A stretch of DNA of 53,383 nucleotides from IMG/VR virus record IMGVR_UViG_3300044701_003267, positions 1 through 53,383 of that record; one strand, given 5' to 3'. The stretch is from a virus. Positions 1 to 53,383 of this stretch are shown here, in pieces (position 1 is the first letter of the stretch; the number at the start of each line of letters is the position of its first letter). The translations under genes were made by a program, and so were the position numbers. The notes beneath the pieces were generated by a model. That model had not been told where the DNA came from. It saw only the letters and a list, made by a program, of their open reading frames with translations, and made no database searches.

Positions 1-480
1 TTTATGAATGCCGGTTGTGGTTTCTTCAGTTACACCTATGATATCTTTTAATAAATCGGGATACTTGTCGTGTACAAAGGCTGTTAGATCGTGACCGTCG
101 TCTAAAAGCATATTTGGTTTCCAGTTATTTGGTCCTGATATTGTTTGTTCTATACACCACCAATATTCTTCTTCGGTCTCGCCTTTCCAAGCGAATACTG
201 GAATACCTTTAGAAGCCAATGCTGCCGCTGCATGATCTTGTGTTGAAAAGATATTACAACTAGACCATCTTACCTCTGCTCCTAAATCTATAAGAGTTTC
301 TATTAGAACAGCAGTCTGCACAGTCATATGTAGACTACCTGCGATTCTTGCTCCCTTTAGAGGAAACTTATTTTTATATTCTTTTTTAATCGCCATTAAT
401 CCGGGCATTTCTGTTTCGGCGATCGCTATTTCTTTTCTTCCCCAGTCAGCTAACTGTATGTCTGCGATTTTATAATCCAT
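1..480 (-). CDS. ahcY: Adenosylhomocysteinase, N-terminal part (cut by window edge)
   Basis: Hydrolyses S-adenosylhomocysteine to adenosine and homocysteine, relieving product inhibition of methyltransferases. The reverse strand from the ATG at 480 reads 160 residues without a stop into the window edge. It begins [18 protein letters not shown] and carries family hallmarks: [16 protein letters not shown] near residue 50, [20 protein letters not shown] near 70-90, DDGHDLT near 127 and EETTTG near 152. The start lies one base after the heme oxygenase stop, so the two are co-transcribed. The C-terminal NAD-binding part is outside the window. A DNA methyltransferase at 46967 is one possible source of the substrate. 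Confidence 0.93.
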
Positions 481-481
481 T

Positions 482-1021
482 TTATTCCTTATTCAAATCT
501 TGCATAATTTTTATTGCCCATTCAAAGGCTACACGAGCTTCGTCACCTAAGTCATCTGTTAGCTCTGCACGTATCTGTTCCTTGAGTTTTTCTGGATCTT
601 TAAACTTGTAAAAACGTCCTTGTCCAGGTACACGTTTGGCAATCATTTGGCCGCCATATAGATCTCCCATATGACGACAATAAAGATGTGCCTTGATAAG
701 ATGTTTTCTTTCTGGGTCATTGATCAGTTCTAACAGATAATTATGGTATCCGATAGTAGACGGTAACCATTTAAAATCGTGATCTTTTCCAGCTAGTTCG
801 ATAAAATCTTGATAGATCGGCCAGGTCCTTTCAATGTCCGGGAGGCTGGCAAAATTACCTAGTATTTTGTTACCCATTTCGATAGGTTGATAAACCAAAA
901 CCATTTGCCATAGGTAGTTGGCGTAGTCCTCTTTAGATATAGATCCGCTTAAAAGTTTTTTAGCAAACTCTGTACGTTCTGCATCTGAATGTAAATCTTT
1001 AGTTATTTCTCGTAAGCTCAT
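482..1021 (-). CDS. ho: Heme oxygenase
   Basis: Opens heme to biliverdin, releasing iron and CO. The 179-residue protein shows the proximal histidine in LHSDAE (H11) and the distal-helix glycine motif in [12 protein letters not shown] (about residues 114-125). It is a little shorter than typical bacterial or cyanobacterial enzymes, and the core looks intact. There is no Shine-Dalgarno sequence. A TAAATA box ends 7 nt before the ATG, which suggests a leaderless late transcript. Heme oxygenases are known from cyanophages and other aquatic phages. No bilin reductase is visible in the window, so biliverdin may be the end product, or iron release or heme turnover the purpose. The same phage carries ALA synthase at 42733. 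Confidence 0.93.
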
Positions 1022-1031
1022 AGTGTGTTAT

Positions 1032-1298
1032 TTACACCTTAGAAATTTTCAACATTAATAATAAGAGATCTTTTTCACTATCGAATTTAATGAAAAAGGT
1101 ATTGCTATTGTTTTTTTGATACTGCCATTTGATACCTAATTTTCCAAATGACTGTTCTATTGTTCTAATGAAATTTAATCTTCCTTGTTTTCCTAGAGTA
1201 GCTGCTGGAGTTCGATAATCTTTGATAAGTGCCCAGTGACCGAATCTTTTTGACCCTACATTCTGATAAGAAATTATTTTATAATTTTCCTGGATCAT
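1032..1298 (-). CDS. Conserved-looking small protein, unknown function
   Basis: An 88-residue basic protein with no recognisable motif. The start overlaps the clpS stop by four bases (ATGA), and it sits between clpS and the heme oxygenase gene in one operon. The C-terminal half (FFIKFDSEKDLLLLMLKISKV) could form a small alpha/beta fold. I do not recognise the family. Translational coupling to clpS is the main support for it being real. Confidence 0.7.
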   Translation of the reverse strand: MIQENYKIISYQNVGSKRFGHWALIKDYRTPAATLGKQGRLNFIRTIEQSFGKLGIKWQYQKNNSNTFFIKFDSEKDLLLLMLKISKV

Positions 1299-1594
1299 TC
1301 TCTTTCTAAATTAATCTGTAACGGAAATCCGTTCAATCTAGAAAGTTTAGTAGATTCTACTGATTTGTGCTCAGCTATTTCGTAATTAAAAACACCTACT
1401 ACAGCGGAGCCAGTGTTGTGTATTTCTAGAGTGAGATCTTTAGCAGTATCTTCTCTATGTTTAAAAATCGAAGTTAACAACTCAATGACGAATTCCATAG
1501 GTGTTTGATCGTCATTTAAAAATACTACTTTCCATAAAGATGGAGGTTGCAGATTAACTTTAACTTTTTCTTCTGTTTTGATTTCTGTGCTCAT
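1295..1594 (-). CDS. clpS: ClpS-like adaptor of the Clp protease
   Basis: ClpS delivers N-degron substrates to ClpAP. The 99-residue protein has the signature VVFLNDDQTPMEFVIELL (about residues 23-40), which forms the pocket for the substrate N-terminal residue. It also has the conserved histidine region LEIHNTGSAVVGVFNYEIAE near 56-75. A flexible charged N-terminus, as in bacterial ClpS, is present. It lies between hsp20 and an 88-residue gene. Because the phage also encodes ClpP (44272), the adaptor probably redirects proteolysis during infection. That role is inference; family membership is clear. Confidence 0.92.
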   Translation of the reverse strand: MSTEIKTEEKVKVNLQPPSLWKVVFLNDDQTPMEFVIELLTSIFKHREDTAKDLTLEIHNTGSAVVGVFNYEIAEHKSVESTKLSRLNGFPLQINLERE

Positions 1595-1636
1595 TAGTTG
1601 CTCCGGTAATAGTAGGGGATTTCTCCCCCACTAATA

Positions 1637-2074
1637 TTACTTAACCTCTACGATATCGATTACCTTAGGTTTGGCAGACTCTGGAATATTTCTTACCAAT
1701 TTGATAGAAAGCATACCATTTTGTGTTTCTGCACCAACTACCTCAATATATTCTGCTAAAGGAAATTCCTTAACAAAATCACGAGTAGCTAGACCTCGAT
1801 GTATGTATACCATATCAGTGCTTTCATTTGATGTTTGACTTTCGCCTTTGATGATCAGCACGTTGTCTTCTACGGTTACATTGATTTCGTCTTTCTTGAA
1901 ACCAGTAACAGCGATTTGAATCTCATACTGATTCTCACCAGTTTTGAGAATGTTGTGTGGGGGATAATTGTTAGAAACGCTGTTAGCGAATCGTCTTTCC
2001 ATTTGGTCAAACATAGTGTCGAAACCAATAAGTGCTCTATTAATGGCGTCTAGTCTTGCTAGTTGATTGTTCAT
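1637..2074 (-). CDS. hsp20: Small heat-shock protein (Hsp20/IbpA class)
   Basis: An ATP-independent holdase that binds unfolding proteins and passes them to DnaK. The 145-residue protein has the alpha-crystallin domain at about 40-125, including QIAVTGFKKDEINVTVEDN and the IbpA-like block IHRGLATRDFVKEFPLAEYI followed by NGMLSIKL. A C-terminal VIDIV matches the I-x-I oligomer contact. Hsp20 genes are common in T4-like cyanophages. Its 5' leader is nearly identical to that of dnaK (2079-2117 versus 4219-4258) and can fold over the ribosome-binding site. It lies downstream of dnaK and a 63-residue gene on the same strand. Confidence 0.95.
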   Translation of the reverse strand: MNNQLARLDAINRALIGFDTMFDQMERRFANSVSNNYPPHNILKTGENQYEIQIAVTGFKKDEINVTVEDNVLIIKGESQTSNESTDMVYIHRGLATRDFVKEFPLAEYIEVVGAETQNGMLSIKLVRNIPESAKPKVIDIVEVK

Positions 2075-2117
2075 AATAATCTCCTTATAAAGTAAGATGA
2101 ACTGGGCTCTATGCCCT
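2075..2117 (-). promoter_or_regulatory. hsp20 5' leader: SD-masking hairpin shared with dnaK
   Basis: Read on the minus strand, the leader holds a GGGC-ATAGA-GCCC hairpin (2103-2117) just after the upstream stop. Then comes the 20-mer AUCUUACUUUAUAAGGAGAU (2079-2098). The 20-mer can fold with AUCUU pairing GAGAU and CUU pairing AAG around a UAU loop with one bulged A, so the AAGGAG Shine-Dalgarno sequence is entirely in the stem. The same 20-mer and hairpin precede dnaK. A weak, bulged, SD-covering stem ahead of two heat-shock genes resembles an RNA thermometer. Function is inferred. Confidence 0.6.
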
Positions 2118-2118
2118 A

Positions 2119-2310
2119 TTACTGACCCTCACCCGAGTGATCTGTAATTCTGTTTTCTGTTTCTTGAAGAGTTTCTTCTGCTATAAGTTTAGAAACTTCT
2201 TCAATTACAGATTGTTCTTGTTTTCTAAAGACAGTATCCCAATTAGAATCGAAAGTTTTTTTATCGACGCTATATGGACGCGGTCTACTACCTTTACCTG
2301 CCTCAGCCAT
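2119..2310 (-). CDS. Small conserved phage protein, unknown function
   Basis: A 63-residue protein with an N-terminus rich in glycine, lysine, arginine and proline (GKGSRPRPYSVDKKTFDSNWDTVF) followed by an acidic tail. The pattern KPRP(Y/F)SVD...FD.NWD.IF recurs in small phage proteins of unknown role. That is recognition from memory, not a search. It lies 2 nt after the dnaK stop, so it is co-transcribed with dnaK and hsp20. Confidence 0.75.
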   Translation of the reverse strand: MAEAGKGSRPRPYSVDKKTFDSNWDTVFRKQEQSVIEEVSKLIAEETLQETENRITDHSGEGQ

Positions 2311-2312
2311 TT

Positions 2313-4214
2313 TTATTCCTTCTTTTCTGTAAACGTAGCATCTACTACGTTATCATCGGATGGATTATTGCCGGTTGCTTCTTGAGCTGGCTGACTTTCT
2401 TTAGCCTGCTTTTTTTCTAACAGAGTTTTCATTGCCGGATAAACTTTGTTAAGTTCTTCTGTGATCTTATCTTTGTCGTCGCCCTTTGTGGCTTCTCCAA
2501 CAGCATTGATAACATCCTCAAGTTGCTTAACTTCATCTTCAGTAAGTTCGCTACGATACTCTTCAAGATCTTTTTTAACTTCGTGCATCTGAGCTTCAGC
2601 TGAATTCTTAGTATCGATTAGTTCTCTAGCTTTCTTATCTGCTTCGGCATTAATCTCAGCATCTCGAATCATTTGTTCAATTTGTTCTTTGCTTAGACCG
2701 GAATCAGACTTGATGGTGATCTTATTTTCTTTGCCTGTATTTTTATCTTTGGCAGAGATATTCATGATGCCATTGGCATCAACATCGAAAGTAACTTCGA
2801 TCTGCGGAAGTCCTCTACGGGCCGGAGCAATGCCTTCTAGATTGAATTCGCCTAACAGTTTATTGTGTTGAACGAGTTCTCTTTCTCCCTGGACCACTTT
2901 GATAGTCACGGCAGGCTGATTATCTTCAGCCGTGCTGAATGTCTGACTTGCTTTGGTAGGAATCGTAGTGTTCTTTTGAACCAGTTTAGTCATTACTCCG
3001 CCTAACGTTTCGATACCTAAACTCAGAGGAGTAACGTCAAGTAACAATACGTCATTGCGATCGCCGCCCAACACAGCACCTTGGATAGCAGCACCAACTG
3101 CTACTGCTTCGTCTGGGTTTACATCTTTGCGTGGTGCCTTACCGAAAAGTTTCTCAACTTCTTCTTGCACTTTAGGCATACGTGTCTGACCGCCAACAAG
3201 AATAACTTCGTCAATGTCAGCAGCAGTAACACCTGCGTCTTGCATAGCGATGCGGCAAGGAGCCAGTGAACGATTAATAAGATCTTCGACCAGGCTTTCT
3301 AATTTTGCCTTTGTTAATTTTACTACTAGATGCTTAGGACCACTTGCATCGGCTGTGATGTAAGGTAAGTTAACTTCTGTCTGTGTGCTGTTTGATAATT
3401 CAATTTTGGCTTTTTCAGCAGAGTCTTTTAAACGCTGAAGAGCTAATACATCTTTAGTTAAATCAACGCCTTGTTCTTTCTTGAACTCCTCGACCAAGTA
3501 GTCCATAATGCGTTGATCGAAGTCTTCACCACCTAGGAATGTGTCGCCATTCGTTGACAATACTTCAATTTGTTTGTCGCCATCTACATTCGCGATTTCA
3601 ATGATCGATACATCGAAAGTACCGCCACCAAGATCGTAAACAGCAATTTTTCTGTCAGCTTTATCTTGCTTATCAACACCATAGGCCAATGCAGCCGCTG
3701 TTGGTTCGTTGATGATACGCAGAACTTCTAAACCTGCGATCTGTCCCGCATCTTTGGTTGCTTGACGTTGTTGATCGTTAAAGTAAGCAGGCACAGTGAT
3801 CACTGCTTTAGTTACTTCTTGACCAAGATAATCTTCTGCGGTCTTTTTCATTTTACGAAGAACTTCTGCAGAAATCTGTGGAGGTGCCAATTCTTTGCCC
3901 TGTGCTCTAACCCATGCATCGCCGTTTTTACTTTCCATAATTTCGTATGGCATCAGGTCGATGTCTTTTTGTACAGCCTGTTCTTTAAACTTACGTCCAA
4001 TCAATCGCTTGGCTGCATAAATTGTATTTTTGGGGTTAGTGATCGACTGTCTTTTCGCCGATGCACCTACAAGGATTTCGTCGTTGGCATAGGCAACGAT
4101 ACTAGGTGTAGTACGAGTACCTTCTGAATTTTCAATAACTTTGGAAGTTCCATTCTCGACGATAGCCACGCAGGAATTGGTGGTGCCGAGGTCAATACCG
4201 ATGATCTTAGACAT
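2313..4214 (-). CDS. dnaK: Chaperone DnaK (Hsp70), full length
   Basis: An ATP-driven chaperone of 633 residues, close to bacterial DnaK length. The nucleotide-binding domain begins [19 protein letters not shown]. Further motifs are [12 protein letters not shown] near 170, [11 protein letters not shown] near 197 and [11 protein letters not shown] near 340. The substrate-binding domain includes [20 protein letters not shown]. The lid is followed by a tail ending [12 protein letters not shown] rather than the E. coli EEVKDKK. No DnaJ or GrpE gene is in the window, so it may use host partners. A late-type GATAAATA box lies 75 nt upstream (4290-4297) and the leader carries the SD-masking hairpin shared with hsp20. 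A complete DnaK is unusual cargo for a phage. Confidence 0.97.
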
Positions 4215-4258
4215 ACATATCTCCTTATAAAGTAAGATCTATTTGGGCTCTATGCCCT
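4215..4258 (-). promoter_or_regulatory. dnaK 5' leader: SD-masking hairpin shared with hsp20
   Basis: This is the second copy of the leader described at 2075-2117. The GGGC/GCCC hairpin is at 4244-4258 and the same 20-mer AUCUUACUUUAUAAGGAGAU at 4219-4238, again placing AAGGAG inside a bulged stem just before the dnaK ATG. The bases between the elements and those next to the ATG differ between copies, so the two structured parts are what is kept. Confidence 0.6.
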
Positions 4259-4289
4259 GTAAATTGCCCTATGGTACAATTTACGATTT

Positions 4290-4297
4290 TATTTATC
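4290..4297 (-). promoter_or_regulatory. Late-type promoter box for dnaK (GATAAATA)
   Basis: GATAAATA on the minus strand matches the T4/cyanophage late promoter NATAAATA, recognised in that family by a gp55-type sigma factor. It overlaps the end of the upstream exonuclease gene and lies 75 nt from the dnaK start, leaving room for the hairpin leader. Confidence 0.6.
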
Positions 4298-4877
4298 TCT
4301 GGTTAGCTAGCGGCATAAACAATTTACCGTTTAGCCCGGAACTAGCAGTTCTTAGAGATTTAAAAACATTCTGTACTCCTACAGCCTGATTCCACGCATC
4401 TTCTAAGGCGTGATGCTTGAGTACCGGAGGACGCTTTGGGTCTATTCCGAGATCAAATAATGTGCGGGTATCACGAACTTCCCAAAATGACCAAGGAACA
4501 GCTTTACCAATTTTACGAAATAAATTTTCGCAGATAATCACATCAAAGCCGGCACCGTGACTCCAAACACGTTTGGCGCCCCAACAGAACTTATAAAGTT
4601 GAGTCATTGCATCAACAATATCAATCCTGTTGTTAGGATCAAACGCTTCGTCTTGAGCAGCCTGACTTTGACTTGCCCACCAATCGAGTGTTGCCTGACT
4701 AACTGTACAACCTAAACGATCACAACTGTCTAGATCAACCCTAACGTAAAATTTTTCGCAGGTAGGATCTTTTAAATCATCTCCGAAAGGATCAAATTTT
4801 ACTGCTCCAATAGTTAAAATAGTAGCAGTTGGGAGAACATCTAGAGTCTCCATATCAATCATTATATCTGTAAGCAT
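4293..4877 (-). CDS. dexA: 3'-5' exonuclease, DexA/Rv2179c-like (DnaQ fold)
   Basis: The 194-residue protein has the DEDD exonuclease layout. The first acidic pair is in IMIDMETLDVLPTATILTIGAVKFDP (D8, E10). A middle acidic region follows (VWSHGAGFDVIICENLF), and the last block HHALEDAWNQAVGVQNVF supplies H and D. This matches the family of T4 exonuclease A (DexA), which trims single-stranded 3' ends. A consensus sigma70 promoter sits directly upstream with its -10 only 6 nt from the ATG and no Shine-Dalgarno sequence, so the gene is probably leaderless and early. Confidence 0.85.
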   Translation of the reverse strand: MLTDIMIDMETLDVLPTATILTIGAVKFDPFGDDLKDPTCEKFYVRVDLDSCDRLGCTVSQATLDWWASQSQAAQDEAFDPNNRIDIVDAMTQLYKFCWGAKRVWSHGAGFDVIICENLFRKIGKAVPWSFWEVRDTRTLFDLGIDPKRPPVLKHHALEDAWNQAVGVQNVFKSLRTASSGLNGKLFMPLANQR

Positions 4878-4883
4878 TATATT

Positions 4884-4912
4884 ATTATAAATTCTTTCTA
4901 TTAAGATGTCAA
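4884..4912 (-). promoter_or_regulatory. Perfect sigma70 promoter, leaderless geometry
   Basis: The minus strand reads TTGACA (4907-4912), a 17-nt spacer, and TATAAT (4884-4889). Only 6 nt separate TATAAT from the exonuclease ATG at 4877, so transcription should start at or within a base or two of the start codon. The box lies just before the guaC stop. Confidence 0.85.
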
Positions 4913-4914
4913 TG

Positions 4915-5934
4915 TTATTTTACAAATATATCGTTGATCTGTCTGTTCACACGAATAAATGTGGTACATTTGGATAATTGTTTTAGACTAGGAGCTCCGA
5001 CATAGGTACAGGTACTGCGTAAACCACCTAAAAGATCTAATACAGTATTCTGCACCGGACCTTTGTATTTTACTTCTACAGTGCGTCCTTCTGAACTACG
5101 ATATTCAGCAACACCTCCACTGTGTTTATTCATAGCAGTGTCTGAACTCATTCCGTAAAATGTTACTTTGCCGTCTTTGATTTCGCCACCGCCTTCGTCG
5201 TGTCCTGACAGCATACCGCCTAGCATTACAAAGTCCGCGCCAGCGCCGAAAGCCTTAGCAACATCACCAGGGCAAACACATCCACCATCAGCAATAATAT
5301 GAGCGCCAAGACCGTGAGCGGCATCGGCACACTCAATGATAGCACTAAGCTGTGGGTAGCCCACACCAGTTTGGATACGAGTAGTACAAACGCTACCAGG
5401 GCCAATGCCCACTTTAATAATATCTGCGCCACGTAAAATTAACTCCTGTGTCATATCTGCGGTAACCACATTACCGGCGATAATAGTTATGTGAGGATAT
5501 GCTTGTCTAACTTTAGAAACATATTCTCCAAAATGTTCACTGTATCCGTTAGCTACATCGATACAGACGAAATGAATTTCTGGATAAGAATTTACTATCT
5601 GTCTTAGTTTAAGAAAATCTTTGTCACTGGTTCCTGTGCTGACGGCAAAATAATTTCCGCCAAACTTACCTGTTAGATCAAAAAGATCGTCTTCAGCATA
5701 GCTCTTAACCAGACAAGTAAACATCTGATGTTTATACAATTTTCGAGCCATATCTATTGTACCCACACCGTCCATATTGGAAGCCATGATAGGTACACCG
5801 GTCCATTCAAAGCCACTGTGTCTAAATTTATATGTTCTTGTAAGATCTACTTCTTTGCGACTACTTAGAGTAGAACGCTTTGGTCTGATGAGCACATCAC
5901 GGAAGTCTAGCTTGACTTCATCTTCGATACGCAT
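4915..5934 (-). CDS. guaC: GMP reductase
   Basis: Converts GMP to IMP with NADPH, linking guanine and adenine nucleotide pools. The 339-residue protein begins [21 protein letters not shown], the GuaC signature start. The catalytic cysteine loop is [20 protein letters not shown] (about 178-197), with [20 protein letters not shown] near 214-233. It lacks the CBS domains of IMP dehydrogenase and has the shorter GuaC length. It starts 12 nt after the bS21 gene stop. In a phage it would rebalance purines for DNA synthesis beside NrdAB, which is inference. Confidence 0.93.
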
Positions 5935-5946
5935 TTGATACCTTTC

Positions 5947-6174
5947 TTAGAAAAGTTTTGGAGGAAGTTGTTGCGAACGTAGTTGTTTGCGCCAACGTGC
6001 TTTCGCAGCACCTTTCTTACGCTTACGTTCTGTGGTTGGTTTTTCGTAGAATTCTTTTTTACGTAGGGTATCTAGAATTCCCGATTCTTCTACTTTTTTC
6101 TTAAAACGTCTTAGAGCCTGATTGATGTTTTCATGCTCTTTTACAAATACTTTTGAACCTTTGATAATATCCAT
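5947..6174 (-). CDS. rpsU: Ribosomal protein bS21
   Basis: A 75-residue highly basic protein. [40 protein letters not shown] (split here as residues about 10-49) is the standard bS21 layout, and the tail is [19 protein letters not shown]. bS21 sits near the anti-Shine-Dalgarno end of 16S rRNA and affects initiation. Many aquatic phages carry bS21 and may use it to bias host ribosomes toward phage messages. This is relevant here because many genes look leaderless. It is placed between an unknown 124-residue gene and guaC. Confidence 0.9.
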
Positions 6175-6178
6175 ATTT

Positions 6179-6550
6179 TTATAATGTCGAATTTAAAATT
6201 TTTGTAACATCGTCTGCATTGTATATATTCCTGTTATTGATCGGCGATAAATTTTTTAATGTTCCAAAATAATAAGAATATTTTTGTGCGGACATATAAC
6301 CTATTATAATATCATTTTCACTATCTGCATTAAAAATTATTATATCACTTTTGTGTTTTTTATCCAATAACCAATCTACAGAATCTCCTGATCTCCAAAT
6401 ATACGAAACAATGCTACTGAATCCATCTGACTGTGCTAAAGAATCAGAAACTATTTGATTTTGGTCTGTATTGAGATCTACTAGTAATAATCTTAGACCG
6501 TCTACTTGGATGTCATCTGGGTCTGTAACTAATATAACACTGTCTGTCAT
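6179..6550 (-). CDS. Unknown 124-residue protein
   Basis: I chose the ATG at 6550 because it overlaps the upstream stop as ATGA. The upstream in-frame ATG at 6577 would add nine residues inside that gene. The sequence ([23 protein letters not shown]... then [29 protein letters not shown]) alternates strands and helices like a Rossmann or receiver-type fold. No phosphorylation site or nucleotide motif is clear, and I do not recognise a family. It is co-translated with the membrane coiled-coil protein upstream. Confidence 0.65.
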
Positions 6551-8052
6551 TTTTTGCTTTCTTGTATCCGACTCCAAATGGTATTTTCATTTTGTTCGGC
6601 ATTTTGTTTATATCCGCTCAGAGTTCCTTGGATTTCTTCACCTGTTGAAGGCCTTCCCTCTCCATCCAAGTCACTACCTTTTTTTTTAGAAGTTTGCTTT
6701 TCAAGTTGTTCTTTGGCCCACTTGGCTGCTTCTATGGCAGCTTCGTCTTCTGCATTAACGAAGTCTGGTTTAGCTTCAAGATATTCTTCCCAGGGTAATC
6801 TATCGATCACACCTTTTTCAAAAAGTTTTCTTTGCATTTTTAAAGAACTTTCAGGATTTGCAGATTTCCATCTCGCCATTGCTTCTTTTTCTGAATGGGC
6901 AGCGTTCTCTAAAATTTCGTTATCTTCTATTTCTTTTTCTTCTTCGACTGCTTTTTCAGCTTCTTCTAACATCTTGTTCCACTTGTCAAGATTGGATTCT
7001 TTCTCTTCTAGAGATTCGATTTCTTCTTCGGGTTCTGGTTTCTTATCTTCCCAGGGCTTACCTTCCGGATATACGTCGTTATCATCGGCTAGAAATTTAA
7101 AATCATCGTCTTTGGTTTCTTCTTTGATTTCTGCAACAGGAAACGGCCAGGGAGAATGTACATAACTACTTTCTTCTACTGGCTCAGACGCACTATTCAA
7201 TTCGTGTATGTCGCTGGCCATTTCCTCGCCAGACAGGTCATTTAATGTTTTTTCTGAATTCTGTTCTTCTTCTTGTTTACGGAACCATTGAAAACTATAT
7301 TGGCTTGCCAACAACAAAATAACTGCCAGTGGGTCGAATACCGAAACAATAATGATGATGACCCAAGTGACAGCTTTCTCTAGGATGTTAGCATCAGGAT
7401 TGTCACCGTAGATAAAATTAGCAATATATTTTATTGGTCCAACTTCGGCTTCGACTTTGCGGACTTCTGCGGCGATAGGGGCTCGTTCTTCGTTGAGTTT
7501 AGCAATAGTACTCTGTGACCTAGAAATATCGTTTTGGAGTCTAGTTCGTTCTGCTTGTTGTTGTCTGCGGATTTGAACTGCACGTTCTGCACCGCGGTCG
7601 TCGGTGCTGCGACTGAGCCTTTCATTAACTTGAGAATCCATTTGAGTAAGTGCTTTACGAGCCGCATCGATATTCTCCCGTTCAGTTTTAATCTTTTCGT
7701 CATAGACGGCGATCTTAGCCATTACATCGCCCGAAACTAAACCAGCATCACTGTGTGCTTTGCTTAAGAATCCAAAGATACCCATACTGGTGATGAGCAT
7801 CAGAATAGCAATGGCTATTAATAGATATGTTTTTAAAAACCTAGGGGCTATCGACCAATTTTGTTTTAGCCAAACTGTAGCAGATAATTTGCCTACTTCT
7901 AATACCACTCCCATAACCATAATCGGTATGGCAGCGGCAGCAAAGATGCTGACTAGGCCTGCTACAGAATAATAAATGGCCACGGCGGAAATTGATAATC
8001 CGCTGAGTAATGCCGACCAGGCTATAATTTTATCGCTAATATTGGTTTTCAT
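6547..8052 (-). CDS. Membrane protein with central coiled coil and acidic tail
   Basis: About 501 residues from the ATG at 8052. An ATG at 8103 exists but would overlap the previous gene. Two hydrophobic helices at about 9-50, another at 70-95, a strong coiled coil at 110-205 (KIKTERENIDAARKALTQMD, then RTRLQNDISRSQSTIAKLNE) and a fourth membrane segment near 225-252 (VTWVIIIIVSVFDPLAVILL) are visible. A long, very acidic, probably cytoplasmic region follows. The N-terminal half resembles large phage membrane proteins of unknown role. Start context: GATAAATA ends 8 nt before the ATG with no Shine-Dalgarno sequence. Confidence 0.8.
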   Translation of the reverse strand: MKTNISDKIIAWSALLSGLSISAVAIYYSVAGLVSIFAAAAIPIMVMGVVLEVGKLSATVWLKQNWSIAPRFLKTYLLIAIAILMLITSMGIFGFLSKAHSDAGLVSGDVMAKIAVYDEKIKTERENIDAARKALTQMDSQVNERLSRSTDDRGAERAVQIRRQQQAERTRLQNDISRSQSTIAKLNEERAPIAAEVRKVEAEVGPIKYIANFIYGDNPDANILEKAVTWVIIIIVSVFDPLAVILLLASQYSFQWFRKQEEEQNSEKTLNDLSGEEMASDIHELNSASEPVEESSYVHSPWPFPVAEIKEETKDDDFKFLADDNDVYPEGKPWEDKKPEPEEEIESLEEKESNLDKWNKMLEEAEKAVEEEKEIEDNEILENAAHSEKEAMARWKSANPESSLKMQRKLFEKGVIDRLPWEEYLEAKPDFVNAEDEAAIEAAKWAKEQLEKQTSKKKGSDLDGEGRPSTGEEIQGTLSGYKQNAEQNENTIWSRIQESKK

Positions 8053-8056
8053 TGAA

Positions 8057-8506
8057 TTAATATTTATCGACCAACCATCTCCAATTATTATGCGCATTTT
8101 CAAAACAGGCAGTCTGCGTCATAACCTTTTCTGTATCATATGCAATAACCTGCATATGAATTCTCCTACAGTATCCAGAACCAGTAGGCCACGTCATTAC
8201 AGGCACTGCTAGACCACTGGCCCTATTCTGATACCATTTAACTGTTTGTCCGTTTTCTGCAAACATCACTGCGTGTGTCACAGCTTGATTATGAGCCGCT
8301 TTTTCTTGGGGGTCTAGGGTTTTAAACCAACCAAAAGAAAAATCCATCATATGATTTGCAAAGTCGCCGCCGCGATAGTTAAAAAATCTTGGATTATCAA
8401 CATCGCTGGCAGCGGCATCTATACTACTGAACAACATGACCAATGGTATTAACAATTTCCCAGCTACCGTCAGGTTTCTGGCAGCTGATTCCTTTGCGTT
8501 GAACAT
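8057..8506 (-). CDS. Exported protein, surface-antigen-like C-terminus
   Basis: The ATG at 8506 is preceded by a strong GGAGG, so the gene overlaps the upstream lipoprotein gene by 83 nt. Its first 33 residues form a signal peptide (KLLIPLVMLFSSIDAAA, cleavage likely after AAA). The mature part ends with a Cys-Arg/Cys/Trp pattern (GSGYCRRIHMQVI ... TACFENAHNNWRWL). That recalls the C-terminal domain of the rickettsial 17-kDa surface antigen family, a weak pattern match only. It probably acts in the periplasm or outer membrane, perhaps in superinfection exclusion or envelope change. Confidence 0.65.
   Translation of the reverse strand: MFNAKESAARNLTVAGKLLIPLVMLFSSIDAAASDVDNPRFFNYRGGDFANHMMDFSFGWFKTLDPQEKAAHNQAVTHAVMFAENGQTVKWYQNRASGLAVPVMTWPTGSGYCRRIHMQVIAYDTEKVMTQTACFENAHNNWRWLVDKY
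8061..8068 (-). promoter_or_regulatory. Late-type promoter box (GATAAATA), 8 nt before ATG
   Basis: GATAAATA on the minus strand ends 8 nt from the ATG at 8052. Transcription from it would start within a few bases of the start codon, leaving essentially no leader. Confidence 0.5.
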
Positions 8507-8753
8507 TGCGTCCTCCAATCTGCATCCAATATGAAAATTCGCCACAGTTAGGAGACATTCCTAGTCTTTTGGAAGTAAGACGTTCAATCTGATCGTCAGT
8601 ACATTCTACTCGGACACGACTGTTAACCTGTTCTCTATTTTCAGTTTCAATAGTTTGATAGGTATAACAATATTGTGGCTTTTCTGCTACTACCTTAGGG
8701 GCCGAACTACAGCCTGCCGCTATTAATGAAACGGCTACGATAGCCGCTCTCAT
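8424..8753 (-). CDS. Small lipoprotein
   Basis: A 109-residue protein with a lipobox: MRAAIVAVSLIAAGCSSAP, lipidated Cys at 15. The mature part ends RKGISCQKPDGSWEIVN, similar in pattern to the 17-kDa surface antigen tail (C...PDG.W). It abuts the next lipoprotein gene, with its ATG overlapping that stop, and overlaps the exported-protein gene. Three consecutive exported products suggest a phage cassette acting on the cell envelope. The function is not known. Confidence 0.8.
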   Translation of the reverse strand: MRAAIVAVSLIAAGCSSAPKVVAEKPQYCYTYQTIETENREQVNSRVRVECTDDQIERLTSKRLGMSPNCGEFSYWMQIGGRNVQRKGISCQKPDGSWEIVNTIGHVVQ

Positions 8754-9235
8754 TATCGGGAAGCTTTCTGCTCTTTGGCTTCAGAGATCAACTGATCGAA
8801 AACAGACTTAGGCATCTTAAGACGAACGAATGTATAATGACGACCATTCATTGTAAAATGTCCTACTTCGCGGTTGATGTGTTCACGAATAGTAGTATCC
8901 CTTACAACATAAGAAATTTTAGTATAAGTCTTTTTCTTATCGTTGTCGAAGACGATTTCGGTGTTGCTGTTAACTTCACTATTAATGCGTTTAGCGAAGT
9001 TATTCATAGCGATTGCGTACATCTGTTCTTCAGCGGCCTGTGCATGAATTGATTCACCGGCGCCGCAGGCGTATGCAAATTCTTTTGACCACCAGAACCA
9101 TCCTTCGGTTCCTGCTTGCGCACAGTCCTGATACCAACTAGGTTGAGCATAGGTCTTGCGTTCTTCAATGCCTTTCATTGATGAGCAGCCAGTAATAGCC
9201 GCGGCCATCAAACCAACTACTAATGCCTTTTTCAT
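8753..9235 (-). CDS. Lipoprotein, LPP20-like
   Basis: A 160-residue protein with signal and lipobox LVVGLMAAAITGCSS (Cys at 17). The mature region has a WYQDC..AG..GWFWWSKEFAYACG aromatic/cysteine stretch, then a domain with QAAEEQMYAIAMNNFAKRIN. That resembles LPP20/FlgO-type lipoprotein folds, at low certainty. A consensus promoter with an inverted repeat filling its spacer lies immediately upstream, so this is the first gene of the lipoprotein unit. Confidence 0.8.
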   Translation of the reverse strand: MKKALVVGLMAAAITGCSSMKGIEERKTYAQPSWYQDCAQAGTEGWFWWSKEFAYACGAGESIHAQAAEEQMYAIAMNNFAKRINSEVNSNTEIVFDNDKKKTYTKISYVVRDTTIREHINREVGHFTMNGRHYTFVRLKMPKSVFDQLISEAKEQKASR

Positions 9236-9270
9236 ATTTGCCTTTCTGTTTGCGGATTACAACAGTAATA

Positions 9271-9299
9271 ATTGTAACAGGACCCAGAGGTCCTGTCAA
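9271..9299 (-). promoter_or_regulatory. Sigma70 promoter with an inverted repeat filling the spacer
   Basis: The minus strand reads TTGACA (9294-9299), a 17-nt spacer, and TACAAT (9271-9276). The spacer contains a perfect 7-bp inverted repeat, CAGGACC-TCTG-GGTCCTG (9278-9295). This may be an operator for a repressor binding between -35 and -10. A weak terminator of the upstream gene is the alternative, but there is no T-run after the stem. Confidence 0.75.
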
Positions 9300-9316
9300 C
9301 AGTTCAAATTACCAAT

Positions 9317-9622
9317 TTATTTGAAGAAGATCAATGCCATCATAATAGCTTGAATTATAAATCCAAAACCTATAGTGATAACATTCAGCATATCTTTTTG
9401 GATTGCGGCTTTGACAAACAACAGAGAAAGCCCGCCCCAAACCAAGAGAACCAAATCTACAGCAGGTAATCGATCAGTTAAACCAGCCATAACTGCTAGT
9501 AAACTAGGCATGGTGCTGGCGTGTAGTATGATCACAGCCAACCAGCCAAAAGTTTCGGCAGAAATGTGACTGATCTTGTTTTGAACGAAATCCTTAAAAT
9601 CTTTTAGTTCAAAGTTTGGCAT
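9317..9622 (-). CDS. Small membrane protein, unknown
   Basis: A 101-residue protein with an amphipathic N-terminus (ELKDFKDFVQNKISHI) and three hydrophobic segments (about 24-45, 52-72 and 79-100). Its start overlaps the end of the cell-wall hydrolase gene by 14 nt. Size, topology and position beside a hydrolase would fit a holin, but nothing in the sequence proves it. Confidence 0.7.
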   Translation of the reverse strand: MPNFELKDFKDFVQNKISHISAETFGWLAVIILHASTMPSLLAVMAGLTDRLPAVDLVLLVWGGLSLLFVKAAIQKDMLNVITIGFGFIIQAIMMALIFFK

Positions 9623-10175
9623 ATTGTTCCCTTTCTTTTCCTCGATAAAAAATGTGTTGGCCGATCTTACCTATCTTTTCGAGAGGCCATCTCGGATTGA
9701 CATAGGTGGCATGATAATATAAAGCATCTTTGAGAATGTCCAATCGGAAGTTCTCCAAAAGAACTTTTTTAGCAACAGCGTAACTTTCATTGTAAGCCTC
9801 CTTGTTCACTGGTCTTGTTCTGGCAGCAGAATCGCAATGCCAACTAAATTGACAAATGACTTTTTCCATCACTACCGTTTTCTGATGCACAACTCCGCAG
9901 ACATCTTTGGGGAAGGCCGGGTGAGCTACTCTGTTGAGAGTGACTTGTGCTACAGCTACTTTTCCTTCAAAAGGCTCGTAGCCAGCTTCGCGATAGATAT
10001 TCATCGCTAGGCATTCTAATTGGCGTTCCCTAGTTTTGATAGAAACAACGTCTTGAGAATACAGAGCATTGTTTTCTTTTAATTTTTCAAATTTATTTTG
10101 GGTAAGCGCACTCAAACTGTAGGCAAGAAAAAACAAGCCTATAATACAGGTTAAAAACTTAATTGACTTTTCCAT
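9609..10175 (-). CDS. Cell-wall hydrolase, SleB-like (Hydrolase_2)
   Basis: I chose the ATG at 10175 because AAAGGAGG lies 5 nt upstream of it. It gives 188 residues with an N-terminal signal or anchor (SIKFLTCIIGLFFLAYSLSA). The catalytic domain begins RQLECLAMNIYREAGYEPFEG, typical of the SleB/CwlJ family that cuts spore cortex or peptidoglycan, followed by VAQVTLNRV and CQFSWHCD. It is likely an exported lytic transglycosylase or amidase used in lysis or in virion entry. The small membrane protein directly downstream may be its partner. Confidence 0.87.
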   Translation of the reverse strand: MEKSIKFLTCIIGLFFLAYSLSALTQNKFEKLKENNALYSQDVVSIKTRERQLECLAMNIYREAGYEPFEGKVAVAQVTLNRVAHPAFPKDVCGVVHQKTVVMEKVICQFSWHCDSAARTRPVNKEAYNESYAVAKKVLLENFRLDILKDALYYHATYVNPRWPLEKIGKIGQHIFYRGKEREQYAKL

Positions 10176-10386
10176 AAGTCCTCCTTTCATTTGGTGTCAC
10201 GATTAACTGCGACATTACATTAAGGGAGTAAACTTCACGAGGCTCTTGAAAGAACCCTGGGTTCGTGTAGTTTGTCTCCATCGGACGCACAATCTCATAA
10301 CTTGTGTGCCTTTGGAGCCTTGACCGCCCGAATCTCACGGGTTTCTCATAGGCCAAGACTCGCGGATCCTTTTCTGCTTTTGACAT
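10159..10386 (-). CDS. Small basic protein, unknown
   Basis: A 75-residue protein with many arginines (YEKPVRFGRSRLQRHTSYEI), no membrane segment and no cysteines. It overlaps the start of the cell-wall hydrolase gene and lies behind a sigma70-like promoter at 10447-10475. I do not recognise a family. Confidence 0.6.
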   Translation of the reverse strand: MSKAEKDPRVLAYEKPVRFGRSRLQRHTSYEIVRPMETNYTNPGFFQEPREVYSLNVMSQLIVTPNERRTYGKVN

Positions 10387-10446
10387 ACTTTGGACCTACT
10401 ATCTTAGTTTCTTTGCGAAACGTATAATATATAGTTCATCTTTCAT

Positions 10447-10475
10447 ATTATAGCACGAAAACCGGCGATTATCGA
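10447..10475 (-). promoter_or_regulatory. Sigma70-like promoter
   Basis: The minus strand reads TCGATA (10470-10475), a 17-nt spacer, and TATAAT (10447-10452), about 60 nt before the gene starting at 10386. It overlaps the end of the 129-residue gene upstream. Confidence 0.55.
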
Positions 10476-10858
10476 CGCATTTTGGCGATATCTACCGCCT
10501 GCTCGTCCGAAAAGATTGGAACTGCATTACTCTTATGCATAGTACCAATACCTTTAATCTTATCACCGGTATAGACTTTTTGCTCTGGTTTAGTACAAGG
10601 GCCACCAGTAAATGGTAGGCTAGGGATCTTAGGTTGATCAGATCCTCTGTAAAATGGTGCGGGAGTTGACAGAGTCGGAGCAGACATAGCACGTTTCTTA
10701 CGCTTTTCTTGTTGCTCGATACCCCATTTTTTCAATAAGTCGTTCCAATTTTCTTCCAATTGTCTAGCCTTTCGTGCTTCATCTGCATTGCGAAACTTAC
10801 GTTTGCCTTTTTTCTTTCCCGTAGTTGAAAGCCACGGACCTTCCAAATGCATACTCAA
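10469..10858 (-). CDS. Conserved phage protein with MHLEGPWLSTTGKKKGK start
   Basis: A basic 129-residue protein. The start is probably TTG at 10858 (7 nt after GGAGG), with an ATG two codons later. The N-terminus MHLEGPWLSTTGKKKGK and C-terminal GTMHKSNAVPIFSDEQAVDIAKMRR are familiar from many large tailed phages of aquatic bacteria, where the protein has no assigned function. A helical, lysine/arginine-rich middle (DEARKARQLEENWNDLLKKW) separates them. It has its own perfect -35 promoter (10890-10918). Confidence 0.85.
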   Translation of the reverse strand: MSMHLEGPWLSTTGKKKGKRKFRNADEARKARQLEENWNDLLKKWGIEQQEKRKKRAMSAPTLSTPAPFYRGSDQPKIPSLPFTGGPCTKPEQKVYTGDKIKGIGTMHKSNAVPIFSDEQAVDIAKMRR

Positions 10859-10889
10859 AATAAGCCTCCAAAACTGTTACTGATGTATT

Positions 10890-10918
10890 ACTATAACATC
10901 TTTGCAATAGACTGTCAA
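10890..10918 (-). promoter_or_regulatory. Strong sigma70 promoter
   Basis: TTGACA (10913-10918), 17-nt spacer, TATAGT (10890-10895) on the minus strand, about 30 nt before the start at 10858. The -35 box begins right after the T-run of the pqqA terminator, so the two units are cleanly separated. Confidence 0.85.
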
Positions 10919-10920
10919 GA

Positions 10921-10940
10921 AAAACCCGCCTAGGGCGGGT
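10921..10940 (-). terminator. Terminator after pqqA
   Basis: A 7-bp GC-rich stem, ACCCGCC/GGCGGGT, with a three-base loop is followed on the minus strand by TTTT. On the plus strand a T-rich stretch also follows, but no plus-strand gene precedes it. It closes the short pqqA transcript. Confidence 0.85.
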
Positions 10941-10963
10941 CTTTTGGTTTTTTGATCTATGTA

Positions 10964-11035
10964 TTAGCGATTAGCGATATACATAGTGATCTCAAAACCG
11001 TAACGCATTTCAGTAGCTTCTGGTTTGGTCCACAT
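10964..11035 (-). CDS. pqqA: PqqA, precursor peptide of pyrroloquinoline quinone
   Basis: A 23-residue peptide beginning MWTKPEATEM and continuing GFEITMYIANR, read from the ATG at 11035 to TAA at 10964. It matches PqqA almost residue for residue in layout: the MWTKP start, a GFE(V/I)TMY core and an NR end. The core Glu15 and Tyr19 are spaced E-x-x-x-Y; these are the two residues cross-linked and excised to become PQQ. An AAGGAG Shine-Dalgarno sequence lies 8 nt upstream, a strong terminator follows, and a hairpin precedes it. No other pqq gene is in the window, so host PqqBCDE would have to process it. Confidence 0.88.
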   Translation of the reverse strand: MWTKPEATEMRYGFEITMYIANR

Positions 11036-11060
11036 AATGTTTCTCCTTTTTTACATCATT

Positions 11061-11096
11061 AAAAACATACTTGCATCAGTATGTATCTATATTATA
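11061..11096 (-). promoter_or_regulatory. Leader of pqqA: -10 box, then hairpin with short T-run
   Basis: On the minus strand TATAAT (11091-11096) is followed by a perfect 7-bp inverted repeat, ACATACT-N6-AGTATGT (11065-11084), and TTTTT, then the pqqA Shine-Dalgarno sequence. No good -35 is seen. The hairpin may be the terminator of the upstream glycosyltransferase operon, or an attenuator if the TATAAT is used. Confidence 0.45.
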
Positions 11097-11131
11097 TGAT
11101 AAAAACTACCAGAAAACCATAGTGAAATTCA

Positions 11132-12142
11132 TTAAATTATACTAATCAAATTGTTTTTGAAAATCTTCCAGCAATTTTCCCAAGTCCATTTTTCTGCAGT
11201 CTCTCTGACTCTTTCTCTATTATAATTGGCTGCTATACGAATACTAAGAGATAGATTTTCGCTCATATGTCCATTCACGCCTTGTTCCAAAATATCAATA
11301 GGACCAGGAACTGGATATGCGGCCACTGGTGTACCTAGACTAAGGCTTTCTATAATGACGATACCAAATGTATCTGTTCGGCTAGGGAAGCAAAATACAT
11401 CTGCTTGTGCGTAGCAGTCTGCCAAATCGCTACCCGATTTATATCCCAGAAACTTTACTCTAGAATATTTTTTTTCTAACTCATTTCGGTAAGGGCCGTC
11501 CCCAACAATGGTTATATCAAACTCATTTTCTAAACGACACAGCTCATCTAGATTTTTTTCTTTGCTAACACGACCTACATATAGAACAGAAAGATTCAGA
11601 TGAAGATACTTATGATGACTCCATTTAATGCTAGTTGATAGTGTTTCTCGATCTACTCCCCTGGTCCAAGAAACGATATCACCTTTAAATCCGTGTGATT
11701 TTAAATCGTCAACCATTGTATCAGTCGTAGTCAGTACTTTGCCGCTGTGTTTATGAAACCATCGAACATACCAATAAGTCCAACTTATGGGTATCTTGTA
11801 TATTTCGTTTAAAAATTCAGGAAATTTAGTATGGTAACTAGTATTGTAACGATAGCCGCGTTGGTCAAGATAAAGTCTAGCACACAGACCAACAGGACCC
11901 TCGGTGGCGATATGTATATAATCCGGAGATATCTCCTCAATCTTCTTGCCGATCTTCCTAGGAAGGCTAAGTTTAACTTCAGGGTAGCCTGGGCAACTAA
12001 AATGTAAGAACTCCCTGGGATCAAGGTATAAAAGGCTATACCCGTCCAAAACAGCGTGTTTCTCAATACTCTTGAAGGTCGTAACAACGCCATTGATCTG
12101 CTCCGGTAAATTATCAGTGATGACTAAGATTGTTTTATGCAT
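11132..12142 (-). CDS. GT4 glycosyltransferase, Agt-like (glycolipid synthesis)
   Basis: A 336-residue GT-B enzyme. The N-terminal lobe opens ILVITDNLPEQINGVVTTF and has YIHIATEGPVGLCARLY and NTSYHTKFPEFL. The C-terminal lobe has LYVGRVSKEKNLDEL and the E-x7-E nucleotide-sugar motif in DTFGIVIIESLSLGTPVAAY. These are features of GT4 mannosyl/glucosyl transferases, including alphaproteobacterial Agt, which glycosylates diacylglycerol under phosphate starvation. The gene follows the PlcP-like gene by 60 nt on the same strand, the pairing seen in host lipid-remodelling operons. A surface-polysaccharide role is the alternative. Confidence 0.8.
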   Translation of the reverse strand: MHKTILVITDNLPEQINGVVTTFKSIEKHAVLDGYSLLYLDPREFLHFSCPGYPEVKLSLPRKIGKKIEEISPDYIHIATEGPVGLCARLYLDQRGYRYNTSYHTKFPEFLNEIYKIPISWTYWYVRWFHKHSGKVLTTTDTMVDDLKSHGFKGDIVSWTRGVDRETLSTSIKWSHHKYLHLNLSVLYVGRVSKEKNLDELCRLENEFDITIVGDGPYRNELEKKYSRVKFLGYKSGSDLADCYAQADVFCFPSRTDTFGIVIIESLSLGTPVAAYPVPGPIDILEQGVNGHMSENLSLSIRIAANYNRERVRETAEKWTWENCWKIFKNNLISII

Positions 12143-12202
12143 CTTCCCTCTACTCGAAAACTTTCAAACTTTAACCAATAGGTCATACTTTGTAACACCT
12201 GT

Positions 12203-13048
12203 TCACATTGTTGCTGTGTTTGGAACTGTAGGGTTATTCTTCCCGGTATGTCGTTTGGGTTGTTTGTGTGAACTGCTATCAATATCATCAACCACATCAT
12301 CTCGCTCCTTAGTCCACGTTACTATTTCCCAACGGCCGTCCCAATGTTCAACTAATGCTGTACAACTTTCGACCCAGTCACCGTCGTTCATATATGTGAC
12401 ACCGTTGATTTCTTTAATCTCTGCGTGATGTATGTGTCCGCAGATAACGCCATCAAAGCCACGCTTCTTACAGTAGTTGGCTAAGTTCTCTTCAAATTTG
12501 AATACGAAGTCTACTGCTTTTTTAACTTTGTACTTAAGAAACTTGCTAAGGCTAAAGTACCCAAAACCCATACGGCGACGAATCCAATTAAATTTACTGT
12601 TGAGGTTAAGAACAACGTCATATGCTTTATCTCCTAAGAATGCTATCCAAGGTGCTAGGCGGGTGATGCCATCAAACAGGTCTCCGTGTACAACTAGATA
12701 GTGTTTGCCGTCTGCGCCTATATGTTCTACTTGATTATGTATTTCTATTAGACCAAAATTGAAACCATATGGTATCATTGGTCTTAAAAATTCATCGTGA
12801 TTGCCTGCTATGAATACAACTCGTGTGCCACGTTTAGCGTGTCCTAGTACTCTGCGTACCACGTTAGTATGACTTTGTTTCCATCGCCATTTGTTTTGTT
12901 GTATCTTCCAAGCATCAATTATATCACCTACAAGATAAAGAGTGTCGCAGGTGTTGTGTTTAAGAAAGTTGTTGAGATGCTCGGCCTTACAATCTTTGGT
13001 GCCGAGATGTACGTCGGAAATAAAAATGGAACGGTAAGTTCGCTGCAT
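12203..13048 (-). CDS. Metallophosphoesterase, PlcP-like (phospholipase C type)
   Basis: A 281-residue calcineurin-fold enzyme with FISDVHLGT (D12, H14), LVGDIIDAW (D42), IAGNHDEF (N83-H84-D85), VVHGDLFD (H121) and VICGHIHHAEI. The family is usually annotated as UDP-2,3-diacylglucosamine hydrolase. True LpxH has a GNRDF motif, whereas this protein has GNHDE and the YMNDGDWVESCTALVEHWDG tail typical of alphaproteobacterial PlcP. PlcP splits phosphatidylglycerol and phosphatidylethanolamine to diacylglycerol under phosphate limitation. The 35-residue hydrophilic tail is extra. A TAAATA box ends 5 nt before the ATG, with no Shine-Dalgarno sequence. Confidence 0.82.
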   Translation of the reverse strand: MQRTYRSIFISDVHLGTKDCKAEHLNNFLKHNTCDTLYLVGDIIDAWKIQQNKWRWKQSHTNVVRRVLGHAKRGTRVVFIAGNHDEFLRPMIPYGFNFGLIEIHNQVEHIGADGKHYLVVHGDLFDGITRLAPWIAFLGDKAYDVVLNLNSKFNWIRRRMGFGYFSLSKFLKYKVKKAVDFVFKFEENLANYCKKRGFDGVICGHIHHAEIKEINGVTYMNDGDWVESCTALVEHWDGRWEIVTWTKERDDVVDDIDSSSHKQPKRHTGKNNPTVPNTATM

Positions 13049-13053
13049 AGCAG

Positions 13054-13061
13054 TATTTACC
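13054..13061 (-). promoter_or_regulatory. Late-like box 5 nt before the PlcP start (GGTAAATA)
   Basis: GGTAAATA on the minus strand differs at one position from NATAAATA and sits 5 nt before the ATG at 13048. If used, the transcript would be leaderless. Confidence 0.4.
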
Positions 13062-13102
13062 GTTCCTTGGTGTGTGTAATATTACAGATCAGTTACAAAT
13101 AA

Positions 13103-13261
13103 TTAAATTTGAACTACGGTCCATCGGTGTGTAAAATGCTTACCTTCGGCCTTGCGTTTCAAGATTTTTTGGAACTCGTGTTTCTTAAGCTCTGCCATCT
13201 TCTTGGCGTCGTGGTCGAAGCAAGCCTTATACAGTTCCGCTATGAGCTTTTTCTGTCGCAT
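13103..13261 (-). CDS. Small basic protein (52 residues), unknown
   Basis: Starts at the ATG at 13261 with AAGGAGGGG upstream and ends at 13103. The product is lysine-rich and helical ([18 protein letters not shown]..., [18 protein letters not shown]). The Shine-Dalgarno sequence and a perfect AATAAATA late box 22 nt upstream support it as a real gene. It is followed by the PlcP-like gene. No family recognised. Confidence 0.7.
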
Positions 13262-13283
13262 AGTCTTGCCCCTCCTTGTAATT

Positions 13284-13291
13284 TATTTATT
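13284..13291 (-). promoter_or_regulatory. Late-type promoter box (AATAAATA)
   Basis: AATAAATA on the minus strand, 22 nt upstream of the 52-residue gene, overlapping the stop region of the AhpD gene. Confidence 0.55.
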
Positions 13292-13799
13292 AACTGTTTA
13301 ACACCTTAGCAACACTGTTCATTACAGCAGCGATGCGTCCAATGTCTCTCAACTGATCAACTGAATAACCTTCTGCCTTTAGTGTGTCGAAATGTGCCTT
13401 CACACAGAAATGACATTTGCCTACGATACTGGCTGCTAAACTATATGCCTCAAATCTTGCCTTTGTAGTACCGCCGTGACTGGCAATAGCATTCATACGC
13501 AGTTGTGGCGGGATGCCTTCTAGAGCACCGCCTACCATTTCAACATATGGATACCAAACGTTGTTCTGCGCCATGATAGCCGATGCTGTCAATGCTGCGT
13601 CACGTTCTCTGAGATCTTCAATGCCACTAGATACAAATGTTACTAACTTACCGTTGCCTGTGGACATTGCGGCTGCTAAGGCACACCCTTGAGCTTCTAT
13701 TGCATCTAATGTGCTACGGTTTATAACCGCGTCAAGGTTTAGTCTAGTGTCCTTAGCGTATTCCGGGAGTGCCTCTTTGATTTGTTCTACCCAACTCAT
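13290..13799 (-). CDS. ahpD: AhpD-like alkylhydroperoxidase
   Basis: A 169-residue protein of the carboxymuconolactone decarboxylase/AhpD fold. The active site GKCHFCVKAH gives C129-x-x-C132 and H136, with E117 in RFEAYS. This is the same layout as mycobacterial AhpD, which re-reduces AhpC through a lipoamide-type adaptor. The AhpC gene two genes upstream on the same strand is of the matching mycobacterial type. The two therefore probably form a complete peroxide-reducing pair made by the phage, with only the electron donor from the host. The 4-nt overlap with the SGNH gene indicates one operon. Confidence 0.88.
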   Translation of the reverse strand: MSWVEQIKEALPEYAKDTRLNLDAVINRSTLDAIEAQGCALAAAMSTGNGKLVTFVSSGIEDLRERDAALTASAIMAQNNVWYPYVEMVGGALEGIPPQLRMNAIASHGGTTKARFEAYSLAASIVGKCHFCVKAHFDTLKAEGYSVDQLRDIGRIAAVMNSVAKVLNS

Positions 13800-14221
13800 T
13801 GTGTGTCTCCTTGTGTTTTCTTAGCGATCGCTTTGTATCCTTTATATGTAGGATGCACACCATCTGCACTTATTTCGTGATCCCTAGAGTCAATGACGAC
13901 ATCGTGATATTTCTCAGCGATTTTTTGTACGTTGGCTCTCTTGGTATCTTTGATAGCAGGAAGGATCCAATAGACCCTGTCCGCTTTTACTAAATGCCTT
14001 AAAGTGTGTAGTTCCTCATAGGTATTGATACTTTTATAGTCGTTTGACCCTAGGCTGATAATCACAGTCTTTGCTTCTTTGTAATTAGTACCGGTGTATA
14101 GGATATGACGATTAACATAGTCATAACTATTGATACCACTCTTAGCATAGGTCACACATTCTTTACGGATCTGTCCCACTCCAACTGCAAGGCTATCGCC
14201 TAAAATCAAACATTCTAACAT
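13796..14221 (-). CDS. SGNH/GDSL-type hydrolase
   Basis: A 141-residue protein, shorter than most GDSL esterases. It has the blocks LILGDSLAVGVG (nucleophile S10), IISLGSNDYKS (G and N of blocks II/III) and ISADGVHPTYKGY (D and H). No signal peptide is visible, so it acts in the cytoplasm or in the virion. Substrate unknown; an acyl or acetyl ester is likely from the family. It sits between ahpC and ahpD with a coupled start, so its expression is tied to the peroxide genes. Confidence 0.8.
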   Translation of the reverse strand: MLECLILGDSLAVGVGQIRKECVTYAKSGINSYDYVNRHILYTGTNYKEAKTVIISLGSNDYKSINTYEELHTLRHLVKADRVYWILPAIKDTKRANVQKIAEKYHDVVIDSRDHEISADGVHPTYKGYKAIAKKTQGDTQ

Positions 14222-14233
14222 AATATTGTTCCC

Positions 14234-14791
14234 TTAGAGAGTCTCGCCACCAACTGTACGGTTACAAGCACATAGCTCGCCAGTTTGTAACGCATCCAAT
14301 ACACGAAGTGTTTCTTCTGGTGAGCGACCAACGTTCAAGTTGTTGACGGTAACGTGTTGGATAACGTTGTCTGGATCAACAATGAATGTGGCACGAAGTG
14401 CAGCACCTGCTGGAGCATAGAACACGCCGAGCTGATTAATCAGGCTTAGATCTTCCATGGTGTTGTCATTCCAACGCTGCGTATCTGCAAACTGTGTATG
14501 CGTGATCTTTTGTAGATCTGGGTGTGCCTTTTGCCAGCTGACTTTACAGAACTCGTTGTCTGTTGAACCTGTGAGCAGTACTGCATCACGGTCGGCAAAG
14601 TCGCCGGCTAGTTTGTCGTAGGCTACAATTTCTGTAGGGCAAACGAATGTAAAGTCCTTTGGGTAGTAAACGATTACTTTCCACTTACCTTCAAAACTTT
14701 GGTCTGTAATGTCAAAGAACGCATCTTCTGGTTGACCAGGCTTGACACCTGTTACTGCGAATTTTTCTAATTTATCACCAACTGTTTTCAT
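14234..14791 (-). CDS. ahpC: Peroxiredoxin AhpC (mycobacterial type)
   Basis: The ATG at 14791 follows AAGGAG by 5 nt and gives 185 residues. DFTFVCPTE holds the peroxidatic cysteine (C51), and the end VLDALQTGELCACNR holds the two C-terminal resolving cysteines. This Cys-Ala-Cys ending is typical of the AhpC that works with AhpD. It reduces H2O2, organic peroxides and peroxynitrite. It is the first gene of the ahpC/SGNH/ahpD unit, behind a sigma70-like promoter (14846-14875). Confidence 0.93.
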   Translation of the reverse strand: MKTVGDKLEKFAVTGVKPGQPEDAFFDITDQSFEGKWKVIVYYPKDFTFVCPTEIVAYDKLAGDFADRDAVLLTGSTDNEFCKVSWQKAHPDLQKITHTQFADTQRWNDNTMEDLSLINQLGVFYAPAGAALRATFIVDPDNVIQHVTVNNLNVGRSPEETLRVLDALQTGELCACNRTVGGETL

Positions 14792-14845
14792 ATCTTCTCC
14801 TTGTGTGTGTTTGAAAACTTCAATAACTCTGTATTGTATGTGTAT

Positions 14846-14875
14846 ATTATATATCCTATTAAAATGCAAAATCAA
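14846..14875 (-). promoter_or_regulatory. Sigma70-like promoter of ahpC
   Basis: TTGATT (14870-14875), 18-nt spacer, TATAAT (14846-14851) on the minus strand. The leader of about 50 nt contains the ahpC Shine-Dalgarno sequence. The stretch 14792-14926 otherwise holds nothing I can name. Confidence 0.6.
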
Positions 14876-14926
14876 TAGATTTTTTCTAAATATTTTTTTA
14901 TGACGATCATAGGAAAAATCAATAAC

Positions 14927-14954
14927 GAAAAGAAAGCGGCCCGAAGGCCGCTTT
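14927..14954 (-). terminator. Terminator of the tmRNA
   Basis: AAAGCGGCC-TTCG-GGCCGCTTT on the minus strand: a perfect 9-bp stem with a UUCG-type tetraloop, followed by a T-rich tail (CTTTTCGTT). It lies about 45 nt after the tag stop codon and ends the tmRNA transcript. Confidence 0.9.
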
Positions 14955-14960
14955 ACTATT

Positions 14961-15275
14961 TTGGTTGACAAGGCATAGTTGCCCCGGAGTGGCAGTTTCT
15001 TAGGCTGCTAGAGCGAATCTACCTTCATTAGCTGCACCAACGGTGTTGCCTGTGAAGTTCAATGCGCCAAACTCAAATGTATCTGCGTTTGCATTTACGT
15101 TTTTTGCTTCTGCGACCGGGTTACTCCAATCCTACGGGTTCTGCTTTCCCGAGCTGTCCACTCTGTTACTCTTTGCCCTGTCGAAACCATGTACACCCCC
15201 AACGCAGGATACTTTTAAAATATCCTCCGGTGGAGGTGGGGAGATTCGAACTCCCGTCCAGAACACTTTTCTCTT
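14961..15275 (-). ncRNA. ssrA: Circularly permuted (two-piece) tmRNA
   Basis: Minus strand, in order. First the acceptor piece, with T-arm GGGAG-TTCGAAT-CTCCC and 3' acceptor strand CACCTCC followed by ACC (15229-15255). Then a short spacer with a GGATA...TATCC hairpin. Then the 5' acceptor strand GGGGGTG (15194-15200) followed by the tmRNA-specific GTACATGGTTTCGACAGGG, then the tag frame ending GCTCTAGCAGCCTAA (stop 15000-15002). The two acceptor strands pair over 7 bp with one G-U. This order, 3' half before 5' half, is the permuted form known from alphaproteobacteria, some betaproteobacteria and cyanobacteria. Outer ends are approximate. It begins just after the DUF454 gene stop. Confidence 0.9.
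15000..15092 (-). other. tmRNA proteolysis tag reading frame (about 30 residues)
   Basis: From the probable resume codon GCA at 15092 the frame reads ANADTFEF..., then NTVGAANEGRFALAA and stop. The ALAA end is the ClpXP-type degron found in E. coli and many others. The same frame stays open upstream to another GCA at 15112, so the tag is 30 or at most 37 residues. Most tags are about 10-20 residues, so this is long. Confidence 0.75.
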
Positions 15276-15296
15276 TGCTTCATACAGCAATAACTT

Positions 15297-15707
15297 TTAT
15301 TTAATCCAACCTATCTTTTCGCCAGCATCTTTGCGACGATCATGTTCTTCTGGAGTATTTGGATATCTCCAGGCCCAAACAGCGACCAATGCCATAAACA
15401 CTGCTGTTGAAATAATACCGATAAGTTTTACCCCACCTGTCCACATTAGTATAAGGCTTAATGACATCATTGTCAACATCAAATAACGTAGTTTTTGAGG
15501 AAAAACTCTTTTTTCGCTCCAATTGGTTAAAAATGGTCCGAAAATCTTATGATTGTAAATCCAACGATGCATACGCTCACTGCCCTTAGAAAAACAATAA
15601 GCTGAAAATACAATAAACGGGCTGTAAGGAATTCCAGGTGTGATCAATCCGATATAGGCCAGTCCTAAACTAATAAATCCTAAAACATTCCAAAATAATT
15701 TTTTCAT
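15297..15707 (-). CDS. DUF454/YbaN-like inner-membrane protein
   Basis: The ATG at 15707 (three bases after the PAAR stop) gives 136 residues. The first hydrophobic segment contains LGFISLGLAYIGLITPGIPYSPFIVFSAYCFSKGSER, the DUF454 signature, and another membrane stretch follows at about 80-110 (LMLTMMSLSLILMWTGGVKLIGI). Function of the family is unknown. Its stop lies about 40 nt before the tmRNA T-arm region, so the tmRNA may also be transcribed from this operon. Confidence 0.85.
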   Translation of the reverse strand: MKKLFWNVLGFISLGLAYIGLITPGIPYSPFIVFSAYCFSKGSERMHRWIYNHKIFGPFLTNWSEKRVFPQKLRYLMLTMMSLSLILMWTGGVKLIGIISTAVFMALVAVWAWRYPNTPEEHDRRKDAGEKIGWIK

Positions 15708-15709
15708 TT

Positions 15710-15973
15710 TTATCCCGCAAATACATCTGATGAACCTGTCGCAGCGTGTCCGCAACTGGCTGTGTCTCCTGCTCGGCATACCGGTATATTATGAGCGAAA
15801 ACAGTTCCGCTAGCACCTACCATAACAGGGCCGCTGTGAGGTGATCTTCCGTGACCAGATATGGCCGCTCCCTTAACTACTATAGGTGCATTATTGACAA
15901 AGACCGTAGGTGCAAGATTACCGACTATGGTACCTCCTGCTTGATCTACCCCTACTCTTGAGATTCCTGGCAT
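15710..15973 (-). CDS. PAAR-domain spike-tip protein
   Basis: An 87-residue glycine/valine-rich protein with repeated PAAR elements (GNLAPTVFVNNAPIVVKGA, SGHGRSPHSGPVMVG, ASGTVFAHNIPVCRAGD) and a late CGHAATGSS. Histidines and cysteines would bind the tip metal. PAAR proteins cap the membrane-piercing spike of contractile tails (T4 gp5.4 type), so the phage is probably a myovirus. It sits between a coiled-coil protein and the DUF454 gene. Confidence 0.92.
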   Translation of the reverse strand: MPGISRVGVDQAGGTIVGNLAPTVFVNNAPIVVKGAAISGHGRSPHSGPVMVGASGTVFAHNIPVCRAGDTASCGHAATGSSDVFAG

Positions 15974-15974
15974 A

Positions 15975-16430
15975 TTAAAAAACCGTTGGTAAAGAACTAA
16001 CTTTATCTTTGTATTGATTAAATTTGGCCAATGCTTCTGCTACTTTTTCAGCCGATATATTGTTTGTCTCTTCCAGTATTTTACCTTCTTCGATGAAGAG
16101 TTTATACAATGATAAAAGTCCTACCCATTCCCAAGGTCCTACAAAATGTACTCCTGTACCTTCAGCAAGTTCTTTAACTTTTTTCTGATAAGTTTCAATA
16201 GCTGTTAGTTTTGTGGCTATAGTTGTTTGTTGGGTAGCTATAGTTGTTTGTTGGGTAGCCATGCTTTCTACAGCAGTTTTTATAGCAGTAGAATTCGTTG
16301 CTAGGGTTTCTAAAGCTGTAGCTATTCTATCATAATACAAAGTGTAATCTATGGCTACCGCTACGCCTTCGCTGACACTTTCTCCAGTTACTACTGGTCT
16401 ACTGTTTGGGTTGACTAATGTAATTGCCAT
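15975..16430 (-). CDS. Probable virion protein with coiled-coil heptads
   Basis: A 151-residue protein with an N-terminal beta-rich part (ITLVNPNSRPVVTGE). A helical middle repeats TQQTTIA twice, followed by KLTAIETYQKKVKELAEG. The repeat is encoded by a tandem 21-bp duplication (16216-16257), adding exactly one heptad. Its position directly upstream of the PAAR gene suggests a tail or baseplate part. No family recognised. Confidence 0.75.
   Translation of the reverse strand: MAITLVNPNSRPVVTGESVSEGVAVAIDYTLYYDRIATALETLATNSTAIKTAVESMATQQTTIATQQTTIATKLTAIETYQKKVKELAEGTGVHFVGPWEWVGLLSLYKLFIEEGKILEETNNISAEKVAEALAKFNQYKDKVSSLPTVF
16216..16257 (-). repeat. Tandem 2 x 21-bp repeat inside a coding region
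   Basis: Two identical adjacent 21-bp units, 16216-16236 and 16237-16257, each encoding one seven-residue coiled-coil heptad. The perfect identity indicates a recent slippage or duplication event. Confidence 0.9.
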
Positions 16431-16434
16431 TTAA

Positions 16435-16725
16435 TTACCTCATCGCTATACCAGTTGTCCCTGATAGATATTGATCTGAGAATTCTTTGTCAGATGCTTC
16501 TATAACGACCACAGTTGATTTATTCATTTTAATTTCTTTATCGGGGCTAACAGTAAAAAGATAAGGCACCATCCCTATGCCCTTAGGACTCATGCTGAGA
16601 ACTAACGGCTTAGATAGCTTATAATGCATCGGACCGTCTTCTACTAACTTTGCTACTAATTCTTCTCCGCTGGTGAGTTTTAGAGTGACCACTTCACCTA
16701 TTGCCACGCCTTTGTCAATTAACAT
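16435..16725 (-). CDS. Sm-like fold protein, T4-like phage type
   Basis: A 96-residue protein: GEVVTLKLTSGEELVAKLVED at the start and PLVLSMSPKG...MVPYLFTVSPDKEIKMNKSTVVVIE later follow the five-strand pattern of Sm/Hfq-like beta barrels. Proteins of this look occur widely in T4-like cyanophages and their relatives, without assigned role. RNA binding is possible from the fold. The fold call is from pattern and memory, so moderate. Confidence 0.7.
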   Translation of the reverse strand: MLIDKGVAIGEVVTLKLTSGEELVAKLVEDGPMHYKLSKPLVLSMSPKGIGMVPYLFTVSPDKEIKMNKSTVVVIEASDKEFSDQYLSGTTGIAMR

Positions 16726-16739
16726 TCTATTTTCCTATT

Positions 16740-16988
16740 TTAATACCCGGTACCGTTAAATCCGGTTTCGTCGATATATTTTCTTAATTCTGTGAATCCG
16801 CCAATTACATTGCCATTGATGATAATTTGCGGTACTGTTCGAGCTGTAGGCACTTCTTCGAGCAATTCTTCTTTGGTGTATCCGTCGCCAATTTTCTTTT
16901 CTACAAATCGTATGTTACGTTGTCCCAATAATGCTTTGGCTTGATCACAGTGGGTACAGTTATATTTGCTCCAAACTACTACTTCCAT
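16740..16988 (-). CDS. grx: Glutaredoxin
   Basis: An 82-residue thioredoxin-fold protein with active site C11-THC-C14 (SKYNCTHCDQAKALL), the cis-proline region RTVPQIIINGNVIGGF, and a C-terminal helix. Phage glutaredoxins supply electrons to ribonucleotide reductase. NrdB and NrdA lie directly upstream on the same strand, with one 55-residue gene between, which fits that job. Confidence 0.93.
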   Translation of the reverse strand: MEVVVWSKYNCTHCDQAKALLGQRNIRFVEKKIGDGYTKEELLEEVPTARTVPQIIINGNVIGGFTELRKYIDETGFNGTGY

Positions 16989-17000
16989 TTTTATTTCCTT

Positions 17001-17168
17001 TCAACTTGAGTAAATCACGGAACCCTTGTTATCAGTCACTCTGACTAACAAGGCTCCCATATTCTTTCTATTTAATGCCGCCTGTATAGCAGCAGCTTCA
17101 TTTCCATAAGAACCAATAGTAGTCCAAGACTCATAAGGACTTTTATTTTTAAACTGTGCTTTGTACAT
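17001..17168 (-). CDS. Small protein (55 residues) between nrdB and glutaredoxin
   Basis: From the ATG at 17168 to TGA at 17001. Sequence MYKAQFKNKSPYESWTTIGS followed by YGNEAAAIQAALNRK and a strand pair (GALLVRVTDNKGSVIY). It looks like a compact alpha/beta fold. It starts two bases after the nrdB stop, so it is translated from the nrd message. No family recognised. Confidence 0.7.
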   Translation of the reverse strand: MYKAQFKNKSPYESWTTIGSYGNEAAAIQAALNRKNMGALLVRVTDNKGSVIYSS

Positions 17169-17170
17169 AA

Positions 17171-18271
17171 TTATAGTTCCGGCAAAGACTCGTAGTCTAT
17201 AGCATCTCCCATAACACCTATAATGTAATTAGTCGATTCGTTCTCTTGTAACGCAGTTTGTTTCTTTGAAGTATCGCTGTGTTTATTGAACCAAGGAATT
17301 GGATTGGTTTTAGGTGCAGGGTAAGAATATTTTATACCAATTTCTTTCAGTGCATTGGCCGCAGTAAAATCTACGAAATCTTTCAAAATGTTTGCATTCA
17401 AGCCAATGACAGGGCCTTTCTTGAATAGATAATCAGCCCATTCTTTTTCTTCTCGAATCACACCTAAATACATCTGATAAACTTCTTGTTCGCATTCTTG
17501 TTTGGCTTTGACAAATCTAGGATCTTCTTTAACTACTTGATTAATCAAGTAGGCTGTCCATCCTTTGTGTAGTAATTCATCTTGTAGGATCAAGCTGATG
17601 ATGTTGCCGTTGCCGATAAAGATCTTATTCTCTACCATTGCTAACGATGTAGCGAATGATACCATAAAGCGGAATGCCTCTAAAGCGTAACTGGCATTCA
17701 GTGCTAGCCAGATTGCTTTGATGTGTTCGAATTCATCAAATTTTTCTCCTAGCTCTTTACGACAGTTGATCATATGCAATCGATCATAGTAATAGCCTAC
17801 ACTACTTGCCATCTCAACGATTTCTTTAGTGTCGTGGATTGTGTTGAACACTTCCTTAGGCACGTTATAGATGTTACGGATGATGTGACTGTAACTGCGA
17901 CTGTGAATGTTGGTTTCGAAGAATGTCCAATTGTAGACTAATGCTTCTAATTCTGGCAGGCCCACGACTGGTGTAAAGATCTGACTTGGTCCACGCCCTT
18001 GCAGACTGTCAAGAGCAGTTTGACGTAGTAGGTTACTGGTGAAGATATGTTTAACTGCATCTGATGCATCCTTAAAGTCTTGTGAATCTTTAGTTAGACT
18101 AATCTCTTCAGGCACCCAAAAGAATCCCCTAGCAGTCTTTTCAAAATCTACAATTTTGTTATATTTTACTTCTTCAAATCGTTGAATGGTAACTGGACCT
18201 GCAGGGTCTAGAAACATCTTACGATTTGAGTAATCGGTTTTGGTTGATAGGTTATATTGTTGTTTGCTCAT
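17171..18271 (-). CDS. nrdB: Ribonucleotide reductase small subunit, class Ia
   Basis: A 366-residue R2 protein that carries the diiron-tyrosyl radical. Seen: FFETNIHSRSYSHIIRNIY with the radical tyrosine, the ferritin-like helices, and IISLILQDELLHKGWTAYLI with the E-x-x-H iron ligands. In the first ligand motif a glutamate lies four, not three, residues before the histidine (E-T-N-I-H), which is worth checking. It follows nrdA by 2 nt and is transcribed with it and the glutaredoxin gene. The C-terminal tail (YESLPEL) is the expected NrdA-docking peptide. Confidence 0.95.
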   Translation of the reverse strand: MSKQQYNLSTKTDYSNRKMFLDPAGPVTIQRFEEVKYNKIVDFEKTARGFFWVPEEISLTKDSQDFKDASDAVKHIFTSNLLRQTALDSLQGRGPSQIFTPVVGLPELEALVYNWTFFETNIHSRSYSHIIRNIYNVPKEVFNTIHDTKEIVEMASSVGYYYDRLHMINCRKELGEKFDEFEHIKAIWLALNASYALEAFRFMVSFATSLAMVENKIFIGNGNIISLILQDELLHKGWTAYLINQVVKEDPRFVKAKQECEQEVYQMYLGVIREEKEWADYLFKKGPVIGLNANILKDFVDFTAANALKEIGIKYSYPAPKTNPIPWFNKHSDTSKKQTALQENESTNYIIGVMGDAIDYESLPEL

Positions 18272-18273
18272 AA

Positions 18274-20601
18274 TTATAATTTACACGCTTCGCAATCTTC
18301 TATTTCTTCTTCTGGGTGAAATCCGTTCATTTGAATTAATTCTTCGGCGGGTTCATTAGATGTTTTGCTTCCTGCCTTGTTGATCAAACTATAGTAAAAA
18401 GTTTTGATACCCCACTTATGTGCCTGCATAAGATTTTTAACAATTAATGTAGTAGAAACCTTACGATCTGGAAAATGTGCAGGGTTGTAGAAAGTGTTTG
18501 TTGAAATACTTTGATCAACATATGCAGCTAAGACAGCAGCAGTCTTTAAATATCCTGCACAGTCAGTTTGTTCCCACATAAGTTGATATTTGTTTTTTAA
18601 TCGATTATATTCTGGAACTACCTGTGTAAAACTTCCGGCCTTGCTTTCTTTAGTTGATATAAGACTCATAGGCATTTCAATGCCATTTGTAGAATTAATA
18701 ACAACACTACTAGACTCAACTGGAGCGATAGCCATAAGAGTAGCATTTCGTACACCATATTGCTTCATCTCCTCACGTAAATGTTCCCAATCGAGTTCAG
18801 GAGTAAAGTCAGCAAGTTCATTAACACCGTTGGCTCGAAGTTCCCAAGGAAAGATTCCCTGTCCGTAACGAGTTTTGGCACTGTCTACGCAAGCCCCTCG
18901 TTCTTTTGCCAGCTCTACTGTGGCTTCGGTTAGATAAAATGCCTGGTGTTCCATCCAAGATTTTACTTCGGCTAGAGCATCAGCTTCTCCATATTTCAGA
19001 CCACGTTTGGCGTGCCAGTAGGCTAGATTGGTCACTCCTATGCCCAGTGGCTGTATCTCATCGTTACTGAGTTTGCTCTGTATCGATAAGAAGTCTTGAT
19101 AATCAAGGATGTTACACAAGCTACGCTGTAGAATCCTTGCGGCCCTACGCATATCTTCTGGGTTCCGGAACGCACCCCAGTTGAGAGATCCCAGTGTACA
19201 TAACGCTATGCGACCATCAGCATCGTCAAGTCTTTTAAAGGGACGTGTGGGTAATAGAATCTCACAGCACAAGTTACTCTGATATATCGCGTGATATTCA
19301 GGATTAAAAGGTCCTTGATCGATAACATTATCGATAAAGACCAAATAGATACGACCAGTGTCTGTGCGCTCCTTCAGTATACCACCCTTGAAAACTTCTT
19401 CGGCTGAGATAGATTTTTTTCTCAGTCCTGATTGTTTCTCATATTTTACATACAGTTCTTCGAATAGTTTAGTGTCTTTGTAAAATGCTTCGTAAAGATC
19501 AGGCACTTCGTTAGGATCAAAGAAAGTAATATTTTCTTTGTTTTTAAACCTACGCCAAAAGAAAGCTGATAAGACCACTCCGTAGTCCATGTGTCTAACA
19601 CGAGTTTCTTCAGTTCCTTGATTGTTCTTAAGAACAATAAGGTCGTCAAACTGATGATGCCAAATAGGATAAAACACTGTAGCACTAGCATTTCTAATGC
19701 CGCCTTGTGAGCAAGAACGTAAGTCACCAAACCACTTCTTTAAAAAAGGAATCATACCAGTGTGCATGATTTCACCACCACGGATAGGACTACCCAACGG
19801 ACGTAGACGACCGATCTCTAAACCAATGCCTGCACGTTTGCTGGCATACTTGGCCATCATCTCCCCACTAGCAAATATGCTATCCAAATCGTCGTCACTG
19901 CGGATAAGAACACAACTAGAAAACTGTTTAGTAGGAGTCCCAAGCCCAGCCAACACAGGAGTAGCAAGAGTAAACAAACCATCTGAAGCACAGTTGTAGT
20001 ACTCTTTGATGTAACGCATACGGGCTGCATTAGGTTCTTCTTTATGGAACACAGTCGCGGCAGCAACCATATAACGAACTTGTGGTGTCTCATAAATTTC
20101 CTTTGTCGCACGGTTGCGTACCAAATATTTTTCAATCAACTGCTCAATGCTGGCATAACCATATTCTTCATCTTTAGAATGATCCAACATATCATCCATC
20201 TTATTCCAATCGTCTTCTGAATACCATTCAAGAAGTTCCGGAGTATAAAGACCAACTTCAACATTCTTCTTTACGATGTCGTAGAGGCGAGGAACTTCGT
20301 AACTACCATATACATCTTTGCGTAACATCGAAAGACGTTGCTTGCCTGCGACATATTGATAATTTGTATGTCCTACATCGGGATTGTTTTCAACATCAAT
20401 AAGATCTACAATAGCTCTAAGAGTTATGCCATCGATTTCTCTCGTGGTGATGCCGTCATAAAAATGTGGTTGTGCTTTTATTTCAATCATTGACTGGCTG
20501 ACGTCTGCTATTCCGCTACAAACTTTCGCTACCTGCGCCTGCCATTTTTCAATTGTTAAAGATTCTTTCTTTCCATCTCTTTTAATTACTGTAATCGACA
20601 T
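18274..20601 (-). CDS. nrdA: Ribonucleotide reductase large subunit, class Ia
   Basis: A 775-residue R1 protein that reduces NDPs to dNDPs. An N-terminal ATP-cone (ITVIKRDGKKESLTIEKW) indicates allosteric control. Active-site cysteines are in FSSCVLIRSDD, the QSNLCCEILLPT radical cysteine/glutamate motif and ALCTLGSLNWG. The C-terminal CEAC relay pair completes it. It is full length and intact. A CATAAATA box lies 18 nt before the ATG. The operon then runs nrdB, 55-residue gene, glutaredoxin. Confidence 0.96.
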   Translation of the reverse strand: MSITVIKRDGKKESLTIEKWQAQVAKVCSGIADVSQSMIEIKAQPHFYDGITTREIDGITLRAIVDLIDVENNPDVGHTNYQYVAGKQRLSMLRKDVYGSYEVPRLYDIVKKNVEVGLYTPELLEWYSEDDWNKMDDMLDHSKDEEYGYASIEQLIEKYLVRNRATKEIYETPQVRYMVAAATVFHKEEPNAARMRYIKEYYNCASDGLFTLATPVLAGLGTPTKQFSSCVLIRSDDDLDSIFASGEMMAKYASKRAGIGLEIGRLRPLGSPIRGGEIMHTGMIPFLKKWFGDLRSCSQGGIRNASATVFYPIWHHQFDDLIVLKNNQGTEETRVRHMDYGVVLSAFFWRRFKNKENITFFDPNEVPDLYEAFYKDTKLFEELYVKYEKQSGLRKKSISAEEVFKGGILKERTDTGRIYLVFIDNVIDQGPFNPEYHAIYQSNLCCEILLPTRPFKRLDDADGRIALCTLGSLNWGAFRNPEDMRRAARILQRSLCNILDYQDFLSIQSKLSNDEIQPLGIGVTNLAYWHAKRGLKYGEADALAEVKSWMEHQAFYLTEATVELAKERGACVDSAKTRYGQGIFPWELRANGVNELADFTPELDWEHLREEMKQYGVRNATLMAIAPVESSSVVINSTNGIEMPMSLISTKESKAGSFTQVVPEYNRLKNKYQLMWEQTDCAGYLKTAAVLAAYVDQSISTNTFYNPAHFPDRKVSTTLIVKNLMQAHKWGIKTFYYSLINKAGSKTSNEPAEELIQMNGFHPEEEIEDCEACKL

Positions 20602-20619
20602 TTATTATTTCCTGTTTGC

Positions 20620-20627
20620 TATTTATG
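20620..20627 (-). promoter_or_regulatory. Late-type promoter box of nrdA (CATAAATA)
   Basis: CATAAATA on the minus strand, 18 nt before the nrdA ATG. Its presence on a nucleotide-metabolism gene, usually early or middle in T4, is notable. Confidence 0.55.
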
Positions 20628-21045
20628 GTAGGGTTTTGACTGACAGCAATATGCTGGTTTTGATTTCGGAAAGACAGTCTGCACTTAGGATCTCTCCGTA
20701 TTCATAATTTAAGACTTTGTCGTCTATAACTAGAAAGTATCTGTGTTCGCTGTCTTTCGATAACATAGACATATGTATCTCGCAAACCGAATCCATAAAC
20801 CGCTGTGTTAACTTCAAAGTATACAGCATTCCAAGACAGATAGCAAGATTATCTAGTTTTTCATCAAGAACTAGATGCCAAGGATCGGGCCAAGATTTTG
20901 GAGTTTGGGGATTCAGATACGGACTAACAAAGGGAGCTTTATTCCAAAAGTCTACCACGGCCTGTAAAGGATCGTCTAAGACTTCTAGCGTATTTCTAAA
21001 CTCTTTCCATTTTGTTAATCTGTCTATGCCGTGTGCATCAAACAC
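20623..21045 (-). CDS. Conserved phage protein, unknown (PWHLVLDE motif)
   Basis: A 140-residue protein with DPLQAVVDFWNKAPFVSPYL and SWPDPWHLVLDEKLDNLAICLGM, then alternating strands and helices. The FW...P......PWHL(I/V)...L.N..IALG pattern is common to a T4-like cyanophage protein of unknown role, recognised from memory. It overlaps the tail-spike stop by 8 nt and ends 21 nt before nrdA. Confidence 0.8.
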   Translation of the reverse strand: MFDAHGIDRLTKWKEFRNTLEVLDDPLQAVVDFWNKAPFVSPYLNPQTPKSWPDPWHLVLDEKLDNLAICLGMLYTLKLTQRFMDSVCEIHMSMLSKDSEHRYFLVIDDKVLNYEYGEILSADCLSEIKTSILLSVKTLP

Positions 21046-22618
21046 CGTAATTCACAAACAAAGTGATGTTGCCATCAGCACCAGTGGCGATTGGATTCTT
21101 ATAAGTTAAAATAATAGTCTCTTTCGCGCTGTCGCCTCTATTAGTTTTGAGTTCAGCTCCGAATTCAAAATTTGTCATCATGGCACCTCCCGGGTCTGTG
21201 ATTAAAGATGAAGAATATTGATAACTGTCCGTGATAGCCACAGCATCCTGTGATTCATCTACGGTCAAATATAATGTTCCGTGTCTGTTGTATTGTTCGT
21301 TAAGTGTAACTGTGTAATCGATCACGTGATATCGATTTAGGGCAGATAGAGCCAATAAAGGTCTAAATGTGTCGCTTCTATAAACGATAGAAGCTATAGA
21401 ATTAGAAAATTTAACTAGATTAGCGTTTTGAACTTCACCATATGCTGCTCTCGTATCTAGTGCTGTTAGATTGTATTGCTGAAGTCTGTCTGTTCTGCAG
21501 TCGATTACGATATTGTCAGCACTTTGTCCAAATATAATAAATGAATCAGTTGGGGTAGCATCATTACCTATCCCGTTACCGCAGTCAACAAAATGACAAT
21601 TTCTAATTACTGTACCGGTTCCGTGAGCGATATATAGGGCTTGATTAGCAACTTCTTGAAATTTAGAATTTTTTACAGTCCAACTATTTTTTTGATTTTC
21701 TACACCAGTTAACAATATCGAAGTTGCATTTTCTAAAAACGAACATCCGTCTAGGGTTATCGAAGTTTCAAAAATATCTTCTTGACGGCATCGTATAGCG
21801 ACTTTAGTTGATTCAAATTTGCAATTGTTGAATGCGATATTATCAACTTTAGTTCCGGCTAGATCGTTTTCCCAATAAACGCTGGCATTAGAATTTTCTA
21901 ATTCTGAATTTGTAAATGTAGCAGCAGTAAGTTCAAAGTCTGATAAAAATTTAACGCTGTCAAAGGTGCTGTCTTTTAAACCTGTGATAACGAGTTGACC
22001 TGAATCGTGTCTGATTGTTAAATTTGATATTTCTATATTCAGTGGTCTGTCAGTGTCTTGAAACTGTGCTACTTCTGTGCCGTCTTCGGAAATTAATAGT
22101 ATATTGAAATCGCCTATATTCAACGATACTCCTTCTATACTTTCGCCTTTGATTCTGGCATTTGAAGGAATCCTAAGATTGTCACTGAACAGATAACTGC
22201 CGTTAGGTATGAAAAGAGTTTTTTTAAATTTAGGATCTGCGTTTCTAAACAGTTGATTAAATGCATTTTCAAAAAACGTTGTAGAATCTGTAGATCCATC
22301 AGGAACCGCACCAAAGTCAAAAATACTGACATATTCGTCTAATTTATTCTGAAGGCCTCTAGGGACGCTTAGACTGATCGAGGGGTCATTGAATGCGAAC
22401 CTATAGCTATTAGCTAGCTCTAATATATTATCGTGTTCGGTAAGTATCTTGGTGTTACCTACGTAAGGTGCACCGTCGGCTACTGATCCGTTACCGATAT
22501 AAAGTTCTTGTGTATCTATGGCCCACGCTATTTCTGCTGCACTTAGCTGTGGAATGCCTGCGTTATTATTTTTTAATCCGCGGCGATGTTGTATTTTTGA
22601 TATCTGAATGACGGCCAT
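21038..22618 (-). CDS. Tail-spike-like protein with right-handed beta-helix
   Basis: 526 residues. The N-terminal 60 residues (KIQHRRGLKNNNAGIPQLSAAEIAWAIDTQELYIGNG) are the phage fibre hyaluronidase/collar-like module. Then VSIFDFGAVPDGSTDSTTFFENAFNQLF begins a pectate-lyase-3-type parallel beta-helix with repeated coils (NLTIRHDSGQL, DNIAFNNCKFEST, SITLDGCSFLEN, NSWTVKNSKFQE, TVIRNCHFVDC), followed by a beta-sandwich end. It probably binds or degrades a host surface glycan. A GATAAATA box lies 21 nt upstream. Confidence 0.88.
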   Translation of the reverse strand: MAVIQISKIQHRRGLKNNNAGIPQLSAAEIAWAIDTQELYIGNGSVADGAPYVGNTKILTEHDNILELANSYRFAFNDPSISLSVPRGLQNKLDEYVSIFDFGAVPDGSTDSTTFFENAFNQLFRNADPKFKKTLFIPNGSYLFSDNLRIPSNARIKGESIEGVSLNIGDFNILLISEDGTEVAQFQDTDRPLNIEISNLTIRHDSGQLVITGLKDSTFDSVKFLSDFELTAATFTNSELENSNASVYWENDLAGTKVDNIAFNNCKFESTKVAIRCRQEDIFETSITLDGCSFLENATSILLTGVENQKNSWTVKNSKFQEVANQALYIAHGTGTVIRNCHFVDCGNGIGNDATPTDSFIIFGQSADNIVIDCRTDRLQQYNLTALDTRAAYGEVQNANLVKFSNSIASIVYRSDTFRPLLALSALNRYHVIDYTVTLNEQYNRHGTLYLTVDESQDAVAITDSYQYSSSLITDPGGAMMTNFEFGAELKTNRGDSAKETIILTYKNPIATGADGNITLFVNYGV

Positions 22619-22639
22619 TTGAATATACCCTTGTTAGGG

Positions 22640-22647
22640 TATTTATC
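22640..22647 (-). promoter_or_regulatory. Late-type promoter box of the tail-spike gene (GATAAATA)
   Basis: GATAAATA on the minus strand, 21 nt before the ATG. A short CCCT/AGGG repeat lies between the box and the start. Confidence 0.6.
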
Positions 22648-23344
22648 TGCCTAAGGCGTAATACTCTTCCACCTTCGCTAGCCAAAGATCTTCGTACTTG
22701 CTGTAATCGCTGGGCTGTAGATCAAACTGCTGATATTCACAATTTCTAGAACACATAAAAACAATGCCTCTACGTATGTCCGTTCCGTAGACTTCGTTGT
22801 GAGCCATAATGTAAGCAGTTAATTGAATTTTATAATCTTCAACCCATTCTTCTTTTTTAGGCTTGTTGGTCTGTTTGTAATCCATCACTGCCGGTTCGCC
22901 GTTGTAGACACCTACCAAGTCAGTTGTACCTGAGAATAGCCCTGGAAAGTATAAACTCTGTTCCATCGCCCAAACTTCATTTACCTTGCTGAGTCCTTGT
23001 TCTATGATAACGTCGGCCATTTTATTAGCCTGTACGTGTACAGGATTGTTACCAGGTTGTCTTTGCAGTCCTGCTATAAATCTTTCAAGATTACTATGCA
23101 TAGCAGTGCCTACACCTGCAGCTTCTGTTGTTATCTGTTTTGCTTTTTCTTCCCCTACTCGTTTCTTCCATTCGTTCAATGCTGTCATATCTTTAGTAGC
23201 ACTGAGTATGGTAGTCACCGAAGGAAGACTTTCTCCGTCTGGAGTAAGGTAAACACGCTTACGAGTAACAGGGTCATTGACCTGTGTACAGTTTTTGTAT
23301 TCAAATTTTTGAATAAATGGTGGAGGGGTATATTGATTGATCAT
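22643..23344 (-). CDS. PD-(D/E)XK nuclease (RecB/MGME1-like)
   Basis: A 233-residue exonuclease-like protein. LPSVTTILSATKDMTALNEW and GTAMHSNLERFIAG are the usual front helices. FSGTTDLVGVYNGEPAVMDYKQTNK supplies the catalytic D and D-x-K residues, and QLTAYIMAHNEVYG the Q-x-x-x-Y helix. Similar proteins in cyanophages are annotated as PD-(D/E)XK nucleases and may act in recombination or host DNA degradation. It lies between the tail spike and virion-type genes. Confidence 0.9.
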   Translation of the reverse strand: MINQYTPPPFIQKFEYKNCTQVNDPVTRKRVYLTPDGESLPSVTTILSATKDMTALNEWKKRVGEEKAKQITTEAAGVGTAMHSNLERFIAGLQRQPGNNPVHVQANKMADVIIEQGLSKVNEVWAMEQSLYFPGLFSGTTDLVGVYNGEPAVMDYKQTNKPKKEEWVEDYKIQLTAYIMAHNEVYGTDIRRGIVFMCSRNCEYQQFDLQPSDYSKYEDLWLAKVEEYYALGR

Positions 23345-23376
23345 TCTGTATATATTACAGAATTTTTTTTAGATTG

Positions 23377-23772
23377 TCAAGCCTGGATGCCAGCTTGACT
23401 TTGAGCTAGTTGTTGTGGGGCTGCAGAAGCTGCTATTTTGGCCACTGCCTGTTCGCTGTCTTGACCTGTGCCCTGTGTAGGTTCTTTTTCTGCGTTCGAA
23501 TCCGGAGCTCCGGGGACATTGAGCTCAATACCATCTGCATTGAAATTCTTAACCATATTCTGTATCGCTGGACTGGAATCATACATAGATTTGAAAGTTT
23601 CATAATCTGCGGTCAATTCAAAACCATTGGTCTGAAGAACTTTATTTAATCCGGCCCAATTTAATTTGGCAGGTGCTTTCTTACTGGCGGCTCTGCCGAT
23701 GTAGTTACGAAGCACGATCATGAATCTGTCTTGATCGTTAGCTTCGCTGCCGGAAAATTCAAAAAATCTCAT
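23377..23772 (-). CDS. Putative virion protein with MRFFEF start
   Basis: A 131-residue protein. The first residues MRFFEF resemble the capsid-targeting start of T4 internal proteins (MKTYQEF) and similar starts in this window. The central part (LNKVLQTNGFELTADYETFKSMYD) is helical, and the C-terminus is low complexity, rich in Ala and Gln. It overlaps the next gene by 4 nt. Function unknown; internal head protein is a reasonable guess. Confidence 0.7.
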   Translation of the reverse strand: MRFFEFSGSEANDQDRFMIVLRNYIGRAASKKAPAKLNWAGLNKVLQTNGFELTADYETFKSMYDSSPAIQNMVKNFNADGIELNVPGAPDSNAEKEPTQGTGQDSEQAVAKIAASAAPQQLAQSQAGIQA

Positions 23773-24053
23773 CCTAGTGATACCAGCTGTTTTTGCAGAT
23801 CAGATAACTCTTGTTGTTTTGCTTTGATAGCATCTTGAACTTGCTTTTTCTGATCTTGTCGTTCTTTAGCCGCTGCTGCTGCTTGTGCAGGGTTTATCTG
23901 TTGTAAAGTTGCCATATCGTCAGGTGTTGCACCTAGCTTACTGGCAACAGTTTGTCCTACTTTAGTTCCTGCTATTTTTTGAGCAGCTGAAATAGCTAGA
24001 GCAGGGATCTCATCCAGCTGCCGGTCATTTTCTTTAAGATCAGTAAGTCTCAT
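23769..24053 (-). CDS. Small helical virion-type protein
   Basis: 94 residues. MRLTDLKENDRQLDEIPALA is followed by an Ala-rich helix and a coiled coil (KERQDQKKQVQDAIKAKQQE). Both ends overlap neighbours by 1-4 nt, so it is translated as part of a three-gene unit with the MRFFEF protein and the acidic 264-residue protein. No family recognised. Confidence 0.7.
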   Translation of the reverse strand: MRLTDLKENDRQLDEIPALAISAAQKIAGTKVGQTVASKLGATPDDMATLQQINPAQAAAAAKERQDQKKQVQDAIKAKQQELSDLQKQLVSLG

Positions 24054-24847
24054 TATCCTGCTAATACTTTTAACAAACGGCTCTGATAGTTGATGCTTTC
24101 TCTTTGTTCTCTACCGGCTTCTTCAGCACCGCCTGCAGCAGGTTCAGCTGCTGCAAAGGCATCTTCTTCTCCGCCGGTGTTCATCATATCTGGTTCAGCT
24201 GCTGGGAACGCATCTTCTTCGCCTCCCATTTCAGCGCCTGGCTCACCGCCTAGCATTTCTGCACCTTGCTCTTCACCGGTCAGTGTGCGAACACCGGTTG
24301 CTAATGTTTCACGTGTGGTCTTTAGATTTTCTAAAGCCTGTTGAATAGCTGGTGCGACTGCTGAGATAAAGTTCTTTGCCTGCTCCGAACCCATCTCGTC
24401 ACGTATCTGATCACCTAGCTGGAGGAGTGTATCATTCTCCATACCAGAAAGTTCTTCAATCCAGCGGCCCACTCTGTCAACCATTGTCTTTGCGGTTACG
24501 ATCGACTGGGCTTGTTGGATCTCACCTTCTGTTACTTTTGTCATTTCTTCTCCTTGGGATTCTGTAGTATTTTCTGATTCTAAAGTCATTTCGTCGCGGC
24601 TAGCGATTTCACTGTTAATGGCATCTAGAATCCATTGAGCCTGATGGAAAGCATCATTCTCTAGATTTTCGTTAAATCCGGACTCGGATCTAATTTGGCT
24701 GAGCTGTGTCCTTAGCTTGTTTCTTGCATCTTCTAATTTAATTAGATCGAAGTCAGAAAAATTAATTTTCCTACCGAAAGTTTTTTCGATAGATTCGTTG
24801 ATCCTTGCTGACGATCTGTTAAATTTAAATAAATCAGTAGTTTTCAT
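24053..24847 (-). CDS. Acidic Ala/Glu-rich virion or prohead-core-like protein
   Basis: 264 residues. It starts MKTTDLFKFNRSSARINESI and is helical and coiled in the middle. From about 195 there is a very acidic glycine-rich tail with two GGEEDAF(P/A)AAEP repeats. A short helix, NYQSRLLKVLAG, ends it. Acidic helical proteins of this kind are typical of phage head cores, scaffolds or internal proteins. A late-type AATAAATA box is 24 nt upstream. The role is inferred. Confidence 0.7.
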   Translation of the reverse strand: MKTTDLFKFNRSSARINESIEKTFGRKINFSDFDLIKLEDARNKLRTQLSQIRSESGFNENLENDAFHQAQWILDAINSEIASRDEMTLESENTTESQGEEMTKVTEGEIQQAQSIVTAKTMVDRVGRWIEELSGMENDTLLQLGDQIRDEMGSEQAKNFISAVAPAIQQALENLKTTRETLATGVRTLTGEEQGAEMLGGEPGAEMGGEEDAFPAAEPDMMNTGGEEDAFAAAEPAAGGAEEAGREQRESINYQSRLLKVLAG

Positions 24848-24871
24848 AATGATGAGTCCAGATTAATGTTG

Positions 24872-24879
24872 TATTTATT
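24872..24879 (-). promoter_or_regulatory. Late-type promoter box (AATAAATA)
   Basis: AATAAATA on the minus strand, 24 nt before the ATG at 24847 of the acidic virion-type gene. Confidence 0.55.
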
Positions 24880-25300
24880 CAGATATTACACAAAGGGCTT
24901 CTGCTCTTTTCTTGGCTGCTAGCATTTTATCTCTGCTCTCACAGTACCTAGCCCATAAGACATCTGCTTTGTCGTAATTCTTGTTTTTCATAGATTTTTC
25001 GTATTGATTTCTTAGCAATTGGCTTTCGGTGAACCACTTGCCGTATTCTTGATCAGCTCTGTATATGGTCTCAGTTTTGATAGTAGATTGTTGTTTAGCT
25101 AATAAATTGGCTATCCTAACAGTGGTAATATTTAAGTGAAGATTTTTGTAGAGTAATTTTCCTTTATGATAAAGACTTTTACTGAATCCTTGACTTACAA
25201 TCAATATTGTTCCTACCAGGATGCCCTCTTCTGTTTTAACAGGAAGTATATCTCTATTGTTTTTAATCAGGGATTCTAGCTTGTTGCTAAGTCTAGTCAT
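24875..25300 (-). CDS. Conserved-looking phage protein, unknown
   Basis: A 141-residue basic protein. An N-terminal beta part (LPVKTEEGILVGTILIVSQG) is followed by a long charged helical region (YGKWFTESQLLRNQYEKSMK, KADVLWARYCESRDKMLAAK). The start codon directly follows the T-run of a terminator-like hairpin, with no normal Shine-Dalgarno sequence. Similar proteins occur in T4-like cyanophages (memory only). Confidence 0.75.
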   Translation of the reverse strand: MTRLSNKLESLIKNNRDILPVKTEEGILVGTILIVSQGFSKSLYHKGKLLYKNLHLNITTVRIANLLAKQQSTIKTETIYRADQEYGKWFTESQLLRNQYEKSMKNKNYDKADVLWARYCESRDKMLAAKKRAEALCVISE

Positions 25301-25323
25301 AAAAAAAGGACCTATGGTCCTTT
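25301..25323 (-). terminator. Terminator-like hairpin touching the next ATG
   Basis: AAAGGACC-ATA-GGTCCTTT on the minus strand, then TTTT, immediately followed by the ATG at 25300. It should terminate much of the transcription from the 105-residue gene upstream. It could also control the next gene, because read-through is the only obvious way to transcribe that gene. Confidence 0.75.
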
Positions 25324-25342
25324 ATTTAACTGCCTGTTCTTA

Positions 25343-25660
25343 TCAGGCAAATATTTTAATAATAGTTTCCAAATGTCCGGATACGAATCCTAATACAGCT
25401 AACCCTCCTAGTATCAGATACATCCATTTTTGTTTAAACTGCTGTAGTTCTGTAATTTTAGCATCTAACTCTGAGTGTGTGTTTTTTATCGATGATGCTA
25501 ATTCGGCATGTTGTGTGCATGATGCATCATACATCTGATCAAGACGCTTATGTATACCGGTGCCTAAATGGTTGACTTCTACTTTTATTTCGTCAATCTT
25601 TTCGTCTAGATTAGTTACCTGTACTTCGACTACACTTACTCTTTCAGCCATTGATGGCAT
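25343..25660 (-). CDS. Coiled-coil protein with C-terminal membrane anchor
   Basis: 105 residues: heptads at about 5-35 and 50-75 (VSVVEVQVTNLDEKIDEIKVEV, shown to about 26), then one membrane helix WMYLILGGLAVLGFVSGHL near the C-terminus. The layout is that of XhlA-type holin accessory proteins and of some phage tail-membrane proteins, so it may serve in lysis. It has a late-type AATAAATA box 78 nt upstream and a terminator-like hairpin after its stop. Confidence 0.75.
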   Translation of the reverse strand: MPSMAERVSVVEVQVTNLDEKIDEIKVEVNHLGTGIHKRLDQMYDASCTQHAELASSIKNTHSELDAKITELQQFKQKWMYLILGGLAVLGFVSGHLETIIKIFA

Positions 25661-25738
25661 ATTCTGATCTCCTGAATTAAGTCAAGTTCCTGGAAGGATA
25701 TGTGCCTAATTTTGCCTATTGAATATGCCTGTATTCTT

Positions 25739-25746
25739 TATTTATT
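25739..25746 (-). promoter_or_regulatory. Late-type promoter box (AATAAATA)
   Basis: AATAAATA on the minus strand, at the stop region of the 130-residue gene and 78 nt before the coiled-coil membrane gene at 25660. Confidence 0.5.
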
Positions 25747-25747
25747 C

Positions 25748-26140
25748 TCAGATCAGATAAATCCAGGTGTTGATTTTATTGCTTTTAGTAGAAAATATTG
25801 GAGGATCTAAGTCCACAGAATTATCTAAGTTTGGTATGATAGGAACACCGTTTAAATCGTCTACGAGCAAGCCGACTGGGTCGTCCCCTTTGAGAAAAAC
25901 ATCTTCTCTTTCAACTTCTATATTCCATACCCAATGAGTGGCTTTGCCTTCTAAGTTGTTAGGTAATCTTCCGGATAGCATCTCCGGGTCTCGGTCCCAT
26001 TCTATATTTGATCTAATACCTATGGCCTGCACCAGACTATTAAAATTAGACTGCTGCCCAATTTTTTTAGATTCTTTGCAGGTCCTGTCCGGATCAGAAC
26101 GTGTGATATCTACTAGAGTAATGATTTTATATCTGGCCAT
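25748..26140 (-). CDS. Conserved phage protein (YKIITLVDIT start), unknown
   Basis: 130 residues. It starts MARYKIITLVDITRSDPDRT, then QQSNFNSLVQAIGIRSNIEW and a GKATHWVWNIEVEREDVF strand region. The pattern is familiar from T4-like phages of aquatic bacteria, with no known function. There is no Shine-Dalgarno sequence. CATAAATA ends 10 nt before the ATG, so the transcript would have almost no leader. Confidence 0.8.
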   Translation of the reverse strand: MARYKIITLVDITRSDPDRTCKESKKIGQQSNFNSLVQAIGIRSNIEWDRDPEMLSGRLPNNLEGKATHWVWNIEVEREDVFLKGDDPVGLLVDDLNGVPIIPNLDNSVDLDPPIFSTKSNKINTWIYLI

Positions 26141-26150
26141 AATATGCTAC

Positions 26151-26158
26151 TATTTATG
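26151..26158 (-). promoter_or_regulatory. Late-type promoter box (CATAAATA), 10 nt before ATG
   Basis: CATAAATA on the minus strand; the expected transcription start is only about four bases before the ATG at 26140. Confidence 0.55.
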
Positions 26159-26164
26159 GCCAAT

Positions 26165-26190
26165 AAAAAAGGGCGGAAAAAATCCGCCCT
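26165..26190 (-). terminator. Strong terminator after the 145-residue gene
   Basis: A perfect 8-bp GC-rich stem, AGGGCGGA/TCCGCCCT, with a five-base loop and a run of six T on the minus strand. It isolates the 145-residue gene as a single-gene transcript. Confidence 0.92.
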
Positions 26191-26213
26191 CGCTTCCCAT
26201 CCCAAAAGGAAGA

Positions 26214-26651
26214 TTAGCTGAAGCTTAGACCAGTGTGGCTAGCTGTTGCTACTGTTGCAGTTGCTCCAGAGATAGCAGCGTCGATAGCTGTTTCTAGTTT
26301 GCCGAAACCTGCTGTAGTATTGTCGCTGTTATAACGGTTCAAGCTATGTCCGGTCATTAACATAACGCCAACTGAAGGGTCTGCGTTAGTGAAAGCACCA
26401 ACATAATAGATTTCGCCGCCTGTTGCCTGTACAACAGAAATTAACTGCTGTAGGTTAGAACCAGCTGCTGTTGGTGTTGTGCTCATATTAACACCAGCGA
26501 TGCTGAATTGAACTGGCTGTAGTACTGGTGTACCTAAGTCTGTTAACGGAGCTGCTGCTGCGAAAGCTGACTTGTCACTTGATACTTGTAGTTTACGGGC
26601 ATTTGCACCAAGTGTAGTGCTGCCAACGGTTGTTGCGTATAAATTTGCCAT
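26214..26651 (-). CDS. Probable abundant structural protein (145 residues)
   Basis: A Thr/Ala/Ser-rich protein without cysteine or tryptophan (YATTVGSTTLGANARKLQVS, PVLQPVQFSIAGVNMSTTP). A central block is GGEIYYVGAFTNADPSVGV, and a helix near the end (FGKLETAIDAAISGA). Composition suggests a beta-rich assembled structure. It has its own late box, a stable 5' hairpin, an AAGAGGAG Shine-Dalgarno sequence and a strong terminator, the layout of a highly expressed capsid or tail component. No family is recognised, so decoration, tube or other role is open. Confidence 0.75.
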   Translation of the reverse strand: MANLYATTVGSTTLGANARKLQVSSDKSAFAAAAPLTDLGTPVLQPVQFSIAGVNMSTTPTAAGSNLQQLISVVQATGGEIYYVGAFTNADPSVGVMLMTGHSLNRYNSDNTTAGFGKLETAIDAAISGATATVATASHTGLSFS

Positions 26652-26671
26652 GATGTTTTCTCCTCTTAATC

Positions 26672-26705
26672 ATAGTCTCGCTCAGAGACTGGCATAGTAT
26701 TTATT
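26672..26705 (-). promoter_or_regulatory. Late promoter plus 5'-end hairpin of the 145-residue gene
   Basis: AATAAATA (26698-26705) on the minus strand is followed, almost at the predicted transcript start, by the hairpin AGTCTC-TGAGC-GAGACT. A stem at the extreme 5' end is a classic RNA stabiliser. The Shine-Dalgarno sequence comes about 25 nt later. Confidence 0.65.
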
Positions 26706-26735
26706 AAGTTTGGAAAAAAATATGGTTTTAGACTG

Positions 26736-27839
26736 TTAATCTGCTCGAAATGGTGTCCAGCGATCTCTTGGTACTAGTTTTACTGAATCATCTCCACTGA
26801 CATAACCCTCGCCTCCCGGTTTTCCATCTGTGGTAGCTGTGATATCGCCCTCAGCAGCATCTAACTCTCTGATCACTTCGTTTTTTGCTGCCATGATCTC
26901 TCTGACTAAGTCGAACAGGGTGTCTAGTACTCCGGGATTCGCATCGCTGTGTGTTTTTATCTTTACAGCTTTAGCTGGTGTTTTTTGCAAAAAGTTAAAA
27001 AATGATTCTGAATTGATATTTTCTAATTGCTTTGCTTTGCTCTGTGCATTTACAAAACTATAAATTTCATTTTGTAAATAACCCATTCCTGCAACCGGAG
27101 TTAGGAATTTGTTTATGATGTTTTGATTTTTAGCCAGAGCTTCGATCTTGCCTAAATTGTCTGCACTGACCTCTGGTCTGTAACTTACATATGTTTGACC
27201 AAAGACTACTAATTCTGGGTTGGTGGAAAAAGCTTCTGGATTTTCAAAAGGCTCTCCACTCTTATCACCGAAGTATCCGTATTGCTGATGTGCTGCTACA
27301 GCGATCTTAGCTTTGACCAGCTTTCTTCCTACTTCGCTAGTTCCTTTTACAGCATAGGTTGTTTGATTCGGAGTAAAGCTGATACGACCGTCGGCACCTT
27401 GATAAGGTTTGCCTGGATGAAACAAGATATCTCCGTAGACATATCCCCTGAAGTCGTTTGGTGTGGCTGCTTCGAACACTGACCACATAGCAGCCATATC
27501 GCCTGCAAATTTGGCTCGCCATTCTTCGCCCTTACCACGACTCATGATAAACTGTTTGAGTTCTTCTGGGCTAGAGCTTTTACCTTCTTCACGTCCCCAG
27601 TTGTTTTTGCCAACCATACGGAAGGCACCGTCTTCTTCACGTCCCCAGTAGACTGTAGGGTTGCCGTCCCACTTGATAGCGATTTTTTTAGACGGATTGG
27701 CTAGATCCTTAAGGACTTTGATCGCACGTTGAGCACCGTTGGTTTCCGTGAATACTAGATCTTCTAGGTGGTTAAACTCTCTGCCTACTTTTTTAGGAGC
27801 AGGGGCGTCAGCTTCGGTTAAAAATTCAAATGCTCTCAT
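26736..27839 (-). CDS. DUF6267-like protein with ligase/nucleotidyltransferase motif
   Basis: 367 residues. The start MRAFEFLTEADAP resembles T4 capsid-targeting peptides. FNHLEDLVFTETNGAQRAIKVL leads to KKIAIKWDGNPTVYWGRE, whose K56-x-D-G is the nucleotidyl-lysine motif I of ligase/capping enzymes, followed by a GKNNWGREEGK strand region. T4-like cyanophages carry relatives (DUF6267) with the same order. It may be packaged in the head and act on host nucleic acid early, which is inference. The N-terminus overlaps the end of the next NTase-like gene by 4 nt. Confidence 0.8.
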   Translation of the reverse strand: MRAFEFLTEADAPAPKKVGREFNHLEDLVFTETNGAQRAIKVLKDLANPSKKIAIKWDGNPTVYWGREEDGAFRMVGKNNWGREEGKSSSPEELKQFIMSRGKGEEWRAKFAGDMAAMWSVFEAATPNDFRGYVYGDILFHPGKPYQGADGRISFTPNQTTYAVKGTSEVGRKLVKAKIAVAAHQQYGYFGDKSGEPFENPEAFSTNPELVVFGQTYVSYRPEVSADNLGKIEALAKNQNIINKFLTPVAGMGYLQNEIYSFVNAQSKAKQLENINSESFFNFLQKTPAKAVKIKTHSDANPGVLDTLFDLVREIMAAKNEVIRELDAAEGDITATTDGKPGGEGYVSGDDSVKLVPRDRWTPFRAD

Positions 27840-28621
27840 TTACAGATTTCTATTAATTTACGCATCCAGCCTATTGTGCCAGGTTGATAACTTTCTACGG
27901 CTTCGTTTTTAGGAAGTTCTATTCCGGAACGCCCCAGTGTTTCTCTGGCTGCGGAAATAAGTTCTTCGTAATTTGGCAGCTTTCTAATATAGGCGATGAT
28001 ATTTTCTACACTGCGAATATCTTTAGACGTAGCAGTCTGTCCTAGCAGTTGTTTAGCGATAGTGTTCCAGTCATCTCCGCCAGGAACAGTTTCATCTGTT
28101 TCAGCATTCATAAGACCAAACTTAGGTGAATACTTCATTCCTCTGGCGCGAGCAATTGAACTTAGTAATATATGACGATGTTCACCACGGAATGGGCTGT
28201 CTGGCCCGCTACCTAACATACTGCCCTGCTGAAATTTAGGATTAGCTGAAAACATAAAATCTGTCTGTGCAAATCCGTTGGCAGGGTCTCCATTGATTGG
28301 GGTTTTTAGGTGTACATTATCGCCGCTTAATTTTACAGAATCTTTGCCAAAAATAGACCTAAGTTTTTCTGCGAATTCTGTTTTATTGATTTCGTTAGCA
28401 TCAACTGAGAGATCAAGATCTCCGCTGTCTGCTTTACGTCCAGTAGTACCTAACCATTTGATAGGCACCCCTTCTTCATCTTTGTCTGTGCTGAAATCTA
28501 CACTAGTCTCTTTTTCTAAAAAAGCGATGGTCGTAGGTATTTCTGATCTGGTAATCCTACGAGTTAAAGGCTGTTTATCCGGGCCTTTGAATACGTTTCC
28601 ACCCTCAAATAATTCAGTCAT
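27836..28621 (-). CDS. Nucleotidyltransferase-like protein
   Basis: 261 residues. IKWLGTTGRKADSGDLDLSVD contains the G-[GS]-x-D-x-D signature of the Pol-beta/minimal nucleotidyltransferase fold (D68, D70). Further conserved-looking blocks are TDFMFSANPKFQQGSM and HRHILLSSIARARGMKYSP. It is coupled by ATGA-type overlap to the DUF6267-like gene and by 8 nt to the preceding 93-residue gene. Similar neighbours are known in cyanophages. The acceptor (RNA, protein or small molecule) is unknown. Confidence 0.8.
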   Translation of the reverse strand: MTELFEGGNVFKGPDKQPLTRRITRSEIPTTIAFLEKETSVDFSTDKDEEGVPIKWLGTTGRKADSGDLDLSVDANEINKTEFAEKLRSIFGKDSVKLSGDNVHLKTPINGDPANGFAQTDFMFSANPKFQQGSMLGSGPDSPFRGEHRHILLSSIARARGMKYSPKFGLMNAETDETVPGGDDWNTIAKQLLGQTATSKDIRSVENIIAYIRKLPNYEELISAARETLGRSGIELPKNEAVESYQPGTIGWMRKLIEICK

Positions 28622-28895
28622 TGCTCTCTTCCAATTTTTTCTGATTTTTTCTGGACTCTGCTATTCTTCGTATACCTCTTACAAATTTAGCCGGGTCTTG
28701 TCCTTTTATAGCATTGATCAATCTGCGCTCTAACTCGTCAGCTGCATCTTCGCTATAATTTTTTTGGATCGATTCTAACAGATTAATAGCTGAATTGATG
28801 ACATTGATCGCTCTACTTTCGATAAGAGCGTCTTTGTTTCGAACTTCTGCTATAGAATTAAGTTCTTGTAAAATTGATCTGGTTCGTAACTTCAT
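28614..28895 (-). CDS. Small helical protein, first gene of the NTase/ligase-like operon
   Basis: 93 residues, all-helical prediction (AINVINSAINLLESIQKNYS, DAADELERRLINAIKGQD), starting MKLRTRSILQELNSIAE, again a targeting-like N-terminus. The stop overlaps the NTase start. Promoter candidates TTGACA-N17-TAATAT and a GTTAAATA box lie upstream. Function unknown. Confidence 0.7.
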   Translation of the reverse strand: MKLRTRSILQELNSIAEVRNKDALIESRAINVINSAINLLESIQKNYSEDAADELERRLINAIKGQDPAKFVRGIRRIAESRKNQKKLEESND

Positions 28896-28936
28896 CTTTA
28901 ATCCGATTGATAGTATATTTAACTCAAATTTAATTT

Positions 28937-28965
28937 ATATTAAAGTAAAATAGCAGGGCTGTCAA
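28937..28965 (-). promoter_or_regulatory. Sigma70-like promoter for the 28895 gene
   Basis: TTGACA (28960-28965), 17-nt spacer, TAATAT (28937-28942) on the minus strand, in the divergent gap 28896-29048. Confidence 0.5.
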
Positions 28966-28972
28966 ATGAAAT

Positions 28973-28990
28973 AATGTGCGACCGCACATT
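28973..28990. promoter_or_regulatory. 18-nt perfect inverted repeat between divergent promoters
   Basis: AATGTGCG-AC-CGCACATT: two 8-bp arms with two bases between, and no T-run. It sits between the minus-strand TTGACA promoter and the plus-strand TATAAATA box, an ideal place for a dimeric regulator controlling both directions. Confidence 0.55.
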
Positions 28991-28996
28991 GTTTGA

Positions 28997-29004
28997 TATA
29001 AATA
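28997..29004 (+). promoter_or_regulatory. Perfect T4-type late promoter box (TATAAATA)
   Basis: TATAAATA on the plus strand, 44 nt before the ATG at 29049; exact match to the T4 late consensus. Confidence 0.7.
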
Positions 29005-29048
29005 CTCAGTAGAAACACTGATTCTACACACACTTACAGAGGATAAAA

Positions 29049-29231
29049 ATGAAATATCTATCAGAACAGATGTTTAGGATGTTGGAGCGATTAGCCGAAA
29101 TGTTTCCTAAACAGCATTATCAAAGCGAGCTAGACCGCTACATCACCAGCAGGTACCCACAGAACGCCTCAGATGTAGAACATTTTACCAAAGAGTTCGA
29201 ATACAGAACACAACAGGGGAAATTTTTATGA
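29049..29231 (+). CDS. Small protein (60 residues), unknown
   Basis: Starts MKYLSEQMFRMLERLAEMFP after an AGAGGA Shine-Dalgarno sequence, with a helical, charged sequence ending FEYRTQQGKFL. Its TGA overlaps the ATG of the next mini-gene. It is driven by the TATAAATA box upstream. No family recognised. Confidence 0.75.
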   Translation: MKYLSEQMFRMLERLAEMFPKQHYQSELDRYITSRYPQNASDVEHFTKEFEYRTQQGKFL

Positions 29232-29347
29232 AATCATTCATCAACTACATCTGGTCCGTGATGGACTCGTTTGGCAGGGCTAGAGCTGCCACTTACTTTG
29301 CTCGTTTGGGCGATTACGAAGCTGCAAAACGTGTAATGGCGGAATGA
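29228..29347 (+). CDS. Mini-protein (39 residues), unknown
   Basis: MKSFINYIWSVMDSFGRARA followed by ATYFARLGDYEAAKRVMAE. The start overlaps the previous stop (ATGA). An amphipathic N-terminal helix and a tetratricopeptide-like second half (ARLGDYEAAKRVM) are visible. Short but supported by coupling. Confidence 0.65.
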   Translation: MKSFINYIWSVMDSFGRARAATYFARLGDYEAAKRVMAE

Positions 29348-29360
29348 TCCGTGTTTACTC

Positions 29361-29389
29361 TTGACTTTTTCCCATTAGGGATATATAAT
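29361..29389 (+). promoter_or_regulatory. Strong sigma70 promoter
   Basis: TTGACT (29361-29366), 17-nt spacer, TATAAT (29384-29389), with a 30-nt leader to the ATG at 29420. Confidence 0.85.
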
Positions 29390-29419
29390 AACACATACAC
29401 AAACACACAAGGAGGAGTT

Positions 29420-29641
29420 ATGTTTTCACCAGTTTTTTACATTGAATCATTTCAAAACACAAAAAAGATCGTTACCGATCAGATTTATAAAGATCCTGCC
29501 CTAAATAAAGCGGCACACGCATATATCGATGCACAAACACAATTTGCCAAGATGGCTGTGAATAACACCATCGAAATGGCTAAGTATTCTGTGGAATCCA
29601 TTAGCAAGCATTGGTTTCCAAAGAAGGAAGGTACCGCCTAA
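29420..29641 (+). CDS. Small helical protein (73 residues), strongly expressed
   Basis: The ATG at 29420 follows AAGGAGGAG by 3 nt. The sequence MFSPVFYIESFQNTKKIVTD, AHAYIDAQTQFAKMAVNNTI and KYSVESISKHWFP forms an amphipathic helical pattern like phasin-type proteins, a loose resemblance only. A near-perfect promoter and Shine-Dalgarno sequence suggest high, early expression. Confidence 0.75.
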   Translation: MFSPVFYIESFQNTKKIVTDQIYKDPALNKAAHAYIDAQTQFAKMAVNNTIEMAKYSVESISKHWFPKKEGTA

Positions 29642-29676
29642 GGTACAGGACATACACACATACAAAGGAGAATAAT

Positions 29677-29943
29677 ATGTCAGACTTTACACCAAAACTA
29701 CCGGAAGTTAAATTTAACAAGAACGGCTACGAAATCCGTACAGACATTCTTGATATGGCTAAAGGCATGTTAAGCGACGAGTTCCACTCAAAGTTCCAAG
29801 GATGGGAAATGACTGCCAAGCGCGATGAGAAGACTGGGCAGATCGTTACTACAGTTGATATGCCAGAGTTTCCAGGTTTAGATAAAGTATTAGAGACCGC
29901 CGAAAAAATGTACGCATTTGTTAACAACGGCGTGAAGAAATAA
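29677..29943 (+). CDS. Conserved T4-like phage protein (88 residues), unknown
   Basis: The ATG at 29677 follows AAAGGAG. NGYEIRTDILDMAKGMLSDE, FQGWEMTAKRDEKTGQIVTT and MPEFPGLDKVLETAEKMYAF form a pattern seen repeatedly in T4-like cyanophages and related phages (from memory), with no function assigned. It is the last plus-strand gene before a bidirectional terminator. Confidence 0.85.
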   Translation: MSDFTPKLPEVKFNKNGYEIRTDILDMAKGMLSDEFHSKFQGWEMTAKRDEKTGQIVTTVDMPEFPGLDKVLETAEKMYAFVNNGVKK

Positions 29944-29977
29944 TATAGGCTCGTAGAGCAATATATAGCGGTAAAAG

Positions 29978-30005
29978 AAAAGCACCCTTAGGGTGCTTTT
30001 TCTTT
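29978..30005. terminator. Bidirectional terminator
   Basis: AAAAGCACCC-TTA-GGGTGCTTTT with T-runs available on both strands, placed between the convergent 88-residue gene (+) and desaturase gene (-). Confidence 0.9.
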
Positions 30006-30705
30006 ATCTAACTGTAGCTAACTTAAAGAACCGCAAGATACAGATATACATCCAACCTAGATCAAATTCATACCATTTCTGGCTGAACTTGGCATTGGCT
30101 CCATCACTGTGGTGATTGTTATGCAGTTCTTCGCCGCCAATCCACACCGCCCACGGAATGATGTTACGGCTGGTGTCTTTGGTATCGGTGTTGCGGTATC
30201 CCCACCAATGACTAACGCCGTTGATAACACCTGCGGCCCAAAACGGGATCCATAACATTTGTATACCCCACACAAAAAATCCCACAGGGCCAAAAAGAAC
30301 AAGATCTATGATCAACATTAAAAGAATCCCTAGGCGACTATGCGGGGTATACAAATTCTCTTCTATCCAATCGTTAGGTGTGCTGTGACCTAATTCTTGT
30401 ATTAATAGTTTATTTTTTGCAGCTTTGGCATACAGTAATGCGCCTCCAAATAATACACGCCATATTCCGTATACCTGCGGGCTGTGTGGATCTTTTTCTG
30501 TATCGCTGGCCTGATGATGTTTACGATGTATGGCTACCCACTCTCTAGTGACCATTCCGGTAGTCAACCATAACCAGAATCGCATAAAGTGTGCTACTAC
30601 CGGATGAAACTGTACTGCTCTGTGTGCCTGACTACGGTGTAGATAAAGCGTGACACAGGCTATAGTGATTTGTACCATCACTAAGGTATATAAAAGTTCT
30701 ATCAT
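30004..30705 (-). CDS. Fatty-acid desaturase (delta-9 type)
   Basis: Introduces a double bond into acyl chains. The ATG at 30705 shares its A with the upstream stop, giving 233 residues. The three histidine boxes are HRSQAHR (H23-H28), HRKHH near 63 and HNNHH near 199. Four membrane helices surround them. This is the family of acyl-lipid/acyl-CoA delta-9 desaturases, reported in cyanophages, where they modify host membrane lipids. Together with the PlcP/Agt-like pair it adds a second lipid-directed function. Confidence 0.92.
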   Translation of the reverse strand: MIELLYTLVMVQITIACVTLYLHRSQAHRAVQFHPVVAHFMRFWLWLTTGMVTREWVAIHRKHHQASDTEKDPHSPQVYGIWRVLFGGALLYAKAAKNKLLIQELGHSTPNDWIEENLYTPHSRLGILLMLIIDLVLFGPVGFFVWGIQMLWIPFWAAGVINGVSHWWGYRNTDTKDTSRNIIPWAVWIGGEELHNNHHSDGANAKFSQKWYEFDLGWMYICILRFFKLATVR

Positions 30706-31325
30706 TAATAATTCCCGGAGGCCAGAACAATTTTGCAAATGTGCTCTAGTCGCTCTATGTGTTCAAAAGACCGCCATGGAGTTGAATCTATAGCCACGAC
30801 CCCGTGTCCTTTGATACCTACTATGTCGTACTTAATCTCACCTGTAGATTCATTTAAACCCAACTTTTTATGACATTGATCTCCCAGTTCTTGACTTATA
30901 GGCGGAACGTCTCCTACGTTTGGTGCTACACGAGTATAACGGCCTAATTCTGGAAAATGTTTAACTAATTCTGATAATTCAATTCCGGCGTGCATAGCCG
31001 CCACACAATATGTAGGATGGATGTGGGTTACTACACGAACTTCGTCTGTATGTATCTTGTGCTGGAGACCGAAATGCAATGGCATTTCACCTGTAGGTTG
31101 CAGTCCAGATGAAATTTCGGAATAAATCATTTCTTCCCAATAACGATCAGATAGGATCTTTATTTTCTTGAACTGATCCGGTTGCATCGTTTGTTTACGA
31201 ACTCCGCTAGGAGTGACGTAAAAATGATCACGATCGTGATGGCGAATCGAAATATTGCCATCTCTACTTGTGATCCAATTGCGTTTATACGATTCTACTA
31301 ATATGTCGCAGATGGTTTCTAACAT
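30705..31325 (-). CDS. Class II aldolase/adducin-family protein
   Basis: 206 residues. ITSRDGNISIRHHDRDHFYVTPSG (about 17-40) and THIHPTYCVAAMHAG (about 99-113) give the sugar-phosphate-binding and zinc H-x-H motifs. GIKGHGVVAIDSTPWRSFEHIE gives the third zinc histidine. Related enzymes are fuculose/ribulose phosphate aldolases or epimerases and MtnB dehydratase. The substrate is not clear. It is translationally coupled to the desaturase gene, and its CATAAATA box is 29 nt upstream. Confidence 0.85.
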   Translation of the reverse strand: MLETICDILVESYKRNWITSRDGNISIRHHDRDHFYVTPSGVRKQTMQPDQFKKIKILSDRYWEEMIYSEISSGLQPTGEMPLHFGLQHKIHTDEVRVVTHIHPTYCVAAMHAGIELSELVKHFPELGRYTRVAPNVGDVPPISQELGDQCHKKLGLNESTGEIKYDIVGIKGHGVVAIDSTPWRSFEHIERLEHICKIVLASGNY

Positions 31326-31354
31326 TATTAAAACTGCTCCTTGTATGTTGCCAG

Positions 31355-31362
31355 TATTTATG
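31355..31362 (-). promoter_or_regulatory. Late-type promoter box of the aldolase/desaturase unit (CATAAATA)
   Basis: CATAAATA on the minus strand, 29 nt before the ATG at 31325, with AAGGAG in the leader. It is back-to-back with the plus-strand sigma70 promoter at 31378. Confidence 0.6.
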
Positions 31363-31377
31363 GTACAGCGATAGCGG

Positions 31378-31406
31378 TTGACTTTTTAATTAACCGGGTA
31401 TATAAT
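31378..31406 (+). promoter_or_regulatory. Sigma70 promoter, leaderless geometry
   Basis: TTGACT (31378-31383), 17-nt spacer, TATAAT (31401-31406), then 6 nt to the ATG at 31413. The transcript should begin at the start codon. Confidence 0.8.
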
Positions 31407-31412
31407 ACAAGT

Positions 31413-31604
31413 ATGGAAATCAATTCTGCATCATTAAAATACTACGAAGAACATCACTTATATCTCCAAAAAATGCGAGATAAAACTCTCTATGAAAATA
31501 GAGTAGAGCAGGAACAACATCTGCAAAAACTTAGAGTAGATAATACTCAAAGAGCTAGAGAATTGGATAGAAACCTAGGACAAAACATAGACGTTACAGT
31601 ATGA
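31413..31604 (+). CDS. Small charged helical protein (63 residues)
   Basis: The ATG at 31413 is 6 nt after TATAAT and lacks a Shine-Dalgarno sequence, so it is probably leaderless. The product is a single charged helix (YYEEHHLYLQKMRDKTLYEN, QEQHLQKLRVDNTQRARELD). Its stop overlaps the start of the HAD phosphatase gene. Function unknown. Confidence 0.7.
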   Translation: MEINSASLKYYEEHHLYLQKMRDKTLYENRVEQEQHLQKLRVDNTQRARELDRNLGQNIDVTV

Positions 31605-32179
31605 AAAAAATCATTTTAACAGACGCAGACGGAGTTCTACTAGATTGGGAATGGGCATTCTCAGTTTGGATGCAAGAACGCGGTTACACACTTACAGCAG
31701 ATAACAAGAAAAGCTATTATCTGCATCACCACTATAATGAGCTAGAAGAAAAGGATGCCAAAAAGGTTGTTAAGACTTTTAACGAATCTGCAGCAATTGG
31801 ATTCTTACCTGCACTTCGTGATAGTGCTTATTATGTTAAAAGACTGCACGAAGAACACGGCTATGAATTCCGTGTAATCACAAGTCTAAGTCTAGATAAG
31901 AATGCACAGAAACTGCGTGAAATGAATCTGCGTAAGTTGTTTGGCAATGCTATCGAATCAGTTATTTGTTTAGACACAGGCGCTGACAAGGATGAAGCTC
32001 TTGAACCGTATCGTGATAGTGGCCTATGGTGGCTTGAGGACAAGCCAGCTAACGCAGATGTTGGACACAAATTAGGACTTAAATCAATTCTAATTGAACA
32101 CGGGCATAATATGCATCACAAATGTTCTTATCCTGTAGTTAAAAACTGGAAAGAAATTTACGAGAGAGTTCTGTCATAA
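31601..32179 (+). CDS. HAD-family 5'-nucleotidase-like phosphatase
   Basis: 192 residues. KIILTDADGVLLDWEWAF carries the HAD motif D8-x-D10-G. VITSLSLDKNAQ is the motif II serine/threonine strand, and LWWLEDKPANADVGHKLGL the acidic motif IV. The 5'(3')-deoxyribonucleotidase family fits best. It would recycle nucleotides from degraded host nucleic acid, which is inference. It is coupled to the 63-residue gene upstream. Confidence 0.85.
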   Translation: MKKIILTDADGVLLDWEWAFSVWMQERGYTLTADNKKSYYLHHHYNELEEKDAKKVVKTFNESAAIGFLPALRDSAYYVKRLHEEHGYEFRVITSLSLDKNAQKLREMNLRKLFGNAIESVICLDTGADKDEALEPYRDSGLWWLEDKPANADVGHKLGLKSILIEHGHNMHHKCSYPVVKNWKEIYERVLS

Positions 32180-32185
32180 TAAATA
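32178..32185 (+). promoter_or_regulatory. Late-type promoter box (AATAAATA)
   Basis: AATAAATA on the plus strand at the stop of the HAD gene, 55 nt before the coiled-coil gene, which has AAGGAG in its leader. Confidence 0.55.
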
Positions 32186-32240
32186 TCCCTGCGTGTGAGG
32201 CGATCTGAGCTAGGCCTAAATCAACCTTAAGGAGATTTAG

Positions 32241-33104
32241 ATGGCCAGAACAAAGAAAGAACAGGCAGCAGCCCCTGAGACCCGTTCCGAAATGGAAATG
32301 ATCAAAGAGCTGCAAGATGAATTACGTTATCTTAGAGAACAGCGCAGTGCTAAAAGTGCTGATCCCGAACAGGTAGCGAAACAGCAGGAATTAGTTGCTA
32401 AAAATACAAGACGAGCCTGGGATTCAGAAGCCCTGGTTCAGTTCAACGTGGCTCAGGTACAGGTGGCTCGTTCAATCGTCGAAGAAAATGTAACTGATGC
32501 TATGCAAAGTTATACTATTAATGCGGGCGGTAATCGCGAACTGATTATGCGTACCACAGACGATGTATATCGTAATCGTATGATGATGCTTACACAGTTG
32601 CAGCCTGCAACACCTATGCAGGCCTTGTTCCAAGATTCGATGATAACAAAGACCAAACTAGATTATCTGCACCATCGCAATCAGGTTAATCAAGAAATGG
32701 TAACTATCATTCAAGAAATGGCTGATGCTATTCGTAAGATTGGTGATGTCAGCGAACGTTTCTATGTGCTCAACGAAATGATGGTTGAACACTGTGATGA
32801 AGTGTCAGACGAGAACGCACTGTGGTTTGACGGAGAGTTGACAGCTATGATGCAGGCTGCTACCCAAGATGATAACAGTCAACGAGTTGAATTAGCTGAA
32901 ACTGAGACCGATATCATTCTCAAGTCAGCTGAACTTAATCGATTAGAAATTCGTGCTCTAGCAGGATTAGCCGATAGTCTAGGAGATCATCTTCAAGAAT
33001 GTCAAGACCACGGCAACGAACTCAGAGACGATGTTATCAATCTCAGGGAAAAAGTCGACGGCACACAGAAGCGAATCGCTGATCGCATTGCACCAAAAAG
33101 ATGA
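32241..33104 (+). CDS. Long helical protein, probable virion component
   Basis: 287 residues, almost all helix. There is an N-terminal low-complexity and coiled segment (TRSEMEMIKELQDELRYLRE), a central region with QPATPMQALFQDSMITKTKL, and a C-terminal coiled coil (GNELRDDVINLREKVDGTQK). It has a late-type box and a good Shine-Dalgarno sequence. No family recognised; structure and promoter suggest a structural or assembly protein. Confidence 0.75.
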   Translation: MARTKKEQAAAPETRSEMEMIKELQDELRYLREQRSAKSADPEQVAKQQELVAKNTRRAWDSEALVQFNVAQVQVARSIVEENVTDAMQSYTINAGGNRELIMRTTDDVYRNRMMMLTQLQPATPMQALFQDSMITKTKLDYLHHRNQVNQEMVTIIQEMADAIRKIGDVSERFYVLNEMMVEHCDEVSDENALWFDGELTAMMQAATQDDNSQRVELAETETDIILKSAELNRLEIRALAGLADSLGDHLQECQDHGNELRDDVINLREKVDGTQKRIADRIAPKR

Positions 33105-33304
33105 TATTTCCGGATAAACCTAGGCCGCCTTGGCAATATGCGAAACCGAAGATCCAAAACACAAGGATCCAAAGTCGACCTGAAGAGGTCGACGAACCTC
33201 TCAAGGTACCTAAGCCCGCAGGTTATTATCGAGAAAGAGTTGAGTTTGGATTGATAATAATCGGTATGTATTTTTGGATTCAATATTGGATGCAGTTCGC
33301 ATAA
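33101..33304 (+). CDS. Small protein with C-terminal membrane helix
   Basis: 67 residues: a Pro/Lys-rich N-terminal half (MIFPDKPRPPWQYAKPKIQN) and a hydrophobic C-terminus (FGLIIIGMYFWIQYWMQF). The start overlaps the previous stop (ATGA). Function unknown. Confidence 0.7.
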   Translation: MIFPDKPRPPWQYAKPKIQNTRIQSRPEEVDEPLKVPKPAGYYRERVEFGLIIIGMYFWIQYWMQFA

Positions 33305-33531
33305 TATTCGATGATCTAAGTATAGATCTCGTGCTAGCTCATCGACGATGGAGTAGGATTCGTCGAATAAGAAATGCACTGAGATCTATACGACGACAAT
33401 ATCCTCAGATCAAATTTACACACAATAGACAAGATCAGATCGTTACAGTGGAATTTTATTCGGATATTGATCTTTTTCAGTTTGTTCTTGTATGGCCTAC
33501 TAATCTACCCAAATGGCGCAGACTTAGTTAG
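33274..33531 (+). CDS. Small basic protein (85 residues), unknown
   Basis: Arg-rich (LVLAHRRWSRIRRIRNALRS) with a strand region DQIVTVEFYSDIDLFQFVL. It overlaps the preceding gene by 31 nt in another frame and is convergent with the next gene by 8 nt. The overlap makes the exact start uncertain. Confidence 0.55.
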   Translation: MDSILDAVRIIFDDLSIDLVLAHRRWSRIRRIRNALRSIRRQYPQIKFTHNRQDQIVTVEFYSDIDLFQFVLVWPTNLPKWRRLS

Positions 33532-33670
33532 ATTTAATGTCTTGCTTAGACTCTTGTTTTAATTCCACTTTTGTTTCGTGTTTTGGAAAGTAAGGATCTA
33601 TTAGATAATAGTTTGCACCCCACCAACCTACTGCGCTGAAAAAACCCCAGGTTATAATTTCTAAGATCAT
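33524..33670 (-). CDS. Mini membrane protein (48 residues)
   Basis: From the ATG at 33670, overlapping the upstream TGA as ATGA, to TAA at 33524. MILEIITWGFFSAVGWWGAN is one membrane helix, followed by YYLIDPYFPK and a charged tail. It is coupled to the amidotransferase-like gene. Function unknown. Confidence 0.65.
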   Translation of the reverse strand: MILEIITWGFFSAVGWWGANYYLIDPYFPKHETKVELKQESKQDIKSN

Positions 33671-34308
33671 ACATTCTCCATTAAACGATTAACAAAGTCT
33701 AGTAATAATTTATTATGCCGGCCATTGTGCCAATGCCTAGGCATCCAGGTATAATAATCGTACCAATCTTTCTGACTTTCGGGGTGGCAACCTATTAGTC
33801 CAACTTGCTCTTGTATAATAGCCATAGGATCCCTATTGCTATAGCTAGCCACGACATCCATATTACCGCCAGTAATAGCACAACCGTCATAGAAATACAT
33901 CCTTTCTAATTGCCCTTGCCAGCTGACCAACTGTCCTTTGGCATGGGGGCGTCTAGTATCTGCGTTGGGGCGTCTGATGTATTGTTCGACTCGGGTGCCA
34001 GTATTGAGAATATCGAAGTAATGTTGATCAGCCCAATAAGCACCAAGGCAAATACCCAAATACTTCCCGCCCTTTTTGACATAATCACGTATGGTGCTAA
34101 CATGCCTATCAAGAATAACATCAAATCTGTCTGAATCACCTAAGCCTCCTGGAAAACAAACACAGTCTACATCGTCGAAGTATGTATCTTCTATGTCGTG
34201 CTTAGTGAATATTTTAAACTTGTAGTGCGGAGATAATGAATGGATTATTCCGTTTACCGACTGAACGGAGCACAAAGGGTGATGCAGAAATATAGCTATG
34301 GTGCGCAT
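33667..34308 (-). CDS. Glutamine-amidotransferase-like/BPL_N-domain protein
   Basis: 213 residues from the ATG at 34308. DVDCVCFPGGLGDSDRFDVI and GGKYLGICLGAYWADQHYF show the class I GATase-like fold with a nucleophile cysteine in GICLGAYWA. A later GCHPES supplies the histidine/glutamate. This is the pattern of BPL_N (biotin-protein ligase N-terminal-like) domains, often annotated that way in phages. Its reaction is unknown. The structured 112-nt gap upstream may be its leader. Confidence 0.8.
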   Translation of the reverse strand: MRTIAIFLHHPLCSVQSVNGIIHSLSPHYKFKIFTKHDIEDTYFDDVDCVCFPGGLGDSDRFDVILDRHVSTIRDYVKKGGKYLGICLGAYWADQHYFDILNTGTRVEQYIRRPNADTRRPHAKGQLVSWQGQLERMYFYDGCAITGGNMDVVASYSNRDPMAIIQEQVGLIGCHPESQKDWYDYYTWMPRHWHNGRHNKLLLDFVNRLMENV

Positions 34309-34420
34309 ACAACCAAAAAGATAATGCTCACTTAGAACGCCATTCCGGGGCACGACTCCCATAACGCTCTGCCCAGCAGCCGGGCACACCTAAAGTAACG
34401 ATAACGTCCTAAGGTAGGTG
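34309..34420. other. Structured intergenic region with a 23S-rRNA-like stretch
   Basis: More GC-rich than its surroundings. On the minus strand ACACCTA...TAGGTGT (7 bp) encloses a 23-nt stretch, then GCCC-N7-GGGC. The plus strand at 34395-34417 reads GTAACGATAACG then TCCTAAGGTAG, matching the helix 69-71 region of 23S rRNA with one change and one missing base. No tRNA could be folded. It may be a leader RNA. Confidence 0.4.
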
Positions 34421-35530
34421 TTAGTTTTGCTTCTCGATAGTATAGTCTGCTTCAGTACTATCTGGATAGCGTGTGGTTAATTTGTCAATGATATCTGCTC
34501 GACTTTCGCCTTCAATCCGTGCTTGCTTGCCTGATGCATTTTGGGTTACTAAGTAAGTTCCAGGGCCATCGTTGGCATCCTGCTCAGGTTCATCCTTCTT
34601 TTCCTCGCCCGATGCAAAAGATAACGGAAACTTTTGTTTAAGGTCTGATATAGCACTATCGATATCATAACCGCCACGAGCAATATCTTTGCTGGCATCT
34701 TTGATTTCGGCCGATTTAGATTTCATTCCTGCTATGATCTTTTTCAACAGTCCTGGAAACAGCTCAGAGAACACACTGTCCTTACGCACAGTCTGATTAC
34801 CGTTATTGATCTGATCTGTAGGTGCGTGTATTTGCCACTTGCCGTTGACATCGTCAACATTGTCTTTGTCTATGACGCTGATGATAGGACCGTCCGGTGC
34901 GTACCTTTCAAACCAACGAGCTCCAGAACTAGAACCTGTACAGAACGATGCTTGAAATCCTGCTGAGTTATTAAATGTATAGCAGCTACCGTAGTTAAAA
35001 GGAACTACGACTAAGAAACGCTCATCATCAACGATAGTGATCTCTTTCTTTTCTCGTTTATGTTTTTCGATGACTTCAGCATCTTTGATACGCTGTAGTT
35101 CATCTCGGTATTCTCTGCTCTGTACAATGCTCTGTATCTGACGCAGATTTTTAAATTTATTAAAATCTTGATGTGGCTCTTTGAGCTTACCTCTGATGCT
35201 TAGTGCTTTCCAAGCTCCTAATGCATCGCCGCCTTCTCCGTTGACATCTTCATAGTCAACCACACCGTTGACATACAATCTAGTCAGCCAGTCATCAAAT
35301 TTGCCATCGGCAGAAAGATCACCGTAGCTAGTTGAACGCAAACTGTCGTCTAACATTTCACTCCACAGCTTTAGAATTTCTTCATCCGAAGGCTTAGTGC
35401 CTAGACGGGCTACTTTGTCTTTAGGTAGAGTTTGATCGTGACGCATCGCGATGCCTAGCATCTTGATCATCTTAGGATCTTTGAGTTTGGCTGCTATATT
35501 AGCTTCTAGAACGATTTGATTGAGTTTCAT
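34421..35530 (-). CDS. Large unknown phage protein (369 residues)
   Basis: Starts MKLNQIVLEANIAAKLKDPK, a targeting-like N-terminus. A core RFLVVVPFNYGSCYTFNNSA, then FQASFCTGSSSGARWFERYA and DGPIISVIDKDN, resembles an uncharacterised motif (C-T-x-x-x...W/F-x-x-Y...GP-x-x-x-I-D-K) that recurs in large phage proteins. The C-terminal 60 residues form a small separate alpha/beta domain after an acidic linker. Enzymatic activity is plausible but unassigned. It overlaps the next gene by 4 nt. Confidence 0.75.
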   Translation of the reverse strand: MKLNQIVLEANIAAKLKDPKMIKMLGIAMRHDQTLPKDKVARLGTKPSDEEILKLWSEMLDDSLRSTSYGDLSADGKFDDWLTRLYVNGVVDYEDVNGEGGDALGAWKALSIRGKLKEPHQDFNKFKNLRQIQSIVQSREYRDELQRIKDAEVIEKHKREKKEITIVDDERFLVVVPFNYGSCYTFNNSAGFQASFCTGSSSGARWFERYAPDGPIISVIDKDNVDDVNGKWQIHAPTDQINNGNQTVRKDSVFSELFPGLLKKIIAGMKSKSAEIKDASKDIARGGYDIDSAISDLKQKFPLSFASGEEKKDEPEQDANDGPGTYLVTQNASGKQARIEGESRADIIDKLTTRYPDSTEADYTIEKQN

Positions 35531-36396
35531 CCTGTTATCAATGCCCTTTTAAAGAATCCTAAGACCGTACCTAGTTTTTTCTGATCTCCGTTGGCAATGT
35601 CTTTCAATAATTGTTGAGGTCCTTCGCTACGCTGTGCTGAATAGCTATTTGAATAACCTTTAGTAATAGAGCCTGTCTGTTCTGGGTAATGATGACTAGC
35701 AGCCATTAGCACTGCAATGTTGATAGCACTTTTTACTGATCCGGGTGTGTCTGCACTGGTACCTGCTTCTAGACCTTCTAGTGCGTTCTGCAAACTTTCA
35801 ACCTGTGACAGTTTGCGTTTAGCTTTTTCAAATGCATCATTCTTAATCATATTGGCCACGTGACCTTTGATGTCTGCCACAGCTGATTGTATGGCTTTGG
35901 CCCATAGAGGTTTGAACTTCTTCATCAGCATTTCTTGATCAACGGTTCTCTCTAGACCTTTCTTAGCGTCAGCTCGTTTTTGTTGTTTATCATCGACGGC
36001 TGATGTGTTACGACCAACATAAAACTTTTGTAATTTGCCGATGTTTGTCTTGAGAAAATCTAAAATATTTCCGCCGCGCCCATCTGAAGTAGTATCAACT
36101 GGGCCGCCTGCACTGGAAACAGCATCATAGGTATCTCTGCGTGATCTAATAGCACCTGTGCCTTTTGATCCTACGACAATGACCCATGATCCTCTGTAAG
36201 GCTCTTTAAGATCACTCCAACTGATCTTTTCTACCTGTCGATAGTCTTGATCGTGGGCTAATTTCATATCTTTATGAAGATATGTAACCACTTCTTTGCC
36301 ACCAGAATTTCCAGAAATAAGACTCAGAGAAGTACTGGCTTCGTCGATGTGACTTTCTAACAGATCAGCGAAAACTTTGTAGCCATTGACGTTCAT
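35527..36396 (-). CDS. Unknown phage protein (289 residues)
   Basis: The ATG at 36396 (MNVNGYKVFADLLESHIDEA) lies just after the nuclease stop. Seen: a beta-containing first half (SWVIVVGSKGTGAIRSRRDT), a helical second half (AKRKLSQVESLQNALEGLEA), and a C-terminus with ALITG. It is coupled to the 369-residue gene, and the two probably work as a pair. The N-terminus resembles other targeting-like starts (hydrophobic-x-x-LLES). No family recognised. Confidence 0.7.
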   Translation of the reverse strand: MNVNGYKVFADLLESHIDEASTSLSLISGNSGGKEVVTYLHKDMKLAHDQDYRQVEKISWSDLKEPYRGSWVIVVGSKGTGAIRSRRDTYDAVSSAGGPVDTTSDGRGGNILDFLKTNIGKLQKFYVGRNTSAVDDKQQKRADAKKGLERTVDQEMLMKKFKPLWAKAIQSAVADIKGHVANMIKNDAFEKAKRKLSQVESLQNALEGLEAGTSADTPGSVKSAINIAVLMAASHHYPEQTGSITKGYSNSYSAQRSEGPQQLLKDIANGDQKKLGTVLGFFKRALITG

Positions 36397-36397
36397 A

Positions 36398-36871
36398 TTA
36401 ATTACACCAGCTTTGTTTTGCCTCGCCGTAGTACTCACGAGCGAAACCGTTTGCTATGAGAGCAGCACGGAGACTTTGTCCGTTGACTAAAATGTCACCA
36501 AGTACACGACCTCCAAACTTGTCCCACCCGTAGAGCGTAGCTTGAAACTTGCCTCCACTGGCTGCTGCGGTTGCGATAGCATTCTTAGTGAATGCTGAGG
36601 CTGCTTCTCCTCGCTGTGCTTCTGAAGGGCATTGAGCACGATGTCCTTTTTCTGGTGTATCAACACCGTAGACTCTAACTGCCAATTCTGGCTTAAGGGG
36701 TGCTGGTAGAAAGGGGGCTGCGATCACCACCGTATCGCCATCACTCACTCTTAGGATTTGTGCATCGTATGTAACACCCTTAGGTGCTTTTTGTGCGAAT
36801 GCTGCTTTTGTTAATGGAAAAAACAGCAGGAATCCTATCATTAATAGGATGGCTTTTTCTTTAGAAAACAT
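36398..36871 (-). CDS. Secreted thermonuclease-like nuclease (SNase fold)
   Basis: 157 residues from the ATG at 36871. A signal peptide (AILLMIGFLLFFPLTKAAFA) is followed by the SNase domain: ILRVSDGDTVVI, LAVRVYGVDTPEKG and FGGRVLGDILVNGQSLRAAL with catalytic Asp, Arg and Glu positions. It degrades DNA/RNA with Ca2+ in the family. Export suggests it acts in the periplasm or after lysis. A perfect TATAAATA box lies 23 nt upstream. Confidence 0.9.
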   Translation of the reverse strand: MFSKEKAILLMIGFLLFFPLTKAAFAQKAPKGVTYDAQILRVSDGDTVVIAAPFLPAPLKPELAVRVYGVDTPEKGHRAQCPSEAQRGEAASAFTKNAIATAAASGGKFQATLYGWDKFGGRVLGDILVNGQSLRAALIANGFAREYYGEAKQSWCN

Positions 36872-36894
36872 AGAAACCTCACGAATAATAGCTG

Positions 36895-36902
36895 TATTTA
36901 TA
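36895..36902 (-). promoter_or_regulatory. Perfect late promoter box of the secreted nuclease (TATAAATA)
   Basis: TATAAATA on the minus strand, 23 nt before the ATG at 36871, overlapping the end of the 207-residue gene upstream. Confidence 0.7.
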
Positions 36903-37521
36903 TACTTTTCTCTGTATACTCGGCTTTTGTCCAACCAATAAGAAAATTGGATTTCCAATGGTTCTGTTCAAACCCCTGTAGAGATTCCCACTGCTTCCGA
37001 TGTTGCCAAACACTGTGGGCAGCATCTGTCCAATCTGTATGACGTACAGTCCATTCAAAATTAATCATTCGATTTTTAAAGAAATCATAATCGCAATGAT
37101 CGTATTCTACGTGCAGAACTTCAAACACGGATCCGTCTTCTGAGACAGCATCTAGGGCGAAATCAAACCCCCATTTCTGTTTTGTTCTTAATAACATATC
37201 AGCCTGCGGGACAGCTGTCTTGAGTTCTCGTAATTGCTGCTCTGCCTCTCCAATATACCTACATCTGCACAAGAACATACTGTGATCTAATATTAGGTCG
37301 GAAGTTTTGTTTTCTAATTCAAACCAAGGTTCTTGCCAACAATGATGGTTTAAGATTTCGTGATCGATCGGATATTTCATAGCGGCATAGAATTTCTGCT
37401 CTGCTAGATTAAGTTCAAATCCGTCCTTGTCATAATATCTAAAATCACTTACATCAAGGTCTTCAATCCTTTTCGTACAAGAAGGATCTGACATTAGCGT
37501 AATTTGATGTCTGCGGAACAT
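36898..37521 (-). CDS. Unknown protein (207 residues) after the tail fibre gene
   Basis: The ATG at 37521 shares a base with the tail-fibre stop. It is rich in aromatics and histidine (ILNHHCWQEPWFELENKTSD), with the block WGFDFALDAVSEDGSVFEVLHVEYDHCDYD that could be a metal or nucleotide site (H, D, E cluster). No family recognised. Coupling to the fibre gene suggests a virion or chaperone role, but the composition looks more enzymatic. Confidence 0.7.
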   Translation of the reverse strand: MFRRHQITLMSDPSCTKRIEDLDVSDFRYYDKDGFELNLAEQKFYAAMKYPIDHEILNHHCWQEPWFELENKTSDLILDHSMFLCRCRYIGEAEQQLRELKTAVPQADMLLRTKQKWGFDFALDAVSEDGSVFEVLHVEYDHCDYDFFKNRMINFEWTVRHTDWTDAAHSVWQHRKQWESLQGFEQNHWKSNFLIGWTKAEYTEKSI

Positions 37522-39116
37522 TATGTCATCTCTAAAATAGCGGTATAAACCTGATCCATCGTGATACCTCCGATTTCTATCCAGGATGTCCCTGTGTAGA
37601 TCGTGAGATAAGGCTGATTCAATCCTTTGGCCAAAGGATCCCAACTGTTACCATCGGCTAATGCTATCTGTCCTGCTGCTTTACCTGCCGGTTCTGAAGA
37701 CAGAGGAGGCATTGATAATGTGCCATTGGCATTCAGTGCTGTGCTGGTGGGTTTGTCGGAGAGATCATTATAGCTGCCGCTGAAGCCATCGATGGTAATG
37801 TTTCCATCTGTATCACTGCTGGTGGTTATTCCTGTGCCGCCTACAAACTTAATTAGATTATCGCTGTTAACTTGTCGTTGTGTTGAATCGTCTGCGGCTA
37901 TTGACCAAGAATATGTTCCAGCTAGGTTAGGTTTGTCTGTAAGCTGATTCCAACTGACCGTGGTTAGATATCCCCTTGTGGTCACATAACTTTCTGTAGC
38001 GTACCCTGTTAATGCTGAACTAGTGATAAATCCTGCAGAGTTCACTAGCTGATTAGTGTCTGTTGGTATAGTTGGTTTGTTAGATAGATCGTTATAACTA
38101 CCGCTGAATAAACTAGGGGTGTTTGTTATAATTGAATAGTCGACTGTGGTTAGATACCCTCTTGTGGTTACATATGTTTCAGTGGCTAGACCTGTTAACG
38201 CAGAACTAGTGATATAACCCTGTGTGGTTACGTAACTTTGTGTAGCATAAGAACTAAGGTCGGGACCAGTAATGGTTATTTTACCTTCAGTATCCGAAGT
38301 AATTGTTATTCCTGTAGCACCTTGGAATTTCAAAGTTTCTCCGTTTGAAATTTCTCTAAGTGTGCTGTCGTCACCGGCTACGCTAAAGGTATAAGGATTT
38401 TCTACATTGTTAGTTATATAGGTGGTACCACCCCCACCTTGTCCTAACAGTCCCGACGCATCAGTCAGTTGATTGATGTCTGTGGGTATTGTGGGTTTAT
38501 TAGTTAAATCTGTATAGCTACCTGAAAATAAAGTAGGTTTATTTGTTAAGTCATTGTAACTACCGCTGAACAGTATAGGCTTATTGGTTAAATCTGTGTA
38601 ACTGCCACTGGTAGCTACTGTAGCAAATGTAGGTTTACTGGTTACGTCGTTCCAACTTACTGTTGTCAGGTACCCTCTAGTGGTCACATAACTTTCCGTA
38701 GCATACCCAGTTAATGCCGAACTTGTTATGTACCCAGCGCCATTAGTTAGCTGGTTAGTATTAGTGGGTATTGTTGGGGTGCCTGTGAGCTTTGAATAAG
38801 CTAGGCTAGTTATCCAACTAGGGTTTGCATAACTTTGATCGCTGAATACTCCGTTAGCAACGCTGATAATTTGATTGGCGATGGTTATAGTTGTGCCGTC
38901 GACTTTTACTCCACCCTTTACTGTAGTAGAAGCTGTAGGTAATGTATAATCGCCTCCTCCTCCGCCTGACGAGATGAGCACACCACCCGGAGTTACACCA
39001 TCTCCAATGCGAAGGTCGCCTAATTCTTCACTGTAAAATAAGGTTCCTAGATCGCCTACAAAATCGTCTGCTATCGCTCCTGGAACCCTACCTGCTTTGA
39101 TTTTATGAATGGTCAT
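37521..39116 (-). CDS. Tail fibre protein with repeated beta modules
   Basis: 531 residues. The N-terminal module IKAGRVPGAIADDFVGDLGT and LFYSEELGDLRIGDGVTPGG is the common phage fibre attachment repeat. Then come many copies of SSALTGYATESYVTTRGYLT and FSGSYNDLTNKPTIPTDTNQL, typical trimeric beta-fibre spacer repeats. An end near GTLSMPPLSSEPAGKAAGQIAL is typical of fibre tips. It presumably binds the host receptor. The repeats are visible at DNA level and would allow length variation. GATAAATA ends 5 nt before the ATG. Confidence 0.9.
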   Translation of the reverse strand: MTIHKIKAGRVPGAIADDFVGDLGTLFYSEELGDLRIGDGVTPGGVLISSGGGGGDYTLPTASTTVKGGVKVDGTTITIANQIISVANGVFSDQSYANPSWITSLAYSKLTGTPTIPTNTNQLTNGAGYITSSALTGYATESYVTTRGYLTTVSWNDVTSKPTFATVATSGSYTDLTNKPILFSGSYNDLTNKPTLFSGSYTDLTNKPTIPTDINQLTDASGLLGQGGGGTTYITNNVENPYTFSVAGDDSTLREISNGETLKFQGATGITITSDTEGKITITGPDLSSYATQSYVTTQGYITSSALTGLATETYVTTRGYLTTVDYSIITNTPSLFSGSYNDLSNKPTIPTDTNQLVNSAGFITSSALTGYATESYVTTRGYLTTVSWNQLTDKPNLAGTYSWSIAADDSTQRQVNSDNLIKFVGGTGITTSSDTDGNITIDGFSGSYNDLSDKPTSTALNANGTLSMPPLSSEPAGKAAGQIALADGNSWDPLAKGLNQPYLTIYTGTSWIEIGGITMDQVYTAILEMT

Positions 39117-39121
39117 ACCAA

Positions 39122-39129
39122 TATTTATC
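39122..39129 (-). promoter_or_regulatory. Late-type promoter box of the tail fibre (GATAAATA), 5 nt before ATG
   Basis: GATAAATA on the minus strand. With the usual spacing, transcription would begin at the fibre start codon. Confidence 0.6.
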
Positions 39130-39159
39130 GGAAGACCTATTTTGGAATTATGTTAGTGT

Positions 39160-39402
39160 TTATCTACGAAAGATCGGATTGTGAGGATTGTGCTCAGTTT
39201 CGTCTCTGGTAAGTTTGTTGATGATCGGAGACTCTTTGCCAGCTTCTGCTTTTTTCAGTTCAATCTCTTGCTGTAAAGGGCTGACCATTACTGGATTAGG
39301 GTCTTTTTCTTCTGGATTTTTAGCGACAGAATCGTTCGACTGGTCGCTGTCTAGTTTTTCAATAATGTCGGCCAATGCCCGCATGAATTCAGCTGCTCTC
39401 AT
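39160..39402 (-). CDS. Small virion-type protein (80 residues)
   Basis: MRAAEFMRALADIIEKLDSD then an acidic Pro/Lys-rich linker and a short end (HNPHNPIFRR). The first 17 residues form an amphipathic helix like other targeting-like N-termini here. A TAAATA box ends 6 nt before the ATG. Function unknown. Confidence 0.7.
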   Translation of the reverse strand: MRAAEFMRALADIIEKLDSDQSNDSVAKNPEEKDPNPVMVSPLQQEIELKKAEAGKESPIINKLTRDETEHNPHNPIFRR

Positions 39403-39411
39403 AGTATATAT

Positions 39412-39564
39412 TTAGTTGTGAGTTAAATCCTGTTCGTTTTCTGCTTGACAATAATTGCAGGCACATTCCGAGCAGTGATCGCAGCTTTCGTCTAAACAAC
39501 TTTGTCCACAGTGTGCTGTATGTTTACAATGATTACAAATCATTTCATTCTGTTCTGTTGTCAT
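39412..39564 (-). CDS. Cysteine-rich mini-protein (50 residues), metal binding
   Basis: Starts at the ATG at 39564 after AAGGAG, ends at 39412. It has nine cysteines and four histidines in 50 residues (ICNHCKHTAHCGQSC, then CDHCSECACNYC), so it must bind zinc or another metal. No known family is recognised; small CxxC-rich proteins are frequent in large phages. Confidence 0.75.
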   Translation of the reverse strand: MTTEQNEMICNHCKHTAHCGQSCLDESCDHCSECACNYCQAENEQDLTHN

Positions 39565-39577
39565 TTGTCACTCCTTA

Positions 39578-40066
39578 TTATTTCTTTCGTCCTTGGCAAT
39601 GTGCTTTTTGGCTGAAACCTTTGGGATTATTGCAATTTATACTTTTTTTGTATTTCTTGCTCCAAGATTCTTTGTGCATACCAAAGTTACCTTGCATACG
39701 CACCTGCTCTATTTCATTCTTTTCAGTATACCTATCTACATAGAGAGCCAATTTAAAATCTAATATAGTCAGTCCTTTGACATCGAACGTAGATGTCTTT
39801 ACAGTGACTTCTGCGACATCCTGTGTGACTTCTGCGAAGTGGTCCATCTTTTCTGATAAGCGATTTATAAACTCGACAAATTCTAGAGCATGACGATGAT
39901 CTTTGGCCACATACTTGGCCTGTAGAGTCCTGTGATCCAACATTTCCCAGTCAGGTAGAAACTGTGATTTGATATCGTCTAGATCGCTGTCGTTAGGCAC
40001 AAAATCTTCTATGTCTTTGGATCTAAATTTGCCTTCTGCGATGTCGATAAGTTCTCTCATGTTCAT
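39578..40066 (-). CDS. Virion-type protein with pterin-dehydratase-like domain and PKGFSQKAHC tail
   Basis: 162 residues. It starts MNMRELIDIAEGKF. The middle, RHALEFVEFINRLSEKMDHF then AEVTVKTSTFDVKGLTILDFKLA, follows pterin-4a-carbinolamine dehydratase (DCoH), but one of the paired histidines (DHH) is replaced by F. The C-terminus SINCNNPKGFSQKAHCQGRKK (shown as two parts: SINCNNPKGF, SQKAHCQGRKK) is a motif I recognise from the ends of many unrelated phage proteins. Catalytic loss is possible. Confidence 0.75.
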   Translation of the reverse strand: MNMRELIDIAEGKFRSKDIEDFVPNDSDLDDIKSQFLPDWEMLDHRTLQAKYVAKDHRHALEFVEFINRLSEKMDHFAEVTQDVAEVTVKTSTFDVKGLTILDFKLALYVDRYTEKNEIEQVRMQGNFGMHKESWSKKYKKSINCNNPKGFSQKAHCQGRKK

Positions 40067-40488
40067 TCTGTTCGATCCTTGTCATCTATGGCGCCACCTG
40101 TGACCCACGCTGTACAACTACGGTCGCCAGCGCATTTAAAATGTAAGAAGTTGCAGTAACCTAAGTCTGCCTTGTGTATTGTAGCCATAGCATCTGCATC
40201 CTTTTCATCGCCCTTGATACCCGATTCTATACAAGCCCACATCTTGTCTGAAACATCAAAGGCTGCACAATTACCACACAGCATAGTCTTAGCAGTCTTT
40301 TCTGTAATGTTCCAACGCTTGGCAGCATCCTTCCAGTACGACTCTGGCTCATCTGGATTAGCAGGACCGTAGTGATATTCATCTATAGCCTTCTGACGAT
40401 TCTTTAGATTAACATCTATGTCGTAGGTAGCAATAGGACAGCCTTTGTTGGCTGCTTCTACTATGTTGATATATTTTCTGTAGATCAT
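40063..40488 (-). CDS. Cysteine-rich virion-type protein
   Basis: 141 residues. It starts MIYRKYINIVEAANKGCPIA. The C-terminal half has cysteines in CGNCAAFDVSDKMWACIESG, DLGYCNFLHFKCAGDRSCTA and W, a spacing recalling small iron-sulfur or zinc proteins. The same arrangement occurs in several large phages (memory). It is coupled to the neighbours on both sides (4-nt overlaps), so it belongs to the tail/virion operon. Confidence 0.75.
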   Translation of the reverse strand: MIYRKYINIVEAANKGCPIATYDIDVNLKNRQKAIDEYHYGPANPDEPESYWKDAAKRWNITEKTAKTMLCGNCAAFDVSDKMWACIESGIKGDEKDADAMATIHKADLGYCNFLHFKCAGDRSCTAWVTGGAIDDKDRTE

Positions 40489-41864
40489 CTCTGTTCAATC
40501 CAAGTCATTGTAGCCACAGCATTTTTGTTAGCGTTTCTAGCCGCAATGGCTAGAGTTAGTGTGTCGCTGACTGTGCCCAAACTGCTGCGTCCAATCTGAT
40601 AGACTGTGTCAGTGTCTATCCTAATAGGGCCGCCACCACTGTTGGCAGTGATCATACCACTGTCTAATGAAGAGCCATCTGTGATAGCACCTGTGCTGGT
40701 ATAGTTGTATTGCGTGAACGCATTAGTGTCGGGATGATCTGTCCAAGTTCCGTTGACTGTGGCATTACGTATAAGTTTATAGTAGATGTCAGTGTTGTCC
40801 AATGTGCTGGCTTGGAAGTATGTGGGAATCACAATGCCTGTCAGTGCTGTGCTTTTCATTCTAATGCTGAGCACAGGGTAAAATGTGTTAGCGGAAGGTA
40901 GGTTAATACCAGTTAGTGGTGTTAGTATGTTTTCAGCAATACCTAGTTTTTCCACACTACCTTCTACTAATAGACTATTTGATCCTTGCCACATATAGTG
41001 TGTGCCGGCAGCACCGCCAAAGTTTTCAATCTCTAGTCTAATGGGTAAGAAAGGTGTTTTACTCCACGGACTCTTAAGTCTGTTGCCGTTGTTGACTACG
41101 TGTATTACACGGGGGAATCCGTTGATCACCCAGCTGAATACAATCTGTCCAGCACCATACCACTCATATTCAACACTAATAACTTGTTGTGCGTCAGGTA
41201 CTGCGGTGATGCCGCTTGGACCAGTGCCATCTAACTTATCGCCATTCCAATCTTTGCGATAGATTCTCTCTACAGTAGGAGTAGCACCATCGCTGTTGAT
41301 TACCACTACAGCATATTGTGGCTCGCCTGTGTCTGGATCCACTGTGCCACAATCTTCAAAATAAAATCCATCACTGCCGTCATACATTCCTAGTCTGCGT
41401 CTAACTCCAGTTACGGGCATTTCAAATCTAACAGCAAAAGAAATGTTCTGTGCTCTACCTGGAGTATAGCGTTGTACGTTGCGAGTCTGTCGTATAACTT
41501 TAGATCCTACAGTGCTAGAGACGCTCATAGCAATTTGGCTTAGGGTAGCGTCAAATACTGCTGAGCCACCTGATGTAGTACTTTCATCCCAGACATCTGT
41601 TTCTTTACCGTATTGGAATGTGTTAAAGAATATAGTTTCCTGTGTCTGGACTTTGAGACGACCTTTGCTATCAACCGTAGATATGACTCCATTGCCGGGT
41701 CCAGATCCTGTTAAGTCTGCCTGTACTCTTATTATTGGCTCGCCGACACCATTGTAGTCCATTGCACGATGCAATTCTTGTAGATTAGGATCGCTAGCGT
41801 GTGTGTAGTTGGTGGTGTCCCAAGGTTGTTCGCTGGGGTTTAATCGTTGTCCGTTAAATGCCAT
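40485..41864 (-). CDS. Tail or baseplate structural protein
   Basis: 459 residues, beta-rich, with repeated glycine-containing strands. A lectin/concanavalin-like middle is suggested by RRRLGMYDGSDGFYFEDCGT, VISVEYEWYGAGQIVFSWVI and PIRLEIENFGGAAGTHYMWQ. The N-terminus MAFNGQRLNPSEQPWDTTNY is a phage structural-protein-like start. Likely a tail or fibre-associated surface protein. It lies in a compact virion-gene operon. Confidence 0.8.
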   Translation of the reverse strand: MAFNGQRLNPSEQPWDTTNYTHASDPNLQELHRAMDYNGVGEPIIRVQADLTGSGPGNGVISTVDSKGRLKVQTQETIFFNTFQYGKETDVWDESTTSGGSAVFDATLSQIAMSVSSTVGSKVIRQTRNVQRYTPGRAQNISFAVRFEMPVTGVRRRLGMYDGSDGFYFEDCGTVDPDTGEPQYAVVVINSDGATPTVERIYRKDWNGDKLDGTGPSGITAVPDAQQVISVEYEWYGAGQIVFSWVINGFPRVIHVVNNGNRLKSPWSKTPFLPIRLEIENFGGAAGTHYMWQGSNSLLVEGSVEKLGIAENILTPLTGINLPSANTFYPVLSIRMKSTALTGIVIPTYFQASTLDNTDIYYKLIRNATVNGTWTDHPDTNAFTQYNYTSTGAITDGSSLDSGMITANSGGGPIRIDTDTVYQIGRSSLGTVSDTLTLAIAARNANKNAVATMTWIEQR

Positions 41865-41867
41865 TGA

Positions 41868-42287
41868 TTAACTCCAAGGACGTCCGTCAACAAGTCCGCC
41901 TACGTTAGGATTATCTACTACTGTATTTCCTACATATTTTGTAGGTAGATCATCTCTATTATACACATCGGGTCTACCAGTTCTTGCTCTGTTTACTTTG
42001 GCTATCTCTAGTTTTTGTATCTGTCGATCTTCTTTAGTACCCACTTGATTCGGAGTACACAGTATAGTGTCTCCATCTACTATGCCCATAGCAGTTAGTG
42101 TAGTCGAACTATCACCATAAACTACGTCATTGATCGCAGGATTGTTTAATAAACTAATCTTATAGTAATCCGTTGGCAATCCTTCGTCAGAAGCGATAGC
42201 AGAGATCAGTTGATCGATAGTAACAGTTAATGCCACTGTCACTGAATCTTTGACGCTACTTAAGCCCCAATAATTAATTGTTGCCAT
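41868..42287 (-). CDS. Phage virion protein, ubiquitin-like N-terminus and LPTKYVGN motif
   Basis: 139 residues. The first 80 form a beta-grasp-like pattern (ISLLNNPAINDVVYGDSSTT, LTAMGIVDGDTILCTPN). The C-terminus KEDRQIQKLEIAKVNRARTG, YNRDDLPTKYVGNTVVDNPN and VGGLVDGRPW is a motif I recognise from T4-like marine phage proteins of unknown function. Its ends abut both neighbours, forming one operon. Confidence 0.75.
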   Translation of the reverse strand: MATINYWGLSSVKDSVTVALTVTIDQLISAIASDEGLPTDYYKISLLNNPAINDVVYGDSSTTLTAMGIVDGDTILCTPNQVGTKEDRQIQKLEIAKVNRARTGRPDVYNRDDLPTKYVGNTVVDNPNVGGLVDGRPWS

Positions 42288-42688
42288 TAGTTGTCTCCGT
42301 AAATTCTAAAGCTGTCGCCACGGATGTCTTTTGTGTGTTTTGGGGCATTCATACCGCCGCCTGCTGCTGCGGTTACTGCATCCATAGCAGCATATTCTTC
42401 TTTAGGAGTATTTGAATATTCAGTTGGTTCGCCTTGATCAGCTAGGTCCACGATTTGACGGAATCTGCGGATATCGTCCGGAGCGAACTCTTCTTCTGCT
42501 GGGTCACCTTGCTTGTTCATAAATCCTACAATCTTGTCGTAGTCTGCCATAGTCACAGGACCGTTGGCGCTCATAGCTATCACTGCCTGAGCAACATCGT
42601 GTATGTCCGCGTCTTGCTTTATATCTTCTCTACTTAGTTCCAGTAGTCTTATGAATAGGGGTACATCTAGTTGTACGATATCTGCCAT
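42287..42688 (-). CDS. Conserved phage protein (133 residues), unknown
   Basis: LDVPLFIRLLELSREDIKQD followed by DIHDVAQAVIAMSANGPVTM and a helical region with DDIRRFRQIVDLAD. An LDVPxFIRLLELxRED motif is shared with T4-like cyanophage proteins (memory). It is the first gene of the virion operon running to 33.5 kb. A TAAATA-type box lies 19 nt upstream. Confidence 0.75.
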   Translation of the reverse strand: MADIVQLDVPLFIRLLELSREDIKQDADIHDVAQAVIAMSANGPVTMADYDKIVGFMNKQGDPAEEEFAPDDIRRFRQIVDLADQGEPTEYSNTPKEEYAAMDAVTAAAGGGMNAPKHTKDIRGDSFRIYGDN

Positions 42689-42705
42689 AGTTCAATCCTC
42701 GATCA

Positions 42706-42724
42706 CATATTTAGCGGTTAAATA
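42706..42724. promoter_or_regulatory. Divergent late-like boxes between virion operon and ALAS
   Basis: TAAATA on the minus strand (42708-42713, 19 nt before the 42688 start) and TAAATA on the plus strand (42719-42724, 8 nt before the ALAS start). Each differs at one base from NATAAATA. Confidence 0.45.
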
Positions 42725-42732
42725 CTGTTACG

Positions 42733-43938
42733 ATGATTAACAAAGAACCCTTTAAAAAACTCATATTAGACCTTAAAGAATCTGGGAAATATCGTGTTTT
42801 CAACGATATTATCCGCGAGCGAGGTGACTTTCCCAAAGCTATCTGGTACGGTCCCTACAATATTAAAACCATAGTAAACTGGTGCTCAAATGACTATTTG
42901 GGTATGGGCCAACACAAAGTGGTCTTAGACGCTATGCACACAGCCTTAGATCAAACAGGATCTGGATCTGGAGGCACTCGCAACATTGGTGGAACCAGCC
43001 ACTATCACGTGGCCTTAGAACATGAGCTAGCAATGTTACATAACAAGAGCAGAGCCTTGCTGTTTAGTTCAGCTTATGTGGCCAACGAGTGGACTATCAT
43101 AGCCTTGAGCAAGATCATTCCTAACATACAGTTTATTTCTGACAGCAACAATCATAACAGCCTTATTGTTGGCATACAACATTCTCGGGCTCCTAAACAA
43201 GTTTTCAAGCATAACGATCTACAAGACCTGGAAGATAAGTTAGTACACAGCAAACTGGCTGGGCACACTCCTTGTATCGTTTTTGAATCAGTCTACAGTA
43301 TGGATGGCGATGTAAGTCCTATTAAACAAATCTGCGATCTAGCAGACAAGTATCAGGCTATAACTTACATAGACGAAGTACACGCGGTAGGACTCTATGG
43401 AACCCACGGTGGTGGGAAGGTTGAAGAGCTTGGGCTAGAATCCCGTATTGACATAGTCAATGGTACATTAGGGAAAGCCTATGGAGTCCAAGGTGGCTAT
43501 ATTGCTGCCGATGCTGATGTCGTTGATGCCATCCGTTCTGTAGCTGCTGGATTTATCTTTACTACGTCAATGAGTCCTGTGGCCTGTGCCGGTGCATTGG
43601 CTGCGGTCAAGTGGTTAAAGGATCATAACGAGATTCGTGAGAAACATCAAGAACGTGCTAACAAGTTAAAGAAATTACTGAAAGAGAACGAACTGCCTGT
43701 GATGGGATGTTCTACTACACATATCGTTCCGTTACTGGTAGGAGAGGCTAAAAGGTGTAAAGCCATGAGCGATCTTTTACTCAATGAGTTCAACATCTAT
43801 GTACAGGCGATTAACTATCCAACGGTAGATGTAGGTACAGAAAGATTACGATTTGCACCTACACCATACCACGATGATTCTATGATGAGTGATTTGATTG
43901 TTGCTCTAAAGTCTGCGTATCACCAGGTGCAAGTCTAA
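42733..43938 (+). CDS. hemA: 5-aminolevulinate synthase (Shemin pathway)
   Basis: Condenses glycine and succinyl-CoA to 5-aminolevulinate, the committed step of tetrapyrrole synthesis. The 401-residue protein matches alphaproteobacterial ALAS throughout: [61 protein letters not shown] (D214, H217) and [18 protein letters not shown] with the PLP lysine K248. The numbering equals that of the Rhodobacter enzyme. Full length with no defects visible. No Shine-Dalgarno sequence; TAAATA ends 8 nt before the ATG. With the heme oxygenase it could push heme turnover. Confidence 0.96.
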
Positions 43939-44275
43939 AACGATCCTCAACATAATCCGCAGTCCCGACTTCTAAGATCACTGAATTAGGATGCAGAGCT
44001 TCGATCTGATGCGGGCTGAGCTCTGCGAAATCTGCGGTCTTACCTTCTTCTAGAATAGCTTCTTTGATTTGACCAGTGGCCACATCTATGTAAGTTACCT
44101 TGAATCTCCCGGCATTGACAAACCAGCTCTTTCTTTTTTCTTTATGGAATACCATACTGGTTTTGGCACCTACCTTGGTAAACACCAGTAGTTTGCCGCA
44201 GTAACTTTCATTGTTACTCCATATGATTTCAAATCCCCAGCCCTTGTCTATTTTTCCTGCTTTCTGTAGGTTCAT
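43880..44275 (-). CDS. Cupin-domain protein (mannose-6-phosphate isomerase type II-like)
   Basis: 131 residues. [40 protein letters not shown] and [20 protein letters not shown] show the two cupin motifs with metal-binding His/Glu. It resembles the C-terminal cupin of bifunctional sugar-nucleotide enzymes and sugar-phosphate isomerases. Its last 59 nt run antisense through the ALAS 3' end. It is coupled to clpP upstream by 4 nt. Confidence 0.85.
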
Positions 44276-44862
44276 GGTCTTTTCTCTATGATTTTATCTA
44301 CGAGCCCGTAGTCTAATGCTTCTTGTGCTGACATAAACTTATCTCTTTCCATATCCGCAGAAAACATTGCAAATGTTTTATCTTTGCTGTTATGCTTGAC
44401 ATAGATCTCAGTGAGATTCTTTTTCATTTTTAAAATTTCTTCAGCCTGTATCTGAATGTCTGTGGCCTGCCCACGAGCTCCTCCGCTGGGCTGATGAATC
44501 ATATGACGAGCGTTAGGCAGCATATGTCTTTTACCTGCTGCACCTGCCTGGGCTAGCAATGATCCCATAGAACAGGCCTGCCCCATTACATAGGTGGCGA
44601 CATCTGGTTTGATAAACTGCATCGTATCATAGATGCTCATACCTGCTGTGACTACGCCACCTGGACTGTTTATGAACAGACTAATGTCCTTGTCTGGATT
44701 TTCACTTTCTAAAAATAACAGTTGGGCTACGACCAAATTCGCCATATAATCTTCTATAGGGCCGTTCAACATAATTATTCTTTCTTTGAGCAGTCTACTG
44801 TAGATATCAAAAGCACGCTCGCCTTTTGATGTAGACTCAATAACCATTGGTACCAATGCCAT
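44272..44862 (-). CDS. clpP: ATP-dependent Clp protease proteolytic subunit
   Basis: 196 residues with the full catalytic triad: S98 in [16 protein letters not shown]123 in MIHQPSGG, D170 in [36 protein letters not shown] is the oxyanion strand and glycine-rich loop. A tetradecameric protease core needing a ClpX/ClpA unfoldase, none of which is in the window, so it must use the host's. With phage ClpS and tmRNA it suggests directed protein turnover. Confidence 0.95.
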
Positions 44863-44906
44863 AATATTCCTTTAAGTAAAGTGTATATATTACTATAATA
44901 TTTTGA

Positions 44907-44935
44907 TTGACGCTAGATTGATTTTGCCATATACT
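44907..44935 (+). promoter_or_regulatory. Sigma70 promoter of the HNH nuclease gene
   Basis: TTGACG (44907-44912), 17-nt spacer, TATACT (44930-44935), then a leader of about 35 nt to the ATG at 44974, which also contains a TAAATA box. On the minus strand a TATAGT 24 nt upstream of clpP is a weaker candidate. Confidence 0.65.
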
Positions 44936-44973
44936 TGTAGGATTAAATACAGTAGCAACAAGAAAGTTACGAA

Positions 44974-45489
44974 ATGAGCAATACTCTACTACTAAACGCA
45001 GATATGCAACCTGTTAGCCTATTGCCACTATCAACAGTAGATTGGCAAGAAGCTATTCGATATATGGTTTTGGATAAAATTGAAGTTTTAGCCTGGCACG
45101 ACGATTGGGTCGTTAGATCCGCACGTTGGGAAACTCGTGTGCCTGCTGTAATTATGCTTAAAGAATACCAAAGACCAAAACACACTATGCGTCTCAGCAA
45201 ACGCAATATATTTCTTCGCGACGAATATGTCTGCCAATATTGCGGTACAGAGGTTCAAGAGTCCAATGCTACTTTGGATCACGTCCATCCTGTGAGTCTA
45301 GGAGGCAAAACAACCTGGGAAAATTCTGCTACTGCCTGCAAGCCCTGTAACTATAAAAAGGCTGCTCACGTAGGCAAAATGAAACCCAAAAAGCTGCCTT
45401 ATAAGCCTCATTTTTGGGATCTAGTTGAAAAACGCAAACGCAGAGGTTACCACATAGCTCATCCTAGTTGGCAAGACTTTTTGGGCTAA
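44974..45489 (+). CDS. HNH endonuclease
   Basis: 171 residues. SKRNIFLRDEYVCQYCGTEV and ATLDHVHPVSLGGKTTWENS, then ACKPCNYKKA, make a full HNH motif (D-H, N, and the metal-binding C-x-x-C pairs). The N-terminal 65 residues (WQEAIRYMVLDKIEVLAWHD) match the usual fold of this McrA-like group common in bacteria and phages. It may be a free-standing nuclease used in DNA degradation or packaging. No intron or split gene is evident nearby. Confidence 0.92.
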   Translation: MSNTLLLNADMQPVSLLPLSTVDWQEAIRYMVLDKIEVLAWHDDWVVRSARWETRVPAVIMLKEYQRPKHTMRLSKRNIFLRDEYVCQYCGTEVQESNATLDHVHPVSLGGKTTWENSATACKPCNYKKAAHVGKMKPKKLPYKPHFWDLVEKRKRRGYHIAHPSWQDFLG

Positions 45490-45499
45490 ATATTAATCT

Positions 45500-46948
45500 A
45501 TGCGATTTTTTGAAATTCAAGATACTCCAACCCAAGGTGCTGATGCAACATCGTCAGCACCTGTTCCTACGAAAGATACAAGTATGCAGTTTGCATCAAA
45601 ACATGAATTAAATCAATTGGCATCTCAGCTCAAAACATCTATTCCAAATGGACGATTTGAGCCTACCGGCAAAGGTAAGAGTAAGCCTGTGGAACATATT
45701 CGAGTGTTCAGTGTTAGTAGATCAGAATTGATAAACTCGCTTACTTCGATGGGGTATGCGCAGGCAGATCTAAAACCGGAACAAACTTATTTGAGCACAA
45801 AATATGCTGCAAATATTTTTAGTTTTACCAAAGACAACAAAATTTTTAGTTTTGTGATATCTAGCAAAGGCACTGAAGAAACTGCTGTAGGTGTCGGTAT
45901 TAAAGAATACAGTCCTACTAATCTTGGCCTAGCAGGTAAAGTTTTATCCAGAAATGAACTGATCCAAAGTGCTAAAGATGCTGTAGCCAAAAAGGCCAAA
46001 GATGACAATTTAAAAAATGCATTGTTATCGTTGATAGACATCGCTGCTAGTAGAGGACAGGGCCAACTTACTCCTGAACTTAATCAAGCTATAGCCACTG
46101 ACAGAAATCAACTCAGTGTAGATTTTGGAGAAGTTTTGGCTCCTATTGCTATTATGGATGATAATGATAATGCTGAATTCCCTGTTGGCAACAGTCCGTT
46201 GATCGATGTTAAGGTAGGATCTCAGAATATTTCAGTAAAAAGTCTCAGCGGCAGCGGAACAAGTTTTCGCTCAATTGCAGATTTAATGGACAAATATGAG
46301 CAGGCCATAACAGCCGATGATCCTAACAAACAAAAATTTGAAATGTTGAAAAAGTTTCATCCCAAAGCTGGAGGAAACAACAAAGATAAAATCATTTCAG
46401 CGGCATCGCAGTCTGGAATAGCCGAGCATAAAGAAATGATGAAAATTTTGGGTGTTCCGAAAATTGAAAACTTTTCTCAATTGTCATCCGCACTAAAGGC
46501 TAAAAAGATCACAGATTATGGAACGTTTCTAAAAACTTTTTATCCGGCGATGACTTCAGGTGGGTGGGGCAAGCCTGTAGGACTGCCTGCAGATGGAGCC
46601 TATTATATGGGCAGTAAGAAGGAAGCGCCGAAAGTTGAAAAGGCCGCAGGCAAAAGAAGCTTTGATAGAGATCCAGTAGATTCGGGCGCAGACATTTTAA
46701 CCTATGTGTTAGGAGTAGGACTTCTTAACTTTGTCACAAGAGGCGGCGACGCTGACGGTTACTCAAAAATAATGACTGACATCGTAAACAAGGCTGATGC
46801 TGTTTTAGGTAAGATTGATATTACTGTCAATGGCGGAATTAAAATTACCACAAGGCCATTTACCGAACTTAAATTTGCTTTCCAATATCACGCACCTAGC
46901 CATATTCCGGGCAACAACCTACCCGGATTCATTGCTATTCTAGATTAA
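45500..46948 (+). CDS. Large virion-type protein (482 residues), unknown
   Basis: Starts MRFFEIQDTPTQGADATSSA, the MR-x-F-E-F/I start shared with putative head proteins at 23.7 and 27.8 kb, then a Thr/Ser/Ala-rich linker. A globular part contains NSPLIDVKVGSQNISVKSLS and SGSGTSFRSIADLMDKYEQA. TAAATA ends 7 nt before the ATG, with no Shine-Dalgarno sequence. No family recognised; a packaged internal protein is a reasonable hypothesis. Confidence 0.75.
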   Translation: MRFFEIQDTPTQGADATSSAPVPTKDTSMQFASKHELNQLASQLKTSIPNGRFEPTGKGKSKPVEHIRVFSVSRSELINSLTSMGYAQADLKPEQTYLSTKYAANIFSFTKDNKIFSFVISSKGTEETAVGVGIKEYSPTNLGLAGKVLSRNELIQSAKDAVAKKAKDDNLKNALLSLIDIAASRGQGQLTPELNQAIATDRNQLSVDFGEVLAPIAIMDDNDNAEFPVGNSPLIDVKVGSQNISVKSLSGSGTSFRSIADLMDKYEQAITADDPNKQKFEMLKKFHPKAGGNNKDKIISAASQSGIAEHKEMMKILGVPKIENFSQLSSALKAKKITDYGTFLKTFYPAMTSGGWGKPVGLPADGAYYMGSKKEAPKVEKAAGKRSFDRDPVDSGADILTYVLGVGLLNFVTRGGDADGYSKIMTDIVNKADAVLGKIDITVNGGIKITTRPFTELKFAFQYHAPSHIPGNNLPGFIAILD

Positions 46949-46960
46949 TTCCTGTATAAT
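46932..46960 (+). promoter_or_regulatory. Sigma70 promoter, leaderless geometry
   Basis: TTGCTA (46932-46937), 17-nt spacer, TATAAT (46955-46960), then exactly 6 nt to the methyltransferase ATG at 46967. Confidence 0.7.
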
Positions 46961-46966
46961 TACTGT

Positions 46967-47908
46967 ATGACTACACTTATTCAAGGTGACTGCCTAGAAG
47001 TCGCCGACCAAATCGCCGACGGATCTATAGACTTTGTTCTCACCGATCCTCCCTATAACATCAGCAATGATGGTGCGAAGCCTGTTTGGATTGATCCGGA
47101 AACAGGCGAAAACAAAAATACCATCCATAGCCAAAAGTTCAGCGAAAACTTTGAACAGGATTGGGATGCCGTTACACACGATCAGTTTCTGTTACAGTTA
47201 GAGCAATGGAGTAAGCTGTGGCATAGTAAACTGCGCAAAGGCGGTAGTTTTGCCGTATTCATCTCCGATCAGTACATCAGCTATCTTTGGAAGACAATGG
47301 CGGACGTCGGCCTTGAACCCAAGCGTGTCTGGACTTGGAAGAAGCCTGCGGCTGTGCCTTTCAATCGAGGAGTTAATCCTGTTAGTGGTTGTGAATACAT
47401 CTTATGGGGTATCAAACCTGGCGGTAAGAGAACATTCAATTCTGACACAGACCTTAATTCGATCGTAGACAGATATGCTGTGGCTGATAAGGTGTCTAGT
47501 ATTATGTACAGGGAAGTCAAAGACGGACTAGGCAGTCGCAGCCTAGACAGCATCTTTGCTGCTGCTCAAAAAGAAGCAGAAGCAATGATAAAGAGTAGAA
47601 AACAGTCTGGCAGCAAGGTACAGGCTATTGTACCAAATACTATTACCTACAGTGGAGGGTTAGGCGGCAAGATACACCCGACCCAAAAACCTACAGAGAT
47701 TTTAGAATACTTTATCGAGCTGTGTTCCAATCCAGGCGACATAATTTTGGACACATTCGCAGGCAGTGGAAGTACAGGAATCGCTGCCAAGAACACGGGA
47801 AGAAACTGCATTTTGGTTGAACGAGATCCAAAAATGTTTGCCAAAATGAGCGAACGCTTTGATACAACATCCGGCCTCAACACCAATCTTTTCATCGAAT
47901 CTGATTGA
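46967..47908 (+). CDS. DNA methyltransferase (N6-adenine or N4-cytosine, beta type)
   Basis: 313 residues. Motif IV DPPYNIS at 27-33 precedes the SAM-binding motif I DTFAGSGSTGIAA near 266, the beta-class order. KIHPTQKPTEILEYFIELC, with the KP-x-x-L motif, lies between. The target-recognition region is central. No partner restriction gene is adjacent, so it may protect phage DNA from host nucleases. It starts 6 nt after TATAAT without a Shine-Dalgarno sequence (probably leaderless, early). Confidence 0.92.
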   Translation: MTTLIQGDCLEVADQIADGSIDFVLTDPPYNISNDGAKPVWIDPETGENKNTIHSQKFSENFEQDWDAVTHDQFLLQLEQWSKLWHSKLRKGGSFAVFISDQYISYLWKTMADVGLEPKRVWTWKKPAAVPFNRGVNPVSGCEYILWGIKPGGKRTFNSDTDLNSIVDRYAVADKVSSIMYREVKDGLGSRSLDSIFAAAQKEAEAMIKSRKQSGSKVQAIVPNTITYSGGLGGKIHPTQKPTEILEYFIELCSNPGDIILDTFAGSGSTGIAAKNTGRNCILVERDPKMFAKMSERFDTTSGLNTNLFIESD

Positions 47909-47933
47909 CACAAAGTTCTCCTTGTGCTACAAT
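47905..47933 (+). promoter_or_regulatory. Strong sigma70 promoter of the DNA ligase unit
   Basis: TTGACA (47905-47910), 17-nt spacer, TACAAT (47928-47933), 30 nt before the GTG start at 47964. Confidence 0.85.
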
Positions 47934-47963
47934 TTAAACATTGTAGAAACCTAGGAGCAGACA

Positions 47964-48314
47964 GTGCGATATTACATTGTCAGTTGGGACAATTTAGGTG
48001 TAGAGTTCTTTGAAGAAATCACAGAACATCATCCAGAGAATTGGGCCAAAGATCATTTATTTGACAGTATAAAACAAAATAAGCGAGTAAAAAAGCCTAT
48101 GAAGTTTAATCTTCAGGCCCTAATACTTCGAGCACAGTTTAACACGCATCGCCATTATGAGATCTATGTATTCACCTCAGAGGATGATGTTGGACCCCAA
48201 GATATTCAGCATTGGTTTACTGTAACCCCGCAAGATTTTGCAGAGTGGGTTCGTGAAAACAATTCTTACAAAATTTATAGCAATCGTAAAACCACAAAGG
48301 ATCTAATTGTATGA
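47964..48314 (+). CDS. Unknown protein (116 residues) upstream of DNA ligase
   Basis: GTG start after AGGAG (7 nt). MRYYIVSWDNLGVEFFEEIT, QALILRAQFNTHRHYEIYVF and DIQHWFTVTPQDFAEWVREN suggest an alpha/beta fold. The overall pattern is familiar from T4-like phages, with no function known. Its stop overlaps the ligase start by 4 nt, so it is probably part of DNA metabolism. Confidence 0.75.
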   Translation: MRYYIVSWDNLGVEFFEEITEHHPENWAKDHLFDSIKQNKRVKKPMKFNLQALILRAQFNTHRHYEIYVFTSEDDVGPQDIQHWFTVTPQDFAEWVRENNSYKIYSNRKTTKDLIV

Positions 48315-49627
48315 GAACACAACCACAGATTATTATTCAACGCCTTGAAGCAGATAACAGTCGTCTTGCCAAAGAAGCTGTTTTGGTCGATGCGATGGGC
48401 GAAGGATTAGATGAGTTCTTTGAAGGCGTCCGTATGTGTTTGGACAATCTTTATACCTTTGGTGTCAAGCAGGTCCCTGTCAGTGATAAAGATGGTCAGG
48501 GTCTCAGCTGGGACAACTTCAAGCAGTTGGCGGAATCTCTTTACAAGCGAGAACTTACTGGACACGCAGCTAGAGATGCTATCCAATTAGCCATGGATGT
48601 GGCTACCAAAGAACAATGGAACGACTTTTATCGTCGTATTCTAATCAAAGACCTACGCTGTGGTGTTTCAGAAAAGACTGTGAACACTGTGGCTAAAAAA
48701 CAAAAGAAGACGCAGTATGCAGTTCCTGTATTCGAGTGTCAGCTCAGCCACGACTCTGCTAATCACGAAACTAAACTCGCTGGGAAAAAGATCGTTGAGC
48801 GTAAACTAGACGGCGTTCGTTGTTTAACTGTGATCGATCACGAGCAGAGAACTGTCACTCAATATACACGTAACGGCAAAGTATTGGAAAATTTCAAACA
48901 CGTTACTGAGTACCTAGAAAAGTTTATCGACGAGTTCGGTAGAAGCTATGTGCTTGATGGCGAGATCATGAGTTCTAGCTTTCAAGATCTTATGAAGCAA
49001 GTACATCGTAAGGACAATGTCAATGCCGCTGATGCTGTACTAAATCTGTTTGACATCATACCTTTGGTAGAATTCAAACAAGGCAAATCCGTAATGGGGC
49101 AACGTCGACGAAGCCAGTTCTTAAAGAACTTTGAAAACATCTTTAACGATTCAGGATTTATCACTATCGTTCCGCAACGTGAGTTTGATCTTGATGTGTT
49201 TACTGATGAAATTGAATTCCGCGACTACATGAAGGAAATGGTAGCGGCTGGCTACGAAGGCATTATGATCAAAGATCCTGATGCCAAATATGAGTGTAAG
49301 AGAACCACAAACTGGTTGAAGATGAAACCTTTTATTGAGGTTAGTTTAACCATCACAGAAGTAGAAGAAGGGACGGGTAGGAACAATGGACGTCTTGGCG
49401 CAGTTGTTTGCAGGGGCATTGATGACGGTAAGGAGATATTGGTCAATGTTGGCAGCGGTTTTACTGATTCTGATCGTACTGATTATTGGATCGCACGTGA
49501 TACGCTACCAGGTCAAATTGTGGAAGTGCGAGCAGATGCTGTCACGCAAAATCAAGATGGATCGTACAGTCTGCGGTTTCCCAGGTTCATTAGATTTAGA
49601 GGATTCAAGGTCGGGGAAAAAATCTAA
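48311..49627 (+). CDS. ATP-dependent DNA ligase (T4-like)
   Basis: 438 residues. The nucleotidyl-lysine motif IVERKLDGVRCL gives K165-x-D-G. Other motifs are TRNGKVLENF (III), YVLDGEIM (IIIa), YEGIMIKDPDAKYE (IV) and TNWLKMKPF (V). The OB-fold follows from about 345 (TITEVEEGTGRNNGRLGAVV). It has the length and order of the T4 gp30 family. It seals nicks in phage DNA replication and recombination. Confidence 0.95.
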   Translation: MRTQPQIIIQRLEADNSRLAKEAVLVDAMGEGLDEFFEGVRMCLDNLYTFGVKQVPVSDKDGQGLSWDNFKQLAESLYKRELTGHAARDAIQLAMDVATKEQWNDFYRRILIKDLRCGVSEKTVNTVAKKQKKTQYAVPVFECQLSHDSANHETKLAGKKIVERKLDGVRCLTVIDHEQRTVTQYTRNGKVLENFKHVTEYLEKFIDEFGRSYVLDGEIMSSSFQDLMKQVHRKDNVNAADAVLNLFDIIPLVEFKQGKSVMGQRRRSQFLKNFENIFNDSGFITIVPQREFDLDVFTDEIEFRDYMKEMVAAGYEGIMIKDPDAKYECKRTTNWLKMKPFIEVSLTITEVEEGTGRNNGRLGAVVCRGIDDGKEILVNVGSGFTDSDRTDYWIARDTLPGQIVEVRADAVTQNQDGSYSLRFPRFIRFRGFKVGEKI

Positions 49628-49642
49628 AACAGAATGGGATGA

Positions 49643-49909
49643 ATGATGAAAGAGATTGTTGGGTTCCTAAAATGGCAATGGAATAAGTTTGAATTTTGGC
49701 AAAAATGTTTTGTTGTTAGTAGTTCCTTTATCGGAGCATCCATAGTAGCCCCTGAGCCTGTGGATCGTTGGTTATTTGCTGTTCCGATGATAGTGGTATT
49801 TGGATTTACGACCAAATGGTTTGTATGGGATGGTGTGAAGGCAAGCTGGCAAAAGTACAAAGAAGATCGGAACAGCCTGTTGACTACTATTAAAGAATCA
49901 GATAAATGA
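49643..49909 (+). CDS. Small membrane protein (88 residues)
   Basis: MMKEIVGFLKWQWNKFEFWQ then a hydrophobic segment (FVVSSSFIGASIVA) and a second one (LFAVPMIVVFGFTTKWFVW), then a charged tail. The start may be the first or second ATG. It overlaps the next gene by 4 nt. Function unknown. Confidence 0.7.
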   Translation: MMKEIVGFLKWQWNKFEFWQKCFVVSSSFIGASIVAPEPVDRWLFAVPMIVVFGFTTKWFVWDGVKASWQKYKEDRNSLLTTIKESDK

Positions 49910-50373
49910 AAAAGTTATTCTATATCAAAGAGGGCCGTAAGTATGTGCCCGTGGCAGAATATGATAACGAACTTTTGGATAGCTTTCCCAAAGGAGACCA
50001 TCTTGTGTCTGTGTACCCAGGAGGTTCTAGTCGTCGCTTTAAGATTGATCCGGCCTATGCTCCGATGATCGCTGCCGCTCGTGTTGCTGAGGACGAGATC
50101 TGTCGAGCTATCTCTAAAGCCGCTGAACTACGTCCTCCACGTACTCCAATTACTCCTAAGCAGAAAAAAGCCTGGGAAGCATTGGCTGCGGCATTCGGTG
50201 ACGAGCTTTGTACCTTACAGGGATTGAGCATCCGCGATTGTGCCGAAGCAGGTGTTAAAGCTATGCAAGAAGAAGCAGAAAAATTACTAAAACACCAAAG
50301 TGTTCGTAAGGCATACGAGCACTTCCAACTAATGTGCGAATTGGTAAAAGAAAATGAATGTCACAAATCATAA
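49906..50373 (+). CDS. Conserved phage protein (MKKLFYIKEGRKYVPV start), unknown
   Basis: 155 residues. MKKLFYIKEGRKYVPVAEYD, HLVSVYPGGSSRRFKIDPAY, then APMIAAARVAEDEICRAISK and a helical end. The same N-terminus and PGG-x-S/T-x-R-[YF]-x-I-D-P motif occur in many large phages of proteobacteria (memory). No function assigned. Confidence 0.85.
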   Translation: MKKLFYIKEGRKYVPVAEYDNELLDSFPKGDHLVSVYPGGSSRRFKIDPAYAPMIAAARVAEDEICRAISKAAELRPPRTPITPKQKKAWEALAAAFGDELCTLQGLSIRDCAEAGVKAMQEEAEKLLKHQSVRKAYEHFQLMCELVKENECHKS

Positions 50374-51049
50374 AGGTCCTGTCCTTAGTGTTTTACAGGA
50401 AATTTTTGGTAGAGGGGACGACAGCCCTCCCCATCCTAATTTTCATCAGGCCGTAAAGGTCATAGAATTTCCCACCGTACATAAAAAAGATAATGAACCG
50501 GTAAATTTAATTTGGCCTGATATTCAACGCGGTCCGTGGATTGCCGGCGGTGCTGCTCTGCGATGGTACCAGAATCAACCCGTAGGAGACAGCGATATCG
50601 ATGTGTTCTGCGCCAATGCTCGACAGGCCGCTGATGTCATAAGTCGAATCAAGAGCTATGGTCGACACTCTGTCAAGTTTGAAAGTGAAAATGCACTGAC
50701 ATTGGATTATTGGTCTAAGGAAAATTACAGCGATCGATGGACTATTCAAATTATCACCCGACGATATTTCAACAGTCTAGAAGAAGTGATCAATAATTTT
50801 GATATCACTGTCTGCGAAGTCGGGACAGCAGGCAATGAATGGTTGTTAGGTCCATTCACTGCTCGCGATATTCGAGAGCGCAATTTGAATTTTAAATTGC
50901 CTTTACAACCAGATGCTATGAAAAGATTAGTCAAATATTGGGCCTACGGGTATCGGCCGGTTGAAGGTACCATAGAGGCTATTCAAAATAACCCGATCGC
51001 TAAATGGCAGTTTAGTGCTGAAACCGAGGACTATCAAAATGCGTTCTGA
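50354..51049 (+). CDS. Nucleotidyltransferase-fold protein
   Basis: 231 residues. GPWIAGGAALRWYQNQPVGD and SDIDVFCANARQAADVISRI form the G-G...D-S-D-I-D-V motif of the Pol-beta/poly(A) polymerase fold. Next come LDYWSKENYSDRWTIQIITR and an FDITVCEVG strand with the third acidic position. Helical C-terminus. May add nucleotides to RNA or a protein. It overlaps the previous gene by 20 nt. Confidence 0.82.
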   Translation: MNVTNHKGPVLSVLQEIFGRGDDSPPHPNFHQAVKVIEFPTVHKKDNEPVNLIWPDIQRGPWIAGGAALRWYQNQPVGDSDIDVFCANARQAADVISRIKSYGRHSVKFESENALTLDYWSKENYSDRWTIQIITRRYFNSLEEVINNFDITVCEVGTAGNEWLLGPFTARDIRERNLNFKLPLQPDAMKRLVKYWAYGYRPVEGTIEAIQNNPIAKWQFSAETEDYQNAF

Positions 51050-51416
51050 ACATACTTGGAGTTTGCTAGATCCTAGGCCAGTGCTGTTGTATCTAGACAA
51101 GTCTGATGAATACATTGTTTATTGGAACGGTGTAGTTATGCCGCATACCATGGCACTTTCTATGGCTATGGAGAACTACGGTGTCTGGGCTACTCCGGAG
51201 ATGAAAACTGCTATGGAGAAAGATTACGAGCGTATTTACTATGCCAACGGATTTAATACCAGGGCTTGGGACAGTAAAGTCTCATCTTCTCCGGTTTACC
51301 CTTACTTGAAGCGCATCATGGCCGATCATTTAAAGACGGTGCTAGAAGGCAAGGAAGCCCGAGATGTACTAGGTTGGTTTGATTATTCACGAGCAAGAAA
51401 GGAATCAAATGTATAA
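51039..51416 (+). CDS. Unknown protein (125 residues)
   Basis: The ATG at 51039 overlaps the NTase stop by 11 nt. MRSEHTWSLLDPRPVLLYLD, YIVYWNGVVMPHTMALSMAM and a helical end (DARDVLGWFDYSRARKE-like). No motif recognised. Placement in a tightly packed run suggests translation coupled to the NTase gene. Confidence 0.65.
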   Translation: MRSEHTWSLLDPRPVLLYLDKSDEYIVYWNGVVMPHTMALSMAMENYGVWATPEMKTAMEKDYERIYYANGFNTRAWDSKVSSSPVYPYLKRIMADHLKTVLEGKEARDVLGWFDYSRARKESNV

Positions 51417-51633
51417 GACAATTTACACAGAGGTTGAAGTTGATGTTGACCTGTCAGAGTTTGACACAGAGGATCTCGTCGAGGAACTGGAAAGCCGAGG
51501 TGCGGGGGTTGAACCCGAGTTCGGTGATGGCAAGGAACTCTTGATGTCTATCTATGAAAAGCGTAGATTGGGCAAGGACTATCAAACAGAACTTGAACAA
51601 TTAATTTGGCGAGGATTGGGTAAAGTATTATGA
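51409..51633 (+). CDS. Small acidic protein (74 residues)
   Basis: The ATG at 51409 follows AAAGGA and overlaps the preceding stop. MYKTIYTEVEVDVDLSEFDT, EDLVEELESRGAGVEPEFGD, then KRRLGKDYQTELEQLIWRGL. The V-D-V-D-L-x-E-F-x-x-E-D-L motif resembles a common small phage protein of unknown role. Confidence 0.75.
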   Translation: MYKTIYTEVEVDVDLSEFDTEDLVEELESRGAGVEPEFGDGKELLMSIYEKRRLGKDYQTELEQLIWRGLGKVL

Positions 51634-51833
51634 ACGAACGAATTCGAGAAGTTTGGATCAAAGCGGCCAGCGAAGATTCTGACCCAGATAATTGGGATAC
51701 ACAAGAACAGTTTATTGAACGGTTCGCCGAGTTGATTGTGCGGGAATGTGCTGAGCAAGTTGATTGGATACTTGCCGAAGGTGGTAAGACACAGGGTGAT
51801 TTGATTAAACAACATTTCGGAGTTAAAGAATGA
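51630..51833 (+). CDS. Small phage protein with FAELIVRECAEQV motif
   Basis: 67 residues: MNERIREVWIKAASEDSDPD, FIERFAELIVRECAEQVDWI. The (F)AELIVxECAxxV motif is frequent in short helical proteins of T4-like and other phages, without known function. Overlaps both neighbours by 4 nt. Confidence 0.8.
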   Translation: MNERIREVWIKAASEDSDPDNWDTQEQFIERFAELIVRECAEQVDWILAEGGKTQGDLIKQHFGVKE

Positions 51834-51952
51834 AACCTAAATTATTGTATTATTTGAATGGTGGTAAAAGATTTCCTAGCGGCAAGCGTTTTGGAATGTA
51901 TAAACTTACTGACGCCAAATGGCGTATCATGTATGACCTACCTCAGAGTTGA
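51830..51952 (+). CDS. Mini-protein (40 residues), basic
   Basis: MKPKLLYYLNGGKRFPSGKR then FGMYKLTDAKWRIMYDLPQS. The start overlaps the previous stop (ATGA). A compact beta-hairpin-like composition. Support is positional only. Confidence 0.6.
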   Translation: MKPKLLYYLNGGKRFPSGKRFGMYKLTDAKWRIMYDLPQS

Positions 51953-51955
51953 AGA

Positions 51956-52063
51956 ATGAGCAAGCATCCATCATATTGTTGCCAGCGATGCGGAGAACTA
52001 ATTGGTTGGCTAGGTCGAGTTATGCCCTTTCATAAATGTAAAAGTATCGGAGTTGAAGAATGA
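51956..52063 (+). CDS. Mini zinc-ribbon-like protein (35 residues)
   Basis: MSKHPSYCCQRCGELIGWLG then RVMPFHKCKSIGVEE. C-x-x-C and H-x-C make a minimal zinc site. It starts 3 nt after the previous stop and overlaps the next start (ATGA). Confidence 0.6.
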   Translation: MSKHPSYCCQRCGELIGWLGRVMPFHKCKSIGVEE

Positions 52064-52236
52064 TTAGATTTATATTTGTATTTGCCATTTTGGCAGCGTT
52101 GATTCATTTTGGTATTATGGCTTGGCAAAAGATGTCAGGATCTGAACGTTGGACCTTGACAAAAAGCCTAACCTATAGTATAATTGTTGCACTGCTAGCG
52201 ATAGTAGCAATGATGTTCTTGGTAGTTTTGTTTTAA
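52060..52236 (+). CDS. Small membrane protein (58 residues)
   Basis: Two hydrophobic helices: FIFVFAILAALIHFGIMA at 4-21 and YSIIVALLAIVAMMFLVVLF at the C-terminus, with a polar loop between. Start coupled by ATGA to the zinc-ribbon-like gene. Could be a holin or membrane adaptor; not provable. Confidence 0.7.
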   Translation: MIRFIFVFAILAALIHFGIMAWQKMSGSERWTLTKSLTYSIIVALLAIVAMMFLVVLF

Positions 52237-52245
52237 AGGACTAAT

Positions 52246-52332
52246 ATGATCAACGATCGTTGGTTGCGCCCATTGTATTTTGCTCTGGGCTTCGCAGCGT
52301 GTTTCTTTCTTTTTTCCACTGGAGTTATCTAA
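52246..52332 (+). CDS. Mini membrane protein (28 residues)
   Basis: MINDRWLRPLYFALGFAACF then FLFSTGVI: one membrane helix after a short basic start. AAAGGA lies 5 nt upstream, and its TAA is immediately followed by the ATG of the SPFH gene. Too short for family assignment. Confidence 0.55.
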   Translation: MINDRWLRPLYFALGFAACFFLFSTGVI

Positions 52333-53127
52333 ATGAAGCGTTTTTTCACTCTGTCTATTTTGGCTGCTGCCGTTCTAGCAACAGGTTGTACTCGTATTGA
52401 AACCGGCGAAGTCGGTGTGCGAGTTGGTTTTGACAAACAGGTACAGCCCGGTGAACTGTTACCTGGCTCGTTCAATCAGGTATTGATTGGTGATGTACTT
52501 ACGTTCCCTATCAAGGACGTTAATGTGACATTGGAGAATATGACTCCGGTAGCCAAAGACAATAGCACAATGAAAGACTTCGATGCAGTGGTTGTTTATA
52601 ACATCAATCCACAACAAGTGTCAGAACTGTATGCCACTAAGAACCGGGCTTTCCACGCAGAGTTTAAAGGCGATACTTATGTAATGTATAACTACATCGT
52701 ACAAAATGCCCGTAACTCTATCTACAAGGCAGCACGTAAGTACGAAGCACTGGATATGGCGGATAATCGCAGTGATATGGAGAATTTCATCAAAGAAGAA
52801 ATCGTTCGCAATCTCGCTGAAGAAAAGCTAGACGGTAGTATCACTATCAGCCAAGTGCTAATCCGTAATGTTGTACCCGCTGACTCGGTAGTTGAATCAG
52901 CCAACGCTCTTGTTCGTGCTAAGAACGAACTCAAGCAGAAAGAAGTCGAAGTTAAGACTGCCGAAGCTGAAGCACGTCGAATGGCAGCATTGGCCAATAA
53001 CAGTTCTAGCTCGATAGCATTTATGCAAGCGCAGGCTATGCTTAACATTTCTGAAGGTATCAAAACTGGCAAGGTTCAAACTATTGTTGTTCCTAGCAAT
53101 TTCAATGCCTTGATGATGAACAAATAA
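52333..53127 (+). CDS. SPFH/prohibitin-like lipoprotein
   Basis: 264 residues. Signal and lipobox (LSILAAAVLATGCTR, Cys 19) are followed by the SPFH (band 7) domain: TGEVGVRVGFDKQVQPGELL, FDAVVVYNINPQQVSELYAT, SITISQVLIRNVVPADSVVE. A coiled C-terminal region follows (ALVRAKNELKQKEVEVKTAE). SPFH proteins scaffold membrane complexes and guard proteases. A lipid anchor on a band 7 domain is unusual; most use an N-terminal helix. Likely acts at the envelope. Confidence 0.88.
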   Translation: MKRFFTLSILAAAVLATGCTRIETGEVGVRVGFDKQVQPGELLPGSFNQVLIGDVLTFPIKDVNVTLENMTPVAKDNSTMKDFDAVVVYNINPQQVSELYATKNRAFHAEFKGDTYVMYNYIVQNARNSIYKAARKYEALDMADNRSDMENFIKEEIVRNLAEEKLDGSITISQVLIRNVVPADSVVESANALVRAKNELKQKEVEVKTAEAEARRMAALANNSSSSIAFMQAQAMLNISEGIKTGKVQTIVVPSNFNALMMNK

Positions 53128-53142
53128 TAAGGTCGAATCAAA

Positions 53143-53383
53143 ATGATCACTCTAAAAGAATGGATGGAAATCGTTGACTACCGTATCACTGAAGGCAGTG
53201 GCTATCAGTGGCAGTGCTACGGTCCCAATGCTTACTGTCTAGACTCTTGGAATGGTCAACAAGATGGTCATAGTCTTTCAATCATCTTTGATACTAAAAC
53301 CCAAGAAGTCTACGAAGTTCAAGCCCACGACTATCAGCGAAATCGTGCCTATCGTTTGACTAATCCCGACTATCTATCGGATC
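53143..53383 (+). CDS. Unknown protein, cut by window edge
   Basis: Opens at the ATG at 53143 with MITLKEWMEIVDYRITEGSG, then YQWQCYGPNAYCLDSWNGQQ, and stays open to the window end (80 residues). No motif recognised. Follows the SPFH gene by 15 nt. Confidence 0.7.
   Translation, partial: MITLKEWMEIVDYRITEGSGYQWQCYGPNAYCLDSWNGQQDGHSLSIIFDTKTQEVYEVQAHDYQRNRAYRLTNPDYLSD

Follow-up and report, generated by a model that had tools for sequence, protein, structure and literature searches.

Why would a virus carry a gene for PqqA, the small peptide precursor of the cofactor PQQ, and does this gene serve the infection? The question is raised by the virus record IMGVR_UViG_3300044701_003267, the whole 53,383 nucleotides of which were analysed and are referred to here as the window.

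The PqqA gene and its product

The pqqA gene of the window (positions 10964–11035, minus strand) is an open-reading frame of 23 codons, running from an ATG start to a TAA stop, and encodes MWTKPEATEMRYGFEITMYIANR, a free-standing short peptide of a length within the range of 20–30 residues. It lies between a glycosyltransferase-like gene (11132–12142, minus strand) and a gene for a 129-amino-acid protein (10469–10858, minus strand), exactly where the sequence-only reading had placed a tiny PqqA-like frame. The profile search proposed there as a check gives scores above both curated cut-offs, namely 35.0 bits against PF08042, the Pfam PqqA model (cut-off 21.1), and 38.2 bits against TIGR02107, the NCBIfam equivalog model (cut-off 20). 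A search of the whole record with the PqqA model yields this single match (E-value 7e-9), and a control search of 14 known genomes gave zero matches. The glutamate and tyrosine of PqqA supply atoms of PQQ, and both are present as E15 and Y19 with the E-x-x-x-Y spacing. Judged by its sequence, the frame is a genuine PqqA.

The peptide shares with bacterial PqqA (PF08042/TIGR02107) its length, the W-x-K-P and G-F-E-x-T-M-Y motifs and the NR/NK end. It differs from it in being carried by a phage, in the variant residues Y12 and I16, and in a phage-type leader hairpin that is enriched over host leaders. The closest bacterial peptides found differ at 3–4 positions (Y12, I16 and others), and the form MWTKP...YGFEITMY was present in none of the 84,980 species covered by a strict bacterial scan. 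The PqqA family is absent from PHROGs, and the PDB holds no match to the peptide. The possibility that the window is a host fragment posing as a virus was considered and rejected, as pqqA has no bacterial neighbours here and a neighbouring gene is common to phages of Burkholderiales.

The transcription unit and its leader

The gene is predicted to form a free-standing unit on the minus strand, in which the Shine-Dalgarno sequence, the strong terminator and the upstream hairpin described earlier can all be located. The Shine-Dalgarno sequence AAGGAG (11043–11048) is found 7 nt from the ATG. Upstream of it, at 11065–11084, is the hairpin ACATACT-gatgca-AGTATGT, a perfect 7-bp stem that is supported by its predicted fold and is the sole such match in the window (0 expected). 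A TATAAT sequence (11091–11096), located 6 nt upstream of the hairpin, is a putative -10 box, and no good candidate for a -35 box is seen upstream of the gene, so that the promoter is best described as putative. Since transcription normally starts 6–7 nt after the -10 box, the hairpin would be placed at the extreme 5' end of the mRNA. The unit is closed at 10919–10945 by an intrinsic terminator, ACCCGCC-cta-GGCGGGT followed by T5, seen in the sequence, the scan and the predicted fold. Only 0.1 such stem-loops were expected. The scan reports the stem-loop on the plus strand and the T5 tract is on the minus strand too, and therefore the terminator may work in both directions. The predicted fold of the whole unit has a z-score of -4.1. 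Orphan pqqA genes of Methylophilaceae, as seen in Methylophilaceae-like genomes, are similarly monocistronic with a Shine-Dalgarno sequence.

The architecture of this leader is conserved among viral pqqA genes, in keeping with the designed unit proposed by the sequence-only reading. The matches listed contain 158 distinct viral pqqA leaders, which were searched for inverted repeats whose arms span 7 nt or more between positions -60 and -20; a Shine-Dalgarno-like motif is present in 149 of them. Such repeats occur in 28.5% of these leaders, compared with 4.2% in dinucleotide shuffles. A comparison was also made with genes other than pqqA on these contigs that have a Shine-Dalgarno sequence and an intergenic leader; after removal of redundancy, and with only a rough correction for kinship among leaders, the hairpin was found in 32.8% of viral pqqA genes from the matches listed and in 11.5% of the others (p = 3e-7). 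The excess is weaker in host-type pqqA leaders, 10.9% against 3.3% (n = 55). The arms of the listed viral hairpins comprise 34 distinct 7-mers, some of which are registers of one stem, and this wide variation indicates that complementarity is kept while the sequence changes. Among the 45 hairpin leaders in the matches listed, a TATAAT-like box ends 5–7 nt before the hairpin in 21, and the box is present anywhere in the preceding 22 nt in 28, where shuffles predict 17. The simplest reading is that the hairpin contributes to mRNA stability.

Occurrence and selection among viruses

Viral contigs were searched for pqqA with degenerate DNA patterns. The strict pattern detected it in 74 contigs and the loose one in at least 120, giving at least about 190 pqqA-bearing viral contigs in total. 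Among the matches listed there are dozens of distinct PqqA peptides, nearly all of them 23-mers. The gene is flanked by viral genes, and related viruses as well as cultured phages of methylotrophs carry it too, which bears out the proposal of the sequence-only reading to look for it in related phages, and it is carried by several phage lineages, including some with genomes of 35–44 kb.

The neighbours of pqqA form 129 distinct pairs among the 198 listed loci, and the gene thus occupies many genomic contexts. In 66 contig pairs among the matches listed, the pqqA DNA is at least 94% identical while the flanks have no detectable similarity. Likewise, phage Venkman and the environmental phage ctXG6705 share an 85-nt match at pqqA and nowhere else in a 10-kb query. 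Shared DNA within unlike flanks suggests that pqqA may be a mobile cassette, although convergence on the host sequence could contribute.

A tiny cassette found nearly unchanged in unrelated surroundings might also be a neutral passenger, a host copy acquired by chance and without a role in infection; the several orphan pqqA copies in the host lineage would make such acquisition easy. The pattern of substitutions, however, argues against this explanation. Among 115 distinct viral sequences in the matches listed, pN/pS is 0.37 at the codons unfixed by the search pattern, and R11 is invariant though five codons are used for it. On this comparison pqqA is under purifying selection, and it is the protein on which selection acts. 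E15, Y19 and their spacing are also invariant in the same 115 sequences, in part as a consequence of the search pattern, which demanded them. The leader and Shine-Dalgarno sequence are conserved as well, the gene is present in several phage lineages, small genomes included, and among annotated phages it is confined to methylophages. A neutral passenger is thus unlikely.

The strongly structured leader and terminator could alternatively be taken to mean that the function lies in an RNA, either a small RNA or a leader, and not in the peptide. Yet synonymous changes outnumber those that alter an amino acid, all 115 listed sequences have an intact reading frame, and the leaders vary in sequence while the peptide is constant, which makes an RNA function scarcely credible. 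What appears to be maintained is the PqqA peptide itself.

Cultured phages

A search of 50,697 phage records gave 12 PqqA matches, and two different PqqA queries returned the same set. Nine of the 12 belong to OM43/LD28 isolates (MEP301, MEP401, MEP402, Venkman, four Melnitz records and P19250A), a count of matched records that leaves aside Methylophilales phages also named in the taxonomy, such as MEP431-434, EXVC038S and others. The remaining three are the environmental phage ctXG6705 and two contigs labelled as Acinetobacter phage. The longer of these two, contig L219 of “Acinetobacter phage MD-2021a” (CAKLQF020000010.1), was set aside, as it carries a bacterial pqqABCDE operon and is therefore probably misfiled as phage.

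In every methylophage record opened, pqqA either lacks an annotation or has a hypothetical ORF annotated across it on the opposite strand. In Melnitz the annotated hypothetical ORF gp151 (QZI94433.1, L218 4961–5056), which is probably spurious, lies antisense over pqqA, and an annotated ORF is placed likewise in ctXG6705 (L220 2067–2195). In the publications describing Melnitz, MEP301, MEP401/402 and Venkman, none of the phage genes is linked to PQQ. Functional phage genes of only 23 codons are, on this evidence, overlooked by gene callers. Pelagibacter phage HTVC008M, which has a SAR11 host and has been placed in one family with Melnitz (PMC9004378), contains no PqqA, its best score being 9.7 bits compared with 56.5 in Melnitz.

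Host genomes and the host of the virus

Bacterial genomes were sampled by order, one order being that with betaproteobacteria-like genomes; another scan reached Neptuniibacter-like genera only. Very similar PqqA peptides were found in 12 sampled genomes, which have 2–8 pqqA copies each, even at a size of 1.3 Mb. All 12 encode PQQ-dehydrogenases (PQQ-ADH) and the hexulose-phosphate synthase of the RuMP pathway. Multiple pqqA copies together with these enzymes fit Methylophilaceae, the name given to them here by inference. In published genomes of Methylophilaceae, pqqA is present 3–12 times and every other pqq gene just once (PMC4109929), as would be expected if the precursor is required in large amounts. 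In the present sample up to nine pqqA copies were seen in one bacterial genome (the G209 family; G780, G809 and G660).

Phage P19250A infects LD28, and its PqqA is identical in 23 of 23 residues to that of four 1.3-Mb genomes; the commonest marine viral PqqA (at least 25 contigs) matches the peptide of G835, G780 and G809 just as fully. This bears on the idea that the phage peptide is a decoy or inhibitor, occupying PqqD/PqqE and thereby lowering host PQQ or giving an altered product. The YGFEIT form of the window, found in no searched bacterial genome, could be read in this way, but many phage peptides are letter-for-letter the substrate of the host, and the invariance of E15, Y19 and their spacing also speaks against interference. 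A decoy is highly improbable, and the viral peptide is better regarded as an additional substrate.

The window PqqA is identical in 19 of 23 residues to the form in a RuMP methylotroph (G585) and in 20 of 23 to that in genomes that belong to the same order but lack RuMP (G488 and others). The window also encodes a permuted tmRNA of betaproteobacterial type (14931–15338, minus strand; RF01850 104.5 bits, RF04321 105.5 bits). Its DnaK shows 68–71% identity to most of the sampled order and 64–65% to G046 and G331, and the gene neighbouring pqqA is common to Delftia and Acidovorax phages. These three features point to a host that is probably a betaproteobacterium (Burkholderiales in GTDB terms). 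This host is only a possible methylotroph or PQQ user.

Partner enzymes and proposed role

Adjacent pqqBCDE genes are usual for pqqA but not required; in the window, a search for PqqE found none. Among 24 long pqqA-bearing viral records, the window included, none has a PqqE above the cut-off, generic radical-SAM matches being the only ones. The PQQ-dependent alcohol dehydrogenase (TIGR03075) is missing from all 45 pqqA-bearing viral records examined, which reach 356 kb; many of them are fragments, and for any single virus the absence of a partner gene is not proof. Nor did tblastn detect pqqB-E genes in ten host regions around pqqA copies, with queries that were verified on their own source. 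The lack of PQQ-dehydrogenase in 45 contigs and of PqqE in 24 long ones supports the earlier suggestion that the phage would bring just the precursor and leave the remaining steps to host enzymes.

One PqqA is consumed for each PQQ made, while PqqB-E are reusable. This distinction between the single use of PqqA and the repeated use of the enzymes is described in PMC9851590. A lytic phage that halts host expression would be expected to make the precursor run short first, and a phage copy could top it up. A short monocistronic transcript, predicted to be about 165 nt and to begin at the hairpin, would be translated into free PqqA; host PqqD/PqqE would crosslink E15 to Y19, and a host protease, PqqB and PqqC would complete PQQ. 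Periplasmic PQQ dehydrogenases, in methylotrophs of the XoxF/MDH type, could then keep working during the shut-down of host transcription. That the gene is transcribed, that host enzymes process the peptide, that PQQ rises and that the phage benefits are inferred steps. Overall, pqqA is likely to be an auxiliary metabolic gene with which the phage adds to the PqqA pool and so keeps the PQQ dehydrogenases of the host active during infection.

Published data bear on this role in both directions. According to work cited in PMC9851590, 70–80% of PqqA peptide added to a cell-free extract was converted to PQQ, which supports the view that PqqA in trans suffices. In Acetobacter, overexpression of pqqAB raised PQQ by only 29%, compared with eightfold for pqqABCDE (PMC7936290); this counts against a large effect of extra PqqA, and PqqE or PqqB/C, rather than PqqA, could be limiting.

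A broader proposal, for which belief and doubt are evenly matched, is that pqqA would be near-obligatory for phages whose hosts are PQQ-dependent methylotrophs, acquired separately by unrelated families as a hairpin-capped micro-transcript that tops up a consumable peptide, and missed in these phages because it is only 23 codons long.

Relation to known systems

Phage copies of host genes such as pmoC and psbA sustain energy metabolism during lysis. They provide enzyme subunits, whereas pqqA provides a consumable peptide substrate.

The opinion of the sequence-only reading that no such phage system had been described does not hold, for phage-borne PqqA and its proposed role are already known from Coutinho et al. 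2020 (PMC7678222), who found PqqA and a phage methanol dehydrogenase in a Lake Baikal phage and proposed enhanced methanol oxidation. That phage, VP_266, is T4-like and has a predicted Methylophilaceae host, while the virus of the window is not tied to a methylotroph; VP_266 pairs PqqA with methanol dehydrogenase, while no PQQ dehydrogenase accompanies it in the 45 pqqA viral records. A 2026 study reports viral pqqA, pqqD and pqqE in reservoir sediments, and a link of PqqA to RiPPs and defence has been proposed for bacterial loci (PMC11118758). A limited literature search found no description of the breadth of lineages, of pqqA in cultured isolates, of a precursor without partner enzymes or of the hairpin leader, although such descriptions may exist.

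If the proposed role is true, phages of very common C1-consumers of lakes and seas would steer methanol oxidation via a cofactor precursor, and pqqA would be the cheapest imaginable gene of this kind. Its unnoticed presence in cultured phage-host pairs (Venkman, Melnitz, MEP301, MEP401/402 and P19250A) makes the role testable at the bench now.

Other host-like genes of the virus

The window bears a rich set of genes that appear host-like. A complete 5-aminolevulinate synthase (42733–43938, plus strand) scores 568.8 bits against TIGR01821 (cut-off 338.55) and has no close homologue in the 50,697 phage records. Full-length DnaK (2313–4214), GMP reductase (4915–5934), DesA-type desaturase (30004–30738) and ClpP (44272–44862) all pass their curated cut-offs.

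Near pqqA are genes for an AhpD-like protein (13290–13799, minus strand) and an adjoining peroxiredoxin (14234–14971), and in at least 18 viral loci an AhpD-like gene is directly upstream of pqqA. Such neighbours would be in line with PQQ being raised mainly for redox or antioxidant ends rather than for methanol or alcohol oxidation. The association with AhpD is restricted to a single portion of the viruses, however, and the cultured pqqA phages infect obligate C1 users that have PQQ dehydrogenases, enzymes also encoded by related genomes. A mainly antioxidant purpose is very unlikely, and support of PQQ dehydrogenases is the preferred reading for these phages.

Nothing resembling the tmRNA of the window at the DNA level was found in the phage collection. 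ARAGORN predicts tmRNAs in at least 17 viral pqqA loci, several of them with unusually long predicted tags that contain an F(T/S)GNTV motif and may be misparsed.

Follow-up and report, generated by a model that had tools for sequence, protein, structure and literature searches.

A two-piece phage tmRNA gene encodes a long bipartite tag with a conserved N-terminal module

Introduction

ssrA tags are generally regarded as short signals set by host proteases. The locus described here raises the question of why a phage tmRNA should carry a long tag and how such a tag would be read. The window, i.e., the whole stretch of DNA analysed in this study, comprises the 53,383 bases of an IMG/VR virus record and has 41% G+C. 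In the tmRNA database, the commonest tag length is 10 aa (PMC11915505), and permuted tmRNAs have already been published in phages, as described for Methylophage Melnitz (PMC9004378). A sequence-only reading of the window regarded the permuted gene itself as rarely noted in phages. This did not hold, given that publication and the abundance of such genes here: a motif of 33 bases from the tRNA-like domain alone occurred in at least 119 viral stretches. The more notable feature is the conserved bipartite tag.

Results

The virus carrying the tmRNA gene

The window encodes virion structural and tail-type proteins, which support its assignment to a tailed phage. Its 459-aa protein (40485-41864) matched PHROG 1645 (E 2e-127) and showed >50% identity to structural proteins of T4-like cyanophages. 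A contig of 75.7 kb (G018) was near-identical to the window and added ca. 20 kb, and related contigs with tmRNA reached 280-353 kb; the window thus probably represents part of a larger genome. Other genes of the window include a 5-aminolevulinate synthase, a haem-pathway enzyme unusual in a phage (42733-43938, plus strand; 568.8 bits against a cut-off of 338.55), a full-length DnaK/HSP70 (2313-4214, minus strand; PF00012, 845 bits), and a GMP reductase (4915-5934). The longer contig additionally has a second, divergent ClpP-like protease and putative curli genes, CsgG-like and with curlin-like repeats as judged by eye (locus L355, 2601-3194 and 16083-17758).

Identification and anatomy of the two-piece tmRNA gene

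ARAGORN called a permuted tmRNA (tmRNA*) with a 30-aa tag, ANADTFEFGALNFTGNTVGAANEGRFALAA, at 14909-15320. Among the Rfam models, RF04321 (tmRNA_permuted) scored 105.5 bits (gathering 47; 15000-15289) and RF01850 (beta_tmRNA) 104.5 bits (gathering 84; 14931-15338), while the alpha (RF01849) and cyano (RF01851) tmRNA models stayed below gathering on this RNA. The three calls agree with the sequence-only proposal of a two-piece phage tmRNA, and all lie on the minus strand, which that proposal had left unstated. By these model matches, the window tmRNA is of the two-piece, betaproteobacterial subtype. Its elements and neighbours are as follows.

15297-15779, minus strand: DUF454 gene directly upstream of the tmRNA (PF04304, E 9.6e-29)
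15448-15476, minus strand: promoter-like TTGACA-17-TATACT lying within the DUF454 gene, called from the consensus alone
ca. 14928-15303, minus strand: precursor extent of the permuted (two-piece) tmRNA gene (ARAGORN, RF01850, RF04321, and element positions)
15229-15290, minus strand: 3' tRNA-like half (Rfam models, acceptor pairing, and element positions)
15239-15255, minus strand: T-arm (element order)
15229-15238, minus strand: 3' acceptor strand CACCTCC plus ACC, the terminal A of CCA not being encoded
15201-15228, minus strand: spacer separating the acceptor halves (position by sequence)
15194-15200, minus strand: 5' acceptor strand GGGGGTG, which pairs with CACCTCC and has G3 of G3-U70
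15176-15189, minus strand: D-like TGGTTTCGACAGGG
15000-15092, minus strand: tag reading frame from the GCA resume codon to TAA, giving the tag above (ARAGORN and sequence)
15039-15092, minus strand: 18-codon N-terminal tag module, ANADTFEFGALNFTGNTV (64 distinct coding sequences, pN/pS)
15000-15032, minus strand: host-like C-terminal tag ANEGRFALAA and stop (resembles the 10-aa phage tags AND..FALAA)
14928-14954, minus strand: GC hairpin with T-run, read as an intrinsic terminator, as the 3' terminal hairpin of a beta-type tmRNA, or as both

The promoter-like site is a weak candidate, 5 such sites being found in comparison with 3.2 expected. On the minus strand, the T-arm and the 3' acceptor strand precede the 5' acceptor strand, and the separated halves are complementary over 7 bp, both as the sequence-only reading had it; the 7/7 pairs include G3-U70. 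The same pairing with G3-U70 was found in 184 of 185 parsed phage or viral sequences, the window included; the one exception looks like a misparse. Six compensated versions of the stem occurred among the 184, and since the compensated changes keep the seven pairs and G3-U70, the split stem appears, on sequence alone, to be under selection. The RNA folded with a z-score of -5.6 relative to shuffles, and its tag frame has a resume codon, a stop, and a hydrophobic-AA end. The gene very probably specifies a functional tmRNA, from which the spacer is expected to be removed by processing as in known two-piece tmRNAs.

Two parts of the tag and constraint on the module

The tag had been described as unusually long with an ALAA end, ca. 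30 residues and up to 37. The ALAA end and the 30 residues are borne out by ARAGORN, and no support was found for 37. Among the matches listed for the 33-base motif, 89 of 104 called tags were of 10 aa. The 30 residues consist of the 18-residue module, a two-residue linker, and ANEGRFALAA, which by itself looks like a complete ordinary tag.

On viral contigs, the module was present in 64 different coding sequences, which specify 46 different tags; it had 18 codons each time and was followed by a variable remainder of 8 to 13 residues. Relatives fetched via the neighbouring DUF454 gene, not via the tag, mostly carried the same module. Linkers and ends varied among relatives (e.g., ANDSRFALAA, SGKSKVALAA, and GGRVALAA); in the module, A1, F13, N16, and V18 were invariant, and every intact module tag ended in Ala-Ala, preceded at -3 by Leu or Val. 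The exact window tag occurred in eight loci. Broken tags were seen in other assemblies: one contig of the same virus (L026, also L148), with 98% identity to the window across the tmRNA stretch, lacks 54 bp that include the degron and the tag stop, and L290 goes out of frame through an 8-base repeat, GATACATT, near the beginning of the module. These broken tags could reflect true variation or errors of assembly; the main result is unaffected, since the exact tag recurs in eight loci. In the L002 group, the ARAGORN tag ADAELVAA was rejected as the product of a mis-set start, the frame reading ANAFKPEVTVPVSIFADAELVAA.

In the 64 coding sequences, pN and pS of the module were 0.10 and 0.36 in the tag frame (ratio 0.28), and in the other two frames, which are full of stops, pN was above pS. 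This set came partly from a motif scan that selects the FTGNTV codons, and the calculation was hence repeated with 26 coding sequences obtained without the motif; the ratio was 0.345, and 0 of 200 column shuffles were as low, a count that is not a strict probability since the sequences are related. Variation by codon position was 4.04 at the third versus 1.81 and 1.12 at the others. These results indicate purifying selection on the encoded peptide, and the module is likely read as a peptide.

Distribution and genomic context of the module

A pattern of TGGTTTCGAC plus module codons matched 99 viral stretches and 13 stretches in 84,980 bacterial and archaeal species genomes. None of the 13 cellular matches was a permuted tmRNA with the module according to ARAGORN. 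Five were one-piece tmRNAs of Bacilli or Clostridiales with other tags (GNKIKNAFASLFRSNSVALAA type); the remaining eight received no ARAGORN tmRNA call, and two of these (L228 and L238) were on inspection plainly not tmRNA. As the pattern recovers 30 of 42 known module tmRNAs (sensitivity ca. 70%), the cellular absence is good but incomplete evidence. A host search with the exact T-arm gave 0 matches in genome contigs.

The tmRNA gene starts near position 15297, where DUF454 has its stop codon, and extends to the GC hairpin with its T-run; DUF454 lay upstream on the same strand in 121/121 module tmRNAs with a checkable neighbour. On a DUF454 tree, phages with short tags at the same locus were interspersed among the module phages, so the tag seems to have been repeatedly lost or exchanged and the module appears dispensable or exchangeable. 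A single origin of the module was unsupported on this tree, which required 13 changes, no fewer than with shuffled labels.

Searches for a source of the module among phage proteins gave chance matches only (blastp-short, all six-frame segments of the fetched loci), no match of weight was found in the PDB, tblastn against 50,697 phage records found none, and a literature search yielded no match. The module is apparently confined to phages, as a conserved peptide accompanied by phage ClpP. Long extensions unlike the module were observed in other phage tmRNAs, for example ANVNKTVTVSGKNIKFSARSAKEALAV. Those of L095, L076, L110, L137, and L168 (e.g., TVTVSGKNIKFSAR) suggest that tag extension arose repeatedly in phages.

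Protease and rescue partners

The window also encodes a ClpP.

44272-44862, minus strand: phage ClpP peptidase, 196 aa (PF00574, E 2.4e-83)

It scored 319.7 bits with the subfamily model NF001368, above the cut-off, and fell just under that of the equivalog TIGR00493 (301 vs 308.6). It matched solved bacterial ClpP structures, and its Ser, His, and Asp motifs (GQACSMG, MIHQP, and ERDKF) were intact. ClpP was encoded in 21/24 tmRNA-bearing virus records, window included, a count that is not independent evidence because the records largely represent one related virus group. Since ClpP also occurred in phages with plain 10-aa tags, it is evidence for tag-and-destroy overall rather than for what the module does. 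A ClpA-type unfoldase was found in five of the six records over 280 kb (G001 to G005) and a ClpX-type protein in three (G003, G004, and G022); those inspected had apparent IGF-type ClpP-docking loops, as judged from sequence. One record combined a module tag, ClpP, and ClpA (G001), and another had a module tag and ClpA, ClpP not being found (G002).

SmpB, which a complete phage-encoded trans-translation system would include, was found in 0/24 of these records, some of which are fragments, while the positive controls were detected; SmpB would therefore have to be the host's. Neither Lon nor SspB was found in the 24 records.

Discussion

The window RNA shares with two-piece betaproteobacterial tmRNA (RF01850/RF04321) the permuted order, the 7-bp split acceptor stem with G3-U70, the T-arm, the resume region, and the 3' hairpin, its terminal A not being encoded; it differs in its 30-aa tag with an 18-aa module, where 10 aa is the most frequent length (PMC11915505). 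Like Melnitz and the pelagimyophages, the present virus is aquatic and T4-like and has a complete permuted tmRNA, and curli-like genes, here in the near-identical contig, are a further likeness. However, the RNA of Melnitz belongs to the alphaproteobacterial type and lies with a glutamine riboswitch, whereas the window RNA is of beta type; a tag module like that of the window is not described in the passages on Melnitz consulted here (PMC9004378). Xanthomonas jumbo phage XacN1 also has a permuted tmRNA, with the 12-aa tag ANANTFDYALAA; this tag resembles residues 1 to 8 of the module with ALAA added and has no FTGNTV part. In the XacN1 isolate, the gene is unannotated and occurs in two copies (L363 1473-1893; L367), and it adjoins two CUA-anticodon tRNAs. 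Sinorhizobium phage Phosso (L366) likewise has a permuted tmRNA (RF04321, 113 bits, 603-base span), which ARAGORN did not call.

On balance, we consider it probable that the phage tags proteins for proteolysis by borrowing host SmpB and that its tag holds an additional recognition element. The intact, two-piece ssrA gene of betaproteobacterial type would give a transcript that is cut into two RNAs joined by the acceptor stem and charged with alanine via G3-U70. Host SmpB would then be used to rescue stalled ribosomes in the infected cell, and the bipartite 30-residue tag would be added to the stalled chains. The ANEGRFALAA half presumably acts as an ordinary Clp-type degron, through which phage ClpP with host ClpX or ClpA could degrade the tagged chains; in the larger relatives, phage ClpA or ClpX may instead serve as the unfoldase of ClpP. 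The N-terminal 18 residues would be a phage-specific peptide that most probably gives a protease or adaptor a second element to recognise. That tagging leads to proteolysis is quite likely.

Among the specific rivals, the strongest draws on the Mycoplasma parallel: the aromatic-rich module would act as a Lon-type degron, and the extension would switch or add a protease. In Mycoplasma, an extended tmRNA tag with extra protease determinants is read by Lon, with which it co-evolved (Ge and Karzai 2009 and Gur and Sauer 2008, cited in PMC11986505). Phe and hydrophobic residues are frequent in the module, and other phage tags carry different long hydrophobic extensions. However, the Mycoplasma system is cellular, and the window tag, unlike it, keeps the Clp-type ALAA end. 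To our knowledge, the module is unrelated in sequence to the Mycoplasma tag. With no Lon in the 24 phage records, Lon would have to be the host's, and we regard this reading as unlikely. It is rather improbable that the tag marks chains rather than destroys them, the module altering the fate of tagged chains or the tagging reaction, for instance by slowed proteolysis, action in the ribosome exit tunnel, or recruitment of a phage protein. A strongly conserved peptide with no source detected in the searched phage proteins or solved structures and no literature match would fit this, but the constant Ala-Ala end preceded by Leu or Val and the usual presence of ClpP argue against it.

The module could also have been retained for the RNA, as a spacer or structural element, given that it lies within a structured RNA, always has exactly 18 codons, and is missing from short-tag versions at the same locus. 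The concentration of variation at third codon positions and the low pN/pS in the tag frame only make this improbable. Titration of host SmpB or competition with host tmRNA has been suggested for mycobacteriophage DS6A, whose tmRNA consists of the tRNA domain only, and a molecule with little beyond the tRNA-like domain inhibits tmRNA (PMC4131195). By analogy, such a main role would be in keeping with the lack of SmpB in the 24 records, but a complete and constrained tag frame would then be unnecessary, which makes it very improbable. As the matching clade-specific model is betaproteobacterial, the ultimate origin of the tmRNA is probably bacterial. A recent host-gene capture or an assembly contaminant is nevertheless hardly credible in view of the same tag in eight loci, the DUF454 context of every checkable module tmRNA, and the failure of the cellular scan, at its limited sensitivity, to find a module-bearing genome.

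Because the module is short and simple to exchange, a direct search for its partner is feasible. Tentatively, a widespread group of aquatic phages may run a tag-and-destroy pathway of their own, in which a specific protease or adaptor, possibly phage ClpAP or ClpXP, reads the module and the fate of stalled proteins is separated from the host ssrA pathway. A long, conserved tag module present in many phages and not found in the searched cellular genomes, together with the usual ClpP and, in large genomes, ClpA or ClpX, suggests that phages redirect ribosome-rescue proteolysis.
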